Source: Lentzea waywayandensis
GTDB lineage: Bacteria > Actinomycetota > Actinomycetes > Mycobacteriales > Pseudonocardiaceae
DNA length: 64,000 nucleotides
NCBI RefSeq assembly: GCF_900115955.1
Contig: NZ_FOYL01000010.1
Location: 62,001 to 126,000, forward strand
Direction of reading: 5' to 3'
The notes under the pieces were generated by a model. The model was not told where the DNA came from. It saw nothing but the letters and a program-made list of their open reading frames with translations, and did not search any database. The position numbers and the translations under genes were made by a program. How positions within the stretch are numbered: the stretch's first letter is position 1; every line of letters begins with the position of its first letter. Positions 1 to 64,000 of the stretch are shown piece after piece.

Positions 1-47
1 CGGGCCTGATGGTCACCGAGGAACACGTCCTGCCGTCACTGCTCTGA
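1..47 (+). CDS. C-terminal fragment of an unidentified protein
   Basis: An open frame enters from the left edge (codons from base 3) and ends at TGA 45-47, giving the tail GLMVTEEHVLPSLL. It would run tail-to-tail into the MarR gene with a 12 nt overlap, a common arrangement here. Only 14 residues are visible, so no function can be given, and it may be a chance frame. Confidence 0.3.
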   Translation, partial: GLMVTEEHVLPSLL

Positions 48-515
48 CGACTCCGCGGGCGCGAACCTCTTCACGTCCCAGCGCCCGTGTCCCTCCATCA
101 GCTTGCGGCCGATCCGTCGCAGGTCGGCGAGGTCACGCTCGCTCAGCAGCTCGGTGAACTCCTCGGCCAGCGTCTCCCGGTACACCCGCGCCGTCGTCCC
201 CACGCAGGCCTCCTCGCCCTCGGGCGTGAGCACGGCGATGACCAGCCGCCGGTTGTCCGCGGGCTGTTCCCGGACCACCCAGCCGCGCTTGACCAGCCGC
301 TCGATCAGCCGCGTGACGCCGGACGGGCTGACGTCCAGCAACTCGACGAGCTCGGACATCTGCAGCCGCCCGCCGTTGTGGTGCAGCTGGTAGAGCGCCA
401 CGTGCTCCAGCAGCGAGCACGCGGCCTCTGCCTCCATGCGCCGCCCGATCGCGGCCTTCACGGCGTCCACGCCCTGCTGCACGTACAGCCACGAGTAGAT
501 CGGCTCTGTCACCAC
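36..515 (-). CDS. MarR-family transcriptional regulator
   Basis: A 159-residue protein with the normal length and layout of MarR repressors. An N-terminal dimerisation helix is followed by a winged helix (about residues 50-105). The recognition region reads SELVELLDVSPSGVTRLIERL and the wing reads REQPADNRRLVIAVLTPEG, with the D-N-R-R typical of the family. A C-terminal helical pair completes the dimer interface. The start is GTG at 515; a second in-frame GTG lies one codon later. It is divergent from an FAD monooxygenase gene 53 bp away, so by family precedent it probably represses that gene in response to an aromatic or drug-like ligand. The ligand cannot be read from the sequence. Confidence 0.9.
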   Translation of the reverse strand: MVTEPIYSWLYVQQGVDAVKAAIGRRMEAEAACSLLEHVALYQLHHNGGRLQMSELVELLDVSPSGVTRLIERLVKRGWVVREQPADNRRLVIAVLTPEGEEACVGTTARVYRETLAEEFTELLSERDLADLRRIGRKLMEGHGRWDVKRFAPAESSEQ

Positions 516-553
516 GTCAGTCTAAAACAAGTTTGACGGCGCGACGTTTTCAC

Positions 554-568
554 GCTCAAATGTTGAGC
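554..568. promoter_or_regulatory. Palindrome, candidate MarR operator
   Basis: GCTCAA-ATG-TTGAGC is a perfect 6 bp inverted repeat with a 3 bp spacer. It lies directly before the ATG at 569 of the monooxygenase gene, in the short divergent region shared with the MarR gene. The position suits a repressor operator; its use by this MarR protein is an inference. Confidence 0.4.
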
Positions 569-1774
569 ATGAAAGCTTCAGATGTCACCGTCGTCGGCGC
601 CGGCCCGGTCGGCCTCCTGCTGGCGAGCGAACTGGCCCTGCAAGGCGTCCGCACCACTGTCCTGGAACGCCTGACCACCCAGGCCGACACCATCAAGGCC
701 CAGATGATCAGCGGCCGCACCTACGAGATGCTCGCCATGCGTGGCTTCGGTCCCGCCATCGACGCCGCGAGCGCCGACGAGGCCACCCGCCTCGCGTGGC
801 CGGTCCGCCGCTCCACCGGCCACTTCGCCGGACTGTTCAAACTGGACGGTCTGCCTTTGACAATGCTGTCCCAGCAGGCTTTGGAACGCATCCTCGAAGC
901 CCGCGCCCTCGACCTGGGCGTGCGGATCCGCCGCGGCGTCGAGGTGACCGACCTGAACCTGGACTCGGAGTACGTGATCGGCTGCGACGGTGGCCGCAGC
1001 ACCGTCCGCAGGCTCGCGGGCTTCGACTTCCCGGGCACCGGCCCCACCCTGACCGGCTACCAGGCGATCGCCGACGTGGACGGCGACCTCCCGAACGGCT
1101 GGCACCTCACCCCGACCGGTGTGTACGCCTCCGGCCCGCTCCAGGGCCGGATCATGCTCATCGAGTACGACGGCCCGCCGGCGTCCCGCGAGGTCACCCG
1201 CGAGAGCCTGGAAGCCGCCCTGCGCCGGGTGAGCGGCCGCGACGTCCGGATCACGAAGATCCACACCGCCACCAGCTGGACCGACAACACCCGCCAGGCC
1301 ACCACCTACCGCCGGGGCACCGTCCTGCTGGCGGGCGACGCCGCCCACGTCCACTCGCCGTTCGGCGGCCAGGGCCTCAACCTGGGCCTCCAGGACGCCC
1401 TCAACCTGGGCTGGAAACTCGCCACCGGCGACTCGGCCCTCATCGACACCTACACCACCGAACGCCACCCGGTGGCCGACCGCGTCCTGCGCAACACCCT
1501 GGCCCAGGTCGCGCTGACCCGCCCGGACCCGCGGTCGCGCGAACTCCACTCGCTCGTCAGCGACCTGCTCGACCTCCCCGAGGTCAAGGCCCGGATCTCG
1601 GCGATGGTCCAGGGCACCGACATCCGCTACGAGACGGACTGCGACCACCCGCTGGCGGGCACCTTCGTCCCCGGCCTGGACCTGTCCGCCGGCAAGGGAA
1701 CCACCACCGTGCTCGACGGCTTGGAGACCACTGTCCGCCCGGACGGTCACATCTCCTGGATCGGTCCGCGATGA
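569..1774 (+). CDS. FAD-dependent aromatic monooxygenase (PheA/TfdB/Rox-like), compact
   Basis: A 401-residue class A flavoprotein hydroxylase. The N-terminal Rossmann FAD motif is VVGAGPVGLLLASEL, followed by VLER ending the second strand. The DG motif appears as VIGCDGGRSTVRR, and the second FAD motif as LLAGDAAHVHSPFGGQGLN. Such enzymes use NAD(P)H and O2 to hydroxylate phenolic or polyketide rings; rifampicin monooxygenases belong here. The ATG at 569 was chosen because the FAD motif begins five residues later. The protein is shorter than the usual 470-550 residues: a segment before the DG motif is missing, and the C-terminal thioredoxin-like domain is reduced to about 40 residues ending VRPDGHISWIG. 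It may be a shortened but functional enzyme or one that is decaying. Regulation by the divergent MarR protein is likely. Confidence 0.88.
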   Translation: MKASDVTVVGAGPVGLLLASELALQGVRTTVLERLTTQADTIKAQMISGRTYEMLAMRGFGPAIDAASADEATRLAWPVRRSTGHFAGLFKLDGLPLTMLSQQALERILEARALDLGVRIRRGVEVTDLNLDSEYVIGCDGGRSTVRRLAGFDFPGTGPTLTGYQAIADVDGDLPNGWHLTPTGVYASGPLQGRIMLIEYDGPPASREVTRESLEAALRRVSGRDVRITKIHTATSWTDNTRQATTYRRGTVLLAGDAAHVHSPFGGQGLNLGLQDALNLGWKLATGDSALIDTYTTERHPVADRVLRNTLAQVALTRPDPRSRELHSLVSDLLDLPEVKARISAMVQGTDIRYETDCDHPLAGTFVPGLDLSAGKGTTTVLDGLETTVRPDGHISWIGPR

Positions 1775-1791
1775 GGGTCACCGACGCCACG

Positions 1792-1847
1792 CGGCCGGGT
1801 CGAGGGTGACGATGCCACTGGCGTCGACCGTCACCTCGACCGGGCCG
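1792..1847. terminator. Hairpin between convergent genes
   Basis: Arms 1792-1811 and 1829-1847 pair over about 18 positions with one bulge and one mismatch around a 17 nt loop. It sits between the convergent monooxygenase and nudC genes, so it probably stops transcription from both sides. There is no clear T-run. Confidence 0.45.
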
Positions 1848-1853
1848 ATCCGG

Positions 1854-2801
1854 CTAGACCGAACGCGACCAGCTCTGCAGCATCCGGAACGCGATCGACG
1901 CGCCACCGGCGAGTCCGAGCCCAGGAACGCTCCCCGGCTCCTCGATCGCCTTCCGCACGTCCGCCCGCGAGACCCACTTGGCCTCGGCGATCTCACCTTC
2001 GGCCAGCCGCAACGGTTCCGCGGGATCGGCCACGGCCTCGAAGCCGATCATCAACGACCGGGGGAACGGCCACGGCTGCGACCCGAGGTACCGGATGTCG
2101 CGGACCGCGACGCCGACCTCCTCGGAGATCTCCCGCGCCACACAGGCTTCCAGCGACTCGCCGGCCTCGACGAACCCGGCCAGCACGGAGAACCGGCCTT
2201 CCGGCCACTCCGGGCCGCGGGCGACGAGCACCTGGTCCGCGCCGTCGTGCACGAGACAGATCACCGCGGAGTCGGTGCGCGGGTATTCCTCCCGCCCACA
2301 CCCGGAACAGACCGAGGTCCAGCCGGACTTCTCCAGCACCGTCCTGGCGCCGCACTTGGCGCAGTACTTGCCGAGCCGGTGCCACTGGAACAACGCGGCG
2401 GCCGTCGTGAACAGCCCGGCCGACGTGTCGTCCAGGGTGGCGCCGGCCTGCCTGAGGTCCAGCCACTGCGGCTCGTCCGTGAGCTCCGGCGGGCCCCAGA
2501 CGCGCGTGGCGGGGACCTCACCCTCCTCGACGGCGGGCATCAGCACGGCGAACCAGGCCACGCCGTCCTGCTCACCCAGCAGGACGGCGTTCACGGGCGG
2601 CTGGTCGCCGAACTCGAGAGCCGGACGGTCGACCACCCGCGTGCCGCGATCGGCGACCAGCGTGCGGCCGCGCGTGTCCACGACGAGCATCCGTGCCTTG
2701 GGCCAGAGCGCGGCGAGCTTCTCCTCGTCGCCGCGCAACGGCTCGCCCCGGTCGACCCCGAACCGCGACAGCGCGGGCAGACCGACTAGTTCGAAACTCA
2801 C
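1854..2801 (-). CDS. nudC: NAD(+) diphosphatase NudC
   Basis: A 315-residue Nudix hydrolase that splits NAD(H) to NMN(H) and AMP and, in studied bacteria, removes NAD caps from RNA. Three NudC hallmarks are visible: a zinc ribbon (CAKCG, then CSGCG 15 residues on), a Nudix box (GFVEAGESLEACVAREISEEVG), and the NudC-specific SQPWPFPRSLM after it. The GTG start overlaps the stop of the upstream M16 gene by 4 nt, so it is the last gene of a four-gene operon with DUF2207 and two M16 proteins. In mycobacteria nudC lies next to the K+ channel and adnAB genes, which also occur in this window. Confidence 0.96.
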   Translation of the reverse strand: MSFELVGLPALSRFGVDRGEPLRGDEEKLAALWPKARMLVVDTRGRTLVADRGTRVVDRPALEFGDQPPVNAVLLGEQDGVAWFAVLMPAVEEGEVPATRVWGPPELTDEPQWLDLRQAGATLDDTSAGLFTTAAALFQWHRLGKYCAKCGARTVLEKSGWTSVCSGCGREEYPRTDSAVICLVHDGADQVLVARGPEWPEGRFSVLAGFVEAGESLEACVAREISEEVGVAVRDIRYLGSQPWPFPRSLMIGFEAVADPAEPLRLAEGEIAEAKWVSRADVRKAIEEPGSVPGLGLAGGASIAFRMLQSWSRSV

Positions 2802-4204
2802 TGGAACGAGACCCCACCCAGTGCGGAGAGCTTCGGCTTGAGCTGGTCGGCGTCACCGACGAGCACGCCGGTGAAGTTGCCCGGCGCGAAGAACTCCAGC
2901 GCGGCCGCGGCCACCTGCTCCGGCGTGACGGCCGCGAGGCGCTGCGGGTGTGTCACCAGCCAGTCGAGGCCGAGGCCCAGGCCGACGAGGTTCACCAGGA
3001 ACGACGCCAGGCCGGACTGCGAGGACGTCGACGTCAGCAGGGTCCCGACGGCGTAGCTGCGCGCGGTGTCCACTTCGGACTCCGACGGCGGCACGAGGCC
3101 CAGCCGCGCCAGTTCGTACCGGGTCTCCAGCAGCGCCGCGGCGGTGACGTCGGACGCCGTGTCGGCGTCGATCAGCAGCGTCGCGCCGTGCACGGTGAAC
3201 TCGGGGTGCGAACGGGCGCTGTAGGTGTAGCCCTTGTCCTCGCGGATGTTCTCGACCAGCCGCGACGAGAAGAACCCGCCGTAGACCAGGTTCGCGAGCT
3301 GCAACGCCGGGTAGCGCTCGTCGGTGCGCGGGATCGACTGCGCGGCAAGGCGGATCTGCGACTGCACGGCACCGGCGCGGTGCACGAGCACCACGTCGCC
3401 ACCGGACACCGCGGGCAGCGGCGGCAGCTGGACGGCCTCGCCGTCGCCCTGCCACGCACCCAGGGCCTCGCCGATCTGGGCCACGGCGGCAGCCGGGTCG
3501 ACGTCGCCGACGACGACCAGCACGGAGCCGCGCGGCAGCAGACCCTTGCCGTGCAACGCCACCACGTCTTCGCGGGAGACGGCGGCGACCTCGTCGGCCT
3601 CCGGCATCTCCTTGGCGTACGGGTGGTCGCCGTACAGGATCTTCTGCAACGCCTCACGCGCGATGACGCTCGGCTGCGACCGGGCGATCGTGATGCGCTC
3701 GACGAGACGGCCGCGCTCGCGCTCCACCTCGTCCGCCGGGTACGAGGCGTTCGTCAGGACGTCCGCCAGCACCTCCAGCACGGTGCCGAGGCCGGTGGCC
3801 AGGGCGTTGCCGGTGAAGCTCAGGCGCTCCGGGTCGACCACGGCGTCGAGCTCGCCGCCGACCAGTGCCAGCTCGGTGTCGATCTGCACGCGCGAACGCT
3901 TCTCGGTGCCCGTGAGCACGGTGTTCGCGAGGATCTCGGCCACCGCGGAGTGCCGGGAACCGACGCTCGTGCCGGCCGGGTCCGCGAACGGGACGCGCAG
4001 CCGCACCTCGACCATCGGCACCGTGGCGCGCTGGACCGCGATGACCCGCAGGCCGTTCGGCAGCGTGGTGTCCACAGTGGACAGCTCGGCGGACACCTTC
4101 TGCGTGCCCAGTTCCGGCAGCGGACGCGGGCCGGTCGACGTGCGTCCGATCTCCTCGGCTGACCGGTGGGTCTTGATCCCCGAAGAGGAAATCGAGGCAG
4201 TCAC
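2798..4204 (-). CDS. M16-family peptidase-like protein, inactive type
   Basis: A 468-residue protein with the M16 fold: TTLPNGLRVIAVQ near residue 48, and a C-terminal M16 domain containing YGGFFSSRLVENIREDKGYTYS. The zinc site HxxEH is missing; the equivalent place reads SRHSAVAEILANTV. It is therefore the non-catalytic partner. M16 proteases are often two-gene heterodimers in which one subunit carries the zinc and the other, with the conserved R/Y motif seen here, binds substrate. The gene overlaps the active M16 gene upstream and nudC downstream by 4 nt each, so the subunits are translationally coupled. The GTG start is fixed by the overlap. No signal peptide is seen, so it probably acts in the cytoplasm. 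Confidence 0.9.
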   Translation of the reverse strand: MTASISSSGIKTHRSAEEIGRTSTGPRPLPELGTQKVSAELSTVDTTLPNGLRVIAVQRATVPMVEVRLRVPFADPAGTSVGSRHSAVAEILANTVLTGTEKRSRVQIDTELALVGGELDAVVDPERLSFTGNALATGLGTVLEVLADVLTNASYPADEVERERGRLVERITIARSQPSVIAREALQKILYGDHPYAKEMPEADEVAAVSREDVVALHGKGLLPRGSVLVVVGDVDPAAAVAQIGEALGAWQGDGEAVQLPPLPAVSGGDVVLVHRAGAVQSQIRLAAQSIPRTDERYPALQLANLVYGGFFSSRLVENIREDKGYTYSARSHPEFTVHGATLLIDADTASDVTAAALLETRYELARLGLVPPSESEVDTARSYAVGTLLTSTSSQSGLASFLVNLVGLGLGLDWLVTHPQRLAAVTPEQVAAAALEFFAPGNFTGVLVGDADQLKPKLSALGGVSFQ

Positions 4205-5484
4205 TGGGCTCCTCCGGTGGGCTTGACGAAGAGAAGGGCGCGGGAGTCGGGACGCAGCGCCTTGGCCGCGGCGGACACCTCGTCCACGGTCACCGAGGCG
4301 ATCCGCTCGGGCAGTTCGTAGATGAGCTCGGCGCGGCCGAACAGCAGCTCCGCGGAGCCGAGGCCCAGCGTGCGGTTCGTGAGCCGGTCGTGCTCCTTGT
4401 GCATGGTCGACGCCCAGCGGGCGGTGACCTTCGCGAGCTCCTCGGCCGACGGCGGCTCCTGCGCGAGCTTCTGGAGTTCCTCGTCGATGGCCGCGATGAC
4501 CTGGTCCGCGGAGACGTCGGCGGCGTGGATCGCGGTGATGCTGAACGTGTCGGGGTCGCGGGCCTCCAGCGGCCCGAACAGGCCGCAGCCGGCGTTCAGG
4601 TCGATCACGATGCCCTCGCGGTGCACCAGGCGCTGCTGGAGGCGCGAGCCGTCGCCGTCCGCCAGCACGCCGGCGAGCACGAGGTAGGAGAGGTAGCCGT
4701 CGATGTCGGTGACGGGGTCCGGCACGCGGTAGCCGATCGCGATCGCGGGCAGCGGGGCCAGCGCGTCGCCGTGCTCGTGCCGCACCTCACCCTGCGGGCC
4801 GGGCTCCGCGAACGAGGGGCGCTCCGGGCGCGGCCGCGCGGGCACGTCGCCGAAGTGCTTCTCCACCAACGTCTTCGTGGTCTCGATGTCGAGGTCGCCC
4901 GCCACCGTCAGCACCGCGTTCGCCGGGCTGTAGTAGGTGTCGAAGAACTCCGCGCAGTCGTCGACCGTCGCGCTCTCCAGGTCGACGAAGTCGCCGTAGC
5001 CGTTGTGCGCGTTGGCGAACGTCTTGAACAGCACCGCGGGCAGGAGGATCCAGGGGAACCCGCCGTACGGGCGGTTCAGCACGTTGAGCCGGATCTCCTC
5101 CTTCACCACGTCGATCTGGTTGCGGAGGTTCTCGTCGGTGAGCTTCGGCGCGCGCATGCGGTCCGCTTCGAGGAACAGCGCCCGCTCCAGCGCCGCGCTC
5201 GGCAGCACCTGGTAGTAGTCGGTGTAGTCGGGGTGCGTGGACCCGTTGAACGTGCCGCCCGACGACTGCACGTGCCGGAAGTGGGCCAGCTTCTCCAGGC
5301 TCTCGCTGCCCTGGAACATCAGATGCTCGAAGAGGTGCGCGAACCCGGTGCGCCCCTCCGGCTCGGAACGGAAGCCGACGTCGTAGTGCACGCTGACGCC
5401 AACGACCGGTGCGCTGGCGTCGGGGGCGAGCACCACCCGCAGGCCGTTGGGCAACGTGAACCTGTGCAGTTCGGGTGAGGCCAT
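4201..5484 (-). CDS. M16-family zinc metallopeptidase, catalytic subunit
   Basis: A 427-residue pitrilysin-type protease. The inverted zinc motif is HLFEH at residues 50-54, and the distal glutamate lies in VVKEEIRLN near residue 130, the normal spacing. A C-terminal M16 domain follows. It should cut oligopeptides or unfolded chains inside the closed chamber it forms with the next gene's product, which lacks the zinc site. It starts 9 bp after the DUF2207 stop and overlaps the next gene at GTGA. No export signal is visible. The natural substrate is unknown. Confidence 0.94.
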   Translation of the reverse strand: MASPELHRFTLPNGLRVVLAPDASAPVVGVSVHYDVGFRSEPEGRTGFAHLFEHLMFQGSESLEKLAHFRHVQSSGGTFNGSTHPDYTDYYQVLPSAALERALFLEADRMRAPKLTDENLRNQIDVVKEEIRLNVLNRPYGGFPWILLPAVLFKTFANAHNGYGDFVDLESATVDDCAEFFDTYYSPANAVLTVAGDLDIETTKTLVEKHFGDVPARPRPERPSFAEPGPQGEVRHEHGDALAPLPAIAIGYRVPDPVTDIDGYLSYLVLAGVLADGDGSRLQQRLVHREGIVIDLNAGCGLFGPLEARDPDTFSITAIHAADVSADQVIAAIDEELQKLAQEPPSAEELAKVTARWASTMHKEHDRLTNRTLGLGSAELLFGRAELIYELPERIASVTVDEVSAAAKALRPDSRALLFVKPTGGAQ

Positions 5485-5493
5485 GGCGCAAGA

Positions 5494-7134
5494 CTACGGG
5501 TTCGGCGTCCGGAGCGATCGCAGGTGGCCCGCCTGGGCGAGGACGCCGTCGAGGGCCCCCAGGAACGCCGGGAAGCTGCGCCGGAAATCGGACGCGTTGC
5601 CGTACCAGTACAGGTCCTGCTGCCCGAACGCCGTGAGCCAGCGCTCGGTCTCGCCGAGCACCACCGCGTACGGCAGCGACCGGGAGAACACCAGTTCGCG
5701 GTCGGCCTCGGGCACGTCCTCGGGTGTCACCCCGTGCAGGTAGCCGCGCAGGCCGCGGACGTGCTCCAGCAACTCGCTGCCGCGCTTGGTGCGGGCGGGC
5801 ATCGACCGCGCGCCGAACGCCAGCGCGACACCACCGACCGCGACCACGAGCCCGAACAGCGCGTTGCCGATCGTCAATGCCAGCACGACCGTGGCGACCA
5901 CGCCCAGCACGGCGATCACGATGCCGGCCCACCAGAACAGGTTCCGCTCGGCGTCCGGGCGGCGCACGAACCAGCGCTTCTCCACGACGTCCGCGTAGAG
6001 CCGCTCGCGCACGACCGCGAGATCGATCTGCCGGCCGCGCAGTTCCGACACGCTCACCGCGTCCACGCCCTGGGGCAGAAGGGCTTCGCAGACGGCCTTC
6101 TCGTAGCCGGACAACGAGTCGTCGACCGGGTTGCGGCGCACGATCTGCCAGTCGTGGCCCTCGACCTCGGTGATCCACAGGTAGTTGCGGACGGCGAGGT
6201 CGATGACCGTGGCGGTCACGTCGACGACGTCCACGTGCTCGTCCACCACGGTGCCGACCTGGCCGGGCAGCACGCCGTCGGGCGAGGCGAACGCGACCCG
6301 GCCGCCCTGGTCGCGGACCAGCACGGTCACCGCGCCGACCTCGCTCGCGAGCGCCGCCGCGTCCCGGCCGCGCAGGTACCAGAGCAGGGCGACACCGCCG
6401 AGCAGCAACACCAGCAGCCCGCCGAGCGCGGCACCGCTGACGGGCGTCAGCGCGAACGCGGCGGCCAGGCCGGACTGTTCGACCACGACGGCGTTGGGCG
6501 GCACGACCCCGGCGGACAGTCCGATCGCGACGTCGACGCGTTCACCGGCGCCGAGCTTGATCTCCTGTGCGCGCACGCCCTTGCCGTCCGCGAGGTCGGC
6601 GCTGGTGCACGGCTGGGACGAGCCGACGGGGCCCGCGAGGCAGTTGACCGACGTCGGGGAGTCGGGTGCGGAGAAGGAGACGGCGACCTTGTCCAGTTCG
6701 GTGTCCCAGCCGCCCGCGACCTGCCAGCGGACCTCCAGCGCGTCACCGACCGGGGCGACCGCGCCGACGACCGTGTAGGTCAGCGTGGCCTGGCCGCCCT
6801 CCAGGGTGACGGAGAAGCTGTCGTCGTCCGTGGAGGTGCTGCCCTTGCCCTCGATCTTGGCGTCGGTGACCTGGTACTGGCGCTCCAGGTCGTTGCCCAC
6901 CGCGAGTCGCAAGGGGACGGTCCGCTTGACGGTCTTGCCGTCGGGCACCTGGACGGTCTCGGTGACGGACAGCCTGGCGTCGCGCTCCAGCTTCATCCGC
7001 ACCTCGGTGCTGACGGTGCCGGGAAGCGGCTGCGCGAGCGCGCCAACAGCCGTCGTGGACGTCAGCGCGACGGCGACGAGGATCGCCGCTCCCCAGTTCT
7101 TCAACACGGCTGCGGACAATAGCGGAGTCCTCAT
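5494..7134 (-). CDS. DUF2207 predicted membrane protein
   Basis: A 546-residue membrane protein. It has an N-terminal signal or anchor segment (GAAILVAVALTSTTAVGALA), an extracytoplasmic beta-rich DUF2207 domain to about residue 225, one membrane span (ALGGLLVLLLGGVALLWYL), a cytoplasmic region, and a double membrane span (WWAGIVIAVLGVVATVVLAL plus the next stretch). A cytoplasmic tail follows. The ATG at 7134 was chosen because the signal segment begins there; a longer open frame upstream has arginine-rich composition and no such logic. It heads the operon with the two M16 genes and nudC. Function is unknown. The start codon touches the promoter of the divergent metallopeptidase gene. Confidence 0.88.
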   Translation of the reverse strand: MRTPLLSAAVLKNWGAAILVAVALTSTTAVGALAQPLPGTVSTEVRMKLERDARLSVTETVQVPDGKTVKRTVPLRLAVGNDLERQYQVTDAKIEGKGSTSTDDDSFSVTLEGGQATLTYTVVGAVAPVGDALEVRWQVAGGWDTELDKVAVSFSAPDSPTSVNCLAGPVGSSQPCTSADLADGKGVRAQEIKLGAGERVDVAIGLSAGVVPPNAVVVEQSGLAAAFALTPVSGAALGGLLVLLLGGVALLWYLRGRDAAALASEVGAVTVLVRDQGGRVAFASPDGVLPGQVGTVVDEHVDVVDVTATVIDLAVRNYLWITEVEGHDWQIVRRNPVDDSLSGYEKAVCEALLPQGVDAVSVSELRGRQIDLAVVRERLYADVVEKRWFVRRPDAERNLFWWAGIVIAVLGVVATVVLALTIGNALFGLVVAVGGVALAFGARSMPARTKRGSELLEHVRGLRGYLHGVTPEDVPEADRELVFSRSLPYAVVLGETERWLTAFGQQDLYWYGNASDFRRSFPAFLGALDGVLAQAGHLRSLRTPNP

Positions 7135-7139
7135 ATGCT
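7134..7139 (+). promoter_or_regulatory. -10 element of first metallopeptidase gene
   Basis: TATGCT lies 43 bp before the ATG at 7183. The same hexamer is found 40 bp before the start of the second paralogue (8503-8508), so the promoter appears to have been copied with the gene. No clear -35 box is seen. Confidence 0.4.
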
Positions 7140-7182
7140 CCGGCGGACTTTCGAACAGACGCCATCTGGGGGATCTTCGGCG

Positions 7183-8421
7183 ATGACGCAACCACCGCCA
7201 CCAGGCAGTTGGCCGCCGCCACGCCCGGTGGGCCCGCCTCCCGTGCCCGCTCCACCGCCGTACGGGCGGCCGATGCCTCCTCGCCCAGTTCAGGGACCTC
7301 CGCACGGCATGCGCCCGCCCCCTCCGTACGGCCCGCCGCCCGGACGTGCGCCGCTTCCGCCGCCCCGTCCGATGATGCCGCCGCCGCGTCCGGTCATGCC
7401 CGCGCCACAGCCTGCCTGGGGCCCGCCTCCGGGGTACGGGCCGTACCCGGGAATGCCGCCGCGCAAGAACAACGGCCCGATCGTGGCACTCGTGCTCGGC
7501 GGCGTGGTGATCCTCGGCCTCGGCGCGATCGGCGTCTTCGCGGCGACGTTGAGCAGCAAGGTGAAGGACACGGGCTACTCGAACTACACGACGTACAGCC
7601 CGACCTACGCCAACACCACGACGACGACAACGACCACCACGACGACAGCGGCCACGCGCACGTCGTCGACACGGACGTCGAGCACGCAGCAGACCCCGGC
7701 AGGCCCGAAGGCGATCTACAAGCTCGCCGACCACCCGATCTTCGCCACCGGGATCGGCGCGAACGACCTCGACTCGTGCCCGTTGCCGCAGATGGACTAC
7801 AACCCGGCGGGCGAGCAACGGTTCCTCGCCGCCGCGTTGCCGTGCATCGAGAAGGCCTGGCAGCCGGCGCTGAAGGCCGCCAACCTGCCGTACCAGCCGG
7901 CCGAGCTGCAGGTGTTCACCGGCAGCACGCAGACGCCGTGCGGCTCGCGCCAGGCCAACTCGACGGCGATGTTCTGCCGCGGCGTCATCTACTGGCCGGG
8001 CGGCTTCTACGCGAACGAGGGCGGCACGACGGTCCGGCACCCCGGCGTCTACCTCGGTCAGCTCAGTCACGAGTACGGCCACCACATCCAGTGGCTGACC
8101 GGCATGATGCGCGCCGCCGACCAGGCCCAGTACGACGTGGGCGGCTTCGACACCCCGAAGGGCCTGGAGCTCAACCGCAGGCTCGAACTGCAGGCCACCT
8201 GCCTGGGCGGCATGACGCTCGCGCCGTTCTCGCACAAGAACGTCGTGCCGATGGAGGTCGTGAACACCGGCCTGAGCGATTCGGGCAAGCGCGGCGACTA
8301 CGACCGCAGGCCGGACCACGGCAGCGCGCCCAACAACGAGCGTTGGGTGATGCACGGCCACAAGCAGAACGACATCAAGGCGTGCAACACCTGGGCGGCG
8401 AGTTCCGGGGACGTCTCATGA
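7183..8421 (+). CDS. Membrane-anchored neutral zinc metallopeptidase, paralogue 1
   Basis: A 412-residue protein. A cytoplasmic N-terminus rich in Pro and Gly (about 100 residues) is followed by one membrane span (GPIVALVLGGVVILGLGAIGVFAA), a Thr/Ser linker with a run of about eleven Thr, and an external protease domain. The zinc site is HEYGHH; the third ligand is probably the Glu of LELQATC, as in YpfJ/Zn_peptidase proteins. Paired cysteines suggest disulphides. The ATG at 7183 has GGGGGA upstream; the open frame begins 16 codons earlier without support. It is the first of three tandem paralogues. The substrate is unknown, presumably in the cell wall space. Confidence 0.88.
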   Translation: MTQPPPPGSWPPPRPVGPPPVPAPPPYGRPMPPRPVQGPPHGMRPPPPYGPPPGRAPLPPPRPMMPPPRPVMPAPQPAWGPPPGYGPYPGMPPRKNNGPIVALVLGGVVILGLGAIGVFAATLSSKVKDTGYSNYTTYSPTYANTTTTTTTTTTTAATRTSSTRTSSTQQTPAGPKAIYKLADHPIFATGIGANDLDSCPLPQMDYNPAGEQRFLAAALPCIEKAWQPALKAANLPYQPAELQVFTGSTQTPCGSRQANSTAMFCRGVIYWPGGFYANEGGTTVRHPGVYLGQLSHEYGHHIQWLTGMMRAADQAQYDVGGFDTPKGLELNRRLELQATCLGGMTLAPFSHKNVVPMEVVNTGLSDSGKRGDYDRRPDHGSAPNNERWVMHGHKQNDIKACNTWAASSGDVS

Positions 8422-8502
8422 ACCGATCCCCCGGCCCGCGCGTCTCAAGTACGTGGGTGGGTCGTGTTAGCCCGGTCGGGGGACGCGCGATCTCGGTCCG
8501 CC

Positions 8503-8508
8503 TATGCT
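8503..8508 (+). promoter_or_regulatory. -10 element of second metallopeptidase gene
   Basis: TATGCT occurs in the 127 bp gap between paralogues 1 and 2, 40 bp before the ATG at 8549. It matches the element before paralogue 1, which suggests each copy can be transcribed separately. Confidence 0.4.
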
Positions 8509-8548
8509 CGTACCCGACCCAGGATGACCATTGGGGGGACTTCAGGCG

Positions 8549-9757
8549 ATGACGCAACCACCGCCGGGCTCTTGGCCGCCACCGCGCCCGGTCGGCCCGC
8601 CGCCGATGCCCGCACCGCTCGGACAGCGTCCGCCGCAAGGCCCACCGCCTCCCTACGGCCCGCCGCCACCGCAAGGCCCGCCGCCCGGCTACTACGGCCC
8701 GCCGCCGCCCGGTCCGGTCATGCCGCCACCGCAGCCGTCGTGGGGCCCGCCGCCTCCCGGTTACGGGCCCTATCCGGGCATGCCGCCGCGCCGCAAGAGC
8801 AACGGCCCGATGATCGCCCTGATCCTGGGCGGCGTCGTGATCCTCGGCCTCGGCGCGGTGGGCGTCTTCGCGGCGACCCTGAACAACAAGGTGAAGGACA
8901 CGGGCTACTCGGCGTACACGACGCAGAGCCCGACGTTCAGCCTCCCGACCACGACGGACACGCCCACGGAGACGTCCGCGCCGGCCCGCCCGTCCGCGTC
9001 CCGCACGCCTTCCGCTCCGCCGACCCCCGCGGGCCCGAAGGCCGTCTACGCGCTGGCCGACCACCCGTTCCTCAAGCCGGGTTTCGGCGCGAACACGATC
9101 TCGGGCTGCAACCTGCCGGCGATGGACTACTCCCCGGCGGGCCAGGACCGCTACCTGCGCGCCGCGTTGCCGTGCATCGAGAGCATGTGGAAGCCGGCGA
9201 TGAACGCCGCGAACCTCCCGTACCAGCCCGTTGAGCTGCACATCATCACCGAGAGCGCGCAGTACCCGTGCGGCACCGTCCGTCCGGACCAGACGGCGCG
9301 GTACTGCCAGGGCGGCATCTACTGGACGGCGAACGCCTACGCCGCCGAACGCAACCCGAACAACCCGAACCACCCCGGCAAGTACCTGGGCCAGCTCGCC
9401 CACGAGTACGGCCACCACATCCAGTGGCTCACCGGAATGCTGAAAGCCTCGGACCGCGCGCAGTACGACGCGGGCGGATGGGATACTCCGAAGGGCCTCG
9501 ACCTGAACCGCCGGATGGAGCTGCAAGCCACCTGCTTCGGCGGCATGTCGCTGGCCCCTTTGTCCCACGGCGCGATACCGATAGACGTCATCCGGGTGGC
9601 CCTGACCGACGCGGGCAACCGGGGCGACTACGACATCTACCCGACGAAGGACCACGGCACACCGCAGAACAACGCGTCCTGGGTCGACCGGGGCTACAAG
9701 TCGAACAAGGCGTCCGAGTGCAACACCTGGGCAGCCGACCCAGGCGCTGTCTCCTAG
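8549..9757 (+). CDS. Membrane-anchored neutral zinc metallopeptidase, paralogue 2
   Basis: A 402-residue protein laid out like its left neighbour: PPG-rich cytoplasmic tail, a membrane span (GPMIALILGGVVILGLGAVGVFAA), a Thr/Pro/Ser linker and an external domain with HEYGHH and MELQATC. Long blocks match paralogue 1, such as LGGVVILGLGA and the shared start MTQPP. The ATG at 8549 corresponds to that start and follows a strong GGGGGGA. It is a recent-looking tandem duplicate, and the linker is the most diverged part, as expected for a spacer. The third paralogue follows after 12 bp. Confidence 0.88.
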   Translation: MTQPPPGSWPPPRPVGPPPMPAPLGQRPPQGPPPPYGPPPPQGPPPGYYGPPPPGPVMPPPQPSWGPPPPGYGPYPGMPPRRKSNGPMIALILGGVVILGLGAVGVFAATLNNKVKDTGYSAYTTQSPTFSLPTTTDTPTETSAPARPSASRTPSAPPTPAGPKAVYALADHPFLKPGFGANTISGCNLPAMDYSPAGQDRYLRAALPCIESMWKPAMNAANLPYQPVELHIITESAQYPCGTVRPDQTARYCQGGIYWTANAYAAERNPNNPNHPGKYLGQLAHEYGHHIQWLTGMLKASDRAQYDAGGWDTPKGLDLNRRMELQATCFGGMSLAPLSHGAIPIDVIRVALTDAGNRGDYDIYPTKDHGTPQNNASWVDRGYKSNKASECNTWAADPGAVS

Positions 9758-9769
9758 GAAGGGGAGAAC

Positions 9770-10663
9770 GTGACCCAACCAGCCAAGAACAACCCGGTCC
9801 TGCTCGCGGGAGTGTTCGTGCTGGTGGTCGCGTTCGTCCTCGGAATCGGTCAACTGAGCCGTCCGAGAGTGGTGACGGGCCACGCGCTGGCGGGGTCGCG
9901 CCCGGCCACGTCGCCGTCGACCGAGCCGTCGACGCCGATCCGCCCGCGGGCGGTCTACCGGCTGGCCGACCACCCGTTCCTGGTCAAGCCGGTCTCGCTG
10001 CCCCAGGTGACCTGCGCGATGCCTCCGTTCGGCGTTCAGGACGCCCAGCTGGCCGCCTACTACGCGGCCGGCGTGGAGTGCCTCGACGCCGCCTGGGGCC
10101 CGTTGCTGACGGCGGCGAACCTGCCGTTCGACAAGCCCGTCCTGGACGCCTCACCGGAGCTGAAGGACGGTCCGTGCGGCGCGGCGCCGGAGTCGGACCA
10201 CGCCGTGGCCTACTACTGCGGCCGCAACCGCACGATCTACATGCCCACGGCCCGGCTGCGTGACAACGGCGGCGGCGACGCCCCGGCCACGCACCTGGCC
10301 ACGCTCGCCCACGAGTACGGCCACCACGTCCAGGCGCTGACGGGCCTGCTGCGCGCGGCGGACCTGAAGATCACCGACGCGGGCGAGAAGACCCCGGCGG
10401 GCCTGGAGATGTCCCGCCGCATCGAGCTTCAGGCGAACTGCTTCGCGGGCATGTTCCTGATGTCGGCGGCCGGACGGGGCTCCGTCACGGCGAGCCTGGC
10501 GCGTCAGGCGCAGGAGGACTTCCAGTTCGCCATCGAGGAGAAGCCCGAGAACAACGCGCACGGTTCCGCCAAGAACCAGGCGCAGTGGGCGGCCGCGGGC
10601 TTCAAGGCGAACTCGACGGACGCCTGCAACACGTTCGCGGCTCCGGCTCCGCAGGTCGGTTAA
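9770..10663 (+). CDS. Membrane-anchored neutral zinc metallopeptidase, paralogue 3 (short)
   Basis: A 297-residue protein beginning at GTG 9770 behind GGGGAGA. It keeps the membrane span (NNPVLLAGVFVLVVAFVLGI), the zinc motif HEYGHH and IELQANC, but lacks the proline-rich cytoplasmic tail of the first two. Cysteines are again frequent in the external domain (AMPPFG, GPCGAAP and YYCGRNR regions). It follows paralogue 2 by 12 bp and is probably cotranscribed. It is more diverged than the first two are from each other, so it may be the older copy or have a different substrate. Its stop overlaps the convergent gene at 10660. Confidence 0.86.
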   Translation: MTQPAKNNPVLLAGVFVLVVAFVLGIGQLSRPRVVTGHALAGSRPATSPSTEPSTPIRPRAVYRLADHPFLVKPVSLPQVTCAMPPFGVQDAQLAAYYAAGVECLDAAWGPLLTAANLPFDKPVLDASPELKDGPCGAAPESDHAVAYYCGRNRTIYMPTARLRDNGGGDAPATHLATLAHEYGHHVQALTGLLRAADLKITDAGEKTPAGLEMSRRIELQANCFAGMFLMSAAGRGSVTASLARQAQEDFQFAIEEKPENNAHGSAKNQAQWAAAGFKANSTDACNTFAAPAPQVG

Positions 10664-11139
10664 CGCAGGTAGGTCTGCTCGTCGACGTGACGCGTGGGCG
10701 TTCCCAGGAACACCTTCGCGTCACGGGGTGATCCGTAGGCCAGGTTCAGCGTGGTCAGCAGGTAGTTGTAGCCGCCGTCCCGTGGCCGCTGCCACCGGTG
10801 GTTGAGCTGCCAGCGCACCCACTCGCCGCGGGCAAGCCGGACCGGGGAAGGCCGGTTCCACCGTCGTGGTGTGGCGTGCATGGTGTCCTGGAGCTGCACG
10901 GACAGCACGTCGTCGTCCTCGCGCAGGGTGAGGGCGATCCGGTCGATCTCGGTGCTCTCCTTCGACCACACAGGCTCGAAGTCGTTCCACTCCTCCAGCC
11001 GCACCTCGTGCACCGCCGGCATCAGGTGTGGCAACGCGAACCCGACCGGTACGGCGTTGCGCCGGGTCGCCCCAGGCGCACCGCGGGACTGCTTGGTCCA
11101 CTCGGTCTTCACCCATTGCACCACCACGTCGGCGTCCAC
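10660..11139 (-). CDS. Conserved hypothetical protein downstream of two-component system
   Basis: A 159-residue soluble protein with no family I recognise. It is rich in Trp and Arg (WVRWQLNHRWQRPRDGGYNY) and has no signal peptide or membrane span. It starts at GTG 11139, 12 bp after the histidine kinase stop, so it is probably the third gene of the RR-HK transcript. Its stop overlaps that of the metallopeptidase on the other strand by 4 nt. The ending LAYGSPRDAKVFLGTPTRHV has a strand-and-loop look, but nothing supports a specific function. Confidence 0.7.
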   Translation of the reverse strand: MDADVVVQWVKTEWTKQSRGAPGATRRNAVPVGFALPHLMPAVHEVRLEEWNDFEPVWSKESTEIDRIALTLREDDDVLSVQLQDTMHATPRRWNRPSPVRLARGEWVRWQLNHRWQRPRDGGYNYLLTTLNLAYGSPRDAKVFLGTPTRHVDEQTYLR

Positions 11140-11151
11140 GTGCCGATGGAA

Positions 11152-12429
11152 TCAAACGTGGCTCGGCTCAGCGACTGGATTAACCGCGGGCAGCGTCACG
11201 CGGAAGACAGCCCCCTGCTCGGACGGCTCGCAGGTCAGGTCCCCGCCGTGGGCCCGGATCACCCCTCGGGCGATGGCCAGCCCCAGCCCGGATCCGCCCG
11301 AGCGCCGGTCGCGGGCGTCGTCGAGCCGGACCAGCCGGTCGAAGATCCGCTCCCGTTCGGCCTCGGGCACGCCGGGTCCGTTGTCGGACACGGTGAACCC
11401 CGTCAGGTCGACCCGGATCCGGACGGTCCCCTGTGGACCGGTGGCCTGCCGAGCGTTGTCCACGAGGTTCGCCAGCACCTGCGCGAGCCGTTGCCCGTCA
11501 CCGACCACGGCGACCGAGACCCCCTCGGCCGAGATGTCGAAGTCCGGTGCGACGAACCGGGTTCGTGACACCTCGGCCTCGGCCAGTCCCAGCAGGTCCA
11601 CCGACTCGCGCTGCATCTCGTACCCGGCGTCCAGCTGGGCCAGCGCGAGCAGGTCGTCGACCAGCCGCCCGGCCCTGCGCGCCTCTCTGACCAGCAGGAA
11701 CGACATCTGGTCCCGGTCCGGCGAGTCCACCGGAGCCTGCACCAGTGCCTCGGCCACGGCCTGCACGCCGGTGATCGGCGTCCGCAGCTCGTGGGCGGCG
11801 TCGGCGACGAACCGCCGGGTCCGCTGCTCAGAACCCTCCAGCGAGTCGAGCATCCCGTCGAACGCGGCGGCGGTCCGCCCCAGTTCGGTGTCGGTCCGCG
11901 ACGGATTCAGCCGCCCGCCCCGATGCCCGGCGGCGATGGCCTGGGCCAGCGAGGTCATGGCGTCGAGCGGGGCCAGCGCCCGCCGCACCACCACGATGAT
12001 CAGCACACCGATGACGGCGATCGCCCCGAGCCCCAGCAGCACCAGCAGCTTCCGCAACCGGTGCTGCGCCTGCGAGATCGCCTCGGTGTCGGCGAACACG
12101 GTGAGCTTGTTGCCGAGGACGTTGCGCGTCTTGCGTTCGAACTGCCCCTCGTCGGGAGCCTCGCCGACCACGTTGCCGTTCGGCTGTTCCACCGTGACGT
12201 GGATGTTGCGCTTGGTCAGCTGACGCACGACCTCACGCGGCGGCGCACCGGCTCTCAGCATCGCCACCGCGCGCGCCTCGGTGCTGTTCAGCACCCCGTC
12301 GACGTCCTTGGAGGACTGCCCGGCGAACGTCCGGTCGACCGAGATCACCAACGCCACCAGCACGAGGAACAGCACCAGCAGCACCGACACCGCGACCCGC
12401 CGGCGCAGCGAGACCGTGCGGAGGTTCAT
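11152..12429 (-). CDS. Two-component sensor histidine kinase
   Basis: A 425-residue membrane kinase. TM1 is VAVSVLLVLFLVLVALVISV near the N-terminus, then a short external sensor domain (about 115 residues), TM2 (LLVLLGLGAIAVIGVLIIVV), HAMP, the dimerisation helix with phospho-acceptor His in FVADAAHELRTPITG, and an ATPase domain with the N box (LANLVDNARQA), G1 (VSDNGPGVPE) and G2 (GGSGLGLAIA). The ATG at 12429 overlaps the response-regulator stop at ATGA, which fixes the start and implies coupled translation. The signal is unknown; the small sensor domain lacks a recognisable fold. Confidence 0.95.
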   Translation of the reverse strand: MNLRTVSLRRRVAVSVLLVLFLVLVALVISVDRTFAGQSSKDVDGVLNSTEARAVAMLRAGAPPREVVRQLTKRNIHVTVEQPNGNVVGEAPDEGQFERKTRNVLGNKLTVFADTEAISQAQHRLRKLLVLLGLGAIAVIGVLIIVVVRRALAPLDAMTSLAQAIAAGHRGGRLNPSRTDTELGRTAAAFDGMLDSLEGSEQRTRRFVADAAHELRTPITGVQAVAEALVQAPVDSPDRDQMSFLLVREARRAGRLVDDLLALAQLDAGYEMQRESVDLLGLAEAEVSRTRFVAPDFDISAEGVSVAVVGDGQRLAQVLANLVDNARQATGPQGTVRIRVDLTGFTVSDNGPGVPEAERERIFDRLVRLDDARDRRSGGSGLGLAIARGVIRAHGGDLTCEPSEQGAVFRVTLPAVNPVAEPSHV

Positions 12430-13094
12430 TCCTCGGCCCGCAGCACGTACCCAAGGCCGCGCACGGTGTGCACGAGCCGTGTGCCGTGCTCCTCGATCTT
12501 GCGGCGCACGGCGCTGACGTGGACCTCGACGAGGTTCGGGTCGTAGTCCTCGTAGCCCCACACGGCCGTGAGGATCTGCGTCTTGGACACCACTCGCCCG
12601 CGTTGCGCCGCCAGGTACACCAGCAGCCGCAGTTCGGTCGCGGTCAGTTCGATCGGCTGGTCGGCGCGCATGACGACACCCGCGTCGGCGTCCACGACCA
12701 GGTCGCCGACCTGCACGGTCGACGGCGTCCTGCCCAGCCGCCGCAGCACCGCCGACACCCGTGCCACGAGCTCTGCCAGCACGAACGGCTTGCCCACGTA
12801 GTCGTCGGCACCGCCGGAAAGCCCGCGCAGCCGGTCGGGAACGCCGTCGCGCGCGGTCAGCATGACCACGCCGGCACCGGACGAGCGGCGAATGACCTCG
12901 AGCAGCTGAAAGCCGTCGCGGCCGGGCAGCATCACGTCGAGCACGACCAGGTCGGGGCGGAAGCGGCCGAGGTCGGCCTCCAGCTGACGTCCGTCCAGCC
13001 GATGCTGCACCTCGTACCCGGACTCACGCAGCGCGGAAGACACTGCGGCGCCGATCGCCTCGGCGTCCTCGATCACCAACACCCTGGCGGACAC
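12426..13094 (-). CDS. OmpR/PhoB-family response regulator
   Basis: A 222-residue regulator. The receiver domain has acidic residues E9/D10, phospho-acceptor D53 in VVLDVMLPG, Thr in VVMLTARD and Lys in VGKPF. The C-terminal winged helix (about residues 128-220) has the usual TATELRLLVYLA and VHVSAVRRKIE segments. It is the first gene of the RR-HK operon and is divergent from the secreted DUF5666-like gene 80 bp away, a likely target. A repeated TCAG element in that gap is a candidate binding site. Confidence 0.96.
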   Translation of the reverse strand: MSARVLVIEDAEAIGAAVSSALRESGYEVQHRLDGRQLEADLGRFRPDLVVLDVMLPGRDGFQLLEVIRRSSGAGVVMLTARDGVPDRLRGLSGGADDYVGKPFVLAELVARVSAVLRRLGRTPSTVQVGDLVVDADAGVVMRADQPIELTATELRLLVYLAAQRGRVVSKTQILTAVWGYEDYDPNLVEVHVSAVRRKIEEHGTRLVHTVRGLGYVLRAEE

Positions 13095-13135
13095 CTCACC
13101 ATTCTGCTGATCATCGGGACTTCGGGCGACTCGCC

Positions 13136-13152
13136 TTCAGCTTGCGCTCAGA
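13136..13152. promoter_or_regulatory. Direct repeat, candidate response-regulator site
   Basis: TTCAGC (13136-13141) and CTCAGA (13147-13152) are 11 bp apart, start to start. One helical turn between half-sites is typical of OmpR/PhoB-type binding. The site lies between the response-regulator gene and the divergent secreted-protein gene, 22 bp before the latter's ATG. The match is short, so this is a suggestion. Confidence 0.35.
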
Positions 13153-13174
13153 TTGCACGCGCACCCTGGGGCGC

Positions 13175-13744
13175 ATGTCGAAGAAATCAGCGTGGGCCGG
13201 CGCCATCGTCGCGGCCGTCGGCCTGACCGTCGGCGGCATTGCTGTCGCGACGGCGGCCGAGGGCCCGGACGGCCCGGCCGCGGCGTTCGCGGAACGCCAC
13301 CCCGGCGGTCCCGGCAAGGGCGGCCGTGCGGACAAGGCCAAGCTCAAGGACAGCACTCTGGTCGTCGGACGGGTCAAGTCGGTCGAGACCGGCAAGCTCA
13401 CGATCACCAAGGACGACGGCAGCGAGGTGTCGTTGACCACTGACGGCGCGACGAAGCTGCGCGGTGGCGACCTCGCCGGACTCAAGGCCGACCAGCGCGT
13501 GACCGTGCGCGTGAAGGACGGCAAGGCGCTCAACGTGGCGCTGGCGAAGGCGCAGGTGCGGGGCACCGTCAAGGACGTCAACGGCAACAACGCGACGTTG
13601 GTGCAGGTCGACGGTCTGCAGACGCCGCTCGACCTGTCGTCGGTGAGCGAGAAGCCGAAGAACGGCGACCTCGTCGCCATCACCGGAACCGTCTCCGACG
13701 GCAAGACCATCAAGGTCGACCAGCTGCGTCAGCTGCCGAAGTAA
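13175..13744 (+). CDS. Secreted DUF5666-like protein
   Basis: A 189-residue exported protein. The signal peptide is MSKKSAWAGAIVAAVGLTVG followed by an Ala-rich cleavage region near ATAAEG. A Gly/Pro/Lys-rich stretch leads to two small beta-barrel-like repeats (VVGRVKSVETGKLTI and VRGTVKDVNGNNATLV) that resemble DUF5666. The ATG at 13175 is the first that gives a normal signal peptide. It is divergent from the response regulator and is probably controlled by it; such pairs, a TCS plus a small exported beta protein, recur in actinobacteria. Molecular function is unknown. Confidence 0.75.
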   Translation: MSKKSAWAGAIVAAVGLTVGGIAVATAAEGPDGPAAAFAERHPGGPGKGGRADKAKLKDSTLVVGRVKSVETGKLTITKDDGSEVSLTTDGATKLRGGDLAGLKADQRVTVRVKDGKALNVALAKAQVRGTVKDVNGNNATLVQVDGLQTPLDLSSVSEKPKNGDLVAITGTVSDGKTIKVDQLRQLPK

Positions 13745-13787
13745 ACCTGGGCTCCACGCGGGCCGCCGCGTCTGCGAACATCGCAGT

Positions 13788-14243
13788 GTGGCGGTTCCGC
13801 GAAGCCCCGACAGATGGGTGTTCATCCTGCTGGTCGTCGGACTGGTCGGGATCGGGGTCGCGGTCGCGCTTTTGGTGCCCGCCAAGGTGCTGGGCGCCAA
13901 GGAACCCCCTAGACCCGTGACCGCGACCGTCGTCGAGAGCGGCTCGTGCGGCCAGGGCATGGACACCGTCGAGTGGGATGCCGGCGGCCAGAAGAAGCAG
14001 GCCAAGCTCGACGGCTGCGGTCACACCAAGGGCGAGACCGTCGAGATCATCAACACCGGTGGCGAGATGGTGTCCTCCGCCGCCTCCCTGCCCGTCGGAC
14101 TTCCGGTCGGGCGCCGGCTCACCGCGCTGCTGTTGTGCATGGCAGCGCTGGCGGGCGGCTTCTACGCTTTTCTGTTCCGCTACGCGCCTCTGCGCGCGCC
14201 GGCCGTGCTGCCTACTCCTCGCCGAGCGGAGCTGACTTCCTGA
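13788..14243 (+). CDS. Small two-span membrane protein, unknown
   Basis: A 151-residue protein starting at GTG 13788. TM1 is WVFILLVVGLVGIGVAVALLV; an external segment of about 65 residues carries two Cys (SGSCGQGM and DGCGHTK) that could form a disulphide; TM2 is LTALLLCMAALAGGFYAFLF. The tail is short and basic. No family is recognised. It lies 43 bp after the DUF5666-like gene on the same strand, and its 3' end overlaps the convergent gene at 14212 by 32 bp. Confidence 0.7.
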   Translation: MAVPRSPDRWVFILLVVGLVGIGVAVALLVPAKVLGAKEPPRPVTATVVESGSCGQGMDTVEWDAGGQKKQAKLDGCGHTKGETVEIINTGGEMVSSAASLPVGLPVGRRLTALLLCMAALAGGFYAFLFRYAPLRAPAVLPTPRRAELTS

Positions 14244-14853
14244 CGTCCGCGAGGATGCCGACCACGTCGCACGCCATGGCGGCCACGTCGTCGATCTGCT
14301 CGGCGAGGTCCATGTCGGTGAAGGTGAAGCAGGCGACGCCGTCGGCGATGTCCACGGCGGGCGGCTCGTACGACCTCAGCTGGGCGAGGACCTTCCGCTC
14401 GGTGTCTCCCGACAGGAGAGGCGCCAGGCTCCCCAGGATCCCGTAGCGCCTGGGGCCCTGGATCGGGTTCAGCTGCAGGTCTCCCGGCAGTTCCGGCGCG
14501 TCGACCGCCACCACGAGGCCCGGGACGAAGGCCCACCTGGTCGGGACGCCCTGATAGGTCCCGGCGACCCTCGACGAGGCGAAGACGGCGACCCACACGG
14601 CCCGCCCGTCGTGTGTTCCCGCCACCGCCGCGTGCCGCGTCCGGTCCATCTCGCCCATCCGCCCCGCCGGCACGTCCTCGTCGTCGGCGAGCCGCCGCCA
14701 CCGGGAACTGCCCGCCTGGCGCCGGAGTGCGCCTGCGCCGACCGAGAGCGAGCGGGCCTGTGCGTTCTCCTGCCCGACGTTGATGATCGACGCCACGATG
14801 ATCGTGATCAACACGAGGGCCCCGATCACCATCAGGACCTGCGGCAGATCCAT
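14212..14853 (-). CDS. Single-span membrane protein, unknown
   Basis: A 213-residue protein with an N-terminal anchor (VLMVIGALVLITIIVASII) and a soluble domain of about 185 residues. The domain is mixed alpha/beta in appearance (AVWVAVFASSRVAGTYQGVP, VACFTFTDMDL) with no motif I recognise. It starts at ATG 14853 behind a GGAGG-like sequence. It lies downstream of the K+ channel gene on the same strand, separated by a hairpin at 14882-14903. No function can be assigned. Confidence 0.68.
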   Translation of the reverse strand: MDLPQVLMVIGALVLITIIVASIINVGQENAQARSLSVGAGALRRQAGSSRWRRLADDEDVPAGRMGEMDRTRHAAVAGTHDGRAVWVAVFASSRVAGTYQGVPTRWAFVPGLVVAVDAPELPGDLQLNPIQGPRRYGILGSLAPLLSGDTERKVLAQLRSYEPPAVDIADGVACFTFTDMDLAEQIDDVAAMACDVVGILADVRKSAPLGEE

Positions 14854-14881
14854 GCGTCCTCCGAGGAACGTTCGCCGGCAC

Positions 14882-14903
14882 GGCTCCCCGGTCGCGGGGA
14901 GCC
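14882..14903. terminator. Perfect 9 bp hairpin after K+ channel gene
   Basis: GGCTCCCCG-GTCG-CGGGGAGCC is a perfect stem with a four-base loop, 31 bp after the channel gene's stop on the minus strand and 28 bp before the next start. No T-run follows on either strand, so it could be a weak terminator or a leader structure for the downstream gene. Confidence 0.4.
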
Positions 14904-14933
14904 CCTCATTGGACTACACGGCGTGCGCCGCTA

Positions 14934-15977
14934 TCACTCTTCTCCGGGCGGAGTCACCTTCTTGACGTAGAGCAGCCGGTCGCCCGGCTCGATCGCGTCC
15001 GCCTCCGGAGCGTCCACCCGGAACAACGTCTTGCCCCGCACCACACCGAGCACGATGTCGGACAGGTGCCGCGGCGACCCGCCGATCTCGCTCTTCTCGA
15101 CGTCCCGCTCGGCGATCGCGAGGCCCGCGTCCGGCGTGAGCAGGTCCTCGACCATCGCCACGACGGACGGCGTCGCGGTGGCCATGCCGAGCAGGCGACC
15201 GGCCGTCTCCGACGACACGACCACCGAGTCGGCGCCGGACTGCTTGAGCAGGTGCTCGTTCTCCCGCTCCCGCACCGACGCGACGATCTGCGCCTTGGGG
15301 GCGAGCTCGCGGGCCGTCAACGTCACCAGCACCGCCGTGTCGTCCCGGTTCGGGGCGACGACGATCGCACGCGCACGGGCCGCACCGGCCACCCTCAGCA
15401 CGTCGTTGCGGGTACCGGACCCATGCACGGTCACGAGCCCGATGGCGGACGCCGCGTCGAGCGACTCCTGCACGGTGTCGACGACGACGATCGAGCCGGG
15501 CTCGACCCCGTCACCGAGCAGCGCGGCGACCGCCGAACGTCCCTTCGTGCCGTAACCGACGACCACCACGTGGTCCCGCACAACCCGCCTCCACTTTTGA
15601 ATGCGCAACGCCTGACGGGAGCGCTCGGTGAGAACTTCGAGTGTCGTGCCGACCAGCACGATCAGGAACAGGACCCGCAACGGCGTGATGACCAGGACGT
15701 TGATCAGCCGCGCCGACGACGACGCGGGCGTGATGTCGCCGTAGCCGGTCGTCGAGAGAGACACCGTCGCGTAGTAGAACGCGTCGAGCAACGACACGCC
15801 GTCCTCGTTCACGTCGCGATAGCCGTCGCGGTCCAAGTAGACGATCAGCACCGCGAGCAGCAGCGCCGCCATCGCTCCGACAACGCGCTTGAGGATCGCG
15901 CGGGCCGGGCTCTGCGCCTGGTCCGGCATCCTGATCACGCCGACGAGCGAGTGCGACGCTTCCTCAGACAGGCTCAT
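14934..15977 (-). CDS. Potassium channel with RCK (TrkA-N/TrkA-C) domains
   Basis: A 347-residue two-span K+ channel subunit. TM1 is AMAALLLAVLIVYL, the pore helix and filter are YYATVSLSTTGYGD, and TM2 is LINVLVITPLRVLFLIVLVG. The filter TGYGD shows K+ selectivity. The cytoplasmic RCK domain begins HVVVVGYGTKGRSAV (nucleotide fold, GxGxxG), and a TrkA-C-like segment lies at the end (HLSDIVLGVVRGKTLFRV). The ATG at 15977 overlaps the M20 peptidase stop at ATGA and has AAGAGG upstream; an in-frame start 45 bp earlier is less likely. It is the counterpart of M. tuberculosis Rv3200c, which also lies between nudC and adnB. Confidence 0.94.
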   Translation of the reverse strand: MSLSEEASHSLVGVIRMPDQAQSPARAILKRVVGAMAALLLAVLIVYLDRDGYRDVNEDGVSLLDAFYYATVSLSTTGYGDITPASSSARLINVLVITPLRVLFLIVLVGTTLEVLTERSRQALRIQKWRRVVRDHVVVVGYGTKGRSAVAALLGDGVEPGSIVVVDTVQESLDAASAIGLVTVHGSGTRNDVLRVAGAARARAIVVAPNRDDTAVLVTLTARELAPKAQIVASVRERENEHLLKQSGADSVVVSSETAGRLLGMATATPSVVAMVEDLLTPDAGLAIAERDVEKSEIGGSPRHLSDIVLGVVRGKTLFRVDAPEADAIEPGDRLLYVKKVTPPGEE

Positions 15978-17398
15978 CGGGACAACCTCTTCGCGATTTC
16001 TGCTTTCGCAAGCATCCGCCACAGGTGAGCGGCCGCCTCCGCGCCTTTGAGGAGCAACGGCACCACTACGCGCTCGTTCGGCGCGTGGACGCGATCATCC
16101 GGCAAGGTCGCGCCGAGGTAGACGAGGGGCACCCCGAGCCGCTCCCGCAACACCGCGGCGGGTCCCGATCCGCCGGCCCGCGCGAACCGCACGGGCTGGT
16201 CGAAGGCGAGTTCCATGGCGTCCTTGACCGCCTCGTTCGCCGGGTCGTCCGGGCTGATCGCGTACGGCGGGACGCCCTCGCCGCGGAAGGTGACCACGGC
16301 CCTGATGCCGTTCGGCGTGTGCCGGGCGACGAACCGCTCGAGCTGGTCCCTGATCCTGTCCGGCCGCTGGTCGGGCACGAGCCGGAAGCTGATCTTCGCC
16401 GTGGCGGACGCCGGGACGATCGTCTTCAGGCCGGGGCCGGTGTAGCCGCCGCTGATGCCGTTGATCTCGGCGGTGGGCCGCACCCAGATCCGTTCGAACG
16501 TGCTGTAGCCGGTCTCACCGTGCGTCGCCTGGGCGCCGCCTCCGTTGTGCGCCAGCCACTTCCGTTCGTCGAACGGCAGCGCCGCGTAGTCCTCGCGTTC
16601 CCGCGCGGTCGGTTCCCGGACGTCGTCGTAGAAGCCTTCGAGCTGGATCCTGTTGTCGTCGTCGTGCAACGCGGCGACGAGTTTCGCGAGCGCCGTCGCG
16701 GGGTTCGGAATCGCGCCGCCCGCACGCCCGGAATGGACGTCATCGGTGCCGCCGAAGAACGTGATCTCGCCGCCGAGAACACCCCGTTGCCCGGTGTTGA
16801 CCGTCGGCGCCTCGCGTTCGTGCAATGCCGTGTCGGTGAACACCACAAGATCACAGCCGAGTTCGTCGTGGTGATCTTCGAGGAGCTTTCGCAGATGCGG
16901 CGAACCCGATTCCTCCTCGCCTTCGACGAAGAGTTTCAGCGTGACGCTCGGCGCATTCTGTCCGGTGGCGGCCAGATGTGCTTTCACCGCGAGCAGGTGC
17001 ATCGCGACCTGCCCCTTGTCGTCACTCGCGCCCCGCCCCCTGATCTCATCGCCGCTGATCACGGGCTCGAACGGCGGATGCTCCCACCGTTCGACCGGAT
17101 CGACCGGCTGCACGTCGTGGTGCCCGTAAACGAGCACGGTCGGTGCGTCCGGATCCGCTGCGGGCCAGCACGCGAACACGGCGGGAAGGGCCGGCCCGTC
17201 ACCCCAGATCGCGACCTCCGGCCACCCGTCCGCATGAAGCTGATCGGCGAGCCACTCGGCAGATCTCCGCACGTCAACGTGATGCCGGGGATCCACCCCG
17301 ATGCTCGGAATCCTGATCCAGTCGCAGAGCCCGGCGACGAAGGAATCGGTCAGCGCGGCGACAGCGGCGCGTTCGGAATGACGAGAATCACCTGCCAC
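15974..17398 (-). CDS. M20-family metallopeptidase (dipeptidase type)
   Basis: A 474-residue M20 peptidase with all metal and catalytic sites: VYGHHDVQP (His, Asp), RGASDDKGQ (bridging Asp) and VEGEEESGSP (general base Glu and metal Glu). A dimerisation lid domain (about residues 215-370) starts at GEITFFGGTDDVHSGRAGG. It should hydrolyse dipeptides or N-acyl amino acids in the cytoplasm. I chose GTG 17398 because TATTCT (17407-17412) lies just upstream and would give a leaderless message; ATG 17446 is the alternative and adds 16 residues that look unlike the family. Its stop overlaps the K+ channel start. Confidence 0.92.
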   Translation of the reverse strand: MAGDSRHSERAAVAALTDSFVAGLCDWIRIPSIGVDPRHHVDVRRSAEWLADQLHADGWPEVAIWGDGPALPAVFACWPAADPDAPTVLVYGHHDVQPVDPVERWEHPPFEPVISGDEIRGRGASDDKGQVAMHLLAVKAHLAATGQNAPSVTLKLFVEGEEESGSPHLRKLLEDHHDELGCDLVVFTDTALHEREAPTVNTGQRGVLGGEITFFGGTDDVHSGRAGGAIPNPATALAKLVAALHDDDNRIQLEGFYDDVREPTAREREDYAALPFDERKWLAHNGGGAQATHGETGYSTFERIWVRPTAEINGISGGYTGPGLKTIVPASATAKISFRLVPDQRPDRIRDQLERFVARHTPNGIRAVVTFRGEGVPPYAISPDDPANEAVKDAMELAFDQPVRFARAGGSGPAAVLRERLGVPLVYLGATLPDDRVHAPNERVVVPLLLKGAEAAAHLWRMLAKAEIAKRLSR

Positions 17399-17427
17399 GC
17401 CCGTGGAGAATAGGCCAGCCCCACCTC

Positions 17428-17444
17428 GCCTACGCGGCGTAGGC
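17428..17444. promoter_or_regulatory. Perfect palindrome in divergent promoter
   Basis: GCCTACG-CGG-CGTAGGC has 7 bp arms and lies between the M20 gene and the DoxX-like gene, where the -35 region of a leaderless M20 promoter would fall. A repressor operator is a reasonable reading. No regulator gene is adjacent. Confidence 0.35.
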
Positions 17445-17460
17445 ATGACAGGGTGACGCC

Positions 17461-17841
17461 ATGGAACCAACCCGTTCCCGAGCGCGGTCGGCGCTGGCGC
17501 TCGCCGCACTGCTAGGCCTGGCCGGAGCCACCCACTTCACCAGGCCGAAGTACTACGACGCGATCGTCCCCCGCTCGTTGCCCGGCACCCCGAGGCAGTG
17601 GACGTACGTGTCAGGCGTGGCCGAACTCGCCGTGGCAGCGGCCGTGGCCACTCCCCGAACGCGCCGCATGGGCGGCTTCGCCGCCGCAGCGCTGTTCGTA
17701 GCCGTGTTTCCGGCAAACGTGAAAATGGCTCTGGATTTCCGGGACAAGTCGCCCAAAGCCCGCGCCATCGCCTACGGCCGCCTGCCGCTGCAGATCCCGC
17801 TCGTCGCATGGGCGTGGAAAGTCGCGAAACGCGCTCCATGA
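17461..17841 (+). CDS. DoxX-like membrane protein
   Basis: A 126-residue protein with four likely membrane spans: ALALAALLGLAGATHF, a second around YVSGVAELAVAAAVA, a third around GGFAAAALFVAVFPANVKMAL, and a fourth near LPLQIPLVAWAWKV. The pattern GATHF near the first span, VSGVAELA in the middle and FPANVKMALD is characteristic of the DoxX/DoxD-like group. These are often linked to redox or thiol metabolism, but their role is not firm. It starts at ATG 17461, divergent from the M20 gene. Confidence 0.75.
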   Translation: MEPTRSRARSALALAALLGLAGATHFTRPKYYDAIVPRSLPGTPRQWTYVSGVAELAVAAAVATPRTRRMGGFAAAALFVAVFPANVKMALDFRDKSPKARAIAYGRLPLQIPLVAWAWKVAKRAP

Positions 17842-17908
17842 CCACCCTGGGTAATCCTTAACCAAGTGTCCCGCAAACGCTGTCATTTTCCGCGCGAGGA
17901 ACCTTAGG

Positions 17909-18457
17909 ATGCGCCCTGTGCAATCGCTCCTTGAACGCGCCGCAACCGCGCTCGGCTGGGACGGAGTCGTCGTTCCCGACGTCGCCGTCCTGGGCCAGCA
18001 GGTGTCCGCGGTGGTGCGCTTGCTGCCCGAAGTGCACGAGTGGAGAACCGAGAACGGCTGGCCCCCGAGAGCCGACCCGTCCTGGTTCCGCTCGTGGTTC
18101 GAGCCAGACGCACACGACCGCCTCCCGGTGGCCGCAGTGGAACTGGTCGGCGTCCTGGTGAGCGAGTCCACCACGGACCGCGCCCTCCAGTCGTGCGGCA
18201 CCCTCCTGACCCTGGCCCCGTGCGCGGTGATGCTCCCCCGCACCGAAGAGTCCCAGGCCTGGTCGTACATCGAACTCGACTACTACGGCATCGGCGTCGT
18301 GGTGGGCGACGACACCACCGCCGACCTCATGGTGCCGCCGGAGGACCGCTCGCCGGAGTTCGGGCCCTCGCTGTTCGGGCGGTGGCTGCTCGAGGTGCTC
18401 TACGAACGGGTGCTGAAGGCGTCGCACGCGCCGGCCAGCAGCAGCCCTCAGGCCTGA
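17909..18457 (+). CDS. Conserved hypothetical protein
   Basis: A 182-residue soluble protein without signal peptide or membrane span. It is rich in Trp and acidic residues (EVHEWRTENGWPPRADPSWF) and ends in an Ala/Ser tail that runs into the repeat region. No family is recognised. The ATG at 17909 has GAGGA 8 nt upstream. TAGGAT at 17905-17910 could instead act as a -10 box for a leaderless GTG at 17918, three codons later. The neighbour downstream is the gene-free stretch before adnB. Confidence 0.65.
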   Translation: MRPVQSLLERAATALGWDGVVVPDVAVLGQQVSAVVRLLPEVHEWRTENGWPPRADPSWFRSWFEPDAHDRLPVAAVELVGVLVSESTTDRALQSCGTLLTLAPCAVMLPRTEESQAWSYIELDYYGIGVVVGDDTTADLMVPPEDRSPEFGPSLFGRWLLEVLYERVLKASHAPASSSPQA

Positions 18458-18554
18458 CGCGCACGAGCCGACAGCCCTTCAGGCCTCGGCCACGCCTGCT
18501 GGCAGCGGCCTCAAGCATGAGCAGCCGCCCTCGCGTCTGAGCAACCGCAGCACG

Positions 18555-18647
18555 CCTCACGCGCACCAGGCGGCTGGCAGCGCCCCAGGGCCTCACGTGC
18601 ACCAGCCGGCTGGCAGCACCCCAGGGCCTCACGTGCACCAGCCGGCC
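18555..18647. repeat. 36 bp tandem repeat, about 2.6 copies
   Basis: Units start at CCTCAC at 18555, 18591 and 18627. Copies 2 and 3 are identical over the 21 bases where they overlap; copy 1 differs from copy 2 at about five positions. The length is a multiple of three, but no supported gene covers it. Confidence 0.8.
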
Positions 18648-18863
18648 GCAGCCCTGAAGGCTTCGCGCGCGTCGGCCCCAAGTCCCCGAGCACGTCGGTC
18701 CCGAGGCCTCGCGCACCGCTCGGCAGCAGTCCCGATCCTGAGCAGCCGCAGCACGCGAGTCTGACAGCCGCAGCACCCCAAGTCTGAGCAGCCGCCGCGA
18801 GCAGCCGCTGCCCCCGCGCGCTTCCTTGTCACGCAACGAGTGAAACGCGTCTTCGGTTCCCGG

Positions 18864-18943
18864 CTATCCACAGGTTAGCCGACCGGACATAACCGCAGGT
18901 CAGACAGCCGCGGCCTGTGGACAACTCGCGATCATGGTCCACA
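18864..18943. promoter_or_regulatory. Cluster of three DnaA-box-like nonamers
   Basis: CTATCCACA (18864-18872) is one base from the E. coli box. TGTGGACAA (18916-18924) is a perfect reverse match to TTGTCCACA, the Streptomyces box. TGGTCCACA (18935-18943) is one base from it. Three in 80 bp of 70% G+C DNA is more than expected by chance. No replication gene is nearby, so an origin is unlikely; a DnaA-binding or titration site is possible. Confidence 0.4.
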
Positions 18944-18953
18944 GACTGATCAA

Positions 18954-18999
18954 CTCACGCAGTCCGGAGCTCACGCAGTCCGGAGCTCACGCAGTCCGG
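18954..18999. repeat. 16 bp tandem repeat, about 2.9 copies
   Basis: CTCACGCAGTCCGGAG is repeated head-to-tail from 18954, 18970 and 18986, the last copy lacking its final two bases. It lies 56 bp beyond the 3' end of adnB. No function is evident. Confidence 0.85.
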
Positions 19000-19054
19000 C
19001 CGGCCGCAGGTCGCGCCCACGGGCCCGCCCACGCGGTCCGCAGCTCCCACGCCA

Positions 19055-22000
19055 TCACGACTCCACGGACCGGATCAGGTCCTTCAAGCCCTGCTCCTCC
19101 AGCAGGTCCGCCGGCCGCACCGTGTGGTCGTGCCGCACGTAGTGGAAAGCGGCCCGCACCTGCTCCAACGGCGCGCCGACCAGAGCGGCCCAAGCCAGCC
19201 GGTACGCGGCAAGCTGCACCGACAGCGCGGGCAGGGCATCTGAGTCCGGGACGGCGCCGGTCTTCCAGTCGACGACGGTCCAGCCGTCCGGGTCGCGGTA
19301 CACGGCGTCCATGCGGCCGCGTACCGAGATGCCGTCGAACTCCGCCTCGAACGGCACCTCCACGTCGTGCGGGGTGCGGTCTGCCCAGGCGCTGGCCAGG
19401 AACGACTCCTTCAGCCTCTCCAGGTCCGCGTCCGGGGCCGCGTCGGCGTCGCCGGCTCCGGGGAGTTCGTCGATGTCGAGAAGGCGGGTGGCTCCGAAGC
19501 GGTTCTCCAGCCACGTGTGGAAGGCGGTGCCTCGGCGGGCCAGCGGGTTCGGTGGGAACGGGAGTGGGCGGCGCAGGCGGCGGGCCAGCAGGTCCGGGTC
19601 CTTGGCCAGCTCCACGAGTTGTGAGACCGAGAGGTGGTCTGGGAGGGCTACCTGTTCGCGGCGGTTCTGCGAGGCGGCGCGTTCTGCCAGCAGCACGTCG
19701 ACGTCGCGGGCCCAGCCTTCCGGGTCCTCGTCCAGAGGCATTTCCGGGTCGTCTGGGACCACGTCGTCGGGGAGTGGTTCGGGCTCCGGCGGGAAGTCGT
19801 CGTCCGGGGGCTCGTCGGTGGGGGGCGGGTAGTCCTCGTCCACCACCTCGGGCTCGTCGAAGATCAGCGGGAGTGGGGCCGGCGGGGCGTTGCGCAGAGC
19901 GTCCAGGGCTGAGAGGACCATCGTCGCGCCTTCGACCACGGCGTCGCGGCGTTTGCCGAGGGGGTCGGCCGGCCATTGCGAGGTCTTGACGTCTTCGGCC
20001 AGGGGGTTCGGGGTGTCCGCGTCGGGTTCCGGGGTCCAGACGGAGATGTCGCCCGGTGCGGTGTCGCGTTGCAGGACCTCGTGCATCTCCTGGAGGAACA
20101 CCGACGGGCCCTTCGGCTTGTCGCCGGCCTCCGCCCACCAGTGGCCCGACATCAGCAGGCTGTGCTCGGCTCGGGTCACGCCGACGTAGAAGAGGCGGCG
20201 TTCCTCGACCAGGCGGCGGTCTTCGAACTCCTCCGCGTGGATCGTCAGCGCCTCGTCGACCTCCTTGCGGTTGTAGCCGGCGGACAGCTTCAACGTGGGC
20301 AGGTCGGCCGAGTCACCACGCAGTGGAGCCGGCAGTTCCGTTACGGACTTGAGCCAGCACGAGGACTTCTTGCGGCCCGGGAACACGTCGCGGACCAGGT
20401 GCGGCAGCGCGACGATCCGCCACTCCAGGCCCTTCGCCGAGTGGACGGTCAGGATCTGCACGCGGTCCTCGGAGACCTCCACCTCGCCGGGTTCCAGGCC
20501 GTCTTCCGCGTGCTCGGCGGTGTAGAGGTAGTCGAGCAACGACGGGAGCGTCGCGGACGGGGAGGCGGCGGCGAAGTCCGTCACGACGTCGGAGAACGCG
20601 TCCAGGTGCGCGCGGCCGACCATGCCGGGACGCGACATCGACTCGATGTCGAGCAGCAGCGTGCGTTCCACGTCGGCGACGAGTTCGGACAGCGGCTGGT
20701 CGAGCCTGCGCCGCAACGTCGCCAGCTCGCCGCCGAGCCGCCGGATTCGCCGGTAGCCGTCGGTGGAGTAGGCGTCGGGGTCGCCGGGGTCGTCCAGGGC
20801 GTCGGCGAGGCCTGCCTGTTCGGCGTGTTCGCCGGGCAACGCGTCCGCCAGGACCATCAGCGGATCGTCCACAACGGACTGTCGCGGTGCGACACCCGCC
20901 AGTTCGCGGGCCCGTGACCACAGAGCAGCAAGGTCGACGGCGGCCAGTCGCCAGCGCGAACCGGTCAGCAGCCGAGCGGCGGCGGTGCCCGCCAAGGGAT
21001 CGACGAGAACTCGCAGAGCGGACACTAGGTCGCGCACCTCGGGTTCGTCCAGCAGGCCGCCGAGGCCGACCACCTCGACCGGCAGGCCGCGTTCGCGCAA
21101 CGCCACGGCGATGGCGGCCATGTCCGAACGGCGGCGCACCAGCACGGCGGCGGTCGGCGGGACGCCCTCGGCGTCGAGGTGCGCTTCCCACTGCGCGGCG
21201 ACGTTGTCCGCCATCCAGTCGAGCTCGGCGCGGATGTCGGTGTGCAGGGCGAGCCGGACGTCGCCAGGCCCCGCCCCCGGCCGAGCGCGCAGCTCCTCGA
21301 CGTCCAGACCGGCCTCGCGCAGCGGCAACGACACGGCGTTCGCCAGTTCCAGGACCTCGGGCGGGTTGCGGAAACTGGTCAGCAGCCCGAACTTCCGCGT
21401 CGGCGGGAAGTCGTCGGCGAAGCGCGGCAGGTTCGCCGCGGACGCGCCGCGCCAGCCGTAGATGGCCTGCGCCGGGTCGCCCACCGACGTCACCGGCATC
21501 GGCTCGCCCTCGCCGAACAACGACCGCAGCAGCACGCGCTGCGCATGCCCGGTGTCCTGGTACTCGTCCAGCAGAACGGCGCCGTAGCGCTCACGTTCCC
21601 CGGTCGACACCTCGTCGAACGAGGCCAGCTGCGCCGCCAGCGACATCTGGTCCGCGAAGTCCAAAGCGGCCTCTTTGCGCTTGCGCTGCTGGTACGCGTC
21701 CAGCAACGGCAGCATCGCGACCCGCAACCGTTGCGCCGCAACGATTTCCTTCAGCTTCTCCGGCAACGCGTCCCGCTGGCGAGGTGCACGCGGCGCGTTC
21801 TCGATCAACGCGCACAGCTCAAGAGCGTGCGCCTCCAACGCCTCGGGCGTCACGAGGTGCTCGCCCAGCTCACCGGCCAGCGACAGCAGGTACCCGGTGA
21901 CCGTCGCCGGCACCTTGTCCGTGTCGAGGTCCTTCGCCCACGTCGACACGACCCGGTGCGCGAGCTGCCACGACGCCGTCTGCGTCAGCAGCCGCACGCC

Positions 22001-22408
22001 GGGCTCCACCGGCAACCGGAGCCCGTGCTCGGTGACCAGGCGCCCCGCGTAGGCGTGATAGGTCAGCACGACGGGCTCGCCGGTCAGCACGGCCATCTTG
22101 CGCTCGCCGCTGGGATCGAGCTCGTCCAGCAGGGACGAGCCCGCCAGCCTGCGCAGCCGGGCACGCACGCGGTCCGCGAGCTGACGCGCGGCCTTGCGCG
22201 TAAAGGTCAGGCCGAGGACGCGATCGGGCAGCACGAGCCCGTTCGCGACCAGCCAGACGACCCTCGCGGCCATCGTCTCGGTCTTGCCCGCTCCTGCGCC
22301 GGCGATCACCAGCGCGGGCTGCGCGGGTGCGGCGATCACCTCGGCCTGCTCGGGAGTCGGCTTGTTCAGCCCGAGCGCCTCAGCGATCTCAAACGGGCTG
22401 ACGGTCAC
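19055..22408 (-). CDS. adnB: AdnB-type UvrD-like helicase/RecB-like nuclease
   Basis: A 1117-residue subunit of the actinobacterial double-strand-break resection complex AdnAB. The N-terminal SF1A motor has Walker A IAGAGAGKTETM (residues 35-46), Walker B LLDEYQDTGHAQR, and motifs GDPAQAIYGWRGA, SFRNP and HSAKGLEW. An acidic linker (about residues 820-890, rich in Pro, Asp and Glu) leads to a RecB-family nuclease: RRGTAFHTWLE, FDGISVRGRMDAV, VVDWKTG and QLAAYRLAW. The GTG start is 97 bp after the adnA stop on the same strand. In mycobacteria AdnB is the main translocating motor of the pair. Length and order match Rv3201c. Confidence 0.93.
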   Translation of the reverse strand: MTVSPFEIAEALGLNKPTPEQAEVIAAPAQPALVIAGAGAGKTETMAARVVWLVANGLVLPDRVLGLTFTRKAARQLADRVRARLRRLAGSSLLDELDPSGERKMAVLTGEPVVLTYHAYAGRLVTEHGLRLPVEPGVRLLTQTASWQLAHRVVSTWAKDLDTDKVPATVTGYLLSLAGELGEHLVTPEALEAHALELCALIENAPRAPRQRDALPEKLKEIVAAQRLRVAMLPLLDAYQQRKRKEAALDFADQMSLAAQLASFDEVSTGERERYGAVLLDEYQDTGHAQRVLLRSLFGEGEPMPVTSVGDPAQAIYGWRGASAANLPRFADDFPPTRKFGLLTSFRNPPEVLELANAVSLPLREAGLDVEELRARPGAGPGDVRLALHTDIRAELDWMADNVAAQWEAHLDAEGVPPTAAVLVRRRSDMAAIAVALRERGLPVEVVGLGGLLDEPEVRDLVSALRVLVDPLAGTAAARLLTGSRWRLAAVDLAALWSRARELAGVAPRQSVVDDPLMVLADALPGEHAEQAGLADALDDPGDPDAYSTDGYRRIRRLGGELATLRRRLDQPLSELVADVERTLLLDIESMSRPGMVGRAHLDAFSDVVTDFAAASPSATLPSLLDYLYTAEHAEDGLEPGEVEVSEDRVQILTVHSAKGLEWRIVALPHLVRDVFPGRKKSSCWLKSVTELPAPLRGDSADLPTLKLSAGYNRKEVDEALTIHAEEFEDRRLVEERRLFYVGVTRAEHSLLMSGHWWAEAGDKPKGPSVFLQEMHEVLQRDTAPGDISVWTPEPDADTPNPLAEDVKTSQWPADPLGKRRDAVVEGATMVLSALDALRNAPPAPLPLIFDEPEVVDEDYPPPTDEPPDDDFPPEPEPLPDDVVPDDPEMPLDEDPEGWARDVDVLLAERAASQNRREQVALPDHLSVSQLVELAKDPDLLARRLRRPLPFPPNPLARRGTAFHTWLENRFGATRLLDIDELPGAGDADAAPDADLERLKESFLASAWADRTPHDVEVPFEAEFDGISVRGRMDAVYRDPDGWTVVDWKTGAVPDSDALPALSVQLAAYRLAWAALVGAPLEQVRAAFHYVRHDHTVRPADLLEEQGLKDLIRSVES

Positions 22409-22505
22409 CAGTACATCTTCCTACCCGGCTCACCAGCGGCCGCACCACCCGGGACGGTGTGTTCGCCGACAGTTCGGAAGCGAGAAACGCGCAGGTCAAC
22501 AGTAC

Positions 22506-25500
22506 TTACTCACTGACCTGTCGCCCGGACGGGTGGACCGGGCACGTCGTGCGCGCCGGGCAACGATCGCAGTCCGCGTTCTCCCGAGCCGTGTACTGCG
22601 GCCCGAGCACCGACTCAGCGGCACCCTGCACGACCTCCAGCCACGCCCGCACGCCCTGTTCGTCCAACGGCGCCTGGGTGCGTTCGACAGCTCCTGTCTT
22701 CTTGTCCTCCTTCGCCACGTAGAGCAGGCGGGCACCGCCCGGCTCGGTTCCGAGTCCGATGTGGGTGAAGCCGCCCAGCGACGACGCCAGCTGGTAGACG
22801 GCCAGCTGCGGATGCTCCTGCGACGCCTCGCGCGACACCGGGCTCTTGCCGGTCTTGAGGTCGATCACGACGGGGCGGCCGTCCTCGTCGTGTTCGAGAC
22901 GGTCGACTCGGCCCCTGACCTGCAACCACGGCCCGCCGTCGCGCTTGGGCACCTCGACGACCATCTCCTCCTCGACCGCGACCTGCGTGAGCTGGCTGCG
23001 GCTCATCGTCAGCCACGCGAGGAACGTGTCGAGCATCTTCTCCACGCGCAGACGTTCGCGGCGGGAGAACCACGGGGCGCCCGCGTCCACCGCGGCCCAC
23101 GCCTCGTCCAGCTTCACCCGCAGCTGCGCGGAGTCCGCTCCCGAGGCCGCGGCCTGCGCCAGCGCGTGGACCAGCGTGCCCGTCACCGAGGCCAGCTCGG
23201 CCGGGTCCTGGCCGCCGTGCCGCTCCACGACCCAGCGCAGCGGGCACTTCGTGATCACCTCGATGGTCGACGGCGTCACGCTGACCTTCTGGTCTTCCGT
23301 CCACAGTGGAGCGTCGATGGACACCTCCGCCAGGCCGTACCAGGACTCCGGGTGCGCACCGGGCACGCCCGCCTCCGCCAGCCGGGCCAGCTGCTCGGCG
23401 GCCCGGGACCGGCGATCGGGGTCCTCGGTGTCCGAACACACCACCCGGCGCAGCTCGCCGACCAGTTCGCCCAGCACCAGGCCGCGCTGCGGCCGGTGCA
23501 GCTTCCGTTCGTCCTCAGCGGACGACTCGATCTCGTCCAGGAACCGCGACGGCTGCTCGTCCTCGCCCCGCACAGCGCTGATCAGCAGCTTCGACCGGGC
23601 CCGCGAGGCCGCGACCAGCAGCAACCGGCGTTCCTCCGCCAGGATCGGCGCCACCGCCGACACCGAGGGCTCCATCCCGGCCAGCACGTCCACCATGCGT
23701 TCGACGCCCAGAACCGTGCCGCGCAGCCGCAAATCAGGCCAGCTGCCCTCCTGCACACCGGGCACCGCGACGACCTCCCACTCGCGCCCGGCCGCCGAGT
23801 GCGCCGTCAGCACGGACACCGCCTCCCCGGTCGGGGCGGAGGCGGCCAGCGTGTCGCCCACGATCCGTTGCGACTCCAGGTAGTCCGCGAACCCGGCGAC
23901 CCCCGACCCCGGCAGCCGGTCGACGTACTTCGCGGCCGCCTCGAACAACGCCACGATCGCGTCGAGGTCGCGGTCCGCCTGCATGCCCGGCATCCCGCGC
24001 CGGGCCGACTGCGCCACCCAGCGATCCTGCAGGCCGGTCGCGGTCCACAGGTCCCACAGCACGACCTCGACGGACTTCCCCGCCTCGATCGCCTTGCGCG
24101 CCAACGCCAGCAGGTGCCCGATCCGCCGCGCGGGCAACGACTCCGCGTCCTCCAGCGCCGCCAGCCGGTCCGCGGTCTCCACGACCTCGACCAGCAGGTC
24201 ACCGCTCGGCCTGTCCCCGCCCGCCGCCATCTCCAGCCGCCGCAGACCACGCCGCAACCGCCGCAACGCCAACGGATCCGCGCCGCCGTAGGACGACGAC
24301 AGCAACATGGCCGCCGTGTCCTCGTCCAACGTTCCAGGCGCGGCCGCGGCACGAACCAAGGCGAGCAACGGACGTACGGAAGGCTGCTGCGCCAACGGCA
24401 ACTCGTCCGACGCCACGGACACCGGCACACCGGCGGCGAGCAAAGCCCGTTGCAGCACCGGCAAGGACAACGTCGCCGACCGCACCACCACGGCCATCTG
24501 CGACCACGGCACCTCATCGGCCAGGTGGGAGCGCCGCAACTGGTCCGCCACCCACGTCGCCTCCTGCGCGGACGACGCGAGCAACCTCACCTGCACGGAC
24601 CCCTCACCCTCGACCGGCTCCACCAGGCGCGCAGGAGAAGCACCGGGCAGACGGGCCGCCAGCCGGGCCACCGCGTCCCGGACCTCGGGCATCATCCGGT
24701 GCGACTGCCGCAGCACCACGGTCTCGCCGTCGGCGTCCCGCAGGATCTCCGGGTCGGCGCCGCGGAACGTGAAGATCGCCTGGTCCGGATCGCCGGCCAG
24801 CACGAACCGCGCGGCCCCCGACCCGAGCGAGCGGATCAGCGAGTACTGCATCGGATCGAGGTGCTGCGCGTCATCTACCAGCAGGTACCGCACGCGCCGC
24901 CGTTCGCCGAACAGCAGGTCCTCGTCGTTCACGAACGCCGCGTAGGCCGACGACACCAGCTCGGCCGCGTCGTAGGCGGGGGCGTACGCCGTCGCGGAGT
25001 CCATGCCGGACAGCAGGTTCACCGCCTCGTACTGCGCCCCGAACCGCCCGGCGGCCACCCACTCGTCCCGCCCGTGCTGCTCGCCGAGCTCGATCAGGTC
25101 CTCCGGCCCGAGACCGCGTTCCGCCGCCCGCAGCAGCAGATCCCGCAGCTCGTGGGCGAACCCCGGCAGCTCCAGCGCCGGCCGCAACCGCTCCGGCCAC
25201 TTCAACGCGCCCAGCTCGACGTCACCGGCGAGCAGTTCGCGCACCATCGCGTCCTGATCCGGCCCGGACAGCAACCGCGGCGGCGGCTCGTCGAGCAGCA
25301 CCGCCTGGTTGCGCAGCACCGCGAACGCGTAGGAGTGCACGGTCCGCACCAACGGCTCGCGAATCGCCGACAGATGTCCCGTCAACAGCTGCGTGATCTG
25401 CGCGCGCAACGCCACGGACGCGCGCCTGTTCGCCGTCAGCACGAGGACGTTCTCGGGATCGGCCCCGTGCTCCAGCACGACGTGCGCGGCCAGTTCGGCG

Positions 25501-25643
25501 AGCAACGTCGTCTTGCCGGTGCCGGGCCCGCCGAGCACCCGGACAAAGCCCTCGTGCTCGAAGACCCGCTGGGCAGCGGCGTCCCACCGGGGACGCGGGC
25601 GCGTCTCCGGCTTCCGGCGGACCAGCTGGGGTGGAAGTGGCAC
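22506..25643 (-). CDS. adnA: AdnA-type UvrD-like helicase/nuclease with Fe-S site
   Basis: A 1045-residue partner of AdnB. The motor has Walker A LGGPGTGKTTLL (about residues 37-48), a Walker B variant LLVDDAQHLDPMQ, and GDPDQAIFTFRGADP. The C-terminal nuclease has GTLVHALAQA, QVRGRVDRLEH and VIDLKTGK. Four cysteines bracket the nuclease (TKCPLRW, then CDRCPARTTC near the end), the AddB-type pattern that binds a [4Fe-4S] cluster. DDAQ instead of DExx in Walker B fits reports that the AdnA motor contributes less than that of AdnB. The start is GTG 25643. It resects DNA ends to 3' tails for recombination. Confidence 0.93.
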   Translation of the reverse strand: MPLPPQLVRRKPETRPRPRWDAAAQRVFEHEGFVRVLGGPGTGKTTLLAELAAHVVLEHGADPENVLVLTANRRASVALRAQITQLLTGHLSAIREPLVRTVHSYAFAVLRNQAVLLDEPPPRLLSGPDQDAMVRELLAGDVELGALKWPERLRPALELPGFAHELRDLLLRAAERGLGPEDLIELGEQHGRDEWVAAGRFGAQYEAVNLLSGMDSATAYAPAYDAAELVSSAYAAFVNDEDLLFGERRRVRYLLVDDAQHLDPMQYSLIRSLGSGAARFVLAGDPDQAIFTFRGADPEILRDADGETVVLRQSHRMMPEVRDAVARLAARLPGASPARLVEPVEGEGSVQVRLLASSAQEATWVADQLRRSHLADEVPWSQMAVVVRSATLSLPVLQRALLAAGVPVSVASDELPLAQQPSVRPLLALVRAAAAPGTLDEDTAAMLLSSSYGGADPLALRRLRRGLRRLEMAAGGDRPSGDLLVEVVETADRLAALEDAESLPARRIGHLLALARKAIEAGKSVEVVLWDLWTATGLQDRWVAQSARRGMPGMQADRDLDAIVALFEAAAKYVDRLPGSGVAGFADYLESQRIVGDTLAASAPTGEAVSVLTAHSAAGREWEVVAVPGVQEGSWPDLRLRGTVLGVERMVDVLAGMEPSVSAVAPILAEERRLLLVAASRARSKLLISAVRGEDEQPSRFLDEIESSAEDERKLHRPQRGLVLGELVGELRRVVCSDTEDPDRRSRAAEQLARLAEAGVPGAHPESWYGLAEVSIDAPLWTEDQKVSVTPSTIEVITKCPLRWVVERHGGQDPAELASVTGTLVHALAQAAASGADSAQLRVKLDEAWAAVDAGAPWFSRRERLRVEKMLDTFLAWLTMSRSQLTQVAVEEEMVVEVPKRDGGPWLQVRGRVDRLEHDEDGRPVVIDLKTGKSPVSREASQEHPQLAVYQLASSLGGFTHIGLGTEPGGARLLYVAKEDKKTGAVERTQAPLDEQGVRAWLEVVQGAAESVLGPQYTARENADCDRCPARTTCPVHPSGRQVSE

Positions 25644-25720
25644 GACTCGATTGCACCACGCGGCACCGACAAGATCGTCAAAGCCTGCCGGACGAGGCGC
25701 GGCCGATTTCGTCTACCTTC

Positions 25721-25750
25721 TTGACAGATAGTGATGGTCTAGTCCATTTT
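25721..25750 (+). promoter_or_regulatory. Chitinase promoter with DasR-like operator (dre)
   Basis: A perfect -35 TTGACA (25721-25726) and a -10-like CATTTT (25745-25750) are 18 bp apart. Between and overlapping them is ATGGTCTAGTCCAT (25734-25747), a near-perfect palindrome close to the DasR/GntR consensus ACTGGTCTAGACCAGT. DasR represses chitin and N-acetylglucosamine genes in actinobacteria until amino-sugar phosphates appear. An operator in the spacer before a chitinase gene is a coherent picture. Confidence 0.75.
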
Positions 25751-25816
25751 TGAAGACGTTGTGAGCCCCCTCACTGCCAGCTCCGCCGCCCTGGACCGAG
25801 CAGTCTTGGAGGACTG

Positions 25817-26764
25817 ATGAAGCGGTTCCTCGTCGGCGCTGTCGCTGCCACGTGCGCGGCGATCATGCTGCCCACGACCGCACAGGCGGCCGTCAACCCC
25901 GTGCTCGCGGCTCCGTACCTCTACCAGTGGGGTGGTCAGCCCAACCCCGCCACGGTGATGCAGCAGACGGGCATCAAGTCGTTCACCCTCGCGTTCATCC
26001 TGAGCGACGGCACCTGCAACCCGAAGTGGGACGGCAGCCGCTCGCTGACCGGGTCGGACAAGACCCTGATCAACAACATCCGCGCGGCCGGCGGTGACGC
26101 GGTGCCGTCGATCGGCGGCTGGTCCGGCAACAAGCTCGGCCAGTTCTGCAGTTCCGCCAGTGCGCTCGCGGGCGCCTATCAGAAGGTGATCGACGCCTAC
26201 GCGCTCAAGGCGATCGACATCGACATCGAGGCGGCGGAGTTCGAGAACAACACCACGCAGGACCGGGTCCTCGGCGCGCTGAAGATCATCAAGCAGAACA
26301 ACCCCGGTGTGAAGACGGTCGTCACCATGCCGACCGACCGCACCGGCCCGAACTCCTGGGGCAAGCGCCTGATCACGCGGGCCAAGGAACTCGGCGCGCC
26401 GATCGACACGTGGGCCGTCATGCCGTTCGACTGGGGCAGCGGCGGTGACATGTTCGCGTACACCAAGAGCGCCGTCGACGGCCTGAAGAACCACGTCAAG
26501 TCGACGTTCGGCCTCACGGACGACGCGGCGTACCGGCGCAGCGGCCTGTCGTCGATGAACGGCAAGACCGACACCGGCGAGACCGTCACCCCGCAGAACT
26601 TCCGCGACATCGTGGCCTGGTCGAACTCCAAGCACCTGTCGCGCGTCTCGTTCTGGGCCGTGAACCGGGACCGCGGTAACTGCGGGGCAATGAGCTCCTC
26701 ATGCAGCGGCATCAACCAGCAGACCTACGAATTCACCAAGGCGCTGGCCAGGTTCACTGGCTAG
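25817..26764 (+). CDS. Secreted GH18 chitinase
   Basis: A 315-residue exported glycoside hydrolase. The signal peptide is MKRFLVGAVAATCAAIMLPT with cleavage near TAQA-AV. A single GH18 barrel follows: SFTLAFILSDGTC (strand 2), VPSIGGWSG (the SxGG motif) and AIDIDIEAAEF, the DxxDxDxE motif with the catalytic Glu last. FDW appears near MPFDWGSG. There is no carbohydrate-binding domain. It should cleave chitin or related beta-1,4-GlcNAc chains outside the cell. The ATG at 25817 follows GGAGGA. Cysteines (GTCN, QFCSS, GNCGA, SSCSG) suggest disulphides. The DasR-like operator upstream supports a chitin-related role. Confidence 0.92.
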   Translation: MKRFLVGAVAATCAAIMLPTTAQAAVNPVLAAPYLYQWGGQPNPATVMQQTGIKSFTLAFILSDGTCNPKWDGSRSLTGSDKTLINNIRAAGGDAVPSIGGWSGNKLGQFCSSASALAGAYQKVIDAYALKAIDIDIEAAEFENNTTQDRVLGALKIIKQNNPGVKTVVTMPTDRTGPNSWGKRLITRAKELGAPIDTWAVMPFDWGSGGDMFAYTKSAVDGLKNHVKSTFGLTDDAAYRRSGLSSMNGKTDTGETVTPQNFRDIVAWSNSKHLSRVSFWAVNRDRGNCGAMSSSCSGINQQTYEFTKALARFTG

Positions 26765-26775
26765 ACCACGAACTC

Positions 26776-26819
26776 CTCCGGTGGCCGGACGTGACCCCGA
26801 CCCCGTCCGGTCACCGGAG
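26776..26819. terminator. 16 bp hairpin between chitinase and EAL gene A
   Basis: Arms 26776-26791 and 26804-26819 pair over 16 positions with a single G-T wobble and a 12 nt loop. It lies between convergent genes and covers the last codons of the EAL gene. Probably a bidirectional terminator. Confidence 0.65.
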
Positions 26820-28925
26820 TTCCAAACCCTCCAGGAACTCACCAGGCTCACGGGCCGCCCCGAAGTGGTCGCCGGTCGCGAAGTCCGCACCGGCGTCACG
26901 CCACCACTGAGCCTGCTCCGCGCCGCCGATCCCGTCGACCACGACCGTCACACCGGCCTGCCGCACCAACGGCAGCAGCGCCGCGACGTACGGAGAGCGG
27001 CGCTCAACCAGATCCCGAGCCACCCGCACCGACTTCACCGGCAGATCGGCCACCACAGCCGGATCCAGCGGCCCCAGGCCGAAGTCGTCGAGCACGATGT
27101 GGACACCCATGCCCGCAAGCGTCGCGAGGTTGTCCGCGGCGTCGGTCAGCGACAGCACCCCGGCGGGCATGCCGATCGCCAGGCCCTCGACCGGCAGACT
27201 CGTCTCCTCCAGCACGCCGACCATGCGGGAGACCAGGTCCGCGTCGGACGACTGGTGCGCGGTGAGACGGACGGCCAGCAGCCGGTCGAACTGGCCACGC
27301 TGCCGCCACCACACAGACTGACCGGCGGCGACGCGGAACAGCCACTCGCCGAGCGGCAGCATCAGCCCGGTCTGCTCGGCCAGGCCCGCGACCCGGTCGT
27401 GCTCCAGCACGCCGGACTCCGGCCGGTCCCAGCGCAGTCCGGCCTCGACGCCGGTGACCACGCCGTCGGCCAGCCGCACGATCGGCCGGTACCGCACGGT
27501 GATCTCGCCGTTCTCCCACGCGCCCGGCATCGTCACGGCCATCGCGTGGTCACGGCGTTCCTCAGCGTCCTGGCCCGTGTGGAAGACCTCCCACTGGCCA
27601 CGCCTGCGCACCTTGGCCCTGCGCAGCGCCGTGTCCGCCGCGCGCAGCAGGTCCACCGGCTCCATGTCGCTCGACGGCCGGTGCACGACCCCGGCGCTCA
27701 CCGACACCGCGAGCCCGTGACCGTCCACATAGGTCGGTTCGTTCAGGTCGTCGTTGATGCTCTTCATGATCGTGCCGATGGACGGCGTGTTCGCGTTGTT
27801 CTCCACGAGGAGCGCGAGCTCGTCGCCGTCGAACCGGGCGATCATGGCCTTCTCGCCGGCCATCAGCACCCGCAGCCGCTGGGCGACGTGCTGGAGCAGC
27901 CGTTCGGCGACCCGGCCGCCGAAGCTGTTGCACACCATGCCGAACGCGTCGAGGTCGAGGTGCAGGACGGTGATGCCGTGCGCGGGATCGGCCCTGCGCA
28001 GCGCGATCTCCAGCTGGGTGGTGAAGAACTGGCGGTTCGGCAGCCCGGTCAGCACGTCGTGCAGCGCCTGCCGCTTGAGCTCGCTCTGCAGCAACGCCAG
28101 TTCGGTGCCGTCCTCGACCACCACGACGAAGTGCATCGGCTTGTTGTCGGCACCGCGCAGCAGCGACGCCGTCAGCGTGACCCGCGCGGACTCGCCGTCC
28201 TTGCGCAGCAACCGTTGCGACTGCCGGACGCGGTCGACGACACCGCCGGCGAGCTCGGTCATCGCCTCCCGCAGCATCTCGGTGAAGGCGGGCTCGATCA
28301 GGTCGAGCAGCGGCGTGCCGGTGAGCTCGTCCGAGGTGAGCCCGAGGATCTGGCCGATGGCCCCGTTCACCTGGCGCAGCCGGCCGTCGAGGTCGACGAT
28401 CAGCACGCCGTTGGTGGACGCGGTGACCACCTCGTTGAACCGGGCCTCGCTCTCCCTGAGGTTCCAGTTCGCGTCGCGGACCGCCTTGAGCAACGAGCGC
28501 TGCATGCTCTCCTGCTGCGCGAGCACCGACTCGGCGTTGGCCGCGGTGAAGCCGGCGCCGAGCGCGCCCATCGCGAGCGCGATCCGTTCCGCGTATCGCT
28601 GCACCGGCTGGAACTCCGGCAGCGCGAGCAGCCCCTTGCCGAGCACCTCGCTCGTGCAGCGCAGCCCGAACTTCCCGAGGTGACCTAGCGTCGCCAAATC
28701 AGCGCCGGCGACCTCGATCGGGGCAGTGACGAACGGTTCTTCGTGCAACATCGAACACAACGCGTCGAGCCGGATGCTCAGTTCCTGGTCGAGATCTTCG
28801 CGTCCCAGCGGAATGGCCACCGCTCCGAGCAGGCGATATGACCATTTGCGGGCAAGAGTCATCCGCGCCCGCGCATTGTCCTGAGGCGAGGGCGTTACAC
28901 CAGGGATTCGACCCGGGTTGGACAT
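26811..28925 (-). CDS. PAS-GGDEF-EAL protein with degenerate sites (module A)
   Basis: A 704-residue cytoplasmic protein. Residues 1-160 are a helical domain I cannot name, 165-285 PAS (NGVLIVDLDGRLRQVNGAIG), about 285-440 GGDEF, and about 460-700 EAL. The GGDEF motif reads DGDEL (366-370), with no RxxD inhibitory site before it. EAL reads EAG; the Asn of the next motif is replaced (RLTAHQSSDADL) and ExTE is gone (AIGMPAG), though DDFG remains. Both enzyme activities for cyclic-di-GMP are therefore probably lost, which suggests a binding or signalling role. The ATG at 28925 was chosen over an Arg/Cys-rich extension. It is paralogous to the gene at 32335 with the same neighbours. Confidence 0.9.
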   Translation of the reverse strand: MSNPGRIPGVTPSPQDNARARMTLARKWSYRLLGAVAIPLGREDLDQELSIRLDALCSMLHEEPFVTAPIEVAGADLATLGHLGKFGLRCTSEVLGKGLLALPEFQPVQRYAERIALAMGALGAGFTAANAESVLAQQESMQRSLLKAVRDANWNLRESEARFNEVVTASTNGVLIVDLDGRLRQVNGAIGQILGLTSDELTGTPLLDLIEPAFTEMLREAMTELAGGVVDRVRQSQRLLRKDGESARVTLTASLLRGADNKPMHFVVVVEDGTELALLQSELKRQALHDVLTGLPNRQFFTTQLEIALRRADPAHGITVLHLDLDAFGMVCNSFGGRVAERLLQHVAQRLRVLMAGEKAMIARFDGDELALLVENNANTPSIGTIMKSINDDLNEPTYVDGHGLAVSVSAGVVHRPSSDMEPVDLLRAADTALRRAKVRRRGQWEVFHTGQDAEERRDHAMAVTMPGAWENGEITVRYRPIVRLADGVVTGVEAGLRWDRPESGVLEHDRVAGLAEQTGLMLPLGEWLFRVAAGQSVWWRQRGQFDRLLAVRLTAHQSSDADLVSRMVGVLEETSLPVEGLAIGMPAGVLSLTDAADNLATLAGMGVHIVLDDFGLGPLDPAVVADLPVKSVRVARDLVERRSPYVAALLPLVRQAGVTVVVDGIGGAEQAQWWRDAGADFATGDHFGAAREPGEFLEGLELR

Positions 28926-28954
28926 TCGGGCAGCCTCGCAAAGGCTCGGAGGTC

Positions 28955-28970
28955 CCGGCAGTTTACCCAC
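28955..28970 (-). promoter_or_regulatory. Conserved upstream element of EAL gene A
   Basis: On the minus strand GTGGGTAAACTGCCGG precedes the start by 29 bp and contains TAAACT, a plausible -10. The identical 16 bases occur before the paralogue at 34450-34465 while flanking bases have changed, so the element is under constraint. Confidence 0.5.
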
Positions 28971-29028
28971 GCACAGTCGCTCACGCCTCAACCGGCCGCG
29001 TGAATCAACTTCACACCATCGATAATCG

Positions 29029-29853
29029 TTATGGCTTCCGTCCGACGCCGGCGAACGCGATCTTGTTCACCGCCGGATCATCCGAGATGTCGCCAGGACC
29101 GGCAGGTCGCCATTCGGCGTACTTGACCAGTCCGGGCTCGACCAGTTCGAAATCACCGAAGAAGCCCTCGATCTCGTCGCGGTCGCGATAGGTGACGGCG
29201 CCGCCGCCCGACTTGCTCATCCTGTCGGTCACGGCCCTGGCCTCGTCGTTGACGTGGTCGCCGGCCATGTGCGAGATCGCCAGGTAGCTCCCGCTGGGCA
29301 GGGCCTCCCGGTAGCGCTTGAGCAGGCTCTGCGGATCGGCCTCGTTCGGCACCCAGTGCACCATGAACAGCATCAGCAGCCCGACCGGCTGGTCCAGGTC
29401 GAGCAGCCGGTTCAGCTCACCGCTGTTCAGGATGCTCTCCGGATCGCGCATGTCGGCCTGCAGCACGCCGACCCGGTCGTTGCCGGCGACGATCAGCTCG
29501 CCGTGCGCGACGGCGACGGGATCGCGGTCCACGTACAGGACGCGGCACTCGGGCGCCTCCTCCTGCGCGACCTCGTGCACGTTGGCCACGGTCGGGATGC
29601 CCGAGCCGATGTCCAGGAACTGGCGCACGCCCTGCTCGGTCATGAACCGCACCGCGCGGCGCAGGAAGGCCCGGTTGAGCCTGGCCGCGCTGCGGGAGTG
29701 CGGCATCATCTGCTCGGCCTTGTCGCCCATCACGCGGTCGACCGCGAAGTTGTGCGCACCCCCGAGCAGGTAGTCGTAGACCCGCGCCGCACTGGGCACG
29801 GAAACATCCACGCTCTGTGGAATCCAGTTCTGCTCGCTGGACACGGGGATCAC
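29029..29853 (-). CDS. SAM-dependent methyltransferase, Methyltransf_19 family (module A)
   Basis: A 274-residue protein of the actinobacterial Methyltransf_19 (DUF574) group. The family start is SARVYDYLLGGAHNFAVDR, motif I is FLDIGSGIPTVANVHEVAQ, and the acidic residue that binds SAM ribose is in VLYVDRDPVAVAHG. ADMRDP and LMLFMVHWVPN follow. The substrate of the family is unknown; many copies occur per genome, often beside regulators. The start is GTG 29853 behind GAAGAGG. It is divergent from the P450 of the same module, and the EAL gene follows 103 bp downstream. It is paralogous to the gene at 34522. Confidence 0.9.
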   Translation of the reverse strand: MIPVSSEQNWIPQSVDVSVPSAARVYDYLLGGAHNFAVDRVMGDKAEQMMPHSRSAARLNRAFLRRAVRFMTEQGVRQFLDIGSGIPTVANVHEVAQEEAPECRVLYVDRDPVAVAHGELIVAGNDRVGVLQADMRDPESILNSGELNRLLDLDQPVGLLMLFMVHWVPNEADPQSLLKRYREALPSGSYLAISHMAGDHVNDEARAVTDRMSKSGGGAVTYRDRDEIEGFFGDFELVEPGLVKYAEWRPAGPGDISDDPAVNKIAFAGVGRKP

Positions 29854-29930
29854 CCTCTTCAGGTTGCGGACGCACTAGCTTAGTCATGCACAAAGCGCAC
29901 TCGACTACGCCGCAAGTGTGAACGCACGCC

Positions 29931-29980
29931 ACCCGATCGGGCACTGTCACTCTGCCCCGAACGACTCATAGGGTGGCCCG
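29931..29980 (+). promoter_or_regulatory. Conserved promoter block of P450 gene A
   Basis: By eye 39 of 50 bases match 35441-35490 before the second P450. Conserved cores are GCACTGTC and TAGGGTGG, which could be -35 and -10 regions 19-21 bp apart. The same intergenic region shares ACGCAC-AGCTTAGTCA (29870-29886 and 35381-35397) on the methyltransferase side. Confidence 0.5.
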
Positions 29981-30008
29981 ATCTCTTTCCGCCTCGCGAG
30001 GAGCGAAG

Positions 30009-31322
30009 ATGTCCGTCCCGGTGGCACCCGGCAGGCTGCCATTTCTCGGGCATTCGTTGCCTATGCTCAGGAAAAGATTCGCATTCACCGGGAATCTGCG
30101 AGGTCAGGGTGATCTCGTCGAAGTCCACTTAGGGCCGATGCGGACCTATTTCGTCGCCAGCCCGAAGTTGACGCATCAGGTGCTCGTCACCGACGCGCCG
30201 AAGTTCCACAAAGGCCGGATGTACGACAAGTTCCGCCCGTTCGTCGGCAACGGCCTGGCATTGTCGAACGGGGCTTTCCACCTGCGCCAGCGCCGGATGA
30301 TGCAGCCGGCGTTCCACCGCGACCGGATCGCGGGCTACGCGGAGATCATGTCCCGCGCGGCGCTCGACCTGCTGGACGGCTGGCGGCCCGGCGAGGTGCG
30401 GCAGCTGGAGGCCGACATGCAGGGCCTCGCCGTCACGATCGTCGGCGAGTCGCTGTTCTCCACCGAGATCGGTGAGAAGGCGATCGACGAGGCCCGCCGG
30501 TCGGTCTTCGTGATCATCAAGAACGGCATCCTGCGCGCGCTCTCGCCGGGGTTCGTCGAGAAGCTGCCCATTCCGGCCAACCGCGAGTTCGACGAGGCCA
30601 TCGCCCGGATGCGCGCCATCGTGCACGAGGTCATCGAGAGCCGGCGCGACGATGACACCGACCACGGCGACCTGCTGACGATGCTGCTGGCCGCCAGGGA
30701 TCCCGAGACCGGCGAACCGATGACCGACGAGCAGGTCTTCGACGAGGTCGTCACGCTGCTGACCGCGGGGATCGAGACCACCGCGCTGGCACTGGCCTGG
30801 ATCTTCCACGAGATCGCCGCCAACCCCGAGGTGGAGCAACGGGTTCAGGCGGAGATCGACGACGTGCTGGCCGGGCGTCAGGTGACGATCGACGACGTGC
30901 CGAAGCTGACGTACCTCGGCCAGGTGGCGAACGAGGTCCTGCGCAAGTACCCGCTCTGGCTCGTCATGCGCCGCACGGCCGAGGAGGTCGAGCTCGGCGG
31001 CGCCGTCCTGGCACCGGGCACCGAGGTGATCCTCAGCCCGTACACGATGCACCACGACCCCGCGCACTTCCCGGACCCCGAGCGCTTCGACCCGGACCGC
31101 TGGACGCCCGAACGCGCCGCGCTGCTGCCGAAGGGCGCGTACGTCCCGTTCGGCGGCGGCGTCCACCAGTGCATCGGAAACCACTTCGCGCTGACCGAGA
31201 TCGCCATCGTGGTGGCGACGGTCTGCTCGCGTTACCGGCTGGTCCCCGACCGGCCCGTGCGCACCAAGTTCACCAATGCGGCCTACCCCAACGACCTGAT
31301 GATGAAGGTCGTCCCCCGCTAG
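30009..31322 (+). CDS. Cytochrome P450 (module A)
   Basis: A 437-residue soluble P450. The I-helix oxygen motif is LTAGIETTALAL (AGxET), the ExxR motif is NEVLRKYP, and the haem loop is FGGGVHQCIG with the Cys ligand near residue 388. The N-terminal PGRLPFLGH resembles class-II-like and CYP102-type sequences more than the common short actinobacterial class, so the substrate may be a fatty acid or lipid. No ferredoxin gene is adjacent; electrons must come from elsewhere. The ATG at 30009 follows GAGGAG. The hydrolase gene starts 17 bp later, probably cotranscribed. It is paralogous to the gene at 35523. Confidence 0.93.
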   Translation: MSVPVAPGRLPFLGHSLPMLRKRFAFTGNLRGQGDLVEVHLGPMRTYFVASPKLTHQVLVTDAPKFHKGRMYDKFRPFVGNGLALSNGAFHLRQRRMMQPAFHRDRIAGYAEIMSRAALDLLDGWRPGEVRQLEADMQGLAVTIVGESLFSTEIGEKAIDEARRSVFVIIKNGILRALSPGFVEKLPIPANREFDEAIARMRAIVHEVIESRRDDDTDHGDLLTMLLAARDPETGEPMTDEQVFDEVVTLLTAGIETTALALAWIFHEIAANPEVEQRVQAEIDDVLAGRQVTIDDVPKLTYLGQVANEVLRKYPLWLVMRRTAEEVELGGAVLAPGTEVILSPYTMHHDPAHFPDPERFDPDRWTPERAALLPKGAYVPFGGGVHQCIGNHFALTEIAIVVATVCSRYRLVPDRPVRTKFTNAAYPNDLMMKVVPR

Positions 31323-31339
31323 CTGGAGGTTGTTCCCCC

Positions 31340-32338
31340 ATGCGTTTCCGTCGGCTCTGTGCCGCCGTGCTGCTCGCCGCGTTCATACCGGTACCCACGC
31401 AGGCGAGCGCCGCGCAGACCAGTTGTGAGGACGTGTACACGCCCGTTCAGTTCGGGCTCATCCGGCAGACGATGTACGGCAGGCTGTGCGTCCCGCAGGG
31501 GGCCACGACGGTCCAGGTGCTCATCCCCGGCGGCACGTACACCGGCGGGTACTGGGACATCCCGGTGGAAGGCGAGACCCGCTCGGTCACGCGGGCGATG
31601 AACGGCGCGGGCGTCGCGACCATGGTCGTGGACCGGATCGGCTCCGGGAAGAGCACCAAGCCGCTCAGCATCCTGGTCGACGTCCCGAACCAGGCCGAGG
31701 CGGTGCACCAGGTCATTCAGAACCTGCGTCCGCGGTTCTCCAAGGTGCTGGTCGGCGGGCACTCGATCGGCTCGGCCATCGCGATGGCGGAGGCGGGCAG
31801 GTACCGCGACGTGGACGGCGTCCTGGTCACCGGCATGACGCACCAGTGGGACTACATCAGGGCCGTGCCCGCGCTGACCAACCTGATCCCCGCGCCGCTC
31901 GACGCGAAGCTGAGCCTGCGCGGTCTCGACGTCGGCTACCTGACCACGGTGCCGGGAAGCCGCTACACCATGTTCCACGCGCCGGGCCCGAACGTGCCCG
32001 CGGTCGTGGACCTCGACGAGGCCACGAAGGACGTCGTCTCGGCGGGTGAGTTCGTCACCACCGCCCTGATGTCGAACCTCGTGCTGCCCGTGAGCGCCCT
32101 CATCGACGTGCCGGTGATGACCGTCCAGACCTCGGCCGACTACTTCTGCGGCACCCCGCCGCTCGGCGCCGACTGCTCGTCGTCGGACGCGCTGGTCAGG
32201 TCCGAGAGGCCGTTCTACCCCAGGGCACCGCGGCTGGACGGCTTCGTAGTCAACGGGTACGGGCACGTCTTCAACTTCGACACGAACGCCGCCGCGCGCT
32301 ACCACGACGCCGTAGTCGCCTGGCAGCGCACGATCTAG
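31340..32338 (+). CDS. Secreted alpha/beta hydrolase (module A)
   Basis: A 332-residue exported hydrolase. The signal peptide is MRFRRLCAAVLLAAFIPVPT, cleaved near ASA. The nucleophile elbow is GGHSIGSA, and the catalytic His is probably in VNGYGHVFNFD near the C-terminus. VQVLIPGGTYTGGYWD forms the early strands. Cysteines near both ends (TSCEDV, RLCVP, FCGTPP, DCSSS) suggest disulphides. It should act outside the cell on an ester or lipid. The ATG at 31340 follows GGAGG. Its stop overlaps that of the convergent EAL gene of module B by 4 nt. It is paralogous to the gene at 36852. Confidence 0.88.
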   Translation: MRFRRLCAAVLLAAFIPVPTQASAAQTSCEDVYTPVQFGLIRQTMYGRLCVPQGATTVQVLIPGGTYTGGYWDIPVEGETRSVTRAMNGAGVATMVVDRIGSGKSTKPLSILVDVPNQAEAVHQVIQNLRPRFSKVLVGGHSIGSAIAMAEAGRYRDVDGVLVTGMTHQWDYIRAVPALTNLIPAPLDAKLSLRGLDVGYLTTVPGSRYTMFHAPGPNVPAVVDLDEATKDVVSAGEFVTTALMSNLVLPVSALIDVPVMTVQTSADYFCGTPPLGADCSSSDALVRSERPFYPRAPRLDGFVVNGYGHVFNFDTNAAARYHDAVVAWQRTI

Positions 32339-34419
32339 ACCAAGTTCTGCAGGAACTCTCCCGCGTCGAGCGGGGAACCGAGGTGGGCGCCGATCGCGAG
32401 GTCGGCGCCCATTTCCGTCCACCACTTGGCCTGCTCGGCGGTCTCGATGCCGTCGACGCAGAGGGTGATGCCGAGTTCGCGCACGGCCGGGACCAGTGCG
32501 GCGGAACGAGGATCCTGCCGCCGCGCCAGGTCGTGCGGCACGAGCACGGACACCACCGGCAGTTCCGAGAGCCAGGCGAGGTCGCGCGGCCCGAGCCCGA
32601 AGTCGGCGAGCGCGATCCGCACTCCCATGTCCGCGAGCGTGCTCAGGCTGTCCGCCGCGTCGGCCACGCCCAGCACGCCGACCGGCATGCTCAGCGTCAG
32701 CCTGCCGCGCGGCATCCCGGTCTCCTCCAGCACCTTCGCCACCCGTGACACCAGGTCCGCGTCGGTCGACTGGTGGTGCGTGAGCCGCACGCCGAACTGC
32801 TGGTCGAGCTCGCCGCGCTGGCGCCACCACTGCGCCTGGCCGGCCGCGATCCTGATCAGCCACTCGCCCATCGGCAGGATGAGCCCGCTCTCGTCCGCGA
32901 GTGCGGCGCAGCGGTCGGACAGATCCCAGTGCAGCAACGCCTCGACGCCTGCCAGGTCGCCGGTCGCCAGCTCGCGCACGGGCCGGTAGACCACGCCGAT
33001 GTCGCCCTGTTCCCACGCTCCCGGCATCACCACGGCCAGCGCGGCGTCCCGCCGTCCGTCGGCGTCCTCGCTGGTGTGGAACAACTCCCACTGCCCGCGG
33101 CGGTCGCGCTTGGCCTGCCGCAACGCCAGATCGGCCGTGCGCAGCAGTTCCACCGGGTCGACGTCGGACAACGGCCGGTGCACCACGCCCGCGCTCACCG
33201 ACACCGCGAGGCCGTGACCGTCCACATAGGTCGGTTCGCCCAGTTCGGCGTTGATGGTCGCCATCGTGGTCGCGATGTCCGGGGTCAGGGCGGTGTTCTC
33301 CACGACGATGCCGAACTCGTCGCCGTCGAACCGCGCGATCATGGTCTGCTCGTGCGACATCACGGTCCGCAGCCTGCGCGCGACGTGCTGGAGCAGGTGT
33401 TCGCCGACCCGAGCGCCGAGGCTGTTGCACACCAGGCCGAACGCGTCGAGGTCGAGGTGGAAGATGGTCACGCCGAACTCGGGGTCGGCCCTGCGCAGCA
33501 CGGTTTCCAGGTGGGTGGTGAAGAACTGCCGGTTCGGCAGTCCCGTCAGCACGTCGTGCAGCGACTGGCGGCGCAGTTCTCCTTGCAGCAGCGCCAGTTC
33601 CGTGTCGTCGTCCGCCATCACGAGGACGTGACTGGGCTTGCCCTCGTCGTCCCGCAGCAGCGACGCCGTGAGCGTCACCTTGGCGAACTCGCCGTCGCCG
33701 CGCAGGAGTTGCATCGGTTCCCGCTCGAACTCGTCGCGTTCGGAGAGGACCCGTTCCATCATCTCGCGGAACACGACGATCGACGTCGGCGCGATGAGCT
33801 CGACGAGCCGGGTGCCCGGCTCCGGCGGACGTCCGATGATCACGGCGATCGACTCGTTGCCCCACGCGAGGCGCCCGTCGAGGCCGACGATCAGGACGCC
33901 GTTGGTGGACGAGGTCGCGATGCCCTCGAACTTCGCCTCGCTCTGGCGCTGATCCCGTTGCGCGTCATGGGCGGCCTTGAGCAGCGAACGCTGCATGCTC
34001 TCCTGCTGGTCCAGGATCGAACGCGCCCGCGCCGTGGTGAAGCCGCACGTCAGCGCACCGATGCCGCCGACGACGCGGACGGTGTGCTGGTCGCTCGCGC
34101 TGAACTCCTCCAGCGCCAGCAAGCCTTTGCCGAGGACGTCGACGGTGCGCTTGAGGCCGGGTTCGTTCACGTAGCCGAGAGCGACGAGCCGTTCGCCCAT
34201 CTCCTCGAACGGAGCAGGGTCGAACGGTTCGCTGTGCAGCGCCGCGCACAATGCGTCGAGCTGGGCGCCCAGTTCGGCGTCCAGCTCATCCCTGCTCAGC
34301 GCGACTACGACGACGCTGCTGAGCAGGTAGCTCCACTTGCGCGACAAGGCTTCTCGCGCTCGGACGGCGGCGGTGTCCGAAGGTGGAGCGGCATCGGGTC
34401 TTCGGCTTGGATTCGTCAT
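32335..34419 (-). CDS. PAS-GGDEF-EAL protein with degenerate sites (module B)
   Basis: A 694-residue paralogue of the protein at 26811 with the same layout: N-terminal helical domain, PAS (NGVLIVGLDGRLAWGNESI), GGDEF and EAL. GGDEF reads DGDEF. EAL itself is intact (GVEALLHW), but the Asn motif is RLTHHQSTDADL, ExTE is lost, and the double Asp is ADFG. So this copy has decayed at different positions from copy A and is also unlikely to cleave cyclic-di-GMP. The ATG at 34419 matches the MSNP/MTNP start of copy A. Its promoter element is conserved. It is read toward the hydrolase of module A and overlaps its stop by 4 nt. Confidence 0.9.
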   Translation of the reverse strand: MTNPSRRPDAAPPSDTAAVRAREALSRKWSYLLSSVVVVALSRDELDAELGAQLDALCAALHSEPFDPAPFEEMGERLVALGYVNEPGLKRTVDVLGKGLLALEEFSASDQHTVRVVGGIGALTCGFTTARARSILDQQESMQRSLLKAAHDAQRDQRQSEAKFEGIATSSTNGVLIVGLDGRLAWGNESIAVIIGRPPEPGTRLVELIAPTSIVVFREMMERVLSERDEFEREPMQLLRGDGEFAKVTLTASLLRDDEGKPSHVLVMADDDTELALLQGELRRQSLHDVLTGLPNRQFFTTHLETVLRRADPEFGVTIFHLDLDAFGLVCNSLGARVGEHLLQHVARRLRTVMSHEQTMIARFDGDEFGIVVENTALTPDIATTMATINAELGEPTYVDGHGLAVSVSAGVVHRPLSDVDPVELLRTADLALRQAKRDRRGQWELFHTSEDADGRRDAALAVVMPGAWEQGDIGVVYRPVRELATGDLAGVEALLHWDLSDRCAALADESGLILPMGEWLIRIAAGQAQWWRQRGELDQQFGVRLTHHQSTDADLVSRVAKVLEETGMPRGRLTLSMPVGVLGVADAADSLSTLADMGVRIALADFGLGPRDLAWLSELPVVSVLVPHDLARRQDPRSAALVPAVRELGITLCVDGIETAEQAKWWTEMGADLAIGAHLGSPLDAGEFLQNLV

Positions 34420-34449
34420 TCCCGTTGCCCTGTATGGGTTGGAGAGTGT

Positions 34450-34465
34450 CCGGCAGTTTACCCAC
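34450..34465 (-). promoter_or_regulatory. Conserved upstream element of EAL gene B
   Basis: GTGGGTAAACTGCCGG on the minus strand, 16 of 16 identical to the element before EAL gene A and at nearly the same distance (30 bp) from the start codon. Confidence 0.5.
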
Positions 34466-34521
34466 CGGCAGTCGACGCCCACTGCGCCAACCGTGTGATC
34501 CTCCGACACTACAGCGTGGTT

Positions 34522-35349
34522 TCAGTCCTTACGACCGACCCCAGCGTACAAGAACATGTTCATGGACGCCTCGTCGGCGAAATCCCCAGGTCCGAACGGG
34601 CGCCACTCCCCGCAGCCGACCAAACCGGGCTCCACCAGGGAAAACCCCTCGAACAACGCGCTGACCTGCGCGTGCGTGCGCATGTGCATCTGGTCTGCGC
34701 TCTTGCTGCGGTTCACCACGGCGGCGGCCTGGTCGACGTTGTCGTCGATCTGGTCCCTCGCCACGTGCGTCATCGCCAGGAAACTGCCAGCGGGCAGCGC
34801 GTCGCGGTAGCGGGCGACGAGCTTCTCCGGGCCGTCCTCGTCGGGCACCCAGTGCATCATGAGCAGCATCAACAGGCCGACCGGTTCGTCGCGGCGCAGC
34901 AACCGCCTCACCTCGGGACTCGACAGCACGGCGTCCGGGTCGCGCATGTCGGCATTCACCACGGCGGCGTTCCTGTTGTCAGCCAACATCAATTCGCTGT
35001 GCGCGACGGCGATGGGGTCCTTGTCGACGTAGACGACGCGCGCGGCCGGGTCGCGTTCCTGCGCGACCTCGTGCACGTTCGCGACGGTCGGGATGCCGGA
35101 ACCGATGTCGAGGAACTGGCGAATCCCCTGATCCATCATGAAGTTCACGGCACGGCCGAGGAATCTTCGGTTGACTCTGGCGACGTGGCGCAGCCCTGGC
35201 ACCAGGGTCTCGATCTGGGAACCGACCTGCCGGTCCGCGGCGAAGTTGTGGGCGCCGCCGAGGATGTAGTCGTAGACGCGGGCCATGCTCGGGACGTTCG
35301 TGTCGATGCCGAGCGGTACCCAGTTCTGGGTTTCTGCCACGGGGAACAC
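34522..35349 (-). CDS. SAM-dependent methyltransferase, Methyltransf_19 family (module B)
   Basis: A 275-residue paralogue of the methyltransferase at 29029. Family motifs are ARVYDYILGGAHNFAADR, FLDIGSGIPTVANVHEVAQ, VVYVDKDPIAVAHSE and LMLLMMHWVPDEDG. GTG 35349 was chosen to match the start of the copy A protein (MIPVSSEQNW against MFPVAETQNW). It is divergent from the second P450, and the EAL B gene follows 102 bp downstream. The substrate is unknown. Confidence 0.9.
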   Translation of the reverse strand: MFPVAETQNWVPLGIDTNVPSMARVYDYILGGAHNFAADRQVGSQIETLVPGLRHVARVNRRFLGRAVNFMMDQGIRQFLDIGSGIPTVANVHEVAQERDPAARVVYVDKDPIAVAHSELMLADNRNAAVVNADMRDPDAVLSSPEVRRLLRRDEPVGLLMLLMMHWVPDEDGPEKLVARYRDALPAGSFLAMTHVARDQIDDNVDQAAAVVNRSKSADQMHMRTHAQVSALFEGFSLVEPGLVGCGEWRPFGPGDFADEASMNMFLYAGVGRKD

Positions 35350-35440
35350 CTCTTCGGTCTTACGTGGCGGTTCGGGGATGACGCACGAGCTTAGTCACCC
35401 GAGCGGCGTGCGCACTGAACCATCAGAGTGATGGCGAACC

Positions 35441-35490
35441 ACCCGTTCAGGCACTGTCGTCTTCCCCCAAACGGCTCCTAGGGTGGTCCG
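35441..35490 (+). promoter_or_regulatory. Conserved promoter block of P450 gene B
   Basis: The counterpart of 29931-29980, with the same GCACTGTC and TAGGGTGG cores and 32 bp before the P450 start. Conservation in a non-coding spacer while third codon positions have drifted argues for function. Confidence 0.5.
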
Positions 35491-35522
35491 TCCCCATTCG
35501 GCCCAACTCCTCAGGAGTCCGA

Positions 35523-36833
35523 GTGCCCGTCCCGGTGGCTCCTCGCCGCTGGCCGCTGCTCGGGCACACCCCGTCGATGCTCGCCCACCGCGCCAAGTTC
35601 ACCGACGCGTTGCGCGAACACGGCGACGTGGTGCGCCTGGACCTCGGCCCGCTGCACGCGCACTTCGTCACGAGTCCTTCGCTGACTCACGAAGTGCTTG
35701 TGTCGCAAGGATCGAAGTTCCGCAAGGGCGCCATGTTCGACAAGTTCCAGCCGTATCTCGGGACGGGGCTGCTGCTGTCGAACGGCGAGTACCACCTGCG
35801 CCAACGCCGGATGATGCAGCCGGCCTTCCATCGGGAACGGATTGAAGCCTATGCCTCGACGATGGCTCGTGCTGCTTCTTCGCTGGCTGCGCGCTGGCAA
35901 CCAGGCGAGATCCGCACGATCGAGAACGACATGCAGGAGCTCGCGGTCACCATCGTCGGCGAGACGCTCTTCTCGACGGAGATCGGCAAGCGCGCGGTCG
36001 CGGAGGTCCGCAGGTCCATCTTCACGGTCATCCAGCAAGGCATGATCCGCGCGCTGTCCCCCACGTTCGTCGAGAAACTCCCGCTGCCGGGCAACAAGGA
36101 GTTCGACGCGGCCATCGCCCGCATGAAAGCCGTTGTGCTGCAAGTGATCGAGAGCTGGCGCGCCGACGGCACCGACAACGGCGACGTCCTCTCCATGCTG
36201 CTGCTGGCCGAGGAAGACGGCACCCGCATGACCGACCAGCAGACCTACGACGAGGTCCTGACCCTGCTCACCGCGGGCATCGAGACCACGGCGATCGCAC
36301 TGGCCTGGGCGCTGTACGAGGTGGGCGACGACCCGGAGATCGAACGCCGCCTGCACGAGGAGGTCGACTCCGTCGTGGGCGACCGCCCGGTGACGTTCGC
36401 CGACGTGCCGTCCTTGACCTACACCGCCCGGATCGGGCAGGAGACGCTGCGGAAGTACCCGATCTGGTTCGTGATGCGCCGGACGCTCACCGAGGTACAG
36501 CTCGGCGACGTCTCCCTGCCCGCGGGCGCCGAGGTGATCGTCAGCCCGCACGCCCTGCACCACGACGAACGCTACTTCCCTTCACCGGAACGCTTCTGGC
36601 CCGACCGCTGGACCCCGGAGTTCTCCGCCGCCTTACCGCGCGGCGCGTTCATCCCGTTCGGCGGCGGCAACCGCCAGTGCCTCGGCAACACGTTCGCCCA
36701 GACCGAGATCGTCATCACCCTCGCGACCATCGCGGCACGCTGGCGCCTGGTCCCCACCCGTCCGGCGCGCGTGAAGTTCACGTCCGCGCCGTACCCGAAC
36801 GGCCTGCTCATGAAGGCCGTCCCCCGCAACTAG
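35523..36833 (+). CDS. Cytochrome P450 (module B)
   Basis: A 436-residue paralogue of the P450 at 30009. The I-helix is LTAGIETTAIAL, ExxR is QETLRKYP, and the haem loop is FGGGNRQCLG with the Cys near residue 386. GTG 35523 gives the same start as copy A (MPVPVAPRRWPLLGH against MSVPVAPGRLPFLGH). The hydrolase gene follows after 18 bp. Substitutions in the substrate-recognition regions between copies leave open whether the two oxidise the same compound. Confidence 0.93.
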   Translation: MPVPVAPRRWPLLGHTPSMLAHRAKFTDALREHGDVVRLDLGPLHAHFVTSPSLTHEVLVSQGSKFRKGAMFDKFQPYLGTGLLLSNGEYHLRQRRMMQPAFHRERIEAYASTMARAASSLAARWQPGEIRTIENDMQELAVTIVGETLFSTEIGKRAVAEVRRSIFTVIQQGMIRALSPTFVEKLPLPGNKEFDAAIARMKAVVLQVIESWRADGTDNGDVLSMLLLAEEDGTRMTDQQTYDEVLTLLTAGIETTAIALAWALYEVGDDPEIERRLHEEVDSVVGDRPVTFADVPSLTYTARIGQETLRKYPIWFVMRRTLTEVQLGDVSLPAGAEVIVSPHALHHDERYFPSPERFWPDRWTPEFSAALPRGAFIPFGGGNRQCLGNTFAQTEIVITLATIAARWRLVPTRPARVKFTSAPYPNGLLMKAVPRN

Positions 36834-36851
36834 CCGGAAGGTATTTCTCCC

Positions 36852-37841
36852 ATGCGTTTCCGCAGGCTCATCGCCGCGGCTCTGCTCGCCACCGGAACCC
36901 TGTTAGCCCCGCTCCCGGCCTCCGCGGCCACGTCCTGCCAGGACGTCGCCTACCCCGTGCGAATCGGCCTCACCCCACTGGTGACCTCGCAGGAGACCAT
37001 GGCGGGCAGGCTCTGCGTCCCCTCGGGCGCGTCCACCGTGCAGGTCCTGATCCCAGGCGGCACCTACGACCGGACCTACTGGGACGTCGGCTTCGAACCG
37101 TCGACCCACTCGTTCACGCAGTCCCAGAACAACGCGGGCTTCGCCACCCTCGCACTCGACCGCCTGGGCACCGGCAAGAGCACAAAACCTCTCAGCGCCT
37201 TCGTGACGGCCTCAACCCAGGCCAGCGCGGTCCACCAGGTCATCTCCACCCTGAAACCCCGCTTCACCAAGGTGATCGTCGCCGGCCACTCCATCGGCTC
37301 GGCGATGGCGATGATCGAGGCAGGCACGAACCGCGACGTGGACGGCGTCCTGGTCACCGGCTTCACGCACAAGATGAACTACATCACCGTCGTCCCGGTA
37401 CTCGCCAACATGATCCCGGCGAGCCTGGACCTCGGCTACCTCACCACGATGCCGGACACCCGCTACAACTCGTTCCACAAACCGGGCCCACTGATCCCGG
37501 GCGCGATCTCGTTCGACGAGACCACCAAGGACGTCTTCGCCGTAACAGAGGCCGTGGACACCATCCTGCTCAACACGGTGATCATCCCGATCTCGCGCCA
37601 GATCAACGTCCCAGTCCTCATCGTCGTGGGCAACGACACCCACTTCTGCAGCTCCGGCCTCCCCCTGATGGGCAGCGACTGCTCCTCCCCTGCAGCTTTG
37701 AAGGCCGACGAGCTGCCGTTCTTCCCAGCAGCCCCCCGCCTGGACACCTACGTCCTCAACGGCTACGGCCACTCCATCAACTACGCCCCGAACGCCCCCG
37801 ACTACCACGCCGCCGTAGCCCAGTGGTCCGAGGGCATCTAG
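36852..37841 (+). CDS. Secreted alpha/beta hydrolase (module B)
   Basis: A 329-residue paralogue of the hydrolase at 31340. The signal peptide is MRFRRLIAAALLATGTLLAP, cleaved near ASA. The nucleophile elbow is AGHSIGSA and the probable catalytic His is in LNGYGHSINYA. It has the same Cys pattern (TSCQDV, RLCVP, HFCSSG, DCSSP). A small insert sits near residue 40 and a gap near residue 195 relative to copy A. It is cotranscribed with P450 B. The alkyltransferase-like gene follows after 13 bp. Confidence 0.88.
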   Translation: MRFRRLIAAALLATGTLLAPLPASAATSCQDVAYPVRIGLTPLVTSQETMAGRLCVPSGASTVQVLIPGGTYDRTYWDVGFEPSTHSFTQSQNNAGFATLALDRLGTGKSTKPLSAFVTASTQASAVHQVISTLKPRFTKVIVAGHSIGSAMAMIEAGTNRDVDGVLVTGFTHKMNYITVVPVLANMIPASLDLGYLTTMPDTRYNSFHKPGPLIPGAISFDETTKDVFAVTEAVDTILLNTVIIPISRQINVPVLIVVGNDTHFCSSGLPLMGSDCSSPAALKADELPFFPAAPRLDTYVLNGYGHSINYAPNAPDYHAAVAQWSEGI

Positions 37842-37854
37842 CTAGAATCACGGC

Positions 37855-38178
37855 ATGGACGAAGAGATCCACGAGCGAGTCCGCGAGTTCATCAAGGCGA
37901 TCCCGCGCGGACGAGTCGCCACGTACGGCGACATCGCAGATCTCGCAAAGGCGCCGTCGCCACGGCTGGTAGGCCGAATCCTCAACGAGGACGGCCACGA
38001 CCTGCCGTGGCAACGCGTGCTCAAGGCCGACGGCACCTGCGCCGCGCACCTCCGCGACACGCAACTCCAGATGCTGCACGAGGAGGGCGTCCCGAACCTC
38101 GACGGCAAGGTGAACCTGCGGGAGTACCGCTGGGAGGACGCCCGCAAGGAGGAGCCCGAGGTACCGGGCCTCTGGTAG
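37855..38178 (+). CDS. Alkyltransferase-like (ATL) DNA repair protein
   Basis: A 107-residue member of the O6-alkylguanine transferase DNA-binding family. The helix-turn-helix part is IPRGRVATYGDIADLA, followed by RLVGRILNEDGHDLPWQRVLKADG. Active transferases have PCHRV at the last motif; here it is PWQRV, with Trp in place of the acceptor Cys. Such ATL proteins bind O6-alkylguanine without removing it and direct the lesion to nucleotide excision repair. It is the counterpart of M. tuberculosis Rv3204, which also lies near adnA and moeZ. It follows the module B hydrolase closely and may share its transcript. Confidence 0.9.
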   Translation: MDEEIHERVREFIKAIPRGRVATYGDIADLAKAPSPRLVGRILNEDGHDLPWQRVLKADGTCAAHLRDTQLQMLHEEGVPNLDGKVNLREYRWEDARKEEPEVPGLW

Positions 38179-38321
38179 AGCTGTCGGCAGGCCCGCGCCG
38201 CGAGAGCGGAGGCTGCGCCAGCAACGGGCAGGGTGGCGAGGGGCGAGGCGGACGCGGGATCGGGCCGCTGCGAGGCCGGGCCGGAGTAGAGCGGAGTAAG
38301 GCGACCGTCCGCACTCCGAGG

Positions 38322-38752
38322 CACCGCCCTCGCAAGCCAGCCGCCGCAAGGCCCAAGGGACCACCCTCGCAAGGCGACGCCCGCACGGCAGGCGCCCCTC
38401 CGCTGGAACACAACGAACGCCCGCAAGCCGACCCCCACGGCCGAGCCCGCCAACGCAAAACGACCCGCGCGGTGCCACCAGGCGCCCGCCCTCGCAAAGC
38501 AACCACGTACGAGGCCTGGCGTGGCGATGCGAAGCGAGCCGTGTGAACCGATGCCGCCCGGGATGCGGTGCACCCCGCTCATGGCGATTGGGGCTTTACC
38601 TTGAGGGGGCGGGATGCCACCCTCGTGGGCTCGGCCGGGGCTCTGTGAACCCCGGCTTGTGAGGCCGACTACGCATCCCGCCAGAGGCTCAAGGTCAAGC
38701 CCCAATCGCAACCCCGCACTTCGTCACGACCCGCGCGCCCACCCTCGCAAGG
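38322..38752. repeat. Dispersed CACCCTCGCAAGG phrase, five copies
   Basis: Copies or close variants start near 38322, 38362, 38487, 38617 and 38740. Two match CCACCCTCGCAAGG exactly (38361-38374 and 38739-38752); the one inside the structured element reads CCACCCTCGTGGG. They are irregularly spaced, unlike CRISPR. Their role is unknown. Confidence 0.55.
38584..38709. repeat. Long structured inverted repeat (possible REP/MITE-like element or ncRNA)
   Basis: The outer arms 38584-38605 and 38688-38709 match at 21 of 22 bases when one is reverse-complemented. After a small asymmetric bulge, 38608-38617 and 38673-38682 pair perfectly (10 bp). Inside is a perfect hairpin GCCGGGG-9 nt-CCCCGGC (38634-38656). 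The whole would fold as a 126 nt rod. No open frame accounts for it. The outer ends resemble the terminal repeats of a small mobile element; the nested helices equally suit a structured RNA or a double terminator. Confidence 0.6.
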
Positions 38753-38863
38753 TGACTGAACGCCAGGAACGCGACCAACCAGCACAAGCCGACCCCAGCG
38801 AAACTCAATCCCTGTCAAACCACCCAGTGGAACAGTTCCATTGAGGCCGATCAGCACCAGCCC

Positions 38864-39505
38864 TCATGCTGTACGCAGCAACCCGGCCCGACCCTCGTAG
38901 TACTTGCGCAACAACGCATCGACCACAAGAGGATGCGCCCCGACCGGTTCGGAGACCACGTCCGCACCGCACTCGGCGAGCGACCCGTGGAATGCCCCTG
39001 GTGCCAGGAGCCACGAGGCAACGGCCACGCGGCGCCCCCGCAGCCCGGCAACGACGTCGGGCACGCGGGGCGTCGCGGTCGCCACGTACCCAACCGCAGA
39101 AGCCCCGATCAACGCTGCGGCAGCACGAACGGTCGCCAGTGCCCGCGAATCAGACGATCCCGCCGCGGCGAGCACTACTGCGTCGCCGCGGCGGACACCT
39201 GCCTCCCGCAACCGATCGCGCACGGCCGGCACCGCGTCCAGCCCCAACGGCGACGTCAGCACCACCCCGGGACGACGCCCGATCTGCGCGGGAATGTCCA
39301 CACGAACGTGATACCCAGCAGCCAGGAACACCGGCACCACCACACACGGACCGTCCACAACAGACCGAACATCGGGCTGCACGACGTCCGCGTAAGCAAC
39401 CTCCACCGGAACGTCCACCGACGAACGCACCAACGAAGCGATCTCCGAGCAAACCGCAATCCCACGCGGATCACGAGTCCCATGAAACGCCAGTACAAGT
39501 TTCAC
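38864..39505 (-). CDS. Sirohydrochlorin chelatase-like protein (CbiX/SirB family)
   Basis: A 213-residue CbiX/SirB-type chelatase. The first metal-site His is in LAFHGTRDPRG near the N-terminus and the second in AAGYHVRVDIP. The second half repeats the fold in shorter form (DAVVLAAAGSSDSRA). Such enzymes insert Fe2+ into sirohydrochlorin to make sirohaem. GTG 39505 overlaps the nnaR stop at GTGA. As the last gene of the nirB-nirD-nnaR unit it would supply sirohaem to NirB. A cobalt chelatase role is possible from sequence alone, but the context favours iron. Confidence 0.88.
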   Translation of the reverse strand: MKLVLAFHGTRDPRGIAVCSEIASLVRSSVDVPVEVAYADVVQPDVRSVVDGPCVVVPVFLAAGYHVRVDIPAQIGRRPGVVLTSPLGLDAVPAVRDRLREAGVRRGDAVVLAAAGSSDSRALATVRAAAALIGASAVGYVATATPRVPDVVAGLRGRRVAVASWLLAPGAFHGSLAECGADVVSEPVGAHPLVVDALLRKYYEGRAGLLRTA

Positions 39506-40593
39506 GCGGGCTCCATCGCAAGCCGGTAACCACGTTTCACCACAGTGCACACCATCTGAGGCGACCCCAAGGCGGTCCGCAACCGCCCGATCGCCGTCTC
39601 GACCGCGTGCTCCTCGCCACCAGAAGGCAGAGCAGCCAACAGGTCCTGCCGAGAGACCACCCGCCCACGAGCGGCGACCAGGGTCCGCAACACGGCCATC
39701 GGCGCCGGAGCAACAGGTCGAAGCTCCCCGTCGATCACCACGGCCTGAGCACGCATCTCCATGTCCAGAGAGGCAATCCGCAACCGCAACGCCCGCGATG
39801 GCAACTCCAGAGCCAACTCCCGGACCATGGACCCGATCCGGGACCGAGCAGGCTGCACGACAGGAATCCCGGCGGCCACCAACGGCCCGGCGGTGATCGC
39901 ACCGACGCCGACAACCAGAACATCCCGACGCAACACGGAAACCAGAGCACCGAAGTCCGGCGCGGTCCGCAGAACGGAAGAAGCCGCGGGCGCCGAGGTG
40001 AACGTCAAAGCGTCCACCTGCCCCGCCACCACAGCCTCGATCAACCGCTGTAACGGCCCCAGATCAGCCGGCGGCTCCCACCGATAGACAGGAATCTCGA
40101 CAACCTCAGCCCCAGCGGCAGCCAGAGTGTTCACAAAATCCGGCAACGGCTCGCCGTGCAACTGAACGGCGACCCGCTTACCGGACACGCCCATCCGCAA
40201 CAGGTACTGCAGAAGCTCCGCGTTCGACTCAGAAGAAGGCGACCAGGCCTCGACCAGCCCCGCCGCCCGAACCGCCCCCTTGGCCTTGGGCCCACGCGGC
40301 AACACGACCGCACCTTCCAAGGCACGGTGCAACCGCCCGGCCAGCCCCCACCCCTCCGCAGCCTCGAACCACCCGCGGAACCCGATCGCCGTAGTAGCCA
40401 CAACAACATCAACAGGTGACGCCACCAGCTCCAACGTCGCGGCGTGCAGAGTCGCGTCGTCGGGCAACGGCACGATCCTCAAAGCGGGACCGTGCAACAC
40501 CGAGGCGCCCTTGCGTTCCAGCATGGCGATGAGCTCGTCGGCGCGACGGGCCGCCGTGACGCCGATGGTGAAGCCCGCCAGAGGCCCTGTCAT
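39502..40593 (-). CDS. nnaR: NnaR: HemD-like domain plus DNA-binding domain
   Basis: A 363-residue two-domain protein. Residues 1-255 resemble uroporphyrinogen-III synthase (GFTIGVTAARRADELIAML; ALTFTSAPAASSVL). Residues about 270-363 form an OmpR-type winged helix (PMAVLRTLVAARGRVVSRQDLLAAL, VETAIGRLRTALG and TVVKRGYRL). This architecture is that of NnaR, which works with GlnR to activate nitrate and nitrite assimilation genes in Streptomyces and Mycobacterium. The HemD part probably senses rather than catalyses. The ATG at 40593 overlaps nirD at ATGA. It probably controls this very cluster. Confidence 0.88.
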   Translation of the reverse strand: MTGPLAGFTIGVTAARRADELIAMLERKGASVLHGPALRIVPLPDDATLHAATLELVASPVDVVVATTAIGFRGWFEAAEGWGLAGRLHRALEGAVVLPRGPKAKGAVRAAGLVEAWSPSSESNAELLQYLLRMGVSGKRVAVQLHGEPLPDFVNTLAAAGAEVVEIPVYRWEPPADLGPLQRLIEAVVAGQVDALTFTSAPAASSVLRTAPDFGALVSVLRRDVLVVGVGAITAGPLVAAGIPVVQPARSRIGSMVRELALELPSRALRLRIASLDMEMRAQAVVIDGELRPVAPAPMAVLRTLVAARGRVVSRQDLLAALPSGGEEHAVETAIGRLRTALGSPQMVCTVVKRGYRLAMEPA

Positions 40594-40901
40594 GTCAGCT
40601 CCACAACACCGTCGCGCACCCGCACACCATGCACGGCAACGGAAACGGAAGGCTGCTCCAGGCACTTGCCGGTCGCCAGCTCGAACGCCTGCTTGTAGAC
40701 CGGCGACACGACAACGGGAACGCCGCCCCGGTCGCCCACGATTCCGCGCGACAACACGGCGGCGCCGCTGAACGGGTCGATGTTGTCCAGCGCGTGCACC
40801 GTGCCGTCCGCGGTCAGGAAGACCGCCACCTGCGAGCCGTCCGGCAGCAGCGCCGCGACGCCCTGCTCGGGCCGTAACACGTCGAAGTCACAGACGATCA
40901 C
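40590..40901 (-). CDS. nirD: Nitrite reductase small subunit NirD
   Basis: A 103-residue Rieske-fold protein: VAVFLTADGTVHALDNIDPFSGAAVLSRGIVG, then VVSPVYKQAFELATGKCLEQP. The Rieske Cys/His ligands are absent, as is normal for NirD, so it binds no cluster. It pairs with NirB for NADH-dependent reduction of nitrite to ammonium in the cytoplasm. GTG 40901 overlaps the nirB stop by 4 nt. Confidence 0.93.
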   Translation of the reverse strand: MIVCDFDVLRPEQGVAALLPDGSQVAVFLTADGTVHALDNIDPFSGAAVLSRGIVGDRGGVPVVVSPVYKQAFELATGKCLEQPSVSVAVHGVRVRDGVVELT

Positions 40902-43366
40902 CTGACGACCTCCGGAATGCCCAGGGACACGGGGACGCGCTGACCGCGTTCAGCGCGGAACGAGATCGTGGGGTCGGGAACACCCGGCGCGTTCACGAAG
41001 GACGTGAACCGCGCCAGCTTCTCCGGGTCCTCCAGCACACCGCGCCACTCGTCGGCGTAGTCGGAGACGTGCGACTCCATCGCGGCCTCCAGTTCGGCGC
41101 AGATGCCGAGCTTGTCGTCGACGACGACCTCACGCAGGTGGTCGAGCCCGCCTTCGAGGCCGTCCAGCCACACCGAGGTGCGCTGCAGGCGGTCGGCGGT
41201 ACGGATGTAGAACATCAGGAAGCGGTCGATCACCTTGATCAGCTCCGCGGTGTCCACATCGGACACCAGCAGGTCGGCATGACGGGGCGTGAAGCCGCCG
41301 TTGCCGCCCACATAAAGGTTCCACCCGTTCTCGGTGGCGATCACACCGAAGTCCTTGCCACGCGCCTCAGCGCACTCGCGCGCACACCCGGAGACGGCCG
41401 ACTTGAGCTTGTGCGGCGACCGCAATCCCCGGTAGCGCAGTTCCAGCTCGATCGCCAGACCAACAGAATCCTGCACTCCGTAACGGCACCAGGTCGTGCC
41501 CACGCAGGACTTCACCGTGCGCAACGACTTGCCGTACGCGTGCCCGGACTCGAAGCCCGCGTCGACCAGACGACGCCAGATCTCCGGCAGCTGGTCGACG
41601 GTCGCGCCGAACATGTCGATCCGCTGGCCACCGGTGATCTTCGTGTAGAGCCCGTAGTCGCGGGCCACCTCGCCGATGACGATCAGCTTCTCCGGCGTGA
41701 TCTCGCCGCCCGGGATGCGCGGCACGACCGAGTACGTGCCGTTGCGCTGGAGGTTCGCCAGGAACCTGTCGTTGGTGTCCTGCAACGAGACCTGCGTCTC
41801 GCCCAGGATGTGCCCGTTGCCCAGCGACGCCAGGATCGAGGCCACCGCGGGCTTGCAGATGTCGCAGCCACGCCCGGTGCCGTGCTTCTCGATCAACGCC
41901 GAGAACGTCGGGACGCGCGTCGCCCGAATGATCTCGAACAGCTCCGCACGGGAGTGCGTGAAGTGCTCGCACAGCGCCTTGGACTGCTCGACACCGCACT
42001 CGGTCAGCAGCTTCTTCAGCATCGGCACGCACGAACCACAACCCGTACCGGCCTTGGTGCACGCCTTCAGCTCGGCCACGTCGCACGCCACACCGGAGCT
42101 GATCGCGTCGGTGATCGTCTGCTTGGTCACCGCGTGACAGGAGCAGACCTGCGCGTCAGCAGGCATCTCCACGTCCACGGCGCCGCCCGGCTGCAACAAC
42201 GCGGCCGGAACTTCCTTGCCCACCAACGGCCGCAGCGACAGATACGACGAGGCGTCGCCGACGAGCACGCCACCGAGCAACGTCCGGGCGTCGTCCGACA
42301 CCACGAGCTTGCTGTAGGTCCCGGCGACAGCGTTGTTCACCACGACTTCCAGCGCACCCTCGGTGGCAGCGTGCGCATCGCCGAACGACGCCACGTCCAC
42401 CCCGAGCAGCTTCAGCTTCGTGGACACGTCAGCGCCGGGGAACACCCGCGTGCCACCGGAGATCTGGTCCGCGACCACCTCGGCCATCGAGTAGCCGGGA
42501 GCGACGAGCCCGTAGGTCACGCCCTCGACGGCGGCGCACTCCCCGATCGCGAACACGTGCGGGTCGGAGGTCCGGCAGGCCGCGTCGACCAGGTAGCCGC
42601 CGCGCGGCCCCAGCTCCAGCCCCAGCTCCAGATCGGTGCGTGGCCGGATGCCGGCGCTGAACACGACAACGTCCAGGTCCAGCTCAAGACCAGACGCCAA
42701 CCGAGCGACCAACCGCGTCCCGTCGCGTTCGATCGAGGAGGCGGAAGTCCCGGTGTGCACGGTCAGGTCGAGCTTCTCGACCAGCCGCTTCAACAACCCG
42801 GCGCCACCGTCGTCGACCTGGATCGGCATCAGCCGCGGCGCCAGTTCCACGACGTGCGGCGAGACTCCCATGCCGCGCAACGCGTTGGCCGCTTCAAGCC
42901 CGAGCAGACCGCCGCCGAGCACCATGCCGGAACGCCGGCCGGGCCGGTCGGCGGCCTCCACCGTCGCCCGGATCTCGTCCAGGTCGTCGATCGTCCGGTA
43001 GACGTGGCAACCGGGCAGGTCACGACCGGGCACCGGCGGCACGAACGGCACCGAACCGGTGGCCAGCACCAGAGCGTCGTAGGAGATCTCGACACCTGAG
43101 GCACCCACCACGACACGGCGGGCACGGTCCACGGACACTGCCTTCTCGCCGAGACGAAGCTCGCAGCCGGTCAGCGCCGGCAGTTCCAGGTCCGCGGAAC
43201 TCCAGCTGTCCACATAGGACGACAGGGCGACGCGGTCGTAGGCGGGACGGGACTCCTCGCCGAACACGACGATCCGCCAGGACGAATCACGAAGGATCTC
43301 GACGAGCCGGTGGCCTACCATGCCGTTGCCGATCACGACCAGGGTCTGGGTAGTCGACGCAGTCAT
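40898..43366 (-). CDS. nirB: NADH-dependent nitrite reductase large subunit NirB
   Basis: An 822-residue enzyme. The N-terminal FAD/NADH part has VVIGNGMVGHRLVEIL and the NAD fold MVLGGGLLGLEAANALRGMG. A BFD-type [2Fe-2S] domain follows (CSCHAVTK, then CTKAGTGCGSC). The C-terminal sirohaem/[4Fe-4S] half has CVGTTWC and SGCARECAEARGKDFG, which supply four Cys. It reduces nitrite to ammonium with six electrons from NADH. The ATG at 43366 follows a strong AAGGAGGGA. It is first in the nirB-nirD-nnaR-chelatase unit, with its own promoter region and the shared 14 bp motif upstream. Confidence 0.97.
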   Translation of the reverse strand: MTASTTQTLVVIGNGMVGHRLVEILRDSSWRIVVFGEESRPAYDRVALSSYVDSWSSADLELPALTGCELRLGEKAVSVDRARRVVVGASGVEISYDALVLATGSVPFVPPVPGRDLPGCHVYRTIDDLDEIRATVEAADRPGRRSGMVLGGGLLGLEAANALRGMGVSPHVVELAPRLMPIQVDDGGAGLLKRLVEKLDLTVHTGTSASSIERDGTRLVARLASGLELDLDVVVFSAGIRPRTDLELGLELGPRGGYLVDAACRTSDPHVFAIGECAAVEGVTYGLVAPGYSMAEVVADQISGGTRVFPGADVSTKLKLLGVDVASFGDAHAATEGALEVVVNNAVAGTYSKLVVSDDARTLLGGVLVGDASSYLSLRPLVGKEVPAALLQPGGAVDVEMPADAQVCSCHAVTKQTITDAISSGVACDVAELKACTKAGTGCGSCVPMLKKLLTECGVEQSKALCEHFTHSRAELFEIIRATRVPTFSALIEKHGTGRGCDICKPAVASILASLGNGHILGETQVSLQDTNDRFLANLQRNGTYSVVPRIPGGEITPEKLIVIGEVARDYGLYTKITGGQRIDMFGATVDQLPEIWRRLVDAGFESGHAYGKSLRTVKSCVGTTWCRYGVQDSVGLAIELELRYRGLRSPHKLKSAVSGCARECAEARGKDFGVIATENGWNLYVGGNGGFTPRHADLLVSDVDTAELIKVIDRFLMFYIRTADRLQRTSVWLDGLEGGLDHLREVVVDDKLGICAELEAAMESHVSDYADEWRGVLEDPEKLARFTSFVNAPGVPDPTISFRAERGQRVPVSLGIPEVVR

Positions 43367-43420
43367 CGGGCATCCCTCCTTCCGCCCGGTATGCTCACCG
43401 GGCGGCGTGTCATCCCAAGG

Positions 43421-43434
43421 TCCGCAACATTTCG
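43421..43434 (-). promoter_or_regulatory. Shared motif upstream of nirB (NnaR/GlnR candidate)
   Basis: On the minus strand CGAAATGTTGCGGA lies 54 bp before nirB. It matches CGAAACATTGCGGA before the nitrate reductase gene at 12 of 14 bases. Just upstream TTAAC-N6-GAAAT resembles a GlnR half-site pair. A common activator of both operons is the simplest reading. Confidence 0.5.
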
Positions 43435-43478
43435 CGGTTGTTAAAGGAAACTCTCTTCGCAGTTCAGCGCGTTGTGCG

Positions 43479-44783
43479 TCACACGCCGGCGTAGGCGAGC
43501 GAAGGACGCGCCGCGAACACGTTGCGTCGCAGGTAGAACCACCACGTGGTGCCGACGCAGAGCCCGTAGAAGACCAGGAACGCGGTCAGCGCGGGCGTCA
43601 GGCTCTTCGAAGAACCTTCGAGCGAGAACTTGAAGACGAGGTTCACCAGCACACCACCGGCCGCACCGATCGCACCCGCGATGCCGACGACGGCGGCAGC
43701 CTGCCGCTTGGCCGACTTGTCGCAGTCCGACTGGGTGCGGAAGATCGCCGGGATCATCCGGTACGTCGAGCCGTTGCCCACTCCGGCCAGCACGAACAAC
43801 GCGATGAACGAGCCGAAGAACAGCGCGAAGTTCCGCGTGTCGACGCTGAGGATCACGCCGACCGTGCCCACCCCGAGACCGACGAACGTCCCGAGCGTCA
43901 CCTTCGCGCCGCCGATCCGGTCCGCGAGCCAGCCACCGAGCGGCCGGGCCACCGAGCCGATCAACGCACCGAGGAACGCGAGCGCCACCCAGCCCTTGTA
44001 GTCCACGAAACTGATCTTGATCAGTGACGGGAACGCGAACGAGAACCCGATGAACGACCCGAAGGTGCCGATGTAGAGGAACGACATCACCCAGGTGTGC
44101 GGGTTCGACAGGGCGAGCTTGTACGACTGCCCGTCCGGCTTGGCCTGGGTCAGGCTGTCCATGAAGAACCACGCGCAGGCCGTGGCGAGAACGATGAACG
44201 GCATCCAGATCAGCGCCGCGTACGCGAGGTGGATCCCGGTGCCGATGGTGATCACGATCGGCACGACGAGCTGCGTGATCGCGACACCGAGGTTGCCGCC
44301 GGCCGCGTTCAGGCCGAGCGCCAGGCCCTTCTTGCCCTCAGGGTAGAAGAACGAGATGTTCGCCATCGACGACGAGAAGTTGCCGCCACCGAGGCCCATC
44401 GCGGCCGAGGTGAGCAGGAAGAACCAGTACGGCGTGCCCGGCGTCGACACCGCGTAGACGAGCATCGCGCACGGGATCAGCAGCAACCCGGCGCTGATGG
44501 TCGTCCACAGCCGGCCGCCGAAGCGCGGCACCGCGAACGTGTACGGCACCCGCAGCGCGGCGCCGACCAGGTTCGGCACGATCAGCAGCCAGAACTGCTG
44601 GCCGACGCTGAAGGCGAAGCCGACGGAGCCGAGGCTCACGACGACGATGCTCATCAACACCCAGACGCTGAACCCGAGGTTCTCCGCGAGAATGGAGAAC
44701 ACGAGGTTCTTGCGGGCGATCCGCTTGCCCTTGTTCTCCCAGAACTCGGGCTTCTCCGGCTCCCAGTGGTCGATCCAGCTCAT
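43479..44783 (-). CDS. narK: NarK-type nitrate/nitrite transporter
   Basis: A 434-residue MFS permease with about 12 membrane spans. It has the nitrate-signature glycine-rich segments AMGLGGGNFSSSMANISFFYP (span 5 region) and VLAGVGNGSTYRMIPAIF (span 11 region), with conserved Arg residues in spans 2 and 8 (LRVPYTF region and SVARPLGGWLADRIGG). The start MSWIDHWEPEKPEFWENKGK at ATG 44783 is typical of actinobacterial NarK. It should import nitrate and possibly export nitrite. It lies between the nitrate reductase genes and nirB on the same strand, with 97 bp and 112 bp gaps. Confidence 0.95.
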   Translation of the reverse strand: MSWIDHWEPEKPEFWENKGKRIARKNLVFSILAENLGFSVWVLMSIVVVSLGSVGFAFSVGQQFWLLIVPNLVGAALRVPYTFAVPRFGGRLWTTISAGLLLIPCAMLVYAVSTPGTPYWFFLLTSAAMGLGGGNFSSSMANISFFYPEGKKGLALGLNAAGGNLGVAITQLVVPIVITIGTGIHLAYAALIWMPFIVLATACAWFFMDSLTQAKPDGQSYKLALSNPHTWVMSFLYIGTFGSFIGFSFAFPSLIKISFVDYKGWVALAFLGALIGSVARPLGGWLADRIGGAKVTLGTFVGLGVGTVGVILSVDTRNFALFFGSFIALFVLAGVGNGSTYRMIPAIFRTQSDCDKSAKRQAAAVVGIAGAIGAAGGVLVNLVFKFSLEGSSKSLTPALTAFLVFYGLCVGTTWWFYLRRNVFAARPSLAYAGV

Positions 44784-44880
44784 TGAAGTCCTCCGCGGGG
44801 TCGGCGTTGCCGGGAAACCTAGGAAACGCGCATTACCTGGGCGTTCTGGCCGATGACGGCGGCGGCAACTCCACCGCACA

Positions 44881-46343
44881 TCACGCCGAGGCGGGCTGTG
44901 AGGCCCCGAGCCAGTCGATCAGCCCGCACACCGCGTCCTTGCAGCCACCGCACCCGGTCGTCGCGCGAGTGGCCTCCGCGAGCTGCGGCAACGACTCCGC
45001 ACCCGCCCGCCAGGCCGACACGATCTGTCCTTTGGAGACGGTGTTGCACCGGCAGATCACCGCGCTGGACGGCAGGTCGGCCGGTGACGCGGCCTCGGCG
45101 GGCAACGCCCTGCCCAGCAACAACGCCAGGCGGTCGGTCGGCGCGGGGATGCCGCGGTCGTAGAGCTGGGTGATCGTGGCGGCCGCGTCCGGTGCGCCGA
45201 GCACGATCGCGCCCGCCACCCGGTCGTCGCGCAGGACGAGCTTCGCGTACCGGCCGCGCGAGGGTTCCTGGAAGCACAGGACTTCCGAGTCCGGGCAGTC
45301 CACGTCGGTGTGCACGTCGCCCAACGCCGCCAGGTCGACGTCACGCGCCTTCAACCGCGTGACGACGGAGGTCCCCCGGTAGCGGGCGGCCGGGTTCGCG
45401 CCGGTCAGCCGGTCCGCGAGCACGGCGGCCTGGTCCCACGCGGGCTGCACCAGGCCCGACACCGTGCCGGGATGCTGGGCGCAGTCCCCGATCGCGTGGA
45501 TGCGCGGGTCGCTGGTGCGCAACGCGTCGTCCACGACGATGCCGCGATCGACGGTCACCCCCGCCTTCACCGCCAGCGACGTCTCGGCGCGCACACCCGC
45601 CGAGACCACGACGAGCTCGGCGGGAACGCGGGAGCCGTCGTCGAGGATCAGGCCGTCGCCGGGGAGGTACTTGGCGGCCATCGCGTTCAGCCGGAACTCG
45701 ATGCCGAGCTTGCCGAGCGTGCGGGCGAGAACACTGCCGGCACCGGGGTCGAGCTGGCGTTCCATCAGGTGGCCGACGGGGTGCACGACGGTGACCAGGC
45801 AACCGCGTCCGGCCAGGCCACGGGCGGCCTCGATGCCGAGCAGTCCGCCGCCGAGGACCGCGACGGGAGCGCCCTTGTGGGCTTTGGCCTCGATCTCGGC
45901 GCAGTCGTCGAGGGTGCGGAAGGCGACGACGCCGGGGGCGAGCCTGCCGTCCTCCACCAGGCCTTCGGCAGGCGGCACCCAGGGCACGCTGCCGGTGGCG
46001 AGAACGAGCGCGTCGTAGGGGAAGGACTCGGCGGGATCGGACGGCGTCGAGACGGCACCGCGGGGAACCTGTGCGACCGTCACGGTTCGACTCGCGCGAT
46101 CGATCTCCCGCACCTCGTAGCCCAGCCGCAGGTCGATGTCGTGCTCCGCGGCCCACCTGTCGTCGTGCAGCCGCGTCGACTCCGGCGTCATCGAGCCCGC
46201 CACGACGGTCGACAGCAGCACTCGGTTGTACGCGGCATGCGGTTCCGCACCCACGACGGTGATGGAGATGTCGGAGTCCCGCCGGCGCAACTCGTCCGCC
46301 AGCCGCGCCCCTGCCATGCCGTACCCGACGATCACTACTCGCC

Positions 46344-46347
<4 letters not shown>
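44881..46347 (-). CDS. FAD-dependent oxidoreductase with [2Fe-2S] BFD domain, nitrate reductase electron transfer
   Basis: A 488-residue flavoprotein similar to the front half of NirB: VVIVGYGMAGARLADEL (FAD), AVLGGGLLGIEAARGLAGRG (NADH) and IHAIGDCAQHPG (FAD). The C-terminus is a BFD-like domain with four Cys (CRCN and TGCGGCKDAVC). It probably moves electrons from NAD(P)H to the molybdopterin subunit, as NasB does. It overlaps the nitrate reductase stop at ATGA, so the two are coupled. It carries no sirohaem domain, so it is not itself a nitrite reductase. Confidence 0.88.
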
Positions 46348-48299
<1,952 letters not shown>

Positions 48300-48335
48300 G
48301 CCGCTGACGCTAAGAAGCCCGCGTTAACCCGATGC

Positions 48336-48349
48336 TCCGCAATGTTTCG
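48336..48349 (-). promoter_or_regulatory. Shared motif upstream of nitrate reductase gene
   Basis: CGAAACATTGCGGA on the minus strand, 36 bp before the GTG, is the counterpart of 43421-43434. GTTAAC lies between it and the gene. The first half GAAAC matches a GlnR half-site, but a full GlnR box is not evident. Confidence 0.5.
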
Positions 48350-48368
48350 TCGGTGGAAAATGGCCCGC

Positions 48369-49166
48369 TCAGAGCAGGGTCGTCACCTGGTGAGCAGCTC
48401 GTTCCAAGCCCGCAAAGGACTGTGGCGTTGACAACGGGTGCAGCGCGTGCACGGCCAGGCGGAACAGCATCGCGCGCACGAGCGCCTGCTCCCACTCGGC
48501 CTGGTGACTCCACCGGTGGAACAGGCCGGAGTCCGCGCCACCCCACGCGACGGCGTCCACCGCGATCACGGCGGCGGCCCACTCGGCGGGACGCCAGTAG
48601 GCGGTGAAGTCGATGACGGCCGGCGGCGCGTTGCCCGCGAACAGCACGTTGCCGAACAGGTCACCGTGCACGACCTGCGGCTTGAGGTTGAGCGGCTTCT
48701 GCGTTTCCTTGAGCAGGTCGAACAGCCGGCCGCCGAGGTCGGCGTCGAGCGGCACGTCCTCCTCGCCCCACGCCTTGCGGTCGGCGACGGCGAACACGTC
48801 GGTGCGCGCGTCCAGGAAACGGGGCTTGGGCAGCTCGGCCGTGGCCTGGTGCAGGCGCTGGGCGACGGCGATGACCTCGTCGTGGCGCGCCTCCGCCCGG
48901 CCGGCGAGGAACTTGGTGGCGGACCAGCCACCGACGACGTATCTGCCGTCCGTGGAACGCAGCGGTCTGCCGACGCGCAGGTGGTGGACGTCCAGACCGT
49001 CGAGGGTCTTGGCGATCCAGGTGGCCTCGGCGGGCCTGGGCGCGGGCCTGATCGTGGCGTCGCCGCACCGCCAGGCGGGGCCGCCGTCGATGAGCTCTGG
49101 CTCGGCGTCACGTGCCCCGAACGCCGCACGCACGTGCGCTGGGGGCGGTTCGGGGGACCGGGTCAC
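48369..49166 (-). CDS. TIGR02569-family protein (phosphotransferase-like)
   Basis: A 265-residue actinobacterial protein of the TIGR02569 group, distantly like aminoglycoside phosphotransferases. The kinase-type catalytic loop is visible as VVHGDLFGNVLF, with the following metal Asp in PAVIDFTAYWRP. The N-terminus binds no obvious glycine-rich loop. It starts at GTG 49166. It is the counterpart of M. tuberculosis Rv3205c and keeps its position beside moeZ. The substrate is unknown. The nitrate cluster lies immediately beyond it. Confidence 0.85.
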   Translation of the reverse strand: MTRSPEPPPAHVRAAFGARDAEPELIDGGPAWRCGDATIRPAPRPAEATWIAKTLDGLDVHHLRVGRPLRSTDGRYVVGGWSATKFLAGRAEARHDEVIAVAQRLHQATAELPKPRFLDARTDVFAVADRKAWGEEDVPLDADLGGRLFDLLKETQKPLNLKPQVVHGDLFGNVLFAGNAPPAVIDFTAYWRPAEWAAAVIAVDAVAWGGADSGLFHRWSHQAEWEQALVRAMLFRLAVHALHPLSTPQSFAGLERAAHQVTTLL

Positions 49167-49195
49167 GGTCGGGCACGCTACCTGCCTAGACCGTC

Positions 49196-49238
49196 CGGGT
49201 GGTGGACCCTGACGTGCCGTGATTCATGCCACCACCCG
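49196..49238 (-). terminator. Hairpin after moeZ
   Basis: CGGGTGGTGG (49196-49205) and CCACCACCCG (49229-49238) form a perfect 10 bp stem with a 23 nt loop, 15 bp after the moeZ stop. No T-run follows, so termination may be partial. Confidence 0.4.
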
Positions 49239-49253
49239 AACAGCCCATAACCG

Positions 49254-50426
49254 TTAGTACGTTGGCAGGCTGGGGTCGACCTCGCGGGCCCACGCCAGCA
49301 CACCGCCACCGACGTGCACGGCGTCCTTGAAGCCCGCCTTGTGCAGCGCCGCGAGCGCCTCCGCCGAACGAGCACCGGACTTGCAGTGCAGCACCAGCGG
49401 CTTGTCCTGCGGCAGCTCGGAGAACGCCTCCCCGGACAGGATCTTGTCCTTCGGGATCAGCACCGAACCCGGGATCCGCACGATCTCGAACTCGTGCGGC
49501 TCGCGCACGTCCACCAGCAGGAAGTCCTCACCGGACTCCTGCTTGTGCTTGAGCTCGAGCGGCGTGATCGTGTTGCCCGCGGCCGCCTGCTGCGCGTCCG
49601 TGGACACGACACCGCAGAACGCCTCGTAGTCGATCAGCTCGGTGATCTTCGGCGACTCCGGGTCCTTGCGGATCTTGATGGTCCGGTAGCTCATCTCCAG
49701 CGCGTCGTAGACCATCAGACGGCCCAGCAGCGGGTCGCCGATGCCCGTGAGCAGCTTGATCGCCTCGGTCACCATGATCGAACCGATCGACGCGCACAGC
49801 ACGCCCAGCACGCCGCCCTCGGCGCACGACGGGACCATGCCGGGAGGCGGCGGCTCCGGGTAGAGGTCGCGGTAGTTGAGGCCCTGGCCGTCCGGGGCGT
49901 CCTCCCAGAAGACGCTGACCTGGCCCTCGAACCGGAAGATCGAACCCCACACGTACGGCTTGCCCAGCAGCACCGCGGCGTCGTTCACCAGGTACCTGGT
50001 GGCGAAGTTGTCGGTGCCGTCGAGGATCAGGTCGTAGTCGCGGAAGATCTCCAGCGCGTTCTCGGAGTTGAGGTGCGTCTGGTGCAGGATCACCTTGACG
50101 AACGGGTTGATCTCGGCGACCGAGTCGCGCGCCGACTCCGCCTTGGGGCGGCCGACGTCGGACTGGCCGTGAATCACCTGGCGTTGCAGGTTCGACTCGT
50201 CCACGACGTCGAAGTCGACGACGCCGAGCGTGCCGACCCCGGCCGCGGCCAGGTACAGCAGTGCCGGGCTGCCCAGGCCGCCCGCGCCGACGACGAGCAC
50301 CTTCGCGTTCTTCAGCCGCTTCTGCCCGTCCACCCCGACGTCCGGGATGATCAGGTGCCGGCTGTAGCGCGCGACTTCTTCCTTGGTCAGCTCCGCGGCT
50401 GGCTCAACGAGCGGCGGAAGCGCCAT
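49254..50426 (-). CDS. moeZ: Adenylyltransferase/sulfurtransferase MoeZ
   Basis: A 390-residue fusion. The MoeB/ThiF-like domain has the ATP loop VVGAGGLGSPALLYLAAAG and the DGTDNFATRYLVND segment. A C-terminal rhodanese domain has the active Cys in LVLHCKSGARSAEA. It activates and thiolates the C-terminal Gly of small sulfur carriers (MoaD, CysO, ThiS-like) for molybdopterin, cysteine and thiamine synthesis. The ATG at 50426 gives MALPPLVEPAAELT, the standard actinobacterial start. It is the counterpart of Rv3206c. The nearby molybdenum nitrate reductase would depend on the cofactor route it serves. Confidence 0.96.
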   Translation of the reverse strand: MALPPLVEPAAELTKEEVARYSRHLIIPDVGVDGQKRLKNAKVLVVGAGGLGSPALLYLAAAGVGTLGVVDFDVVDESNLQRQVIHGQSDVGRPKAESARDSVAEINPFVKVILHQTHLNSENALEIFRDYDLILDGTDNFATRYLVNDAAVLLGKPYVWGSIFRFEGQVSVFWEDAPDGQGLNYRDLYPEPPPPGMVPSCAEGGVLGVLCASIGSIMVTEAIKLLTGIGDPLLGRLMVYDALEMSYRTIKIRKDPESPKITELIDYEAFCGVVSTDAQQAAAGNTITPLELKHKQESGEDFLLVDVREPHEFEIVRIPGSVLIPKDKILSGEAFSELPQDKPLVLHCKSGARSAEALAALHKAGFKDAVHVGGGVLAWAREVDPSLPTY

Positions 50427-50505
50427 GCTGGTCCTCCTCGACGAATGTCTCCGTGTCCGAGACAACGTCTACCCTGCCTCGACTCTTCCCCGTTGGAAAG
50501 CTGTC

Positions 50506-51498
50506 TCAGCCTGCGGGAAACGCGTTCGGCGTGCACACCTTGCCGTCGGCGGGAACGACGTCCTGGCCCGCGTTGAGCTGCGACACGAAGTCGTTCGAGA
50601 CTCCGAACGTCTGCTGCATCATCACGGGGGCGGGCGCACCGTTCTCCCCGCAGGCCGCGTGGCCGCTGCCCAGGGCGTGACCGACCTCGTGGTTGATCAC
50701 GTAGGTGCGGTATCCGGCCAGGTCAGGGCCATAGACCATGGCTCCCCGCACCCAGCGGGCGACGTTGATGATCACGCGCTTGGTTCCCGGGTTCCAGCAG
50801 GAGGTCTCGAACGGGATCTCCTTGCCGCACAGCGTGTGGGTCGTCTTCGTGGTGGTCAGCGCCACGAAGAAGTCCGGGTTCTGGTTCGCCTCGACCCGCT
50901 GCAGCGCGACCTGCTTGGTGCCGATCCAGCTGCGCGGATCGGACAGGATCCCCTCGATCGTGCGCGCGAACGCGGCCGGGTCGTCGTTGTAGTCGGCGGG
51001 CTTCACGCCGTCCTCGACGGCGATCGCGTACTTGCGGAACTTCGGGGCGTTCGCCTCGCCGACGCGCGGACCGCTGCCGGCGATCACCTTGAACGTGCCG
51101 ACGCCGTCCTCCGAGAAGGCCGGGCCGCCCGGCAGCTCGGCGGTCGGGATGTTCAGCATCGGCTTCTTGCCGGGAACCTCAGACGCGGGCGCCTCAGGCG
51201 TGCTCACGGGCGTCTCGGCGGCGTTCGTGTTCGCGCCACCGGTCGCGGGCGACTTGGGCTGGACCGTGTCGAGCACCACGAGCGCCGTCAGCACGAGCAG
51301 GACCGGGATCGCGTAGATCCGCCACCCGTAGTTGGCGACGAGCTTCTTCACGCCGCGACGTCTGCGCGGCCTTCGCAGGGCCTGCGTGCCCTCCGGTTCC
51401 CAGGCGGCCGCAAGCGGTTCCGCGCTGGTCCGGCGCTCGCCACGGCGGTAGCGGTCAGCGGGCGGAGCAGTACGTCCTCGCTCGGGGGCGCGATTCAC
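50506..51498 (-). CDS. DUF3152 membrane-anchored metalloprotease-like protein
   Basis: A 330-residue protein. A basic cytoplasmic start (RRPRRRRGVKK) precedes one membrane span (IYAIPVLLVLTALVVLDTV), an Ala/Pro/Thr linker, and an external domain. The domain contains HEVGHALGSGH, a metzincin-type HExxHxxGxxH zinc site, followed by PVMMQQ, which suits the Met-turn. GTG 51498 is the best start. It is the counterpart of Rv3207c. Proteolysis has not been shown for the family as far as I know, but the motif is complete. Confidence 0.88.
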   Translation of the reverse strand: MNRAPERGRTAPPADRYRRGERRTSAEPLAAAWEPEGTQALRRPRRRRGVKKLVANYGWRIYAIPVLLVLTALVVLDTVQPKSPATGGANTNAAETPVSTPEAPASEVPGKKPMLNIPTAELPGGPAFSEDGVGTFKVIAGSGPRVGEANAPKFRKYAIAVEDGVKPADYNDDPAAFARTIEGILSDPRSWIGTKQVALQRVEANQNPDFFVALTTTKTTHTLCGKEIPFETSCWNPGTKRVIINVARWVRGAMVYGPDLAGYRTYVINHEVGHALGSGHAACGENGAPAPVMMQQTFGVSNDFVSQLNAGQDVVPADGKVCTPNAFPAG

Positions 51499-51538
51499 GT
51501 GGTCCAGGGTCCCACATCCCCCGTATGGCCGTCGTTGT

Positions 51539-52492
51539 TCACCATGAGTGTCGGTCGACCGCCTCCCACATGCCCAGCACAGCCCTCGCCACGGTGGCGG
51601 GCCGCTCCATCTGGGCGACATGGCCGGTCCTGGGGAGCACCAGCAGTCGTCCCTTGGGCAGCAGGCGCACCGTCTTCGGGCCCTTCCGCACGCTGACGAG
51701 CCGGTCGTTCTCGCCCCAGAGCACCAGCGTCGGCGCCTTGACCGCGGGCAGCAGCCGCCACAACGACTTCGGGCCGGGCGTGAGCCAGCTCTGCATCAGG
51801 CCGAACGTGCTGCGGTTGAGCGCCAGTCCCGCCCACTTCTGCCGGGCGCGCTCCTCGTTCTCCTTGATCGACTCCTCGATGCGGTGGTCGGGCACCACGC
51901 TCGGGTCGGCGAAGCACAGTTCGAGCATCTGCTTCGTGCGCTGGTGCGCGGTCAGCTTCGCGAGCTCGCGACGCACCCTGGACCCGACGACCGGCAGGAC
52001 GGCGAGCGCCATCCGCGGGTCGGACATGCGGTCGAGGCGCGGCCTGAGGTCGGGCACGGCCGGCGAGACCAGCGTGAGCGACTTCACGAGATCCGGCCTG
52101 CCCGCGGCGGCGATGACCGAGATCGCGCCACCCATGGAGTTGCCGAGCAGGTGCGCGGGCTGTGAGAGCGTTTCCAGGTACTTGATCACCGTGCGGGCGT
52201 GCGTCGCGAGGCTGAAGTCGTACCCGGGAATCGGCTCCGACCGCCCGAACCCGGGCAGGTCGATCGAGTAGCCGCTGACGTGTTCTTTCAGCTGCGCCGC
52301 GAGATCTGTCCAGTTCGTCGCGGACCCGCCAAGCCCGTGCACGTACACGGCCGGCGGGCCGTCGCCCGGAGTGACCCTCACGTGCACCTCGTGGTCGTCG
52401 ACCTGGTGAAACTCGCCGGGCCACGGCGTCTGGGACTTGTCCAGCGGCGGCAGCGCGACCGTGGACAACGGGGCGGGAATGATGGCGCTCAC
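51539..52492 (-). CDS. Alpha/beta hydrolase (cytoplasmic)
   Basis: A 317-residue alpha/beta hydrolase. The oxyanion region is VYVHGLGGSATNW, the nucleophile elbow LLGNSMGGAIS, the acid probably the Asp in VLWGENDRLV, and the His in LPRTGHVAQMERP. A helical cap lies between residues about 150 and 235. There is no signal peptide. It starts at GTG 52492, divergent from a TetR gene 126 bp away that may regulate it, and lies 40 bp upstream of the DUF3152 gene on the same strand. The substrate is unknown. Confidence 0.9.
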   Translation of the reverse strand: MSAIIPAPLSTVALPPLDKSQTPWPGEFHQVDDHEVHVRVTPGDGPPAVYVHGLGGSATNWTDLAAQLKEHVSGYSIDLPGFGRSEPIPGYDFSLATHARTVIKYLETLSQPAHLLGNSMGGAISVIAAAGRPDLVKSLTLVSPAVPDLRPRLDRMSDPRMALAVLPVVGSRVRRELAKLTAHQRTKQMLELCFADPSVVPDHRIEESIKENEERARQKWAGLALNRSTFGLMQSWLTPGPKSLWRLLPAVKAPTLVLWGENDRLVSVRKGPKTVRLLPKGRLLVLPRTGHVAQMERPATVARAVLGMWEAVDRHSW

Positions 52493-52618
52493 CGGACCAG
52501 GATGCGGGAAAGAACGCTCAGATGGTTCCCGGATGTGGGCTACCAGCGAGTAAGGTTGCGGTCAGCCTCGGTCTGGCAACCCCTCTCCGACGGCCGGATC
52601 ACTCGTGCTGGAGGCACC

Positions 52619-53248
52619 ATGACGGAGACGGCGCAGAGCGCACCCGCAGGCAGGGGCGTTCGACTGCCGCGCACCGCCCGCCGCGCGCAACTGCTGGCAG
52701 CGGCGCAGGACGTGTTCGTCGCCAACGGCTACCACGCCGCTGCGATGGACGAGATCGCCGAGCGCGCGGGCGTGTCCAAGCCGGTGCTGTACCAACACTT
52801 CCCCGGCAAGCTCGAGCTCTACATGGCACTGCTCGAGTCCCATGTGGACGAGCTGGTCGGCCGGGTCCGCACCGCCATCGGCTCCACCACGGACAACAAG
52901 CTCCGCGTGCGCGCCGCCGTGGCCGCCTTCTACGACTTCGTGGACGGCGAGGGCCAGGCGTTCCGCATGGTGTTCGAGTCGGACCTGCGCTCCGAGCCGT
53001 CCGTGCAGTCGGCCGTCGAGCGCGCCACCACGGACTCCGTGGACGCCATCACCGACACCATCACCGCGGACGCCGGGCTGGACCCCGAGCGCGCCCGGTT
53101 GCTGGCCGTCGGACTCGTGGGGCTGTCGCAGGTCACGGCTCGGTCGTGGCTCGCGGACAACCGGCGGGTGCCGAAGGAGGACGCGGTCGCGCTGATCTCG
53201 AACCTGGCGTGGCGCGGCATCGGCGGCGGGTTCCCGCTGCAGCACTGA
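52619..53248 (+). CDS. TetR-family regulator
   Basis: A 209-residue regulator. The HTH is AAAQDVFVANGYHAAAMDEIAERAGVSKPVLYQHFPGK, a textbook TetR N-terminus. The ligand domain ends VPKEDAVALISNLAWRGIGGG. The ATG at 52619 follows GGAGG. It is divergent from the alpha/beta hydrolase gene and is the counterpart of Rv3208, which sits next to Rv3207c in mycobacteria. A strong terminator follows. It probably represses its neighbour and itself; the ligand is unknown. Confidence 0.92.
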   Translation: MTETAQSAPAGRGVRLPRTARRAQLLAAAQDVFVANGYHAAAMDEIAERAGVSKPVLYQHFPGKLELYMALLESHVDELVGRVRTAIGSTTDNKLRVRAAVAAFYDFVDGEGQAFRMVFESDLRSEPSVQSAVERATTDSVDAITDTITADAGLDPERARLLAVGLVGLSQVTARSWLADNRRVPKEDAVALISNLAWRGIGGGFPLQH

Positions 53249-53257
53249 CCACACGAA

Positions 53258-53283
53258 AAAGGGCCCGCGAGTGCGGGCCCTTT
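53258..53283. terminator. Bidirectional terminator
   Basis: AAAGGGCCCGC-GAGT-GCGGGCCCTTT is a perfect 11 bp stem with a tetraloop. Five T follow on the minus strand and three on the plus strand. It lies between the convergent TetR and alpha/beta hydrolase genes. Confidence 0.9.
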
Positions 53284-53284
53284 C

Positions 53285-54067
53285 TCACATCAGCGCGGCT
53301 ATTCGTCTCGCCACGTCCTCGGACCGTTCCAGCGGCAACATGTGCCCGGTCTTCGGATAGATCACGAACTGCGCGCTCGGCAACGCCTCGGCCAGCACCC
53401 GCGAGTGCCGCATCGGCGTGAGCACGTCCCACGACCCGGCCATCACGACCGCGGGGATGTCCGCCAGCACCGCGAGGGCCTCCCGCCGCTGGTGCAGCGT
53501 CAGCTCCTCCCGGATCCCGACGAACGCCGCACCGCTCGTGTTGCCCGCCATCGCCGCGGCCGCGCGCACGTCGGCCCAGCGCGGACGACGGCCGAACGTC
53601 ACCCGCAGCCCCGGCGTGATCACCCGGCCGAACCCGACCTTCGGCCGTCTGACCAGCCACTTCCCGGCGAGCCGCTCGACACCGCTCTGCCGGGGCAGGT
53701 TCCCGCACGACGTGGCGATCAACGCCACCCCGGACACCCGCGCGAACAGCTCCGGCCGTTGCTCGGCCAGCGCCATGATCGTCATGCCGCCCAGCGAGTG
53801 GCCGGCGAGCACGATCCGCCCGGTGGGCGCGTGCTCCTCCAAAACGGCCGCCAGGTCGTCGGCCAGCTCGGAGATCGTCCCGGTGCCGCCGGCCGAACGA
53901 CCGTGACCGCGCACGTCGTACCGCACCACCCGGCCAGGCAGTGCGGCGGCGACGCGATCCCAGGTGGTCAGATCCATGGTCCAGCCGTGCAGCAGCACCG
54001 CGGTCACGTCGGAGGGCGAAGTCCCCGACGTGACGACGTTCAGCCGATCAAGAACGAGCGACGCCAT
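53285..54067 (-). CDS. Alpha/beta hydrolase next to AurF-like gene
   Basis: A 260-residue hydrolase with VLLHGWTMDLTTW (oxyanion), VLAGHSLGGMT (nucleophile elbow), an acid probably in VMAGSWDVLTP, and PKTGHMLPLER (His). There is no signal peptide. The ATG at 54067 lies inside the end of the AurF-like gene (28 bp overlap), so they are cotranscribed, and the longer upstream frame is a shadow. The pairing suggests one pathway, for example ester or lipid modification followed by hydrolysis, but this is an inference. Confidence 0.9.
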   Translation of the reverse strand: MASLVLDRLNVVTSGTSPSDVTAVLLHGWTMDLTTWDRVAAALPGRVVRYDVRGHGRSAGGTGTISELADDLAAVLEEHAPTGRIVLAGHSLGGMTIMALAEQRPELFARVSGVALIATSCGNLPRQSGVERLAGKWLVRRPKVGFGRVITPGLRVTFGRRPRWADVRAAAAMAGNTSGAAFVGIREELTLHQRREALAVLADIPAVVMAGSWDVLTPMRHSRVLAEALPSAQFVIYPKTGHMLPLERSEDVARRIAALM

Positions 54068-54927
54068 GAGCGCATCCCCGGCCTTCCCACGAGTCCGGCC
54101 TCGTCGAGGAACGTCATGATCCGCTCGCCGGACCAGCGGATGGTCTCCTGGAACCGTTCGTTGCCCAGCGCGACCCGGTGGGCCTCGCGGACGTCCAGCC
54201 CGACGGCGGCGTACGCGGCGGGGTTGATGATCGCGCGGGTGATCATCATCGACACGTACCCGACCAGCCACTTCTGGTACGGCAGCTCGTAGCCCTTGAG
54301 CTCCGACATGCCCCGCAGCAGCTCCTCACGGGCGAACCGCACGTGCCGGGCCTCTTCCAGCACGTGGATCCGGTTCACCATCCGCACGAGGGGCTGGATG
54401 GTGTCGTCGGTCATCGCCTCGCGCTGCAACCGGTCGAGGATCTCCTCCGCGACCAGGATCGAGCCGTACATCGCGGGCCCGTAGCCGATGATCGGCAGCA
54501 GCTTGCCCATGCGGTGCGTGTGGCGCGTGGGCCCGTAGGCCGGGCAGCCGATCCGTTCGACCAGGCGCGCGAACATCGTCGAGTGACGGCATTCGTCGGC
54601 GACCTCGGTCAGCGCGTACTGGGCGTGCCGCGTGGTCGGGTCGGTGTTGTAGACGACCTTCACCAGCATCTGCATGAGCAGCAACTCGAACCACAGCCCG
54701 ACCGACGCGATCGACGCCAGCTCGTGCTTCGACAGCTCGATGCGCTGCTCCTGCGAGAGCGAGTCGTAGAGAGGCGTGCCGTAGAGCGAAATGCGCTGTT
54801 CAGGGATGTAGAAGAGACCGTCGACCAGAGGTGCGGACCAGTCGATGTCCACCTCGGGGTCGTAGAACTTCTCGGCGGACGACTTGAGCAGCCGTTCCGC
54901 TGTCTTCTCCCGATCGGCGACCCTCAT
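54040..54927 (-). CDS. AurF-like diiron oxygenase
   Basis: A 295-residue ferritin-like diiron protein of the AurF (p-aminobenzoate N-oxygenase) family. Metal-ligand motifs are LTEVADECRHSTMF (ExxxH type), VAEEILDRL and VLEEARHVRFARE (ExxRH). The spacing of the four-helix bundle is kept. AurF oxidises an aromatic amine, but relatives in actinobacteria act on other substrates and many are uncharacterised. The ATG at 54927 follows GGGGAGGG. It is divergent from a TetR gene with a palindrome between them, so it is probably under that repressor. Confidence 0.88.
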   Translation of the reverse strand: MRVADREKTAERLLKSSAEKFYDPEVDIDWSAPLVDGLFYIPEQRISLYGTPLYDSLSQEQRIELSKHELASIASVGLWFELLLMQMLVKVVYNTDPTTRHAQYALTEVADECRHSTMFARLVERIGCPAYGPTRHTHRMGKLLPIIGYGPAMYGSILVAEEILDRLQREAMTDDTIQPLVRMVNRIHVLEEARHVRFAREELLRGMSELKGYELPYQKWLVGYVSMMITRAIINPAAYAAVGLDVREAHRVALGNERFQETIRWSGERIMTFLDEAGLVGRPGMRSWRRSFLIG

Positions 54928-54948
54928 CGGTTGCCCTCCCCGGTAAGT

Positions 54949-54963
54949 GTTACTTGAGGTAAC
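54949..54963. promoter_or_regulatory. Candidate TetR operator
   Basis: GTTAC-TTGAG-GTAAC is a perfect 5 bp inverted repeat, followed at once by a further GTTACTT (54965-54971). It lies in the 61 bp between the AurF-like and TetR genes. Position and symmetry fit autoregulation by the TetR protein. Confidence 0.5.
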
Positions 54964-54988
54964 GGTTACTTCTGGTAGCGTGCGTCAC

Positions 54989-55672
54989 ATGGCACGCACT
55001 GTCAAGGGGCCGGACGCGCGACGTGAGCGGTGGAAGGGTCATCGCGAGCAGCGCAGGGCGGAGTTCGTGGAGGCCACGATCGCCGCCGTGGCCAGGAAGG
55101 GCCCCGACGTCGGCATGGACGACGTGGCCGCGGAGGCGGGCGTCAGCAAGCCCGTGCTGTACCGGCACTTCACCGACAAGTCCGACCTGTACCTGGCAGT
55201 GGGTCAGAAGGCCACCGAGCTGCTGATGGACCGGATGGGTCCCGCGCTGATCGCCGACGGCCCGATCCGCGGCCGCATCCTGGGGATCGTCGACGCCTAC
55301 CTGTCGGTGATCGAGGAGAACCCGAACCTCTACCGGTTCGTGGTGAAGGGGTCGTTCGTGGACCGCCCGGTCGAGAAGGACGTCGTCGCCGAGGACAAGA
55401 ACCTCATCGCGTCGACGCTGGCCAGGATCCTCGGCGACTACCTGCGTTCCTTCGAGATGGACTCCGGCGGCGCCGAGCCGTGGGCGCACGCGCTCGTCGG
55501 CATGGTGCAGAACGCGGGCGACTGGTGGCTCGACCGCCAGACCATGTCCCGCACGAACCTGAGCGAGTACCTCACCACGCTGATCTGGCACGCCATCGAC
55601 GGGCTGCTGCGCTCGGCGGGCGTCCAGGCAGACCCGGCAAAGCCACTCACCCCGCTGCGATTGGTTGACTGA
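54989..55672 (+). CDS. TetR-family regulator
   Basis: A 227-residue regulator with HTH FVEATIAAVARKGPDVGMDDVAAEAGVSKPVLYRHFTDK. The ligand domain contains YRFVVKGSFVDRPVEKD and ends near AGVQADPAKPL. The ATG at 54989 was chosen; a longer frame from 54947 would cross the operator. It is divergent from the AurF-like gene. Its stop overlaps the start of the DUF4873 gene by one base (TGATG), so they are coupled. Confidence 0.92.
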   Translation: MARTVKGPDARRERWKGHREQRRAEFVEATIAAVARKGPDVGMDDVAAEAGVSKPVLYRHFTDKSDLYLAVGQKATELLMDRMGPALIADGPIRGRILGIVDAYLSVIEENPNLYRFVVKGSFVDRPVEKDVVAEDKNLIASTLARILGDYLRSFEMDSGGAEPWAHALVGMVQNAGDWWLDRQTMSRTNLSEYLTTLIWHAIDGLLRSAGVQADPAKPLTPLRLVD

Positions 55673-55980
55673 TGAGCGAGCACGAGCACGACGAAGAGGG
55701 CTACAGCGGCACCGCCACCCTCGTCTTCGGAGAAGAAGAAGTCGCGGTCGAGGTCGATCTGCGGGGTTACTTCCAGCCGATCGACGGCCGCTACCACTGG
55801 TACGGGCGGATCAAGAAGCACGACGACGTCACCAGCCGGGTCGAAGGAGGCGCGCGGACCGCACTGCTGCGCACCCCCACCGGGCAGGCGGAGGGGACGC
55901 TCACCGACCCCGACCCGTGGGGCCGTTACCGGGTCGGTGGCATCTCCACTCCGCCCTACAAGATCGAAGAGCCGGCCTAG
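55672..55980 (+). CDS. DUF4873 protein
   Basis: A 102-residue beta-rich protein: YSGTATLVFGEEEVAVEVDLRGYFQPIDGRYHWYGRI, then GRYRVGGISTPPY. This matches the DUF4873 pattern, which is often fused to or near flavin monooxygenases. It has no signal peptide. It is coupled to the TetR gene upstream. The stop overlaps that of the giant repeat protein by 4 nt. Function is unknown. Confidence 0.82.
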   Translation: MSEHEHDEEGYSGTATLVFGEEEVAVEVDLRGYFQPIDGRYHWYGRIKKHDDVTSRVEGGARTALLRTPTGQAEGTLTDPDPWGRYRVGGISTPPYKIEEPA

Positions 55981-58900
55981 GCCCTTCGCCTGATCAGCAC
56001 ACCCGCGAGCAGCAGGACCAGGCCGAACGCCGCCAGGGGCAGGGCCGGGAAACCGGTCCACGCGATCGGCGGGTCCTGCCGCACCTTCACGGTCGCGGAG
56101 CACCTCGGGTCGGAGCCGCCGGGCCGGCAGTTCGAGCCCGGCACGTCCGAGCTCACCACGTTCCGCAGCTCACCGGGGCCGCTCGCGGTCACCCAGTACG
56201 TCACCGTGGCCGAGGCCCCGACCGCGAGCTCGCCGGACCAGGTCAGCACCGGCGACGTGAACGTGCCCGCGTCGGTGCCGCCCCACGTCGCCGCCTTCAG
56301 CACGTCGGCCAGCGAGTCGGTGAACGACCCGGTGATCGGCGTCTGGCCGGTGTTCCGGACGGTCACGGTGTAGGTGATCTTCTCGCCCGGCTTCGCGTCC
56401 GCCCGGTCCGCCTTCTTCACGATCTCCAGGCCCGACACCGGGGTCTCGGTGCCACACGCGTCACCGGGACAGTTCGACGGCGTGTCCGACGTGACCACGT
56501 TGCGCAGCTTGAAGTCCCCGGTCGGCGGGTCGTTCACGCGCACCCGGTACGTCACCGTCCTCGTGGCCCCGATCGCCAGCTCACCGGTCCACGTCAGCTT
56601 CGGCTTGGCGAACACACCGGCGTTCGTGTCCACGAAGGACGCGTCGTCCAGCACGCCGCTCAGGTCGTCGACGAAGCTCGCCTGGGGCAACGTGGTCTGG
56701 CCGGTGTTCGTGACCGTCACGGTGTAGGCGACGAGGTCGCCGGGCTTCGCCGAGGTCCGGTCGGCCTTCTTGAGGATCTCGAGCCGCGGCACCAGCACCT
56801 CGACCGCGCAGCCGTCGCGGCAGTTCGAGCCGGGGGTGTCGGACGTGACGACGTTCTTCAGCCGCAGGTCGCCCTTGCCCGTGACGGTCACCGAGTACCG
56901 CACCGTCTCGGACGCACCGACAGCCAGATCGCCCTTCCACGTCAGCTTCGGCGCCGCGTAGGTCGCGAGACCCGAGGTCGACGCCGCGTCGCCGTTGTAC
57001 GTGGCGTCGTCGAGCACCTCGGTCATGTCGTCGACGAACGCGGCGTCGCGCAGCATCGTGGCGCCGGTGTTCGTGACGACGATCGTGTAGGTGACCTTCT
57101 CGCCCGGCCTGGCCTCGGCCCGGTCCGCCTTCTTGACGATCTGGAAGCCGGCGATCGGGGTGTCCGTGGTGCAGCCTTCCGTGCAGTCCGTGTCCGGGAC
57201 GTCCGACGACACCACGTTCTTGAGCCGCTTGTCGCCGTCGCCGGTCACCTTCACCGAGTACGTGATCGTGACCGACTCGCCGACCGCCAGGTCACCGGTC
57301 CAGGTCAGCTTCGGCGACGTGAACGTGCCCGCGCTCGTGCCGACCCAGGTCGCGTCGTCCAGCACACCGCTCAGATCGTCGGTGACCGTAATTCCACTGT
57401 GGACTGTCCGGCCGGTGTTGGTGATCGTCACCGTGTACCTGACCTCGTCACCGGGTTTCGCCGATTCGGGCTCGGACGTCTTCACCAGCTTCAGTCCGGC
57501 GACCGGTGTGACCGTCGTGCACTCGACGCACTTTCCACCCGGCGTGTCGGTCGTCACGACGTTGTCGAGGCTGAAGTCACCCTTCACCGGGTTGTTCACC
57601 TTGACCGAGTAGGTCACGGTCACCGTCGCGCCGACCGGCAGGTCACCTGTCCAGGTCAGCTTCGGCGACGTGAACGTGCCCGCGCTCGTGCCGGCCCAGG
57701 TCGCGTCGTCCAGCACCTTGCTCAGGTCGTCGACGAACGACGCACCCACCAGGTCGGTCTGGCCGGTGTTCACGACCTTGACCGTGTACGTGACGGTGTC
57801 GCCGGGCTTGGCCGACTTCACGTCCACGCTCTTGCTGACCTCCATGCCCGGCAACGGAGTCGACGTCGAACACTTCGGGTCCGTCGATCCCGGCGGGCAG
57901 TTGCCACCGGGGGTGTCCGAGGTGACGACGTTGTTGAGCCGGTGGTCGCCGGCCGCGGTCACCTTCACCGAGTACGTGATCACGGCCTGCGACCCGATCG
58001 GCAGCGTGCCGGTCCAGGTCAACGCCGGTGCCGCGAACGACACCTCGCCCACGGTCGCCGCCGCGTCGTCGTTCCAGGTCGCGTCGTCCAGCACGCCGGT
58101 CAGGTCGTCGCCGAACGACGCGTTCTGCGCGGTCTGGCCGGTGTTCTTCACCGTCACCGTGTACGTGACGACATCACCCGGCACCGGCTTCTCCGGCGCG
58201 ACCTTCTTCACGATCTCCAGCCCCGCGACCGGGGTGTCCGTGGTGCAGCCCTCGGAGCAGTCGGTGCCCGGGGTCTCCGACGACACCACGTTCTTGAGCC
58301 GCTTGTCCCCCGCACCCGTGACCTTCACCGAGTACGTGACCGTCACCGACGCACCGACCGCCAGATCACCGGTCCACGTCAGCTTCGGCGCCACGAACGA
58401 CACCGAACCCGCTGACGCGGCCTGGTCACCGTTCCAGGTAGCGTCGTCCAGCACCCCGGTCAGATCATCGGCGACCGAGATTCCACTGTGGACGGTCTGC
58501 CCGGTGTTGCTGATCGTCACGGTGTACTTGACGGCGTCACCGGGTTTCGTCGTGGCCGGCTCCGACTTCTTCACCAGCTTCAGCGCGGCGACCGGGGTGT
58601 CGGTCGTGCAGCTCGGCACGCAGTTGTTGCCTGGGGTGTCGGACGTGACGACGTTCTTGAGCCGTTTGTCGCCCGCACCGGTCACCTTGACCGTGTACGT
58701 GACGGTCGCCGTCTCCCCCACGGCCAACTGCCCGGACCAGGTCAGCACGGGCGAAGCGAACACCCCGGCGCTCGTGCCGATCCAGGTCGCGTCGTCCAGC
58801 ACACCGGTCAGGTCGTCGCGGAACGACGCGTCGAGCACGGTCTGACCCGTGTTCCGCACGGTCACCGTGTATTTCACGGTGTCGCCCGGTTTGGTCGACG

Positions 58901-61900
58901 CAGGCTCGGCCGTCTTCTTGATCTCCACACCCGACACAGGTGTCGTGGTCGTGCAGTTCGGCACGCAGTTGTTGCCGGGGGTGTCGGACGTGACGACGTT
59001 CGTCAGCTGGTGATCACCCTTGCCGGTCACGACGACCGTGTACTTGATGGTCGCGGAGCCACCGATCGGCAGCACACCGTTCCACGTCAGCACCGGTGAC
59101 GTGAACGTGCCCGCGTCGGTACCGCCCCAGGTCGCGTCGTCCAGCACCTTCGTCAGGTCGTCGCGGAACGACGCGTTCAGCTCGGTCTGCCCGGTGTTCC
59201 GCACGGTCACGGTGTAGGTGACGGTGTCGCCGGGGTTCGCGGACTTCCGGTCGACCTCCTTCACGATCTCCATGCCGGGCAACGGGGTCGTGGTCGAGCA
59301 CCTCGGGTCGGCCGAACCCGGCGGGCAGTTGCCCGGAACCTCGCTGCTGACCACGTTGACCAGCTTGTGGTCGCCCTTGATCGGGTCGTTGACGCGCACC
59401 ACGTAGGTCAGGGTCGCCGAGGCGCCGACCGCGAGATCACCGGTCCACGTCAACGTCGGCGCGGCGAACTCCGCCTTGCCCGTGGAGGCCTGCACGGACA
59501 CCCAGGCAGCGTCGTCGAGCACGCCGGACAGGTCGTCCGTCACCTTCTCGCCGGTCAGCGGCACCTGGCCGGTGTTGGTGATCGTCACGGTGTAGGTCAC
59601 CGCGTCACCGGGCTTGGCCGACGCGGGCTCGGACTTCTTCTCGATCGTCAGCTCACGGCCGGGCGTCTCGGTGCTGCACGAAGGGTCCCTGGAGCCGGGT
59701 GGGCAGTTGTTGCCGGGCGTGTCCGAGGTGATCCTGTTGTTGAGCCTCTTGTCGCCGGGGTTCGGGTTCTTCACCGTCACCGTGTAGGTGATCGTGGCGG
59801 TACCGCCGATCGGCAGGTCGCCCTTCCACTCGAGCCTCGGCCACACCAGCGTGACCGCGCCGACTGTCGCCTGCGCGTCGTCGTTGTAGCGCGCGTCGTC
59901 CAGCACCTGCGTCAGGTCGTCGGTGAACGACGCTCCTGTGTGGACGGTCTGGCCGGTGTTGGTGACCTTGATCGTGTAGGTCACGGTGTCGCCGGGCACG
60001 ACCTGGTCGCGGTCGTCGGACTTCTCGATCCGCAGCCCGGCGACCGGCGTGCTGGTCGAACACTTCTCGCCGCCAGGACAGTTGGCACCCGGCGTGGTCG
60101 ACGTGATCACGTTGTCCAGCTTGAAGTCCGCCGGATCGCCGACCTTCACCGTGTACGTGACGGTGGCCGTGCCGCCGACCGCGAGGTCACCGGTCCAGGT
60201 CAGGCGAGGAGACGCGAAGGAAGCCGAACCCGTTGAGGCCTCAGCGGAAACCCACTCGGCGTCGTCGAGCACGTCGGTCAGGTCGTCGGTGAAGGTGGCG
60301 CCCTGCAACGGGGTCTTGCCGGTGTTGCGCACGGTCACCGTGTACTTGACGGTGTCGCCGGGCTTGGCCGACTGCCGGTCCACCGACTTCTCGAACTCGA
60401 CACCGGACACCGGCGTCGTGGTCGTGCAGTTCGGCACGCAGTTGTTGCCGGGCGTCTCCGAGGTGACGACGTTCGTCAGCTGCTTGTCGCCCTTGCCGTT
60501 CGCGACCACGGTGTAGGTGACGGTCGCCGACTCGCCGGGGGCCAGCGCGCCGTTCCACGTGAGGGTCGGAGACACGAAGTTCGCCGTACCGCTGGAAGCC
60601 GTCACGCTGCCCCAGGTCGCGTCGTCGAGCACCTGCGTCAGGTCGTCGGTGAAAGAGGCGTCGAGCGGCGTCCTGCCGGTGTTCCACACGGTCACCGTGT
60701 ACTTCACGGTGTCGCCGGGGTTCGCCGTCTGCCGGTCGACCTCCTTCTTGATCTCCACTCCGGAAACGGGCGTCGAGGTGCGGCAGTCCGCGTCCGCCGA
60801 GCCTTCCGGGCAGTTGCTGCCGGGCGTGGTCGACGTGATCACGTTGTCCAGCAGGTGATCGCCCTTGCCGGTCACCTTCACGGTGTACGTGATCGTCGCC
60901 GTACCACCGACGGTGAGCGCCCCCGTCCAGGTCAGCACGGGCGAGGTGAACGTGCCCGCGCTGGTGCCGATCCAGTCGGCGTCGTCCAGCACCTTCGACA
61001 GGTCGTCGGAGAACGTGGCGTTCAACGGCGTCTTGCCGGTGTTGGTGACCTTCACCGTGTAGGTGACGGTGTCGCCGGGGTTCGCGGACTGCCTGTCCAC
61101 GGCCTTCTCGATCTTCAGGCCGGCCACCGGAGTCGTGGTGCCGCACTTCGGATCCGTCGATCCCGGCGGGCAGTTGCCGCCCGGCGTGCTGGACGTGATC
61201 GCGTTGTCCAGCTGGAAGTCGCCCTTGACCGGGTTGGAGACCTTCAGCGAGTACGTGACGGTCGCGGACCCGCCGATGGGCAGGTTGCCGATCCAGGTCA
61301 GCTTGGGCGAGACGAACTCCGCCACGCCGGAGGAGGCCGTCGCGGAGACCCAGGCCGCGTCGTCGAGCACCTTCGCCAGGTCGTCGGTGAAAGTGGCGCC
61401 CTGCAAAGGAGTTTTACCGGTGTTCGTGACGGTGACGGTGTAGGTCACGGTCTCGCCGGGGTTCACCGACTGCTTGTCGGCCTGCTTCTCGAACCGGACA
61501 CCGGACACCGGGGTGTCGGTCGTGCAGCTCGGCACGCAGTTGTTGCCAGGCGTCTCCGAGGTGACCACGTTCGTCAGCTGCTTGTCGCCGTTGCCGGTGA
61601 CGACGACCGTGTAAGTGACGGTCGCCGACGCCCCGACGGCCAGCGCACCCGTCCAGGTCAGCTTGGGCGAGGCGAACGTGGCCGTGCCGGAGGAGGCCGT
61701 CGCGCTGCCCCAGGTCGCGTCGTCGAGCACCTTCGTGAGGTCGTCGGCGAACATCGCGTTCAACGGCGTCTTGCCGGTGTTGGTGACCTTGACCGTGTAC
61801 TTCACCGTGTCGCCGGGATTGGCGGACTGCCGGTCGACCGACTTCTCGATCTTCAGGCCCGGCGTGTTCACCGTGGTCGAGCAGTCCGGGTCCGTCGATC

Positions 61901-63464
61901 CGGGCGGACAGTTGCCCGCACTGCTCACGACGGCGTTGCGCAGCTGGTGGTCGCCGGTGATCGGGTTCTTGACCGTCACGGAGTAGGTCAGCGTGACCGT
62001 CTTGCCCTTGGCGACGTCGCCGGTCCACGTCAGTTTCGGTGCGGCATAAGAGATCGTGCCCGACGTCGCGGCCTGGTCGTTGTTGAACGTCGCGTCGTCC
62101 AGCACCTCGGTGAGGTCGTCGGACACGGTCAGGCCGGTGACGTCCGTGGCGCCGGAGTTGGTGATGGTGACCGTGTACGGCACCTGGTCGCCGGGGTTCG
62201 CGGTGGTCTGGGGAGTGGACTTCTTGATGTCCAGGCACTCGACCGGCAGCCGGTAGTCCTCGACCTCGCCGCTGTCCGCGAGACCCGTCGCGTTGGCCGC
62301 CTGATCGGTGTTGTAGCTCGCCCGGAACCGCGCGTAGGTGTTACCGCACTTGACGTTCTGCGGAATCTTCCAGGTGATCGTCGCTGATCCCGCGCCGGCC
62401 GCGAAGCTCGCGCACGCGCGTTCGTTGGTGTCGAACGAGCCGTTGCCGTTGAAGTCGATCCACGCGCACACCCGGCCGGCCTGCGAGGCGCCGGACAACG
62501 TCACGGGCACCGAGTAGTCGTCACCGGCGTTCGAGCGGGCCAGCCGCGGGAACGCCGCCACGCCGTCGTCGAGGTCGTCGCCGTTGGGCAGGTTGTTGTC
62601 CGCGCCCGCCGCCACCGCCTTGGGGCTCGGCGTGGTCGAACCGAGGTTGATCGTCGCGGGGTTGTCGACCGACACGCCCGAGCCCAACGCCAGATCGCCG
62701 ACGACGTGGCTGGCCGCCGCACCGGTGTCGTAGCTCGCGGGCGCGTCACCGAAGTCCTCGTCCACCGAGACGCCCGCGACGTAGAAGTCGTCAGTCGCGT
62801 TGCTGCTGTTGGTGAGCATGTCGACCTGGAAGCTCACGGAGCTGACCGTGCCGTTCATGCGGACGCTGCCGCACGACGCGGGGGCCGACCTCGCGCCGTT
62901 GGAGTTGCACAGCACGTTGAGGTTGCGGTTCGGCGCCTCGATGCGGGTGCCGTTCTGCCCGATCGTCATGTTCGTCGCGCCCGCGAGCGGCCCGTCCAGC
63001 GTCACTCCGGGCGTGGTCAGGGTGTGCGCGACGTGCGTGCTGCCGGTGTTGCCGATGGTCGCGCCGCTGCCCGCGATGTGCAGCACGGGGTCGCGCACCG
63101 GCCGGTTGAACGAGAACGTCAGCGTGCCCCGGTTGAAGCAGTCCACGAACGCGGCACATCCCGCACCGGCGGCGGTGAGACCGATCAACGCCGTGTTCGC
63201 GGGAATCTGAGGCCGGAAGTTGCCGGGCACCGCCCCGCGGTCACCGGGAGGCGAGTTCAGCGTGGTCAGCCGCAGGTTCGCTCCGGACACCGACGCCGTG
63301 ACGACCGCACCGGACGTCAACGTCGAACGCGCCGACGCGTTCACCGCCGGCAACGAGGAACTCGTGGACCAAGACCCGGCCGCGTGCGTTTGGTACGCCT
63401 GCGCGGGCAGGGAGAAGGTCGTTGCCGAGACCACGAGCAACAGGGCCAGCAGGGCGGCGCGCAT
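55977..63464 (-). CDS. Giant surface protein with 17 DUF11-type repeats
   Basis: A 2495-residue exported protein. The signal peptide is MRAALLALLLVVSATTFSLP, cleaved near AQA. An N-terminal beta domain (to about residue 230) and a GEVED domain (DFGDAPASYDT to DSGEVEDYRLP, about 235-410) follow. Then come 17 repeats of about 115-135 residues, each starting with a phrase such as KSVDRQSANPGDTVKYTVT and containing LDDATW and LTWTG. The end IAWTG plus a 20-residue hydrophobic span and RRR resembles a sortase signal. The ATG at 63464 has GAGGAG 6 nt upstream; TTG 63476 is the alternative. It is probably a wall-anchored stalk or adhesin. DNA repeats make copy-number change likely. An assembly collapse is possible. 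Confidence 0.9.
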   Translation of the reverse strand: MRAALLALLLVVSATTFSLPAQAYQTHAAGSWSTSSSLPAVNASARSTLTSGAVVTASVSGANLRLTTLNSPPGDRGAVPGNFRPQIPANTALIGLTAAGAGCAAFVDCFNRGTLTFSFNRPVRDPVLHIAGSGATIGNTGSTHVAHTLTTPGVTLDGPLAGATNMTIGQNGTRIEAPNRNLNVLCNSNGARSAPASCGSVRMNGTVSSVSFQVDMLTNSSNATDDFYVAGVSVDEDFGDAPASYDTGAAASHVVGDLALGSGVSVDNPATINLGSTTPSPKAVAAGADNNLPNGDDLDDGVAAFPRLARSNAGDDYSVPVTLSGASQAGRVCAWIDFNGNGSFDTNERACASFAAGAGSATITWKIPQNVKCGNTYARFRASYNTDQAANATGLADSGEVEDYRLPVECLDIKKSTPQTTANPGDQVPYTVTITNSGATDVTGLTVSDDLTEVLDDATFNNDQAATSGTISYAAPKLTWTGDVAKGKTVTLTYSVTVKNPITGDHQLRNAVVSSAGNCPPGSTDPDCSTTVNTPGLKIEKSVDRQSANPGDTVKYTVKVTNTGKTPLNAMFADDLTKVLDDATWGSATASSGTATFASPKLTWTGALAVGASATVTYTVVVTGNGDKQLTNVVTSETPGNNCVPSCTTDTPVSGVRFEKQADKQSVNPGETVTYTVTVTNTGKTPLQGATFTDDLAKVLDDAAWVSATASSGVAEFVSPKLTWIGNLPIGGSATVTYSLKVSNPVKGDFQLDNAITSSTPGGNCPPGSTDPKCGTTTPVAGLKIEKAVDRQSANPGDTVTYTVKVTNTGKTPLNATFSDDLSKVLDDADWIGTSAGTFTSPVLTWTGALTVGGTATITYTVKVTGKGDHLLDNVITSTTPGSNCPEGSADADCRTSTPVSGVEIKKEVDRQTANPGDTVKYTVTVWNTGRTPLDASFTDDLTQVLDDATWGSVTASSGTANFVSPTLTWNGALAPGESATVTYTVVANGKGDKQLTNVVTSETPGNNCVPNCTTTTPVSGVEFEKSVDRQSAKPGDTVKYTVTVRNTGKTPLQGATFTDDLTDVLDDAEWVSAEASTGSASFASPRLTWTGDLAVGGTATVTYTVKVGDPADFKLDNVITSTTPGANCPGGEKCSTSTPVAGLRIEKSDDRDQVVPGDTVTYTIKVTNTGQTVHTGASFTDDLTQVLDDARYNDDAQATVGAVTLVWPRLEWKGDLPIGGTATITYTVTVKNPNPGDKRLNNRITSDTPGNNCPPGSRDPSCSTETPGRELTIEKKSEPASAKPGDAVTYTVTITNTGQVPLTGEKVTDDLSGVLDDAAWVSVQASTGKAEFAAPTLTWTGDLAVGASATLTYVVRVNDPIKGDHKLVNVVSSEVPGNCPPGSADPRCSTTTPLPGMEIVKEVDRKSANPGDTVTYTVTVRNTGQTELNASFRDDLTKVLDDATWGGTDAGTFTSPVLTWNGVLPIGGSATIKYTVVVTGKGDHQLTNVVTSDTPGNNCVPNCTTTTPVSGVEIKKTAEPASTKPGDTVKYTVTVRNTGQTVLDASFRDDLTGVLDDATWIGTSAGVFASPVLTWSGQLAVGETATVTYTVKVTGAGDKRLKNVVTSDTPGNNCVPSCTTDTPVAALKLVKKSEPATTKPGDAVKYTVTISNTGQTVHSGISVADDLTGVLDDATWNGDQAASAGSVSFVAPKLTWTGDLAVGASVTVTYSVKVTGAGDKRLKNVVSSETPGTDCSEGCTTDTPVAGLEIVKKVAPEKPVPGDVVTYTVTVKNTGQTAQNASFGDDLTGVLDDATWNDDAAATVGEVSFAAPALTWTGTLPIGSQAVITYSVKVTAAGDHRLNNVVTSDTPGGNCPPGSTDPKCSTSTPLPGMEVSKSVDVKSAKPGDTVTYTVKVVNTGQTDLVGASFVDDLSKVLDDATWAGTSAGTFTSPKLTWTGDLPVGATVTVTYSVKVNNPVKGDFSLDNVVTTDTPGGKCVECTTVTPVAGLKLVKTSEPESAKPGDEVRYTVTITNTGRTVHSGITVTDDLSGVLDDATWVGTSAGTFTSPKLTWTGDLAVGESVTITYSVKVTGDGDKRLKNVVSSDVPDTDCTEGCTTDTPIAGFQIVKKADRAEARPGEKVTYTIVVTNTGATMLRDAAFVDDMTEVLDDATYNGDAASTSGLATYAAPKLTWKGDLAVGASETVRYSVTVTGKGDLRLKNVVTSDTPGSNCRDGCAVEVLVPRLEILKKADRTSAKPGDLVAYTVTVTNTGQTTLPQASFVDDLSGVLDDASFVDTNAGVFAKPKLTWTGELAIGATRTVTYRVRVNDPPTGDFKLRNVVTSDTPSNCPGDACGTETPVSGLEIVKKADRADAKPGEKITYTVTVRNTGQTPITGSFTDSLADVLKAATWGGTDAGTFTSPVLTWSGELAVGASATVTYWVTASGPGELRNVVSSDVPGSNCRPGGSDPRCSATVKVRQDPPIAWTGFPALPLAAFGLVLLLAGVLIRRRA

Positions 63465-63477
63465 AGCACTCCTCAAG

Positions 63478-63499
63478 AGCGTGACGACTCCGTCACGCT
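63478..63499. promoter_or_regulatory. Inverted repeat in leader of giant protein gene
   Basis: AGCGTGACG-ACTC-CGTCACGCT is a perfect 9 bp inverted repeat with a 4 nt loop, 13 bp before the start codon. It could be an operator or a leader hairpin close to the ribosome site GAGGAG. Confidence 0.45.
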
Positions 63500-63612
63500 A
63501 GGTGCGCGCACATGCTCCTACCAGCGAAGTCACCGCTTCAGGCGACCTCGACGCCCAGCCGGACTGCGGGTCGGGCGGCGGTGATCGATACTGCGCCGTT
63601 CCTGAACGAAAA

Positions 63613-63639
63613 AGGCCCCGGTCGTGACGACCGGGGCCT
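63613..63639 (-). terminator. Terminator after DUF3107 gene
   Basis: AGGCCCCGGTCG-TGA-CGACCGGGGCCT is a perfect 12 bp stem. On the minus strand it is followed by five T. It lies 18 bp beyond the DUF3107 stop. The rest of the 181 bp gap up to 63477 shows no gene. Confidence 0.9.
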
Positions 63640-63657
63640 CTCTCACGTTCTGCCGTC

Positions 63658-63882
63658 TCAGGCGCCGAACCCGACCTTGCGCGAGTCCTGCGGGCCGATC
63701 TCCACGTACGCGACGCGGCCAGCGGGCACGACGAACCGCGCACCCTTGACGTCCACCAGCGACAGCACGCTGGACTTGCCGGACACCGCGTCCGCCACCA
63801 GAGCCTCGACCTCGGACGGGTTGAGTTCACTGGTCACGACGAGTTCGCGCCCGCTGTCCGCGACGCCGATCCTGACCTCCAC
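63658..63882 (-). CDS. DUF3107 protein
   Basis: A 74-residue cytoplasmic protein: VEVRIGVADSGRELVVTSEL, then VPAGRVAYVEIGPQ near the end. It matches the actinobacterial DUF3107 family (Rv3208A). GTG 63882 was chosen: GGAGG lies 4 nt upstream and homologues begin at this VEV; a TTG 18 bp earlier is less likely. It is followed by a strong terminator. Function is unknown, but the family is near-universal in actinobacteria. Confidence 0.9.
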   Translation of the reverse strand: MEVRIGVADSGRELVVTSELNPSEVEALVADAVSGKSSVLSLVDVKGARFVVPAGRVAYVEIGPQDSRKVGFGA

Positions 63883-63925
63883 GCTGACCTCCGTGCTCAA
63901 GAGAAAAATCTACGGCCGAGCCTAC

Positions 63926-64000
63926 CTAGCCGAGACCCAGCTGCGTCATGCGCCGCGCGTGCGACTGCTGAAGCCGGCGGAACAGCTGACCGATCCCGGC
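63926..64000 (-). CDS. C-terminal fragment of next gene
   Basis: A minus-strand frame enters from the right edge and ends at TAG 63926-63928, giving the 24 residues AGIGQLFRRLQQSHARRMTQ followed by LGLG. Basic, amphipathic and helical, it looks like a genuine C-terminus. By synteny (Rv3210c next to Rv3208A) it may be a ferritin-like-fold protein, but the fragment is too short to prove it. It lies 43 bp upstream of the DUF3107 gene on the same strand. Confidence 0.5.
   Translation of the reverse strand, partial: AGIGQLFRRLQQSHARRMTQLGLG

Follow-up and report, generated by a model that had tools for sequence, protein, structure and literature searches.

Temporary capping of a carboxyl group as its methyl ester is already known from antibiotic pathways such as that of aurantinin, and streptonigrin, from Streptomyces, offers the same concept of a methyl ester that is added and later removed. 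For streptonigrin, the title of a 2013 paper by Xu et al. reportedly speaks of 'cryptic carboxyl methylation'. A report on its esterase, StnA, describes cleavage of the methyl ester of 10'-demethoxystreptonigrin, a Ser185-Asp308-His349 triad, assignment by its authors to a new subfamily, and membership of a cluster of 48 genes by which the whole drug is built (PMC5225493). For aurantinin, the published account presents the carboxyl methyl ester as a protecting group whose presence marks an inactive form and which is removed last by a membrane-located esterase; Art28 acts on malonyl carrier protein and Art9 resembles BioH (PMC8302727).

The locus that we describe here in Lentzea waywayandensis combines a degenerate PAS-GGDEF-EAL protein (D), a methyltransferase (M), a cytochrome P450 (P) and an alpha/beta hydrolase (H), and shares features with several such systems. 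H is related to StnA over nearly its full length and shares its triad; however, the 48 genes of the streptonigrin cluster build the drug, whereas a scaffold pathway was not found beside the present cassette. The cassette is like Art28 and Art9 of aurantinin in its proposed logic of capping and decapping, and differs in that M is a DUF574 protein, H resembles StnA and the set includes a P450 of its own. A search of titles and abstract openings, in which subscription literature is thinly covered and which is therefore weak evidence of absence, found no published description of this cassette.

Two diverged copies of a four-gene block

The window studied here is a stretch of 64,000 nucleotides (positions 62001-126000 of its contig) in a 10.15-Mb genome. 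It contains two adjoining four-gene blocks, eight genes in total, with families and strands as first described, and Pfam assigns PAS-GGDEF-EAL, Methyltransf_19, p450 and alpha/beta hydrolase to both blocks. In copy A, the minus strand carries D (26811..28925, within a frame open to 28991), with a helical N-terminus, a PAS domain and degenerate GGDEF and EAL domains, and M (29029..29853), a Methyltransf_19 (DUF574) SAM methyltransferase with a predicted LCMT-like fold. The plus strand carries P (30009..31322, in a frame open from 29973) and H (31340..32338), a StnA-type hydrolase of the methyl esterase family that is predicted to be secreted. Copy B repeats these features with D (32335..34419, frame open to 34509) and M (34522..35349), again a Methyltransf_19 SAM methyltransferase, on the minus strand, and P (35523..36833) and a predicted secreted, StnA-type H (36852..37841) on the plus strand. 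M is divergent from P and H, and D lies behind M. Likely starts were taken from aligned relatives for D of copy A (28925, MSNPGR..) and of copy B (34419, MTNPSR..) and for P (30009, MSVPVAP..) and H (31340, MRFRRL..) of copy A.

The preliminary description had read the locus as a tandem duplication of four genes with matching starts, gaps and signal peptides, and this reading is borne out. Order and strands are the same, and with the starts given above the intergenic distances of copies A and B agree closely (M-D, 103 and 102 bp; M-P, 155 and 173 bp; P-H, 17 and 18 bp). Both H proteins have a Sec-type signal peptide, as judged by eye, and each gene pair is 58-61% identical (D, 411/711, 58%; M, 158/272, 58%; P, 265/435, 61%; H, 186/321, 58%). 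Since the genome has exactly two H matches and only two close P matches (61-100%, the next best being 31%), the pairing of the copies is not a matter of chance; Methyltransf_19 has twelve matches in the same genome. All cassette genes are under purifying constraint relative to Lentzea relatives, with dN/dS values of 0.12-0.38 in 30 gene-by-relative comparisons (four relatives, both D genes being omitted for one of them, L092).

Gene trees of 77 to 92 rows covered 17 of the 24 tandem loci of Lentzea. A list of 12 long or remote names was then used to thin out M, P and H, which lost 9, 9 and 10 rows, respectively. For H, M and P, each of the two copies formed its own clade; in the D tree B was a clade, as was A once the single-copy genome G020 was set aside. 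Taken together, A and B were a single clade in D (99) and also, after removal of the long rows, in H (96); in a first H tree the remote row L125 had fallen within them. The free trees of M and P left A and B unjoined. Note however that for M the joined tree was better than the free one (p-AU 0.596), and that for P the joined tree, 10 log units worse, was not rejected (p-AU 0.339). In the H, M and P trees the G020 copy grouped with A, falling inside it or next to it. In the D tree it stood next to A+B, and a placement with A was not rejected there (p 0.252). The proposal that the four families should split at the same node was thus compatible with the trees, a single duplication being unrejected in D, M, P and H. 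One whole-block duplication in the Lentzea stem would fit all four families; different duplication dates, considered as an alternative, are not shown by these trees. A further A-type copy occurs in three genomes (G001, G003 and G021), and P of the middle copy is truncated in G001 and absent in G021.

The spacer between M and P contains a conserved element, a putative promoter. In copy A, CCACCCGATCGGGCACTGTC (29929..29948, plus strand) is followed by CCGAACG (29957-29963) and TAGGGT (29969-29974); in copy B, CCACCCGTTCAGGCACTGTC (35439..35458, plus strand) is followed by CCAAACGG (35467-35474) and TAGGGT (35479-35484). The M-P spacers of 98 cassettes revealed the pattern CCACCCGATCGGG.ACTGTC, followed after 24 bp by a second site that resembles CCGAACGG, together with a box similar to TAGGGT; the corresponding weight matrix scored over 6 in 89 of the 98. 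The 10-mer CACCCGATCG, chosen as the best among 10-mers from the window's own spacers, was found with at most two mismatches in 97/98 spacers, compared with 10/53 approximate dinucleotide shuffles of the 53 non-tandem spacers. Exact matches to the element in the whole genome are confined to the two cassettes, which suggests that both copies are probably under one dedicated control. At up to three mismatches there are 52 genome sites versus 22 for a reversed control, and weak further sites may exist. A strict two-site pattern gave three genome matches, none at the cassettes, because in each copy at least one of the two sites departs from the strict form.

Distribution of the cassette

H was found (E 1e-30 or better) in 134 of 297 genomes of the family, representing 26 of 46 genera. 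It was present in all 24 Lentzea genomes, 21 of which had both tandem copies by hand count. At 1e-25, 10 of 394 genomes drawn from the class had a match, namely the own genome and nine of other families. Neighbourhoods were examined in 80 stretches taken from H matches mostly by score, a sample in which weaker H relatives are under-represented. Of the 48 H genes at the Lentzea tandem loci, 47 are accompanied by P, M and D in the standard arrangement and one has no P. Outside the tandem, 58 H genes in 57 loci comprised 34 with P-M-D, 19 with P-M, three that have M in the vicinity and lack P immediately upstream, and two with neither; five of these loci are second H genes of Lentzea genomes, 29-44% identical. 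The association therefore extends well beyond one strain, as the preliminary description had proposed to check. Overall, P lies directly beside H in 100/106 units and D directly behind M in 81 of the 100 P-M-H cassettes. Starting from P, the 26 best matches in 80 family genomes (at least 495 bits) had H directly downstream in 21 cases; three of the other five, all in G029, lie some kilobases from an H, and the remaining two (G049 and G086) had no listed H near them by hand comparison.

The core layout is found in at least 11 genera (Lentzea, Saccharothrix, Umezawaea, Kibdelosporangium, Amycolatopsis, Actinokineospora, Kutzneria, Crossiella, Allokutzneria, Actinophytocola and Actinosynnema), and Longimycelium has an irregular version. 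Outside the family, at 12 loci in nine genomes, M lies beside H once (L252) and a P450 occurs at a single locus, 28% identical and about 8 kb away. Consequently, the counts in tandem, non-tandem and outside-family loci define M-P-H as the core and D as a frequent partner; in essence, the cassette belongs to the Pseudonocardiaceae. Since most H relatives outside the family stand without M, H does not need M, an observation that counts against a capping role.

Clustering of 2418 open frames from the 57 non-tandem loci (L101-L157) gave clusters of at most 14 loci and no conserved fifth gene. An ABC-transporter ATPase family (Pfam) lies at varying distances from the cassette, and a further cluster consists of opposite-strand frames. 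A DUF6596 sigma factor was found at 9 of the 81 loci covered, with no fixed side or strand, and is absent from the window and the Lentzea tandem loci. None of these three has the behaviour of an additional member. The same clustering revealed neither a scaffold-building gene nor an exporter travelling with the cassette, which also weighs against capping.

Candidate activities and a possible methyl-ester cap

The H profile matched two StnA structures at E values of about 1e-80, everything else lying above 4e-5, and its model positions 3-328 aligned with residues 34-368 of 5hdf (E 1.2e-80), nearly the full length including the cap region. The Ser-Asp-His triad columns, equated with those of StnA by eye, are kept in 106/106 rows, and four cysteine columns are each conserved in 105/106. 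By these matches H is a member of the StnA-type methyl esterase family. This relationship, the kept triad and the signal peptide judged by eye make a secreted methyl esterase the best reading of H; that its secretion is deduced from sequence is a further point against capping.

P has the marks of a cytochrome P450, with the heme Cys in 102/102 rows, ExxR in 101/102 (the exception being a truncated copy) and the I-helix acid-Thr pair; the rows include a few P450s that lie beside a cassette and not in it. CYP170A1 albaflavenone synthase and pentalenene oxygenase are the nearest named models, and such enzymes oxidise sesquiterpenes. A match to PDB entry 3dbg, which we take to be CYP170A1, had an E value of 9.3e-84. 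However, neither name can be given to P, which scores far under the NCBIfam cut-offs: against the albaflavenone monooxygenase model (cut-off 700) copies A and B reach 380.5 and 347.6 bits, and against that of pentalenene oxygenase (cut-off 800) 338.1 and 335.2 bits. No terpene synthase was found among ten flanking frames scanned in the window. Because of these low scores a sesquiterpene is only a hint at the substrate class.

M matches Methyltransf_19 (PF04672) with 297 and 301.8 bits in the two copies, against a curated cut-off of 26. The folds nearest to its predicted structure are two uncharacterised relatives and then the leucine carboxyl methyltransferases (LCMT-1/PPM1), so the model is LCMT-like, and M may act on a carboxyl group. 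Searched by sequence profile, the PDB yielded significant E values for DUF574 structures and no carboxyl methyltransferase, and we therefore file M as Methyltransf_19 and not as LCMT. One LCMT-1 entry scored only 16.5 against the predicted fold, level with unrelated enzymes. The carboxyl link thus comes from the fold, and these comparisons, too, speak against capping. The two solved structures that match Methyltransf_19 carry 'uncharacterised' titles, and a search by family name found no paper whose title treats its function.

As the likeliest of the readings considered, we tentatively propose that M-P-H is a self-contained tailoring cassette in which a methyl ester serves as a temporary cap. 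M would methylate a carboxylic acid inside the cell to give a neutral methyl ester, P would oxidise the capped molecule, the product would leave by general transport, and secreted H would cut the ester outside to yield the free acid. That M and H share one target group is something that we infer, as we do the succession of the steps, the export and what D does. Since there is no scaffold pathway beside the cassette, the substrate would be either a common metabolite or an acid whose synthesis is encoded elsewhere in the genome, and the tandem copies would serve related but different substrates. The proposal keeps from the preliminary description the oxidation of a small molecule and its processing outside the cell. 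Two capping roles and an oxygenase would then apparently be packed into a compact cassette across an antibiotic-producing family that includes Amycolatopsis and Saccharothrix. Methyltransf_19 would gain a testable role, and two diverged copies in one genome allow substrates to be compared.

A rather unlikely alternative is scavenging or detoxification, with H hydrolysing esters outside the cell, the acid entering, P oxidising it and M blocking or modifying the product, so that M and H act on different groups. It would suit a hydrolase with a signal peptide that lies behind P in one unit, the lack of a biosynthetic gene among the clustered frames and the terpene substrates of the nearest named P450s. 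However, H groups with a biosynthetic methyl esterase and not with lipases or general esterases, and M, a fold relative of carboxyl methyltransferases, lies close to H also at loci in which H does not directly follow P (L103, L155, L157 and L090).

The degenerate D protein and further readings

D was described from the outset as degenerate, and its losses prove stronger than stated. Across 91 rows, a few of which adjoin a cassette in another orientation, D keeps 0-5 of nine EAL residues, which we take to be catalytic or binding, and 2-4 of six GGDEF residues, a set made up of metal-binding, guanine-binding and GGDEF-motif positions. No row thus has the residues of an active diguanylate cyclase, of an active EAL phosphodiesterase or of an EAL receptor of c-di-GMP. 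The guanine-binding Asn is kept in 2/91 rows and its partner Asp in 18/91, the EAL Lys and Gln in none and the EAL Asn in one, and the I-site Asp is missing from all 91. As a yardstick, four of ten paralogues taken from the own genome keep 9/9 EAL and 5-6/6 GGDEF residues; three are degenerate (L011, L013 and L014), and three badly aligned rows (L015, L017 and L020), taken as wrong frame, carry no information. The N-terminus is predicted to form a helical bundle followed by a well-modelled PAS fold, and the matches of a fold search with this part were filled by the PAS domain. Elsewhere in the genome, D-M pairs occur at three places without P or H, and D at one of these keeps all canonical residues. 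Judging from these pairs, D is an old partner of Methyltransf_19 whose c-di-GMP chemistry has been lost in the cassette, where it would be an accessory protein probably acting on M.

The preliminary description had raised the possibility of a switch that responds to a nucleotide or to redox state; in such a scheme D would sense c-di-GMP or a redox signal and thereby regulate the enzymes. The usual position of D directly behind M and its modelled PAS fold would be in keeping with such control. Nevertheless, the residue losses lead us to reject c-di-GMP signalling by D, and because D is also missing from 19 of the 53 P-M-H cassettes outside the Lentzea tandem, we regard a switch of this kind as improbable. 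Its PAS domain may sense some other ligand.

In insects, juvenile hormone involves an acid methyltransferase, CYP15 and juvenile hormone esterase. The cassette is alike in three roles (an acid methyl ester, oxidation by a P450 and a secreted esterase), and by this analogy it might make, as a bacterial parallel, a small signal molecule with a methyl ester, perhaps derived from a terpenoid or a fatty acid; we consider this quite improbable. The organisms are unrelated, and the likeness seen is one of roles and not of substrate or signalling. Were it true, the secreted esterase would set the duration or form of the extracellular signal, the tandem copies of Lentzea, two to three in number, would be separate channels, each with its own molecule, and readout would pass through the dedicated promoter element and a pseudo-enzyme D with another ligand in place of c-di-GMP.

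In protein phosphatase 2A methylation, PME-1 is the partner of LCMT-1/PPM1. The likeness of M to LCMT-1/PPM1, its nearest characterised folds, and its pairing with an alpha/beta hydrolase of a methyl esterase family could suggest that a protein or peptide undergoes reversible carboxyl methylation, with P being unrelated to it in chemistry. We hold this to be very improbable. M has no sequence match to LCMT-1/PPM1 and is about 50 residues shorter than PPM1, H looks secreted, with its signal peptide and four conserved cysteines, and would miss a cytosolic protein, and P is a nearly constant neighbour of H. Furthermore, the pocket of StnA accommodates a small flat molecule (PMC5225493).

That the genes are mere neighbours in related genomes, with no joint function, would agree with the isolated D-M pairs of the own genome but is scarcely credible in view of the conserved spacer element and of a core layout that is the same in the 11 or more genera named above while the wider neighbourhood is not conserved. 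The earlier claim that the four genes act as a unit is thus supported in that they form a retained unit; the unit is not strict, given the cassettes that lack D and given two Lentzea genomes (G004 and G013; loci L098 and L099) in which D of copy B is present at 87-89% and M, P and H of that copy were not found. Standing twice without the rest of its block, D of copy B probably has work apart from it.

Methyltransferase and GGDEF-EAL pairs outside the cassettes

Three further pairs of a Methyltransf_19 gene and a PAS-GGDEF-EAL gene, both on the same strand, occur elsewhere in the genome that contains the window, on contigs 22 (801422-804391), 14 (354862-357598) and 26 (207587-210129) (loci L242, L243 and L244, respectively). 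None of the three is accompanied by a P450 or a hydrolase of the cassette families. The pair of contig 22 keeps all of the canonical residues used by active GGDEF and EAL domains.

Incomplete and rearranged cassettes

The PAS-GGDEF-EAL gene of the second Lentzea copy (copy B) is present with 87-89% identity at L098:5328-7496 and L099:11813-13981, two loci in which mapping of the four families did not recover the methyltransferase, P450 and hydrolase genes of that copy. Extra copies of the A type at L083:10581-10826 and L090:9124-11138 retain the methyltransferase and the hydrolase, with the P450 truncated or missing. A locus assigned to Allokutzneria (L145:3984-13133) carries two cassettes with their hydrolase genes facing each other, and at L133:10752-12035 an additional P450 lies immediately downstream of the hydrolase. 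Cassettes of the Lentzea and Kibdelosporangium type also appear at L173, L185 and L209, in records whose titles name Nocardia sp. NRRL S-836 and Rhodococcus rhodnii NRRL B-16535; these names are probably wrong.

Genes and sequence around the cassettes

A DUF6596-type sigma factor gene was located 1.4-3 kb from the cassette, on varying sides, in 9 of 81 loci (L106, L117-L120, L128, L129, L143 and L147), a proximity that may reflect chance or a loose link. Positions 38001-40000 of the window display weak coding signal and an AT skew of 0.40, the maximum when the whole window is divided into 32 blocks of 2 kb. The gene at 39502-40665 encodes a fusion of HemD (uroporphyrinogen-III synthase) with a transcriptional regulator domain and is adjoined by a nitrite/sulphite reductase gene.
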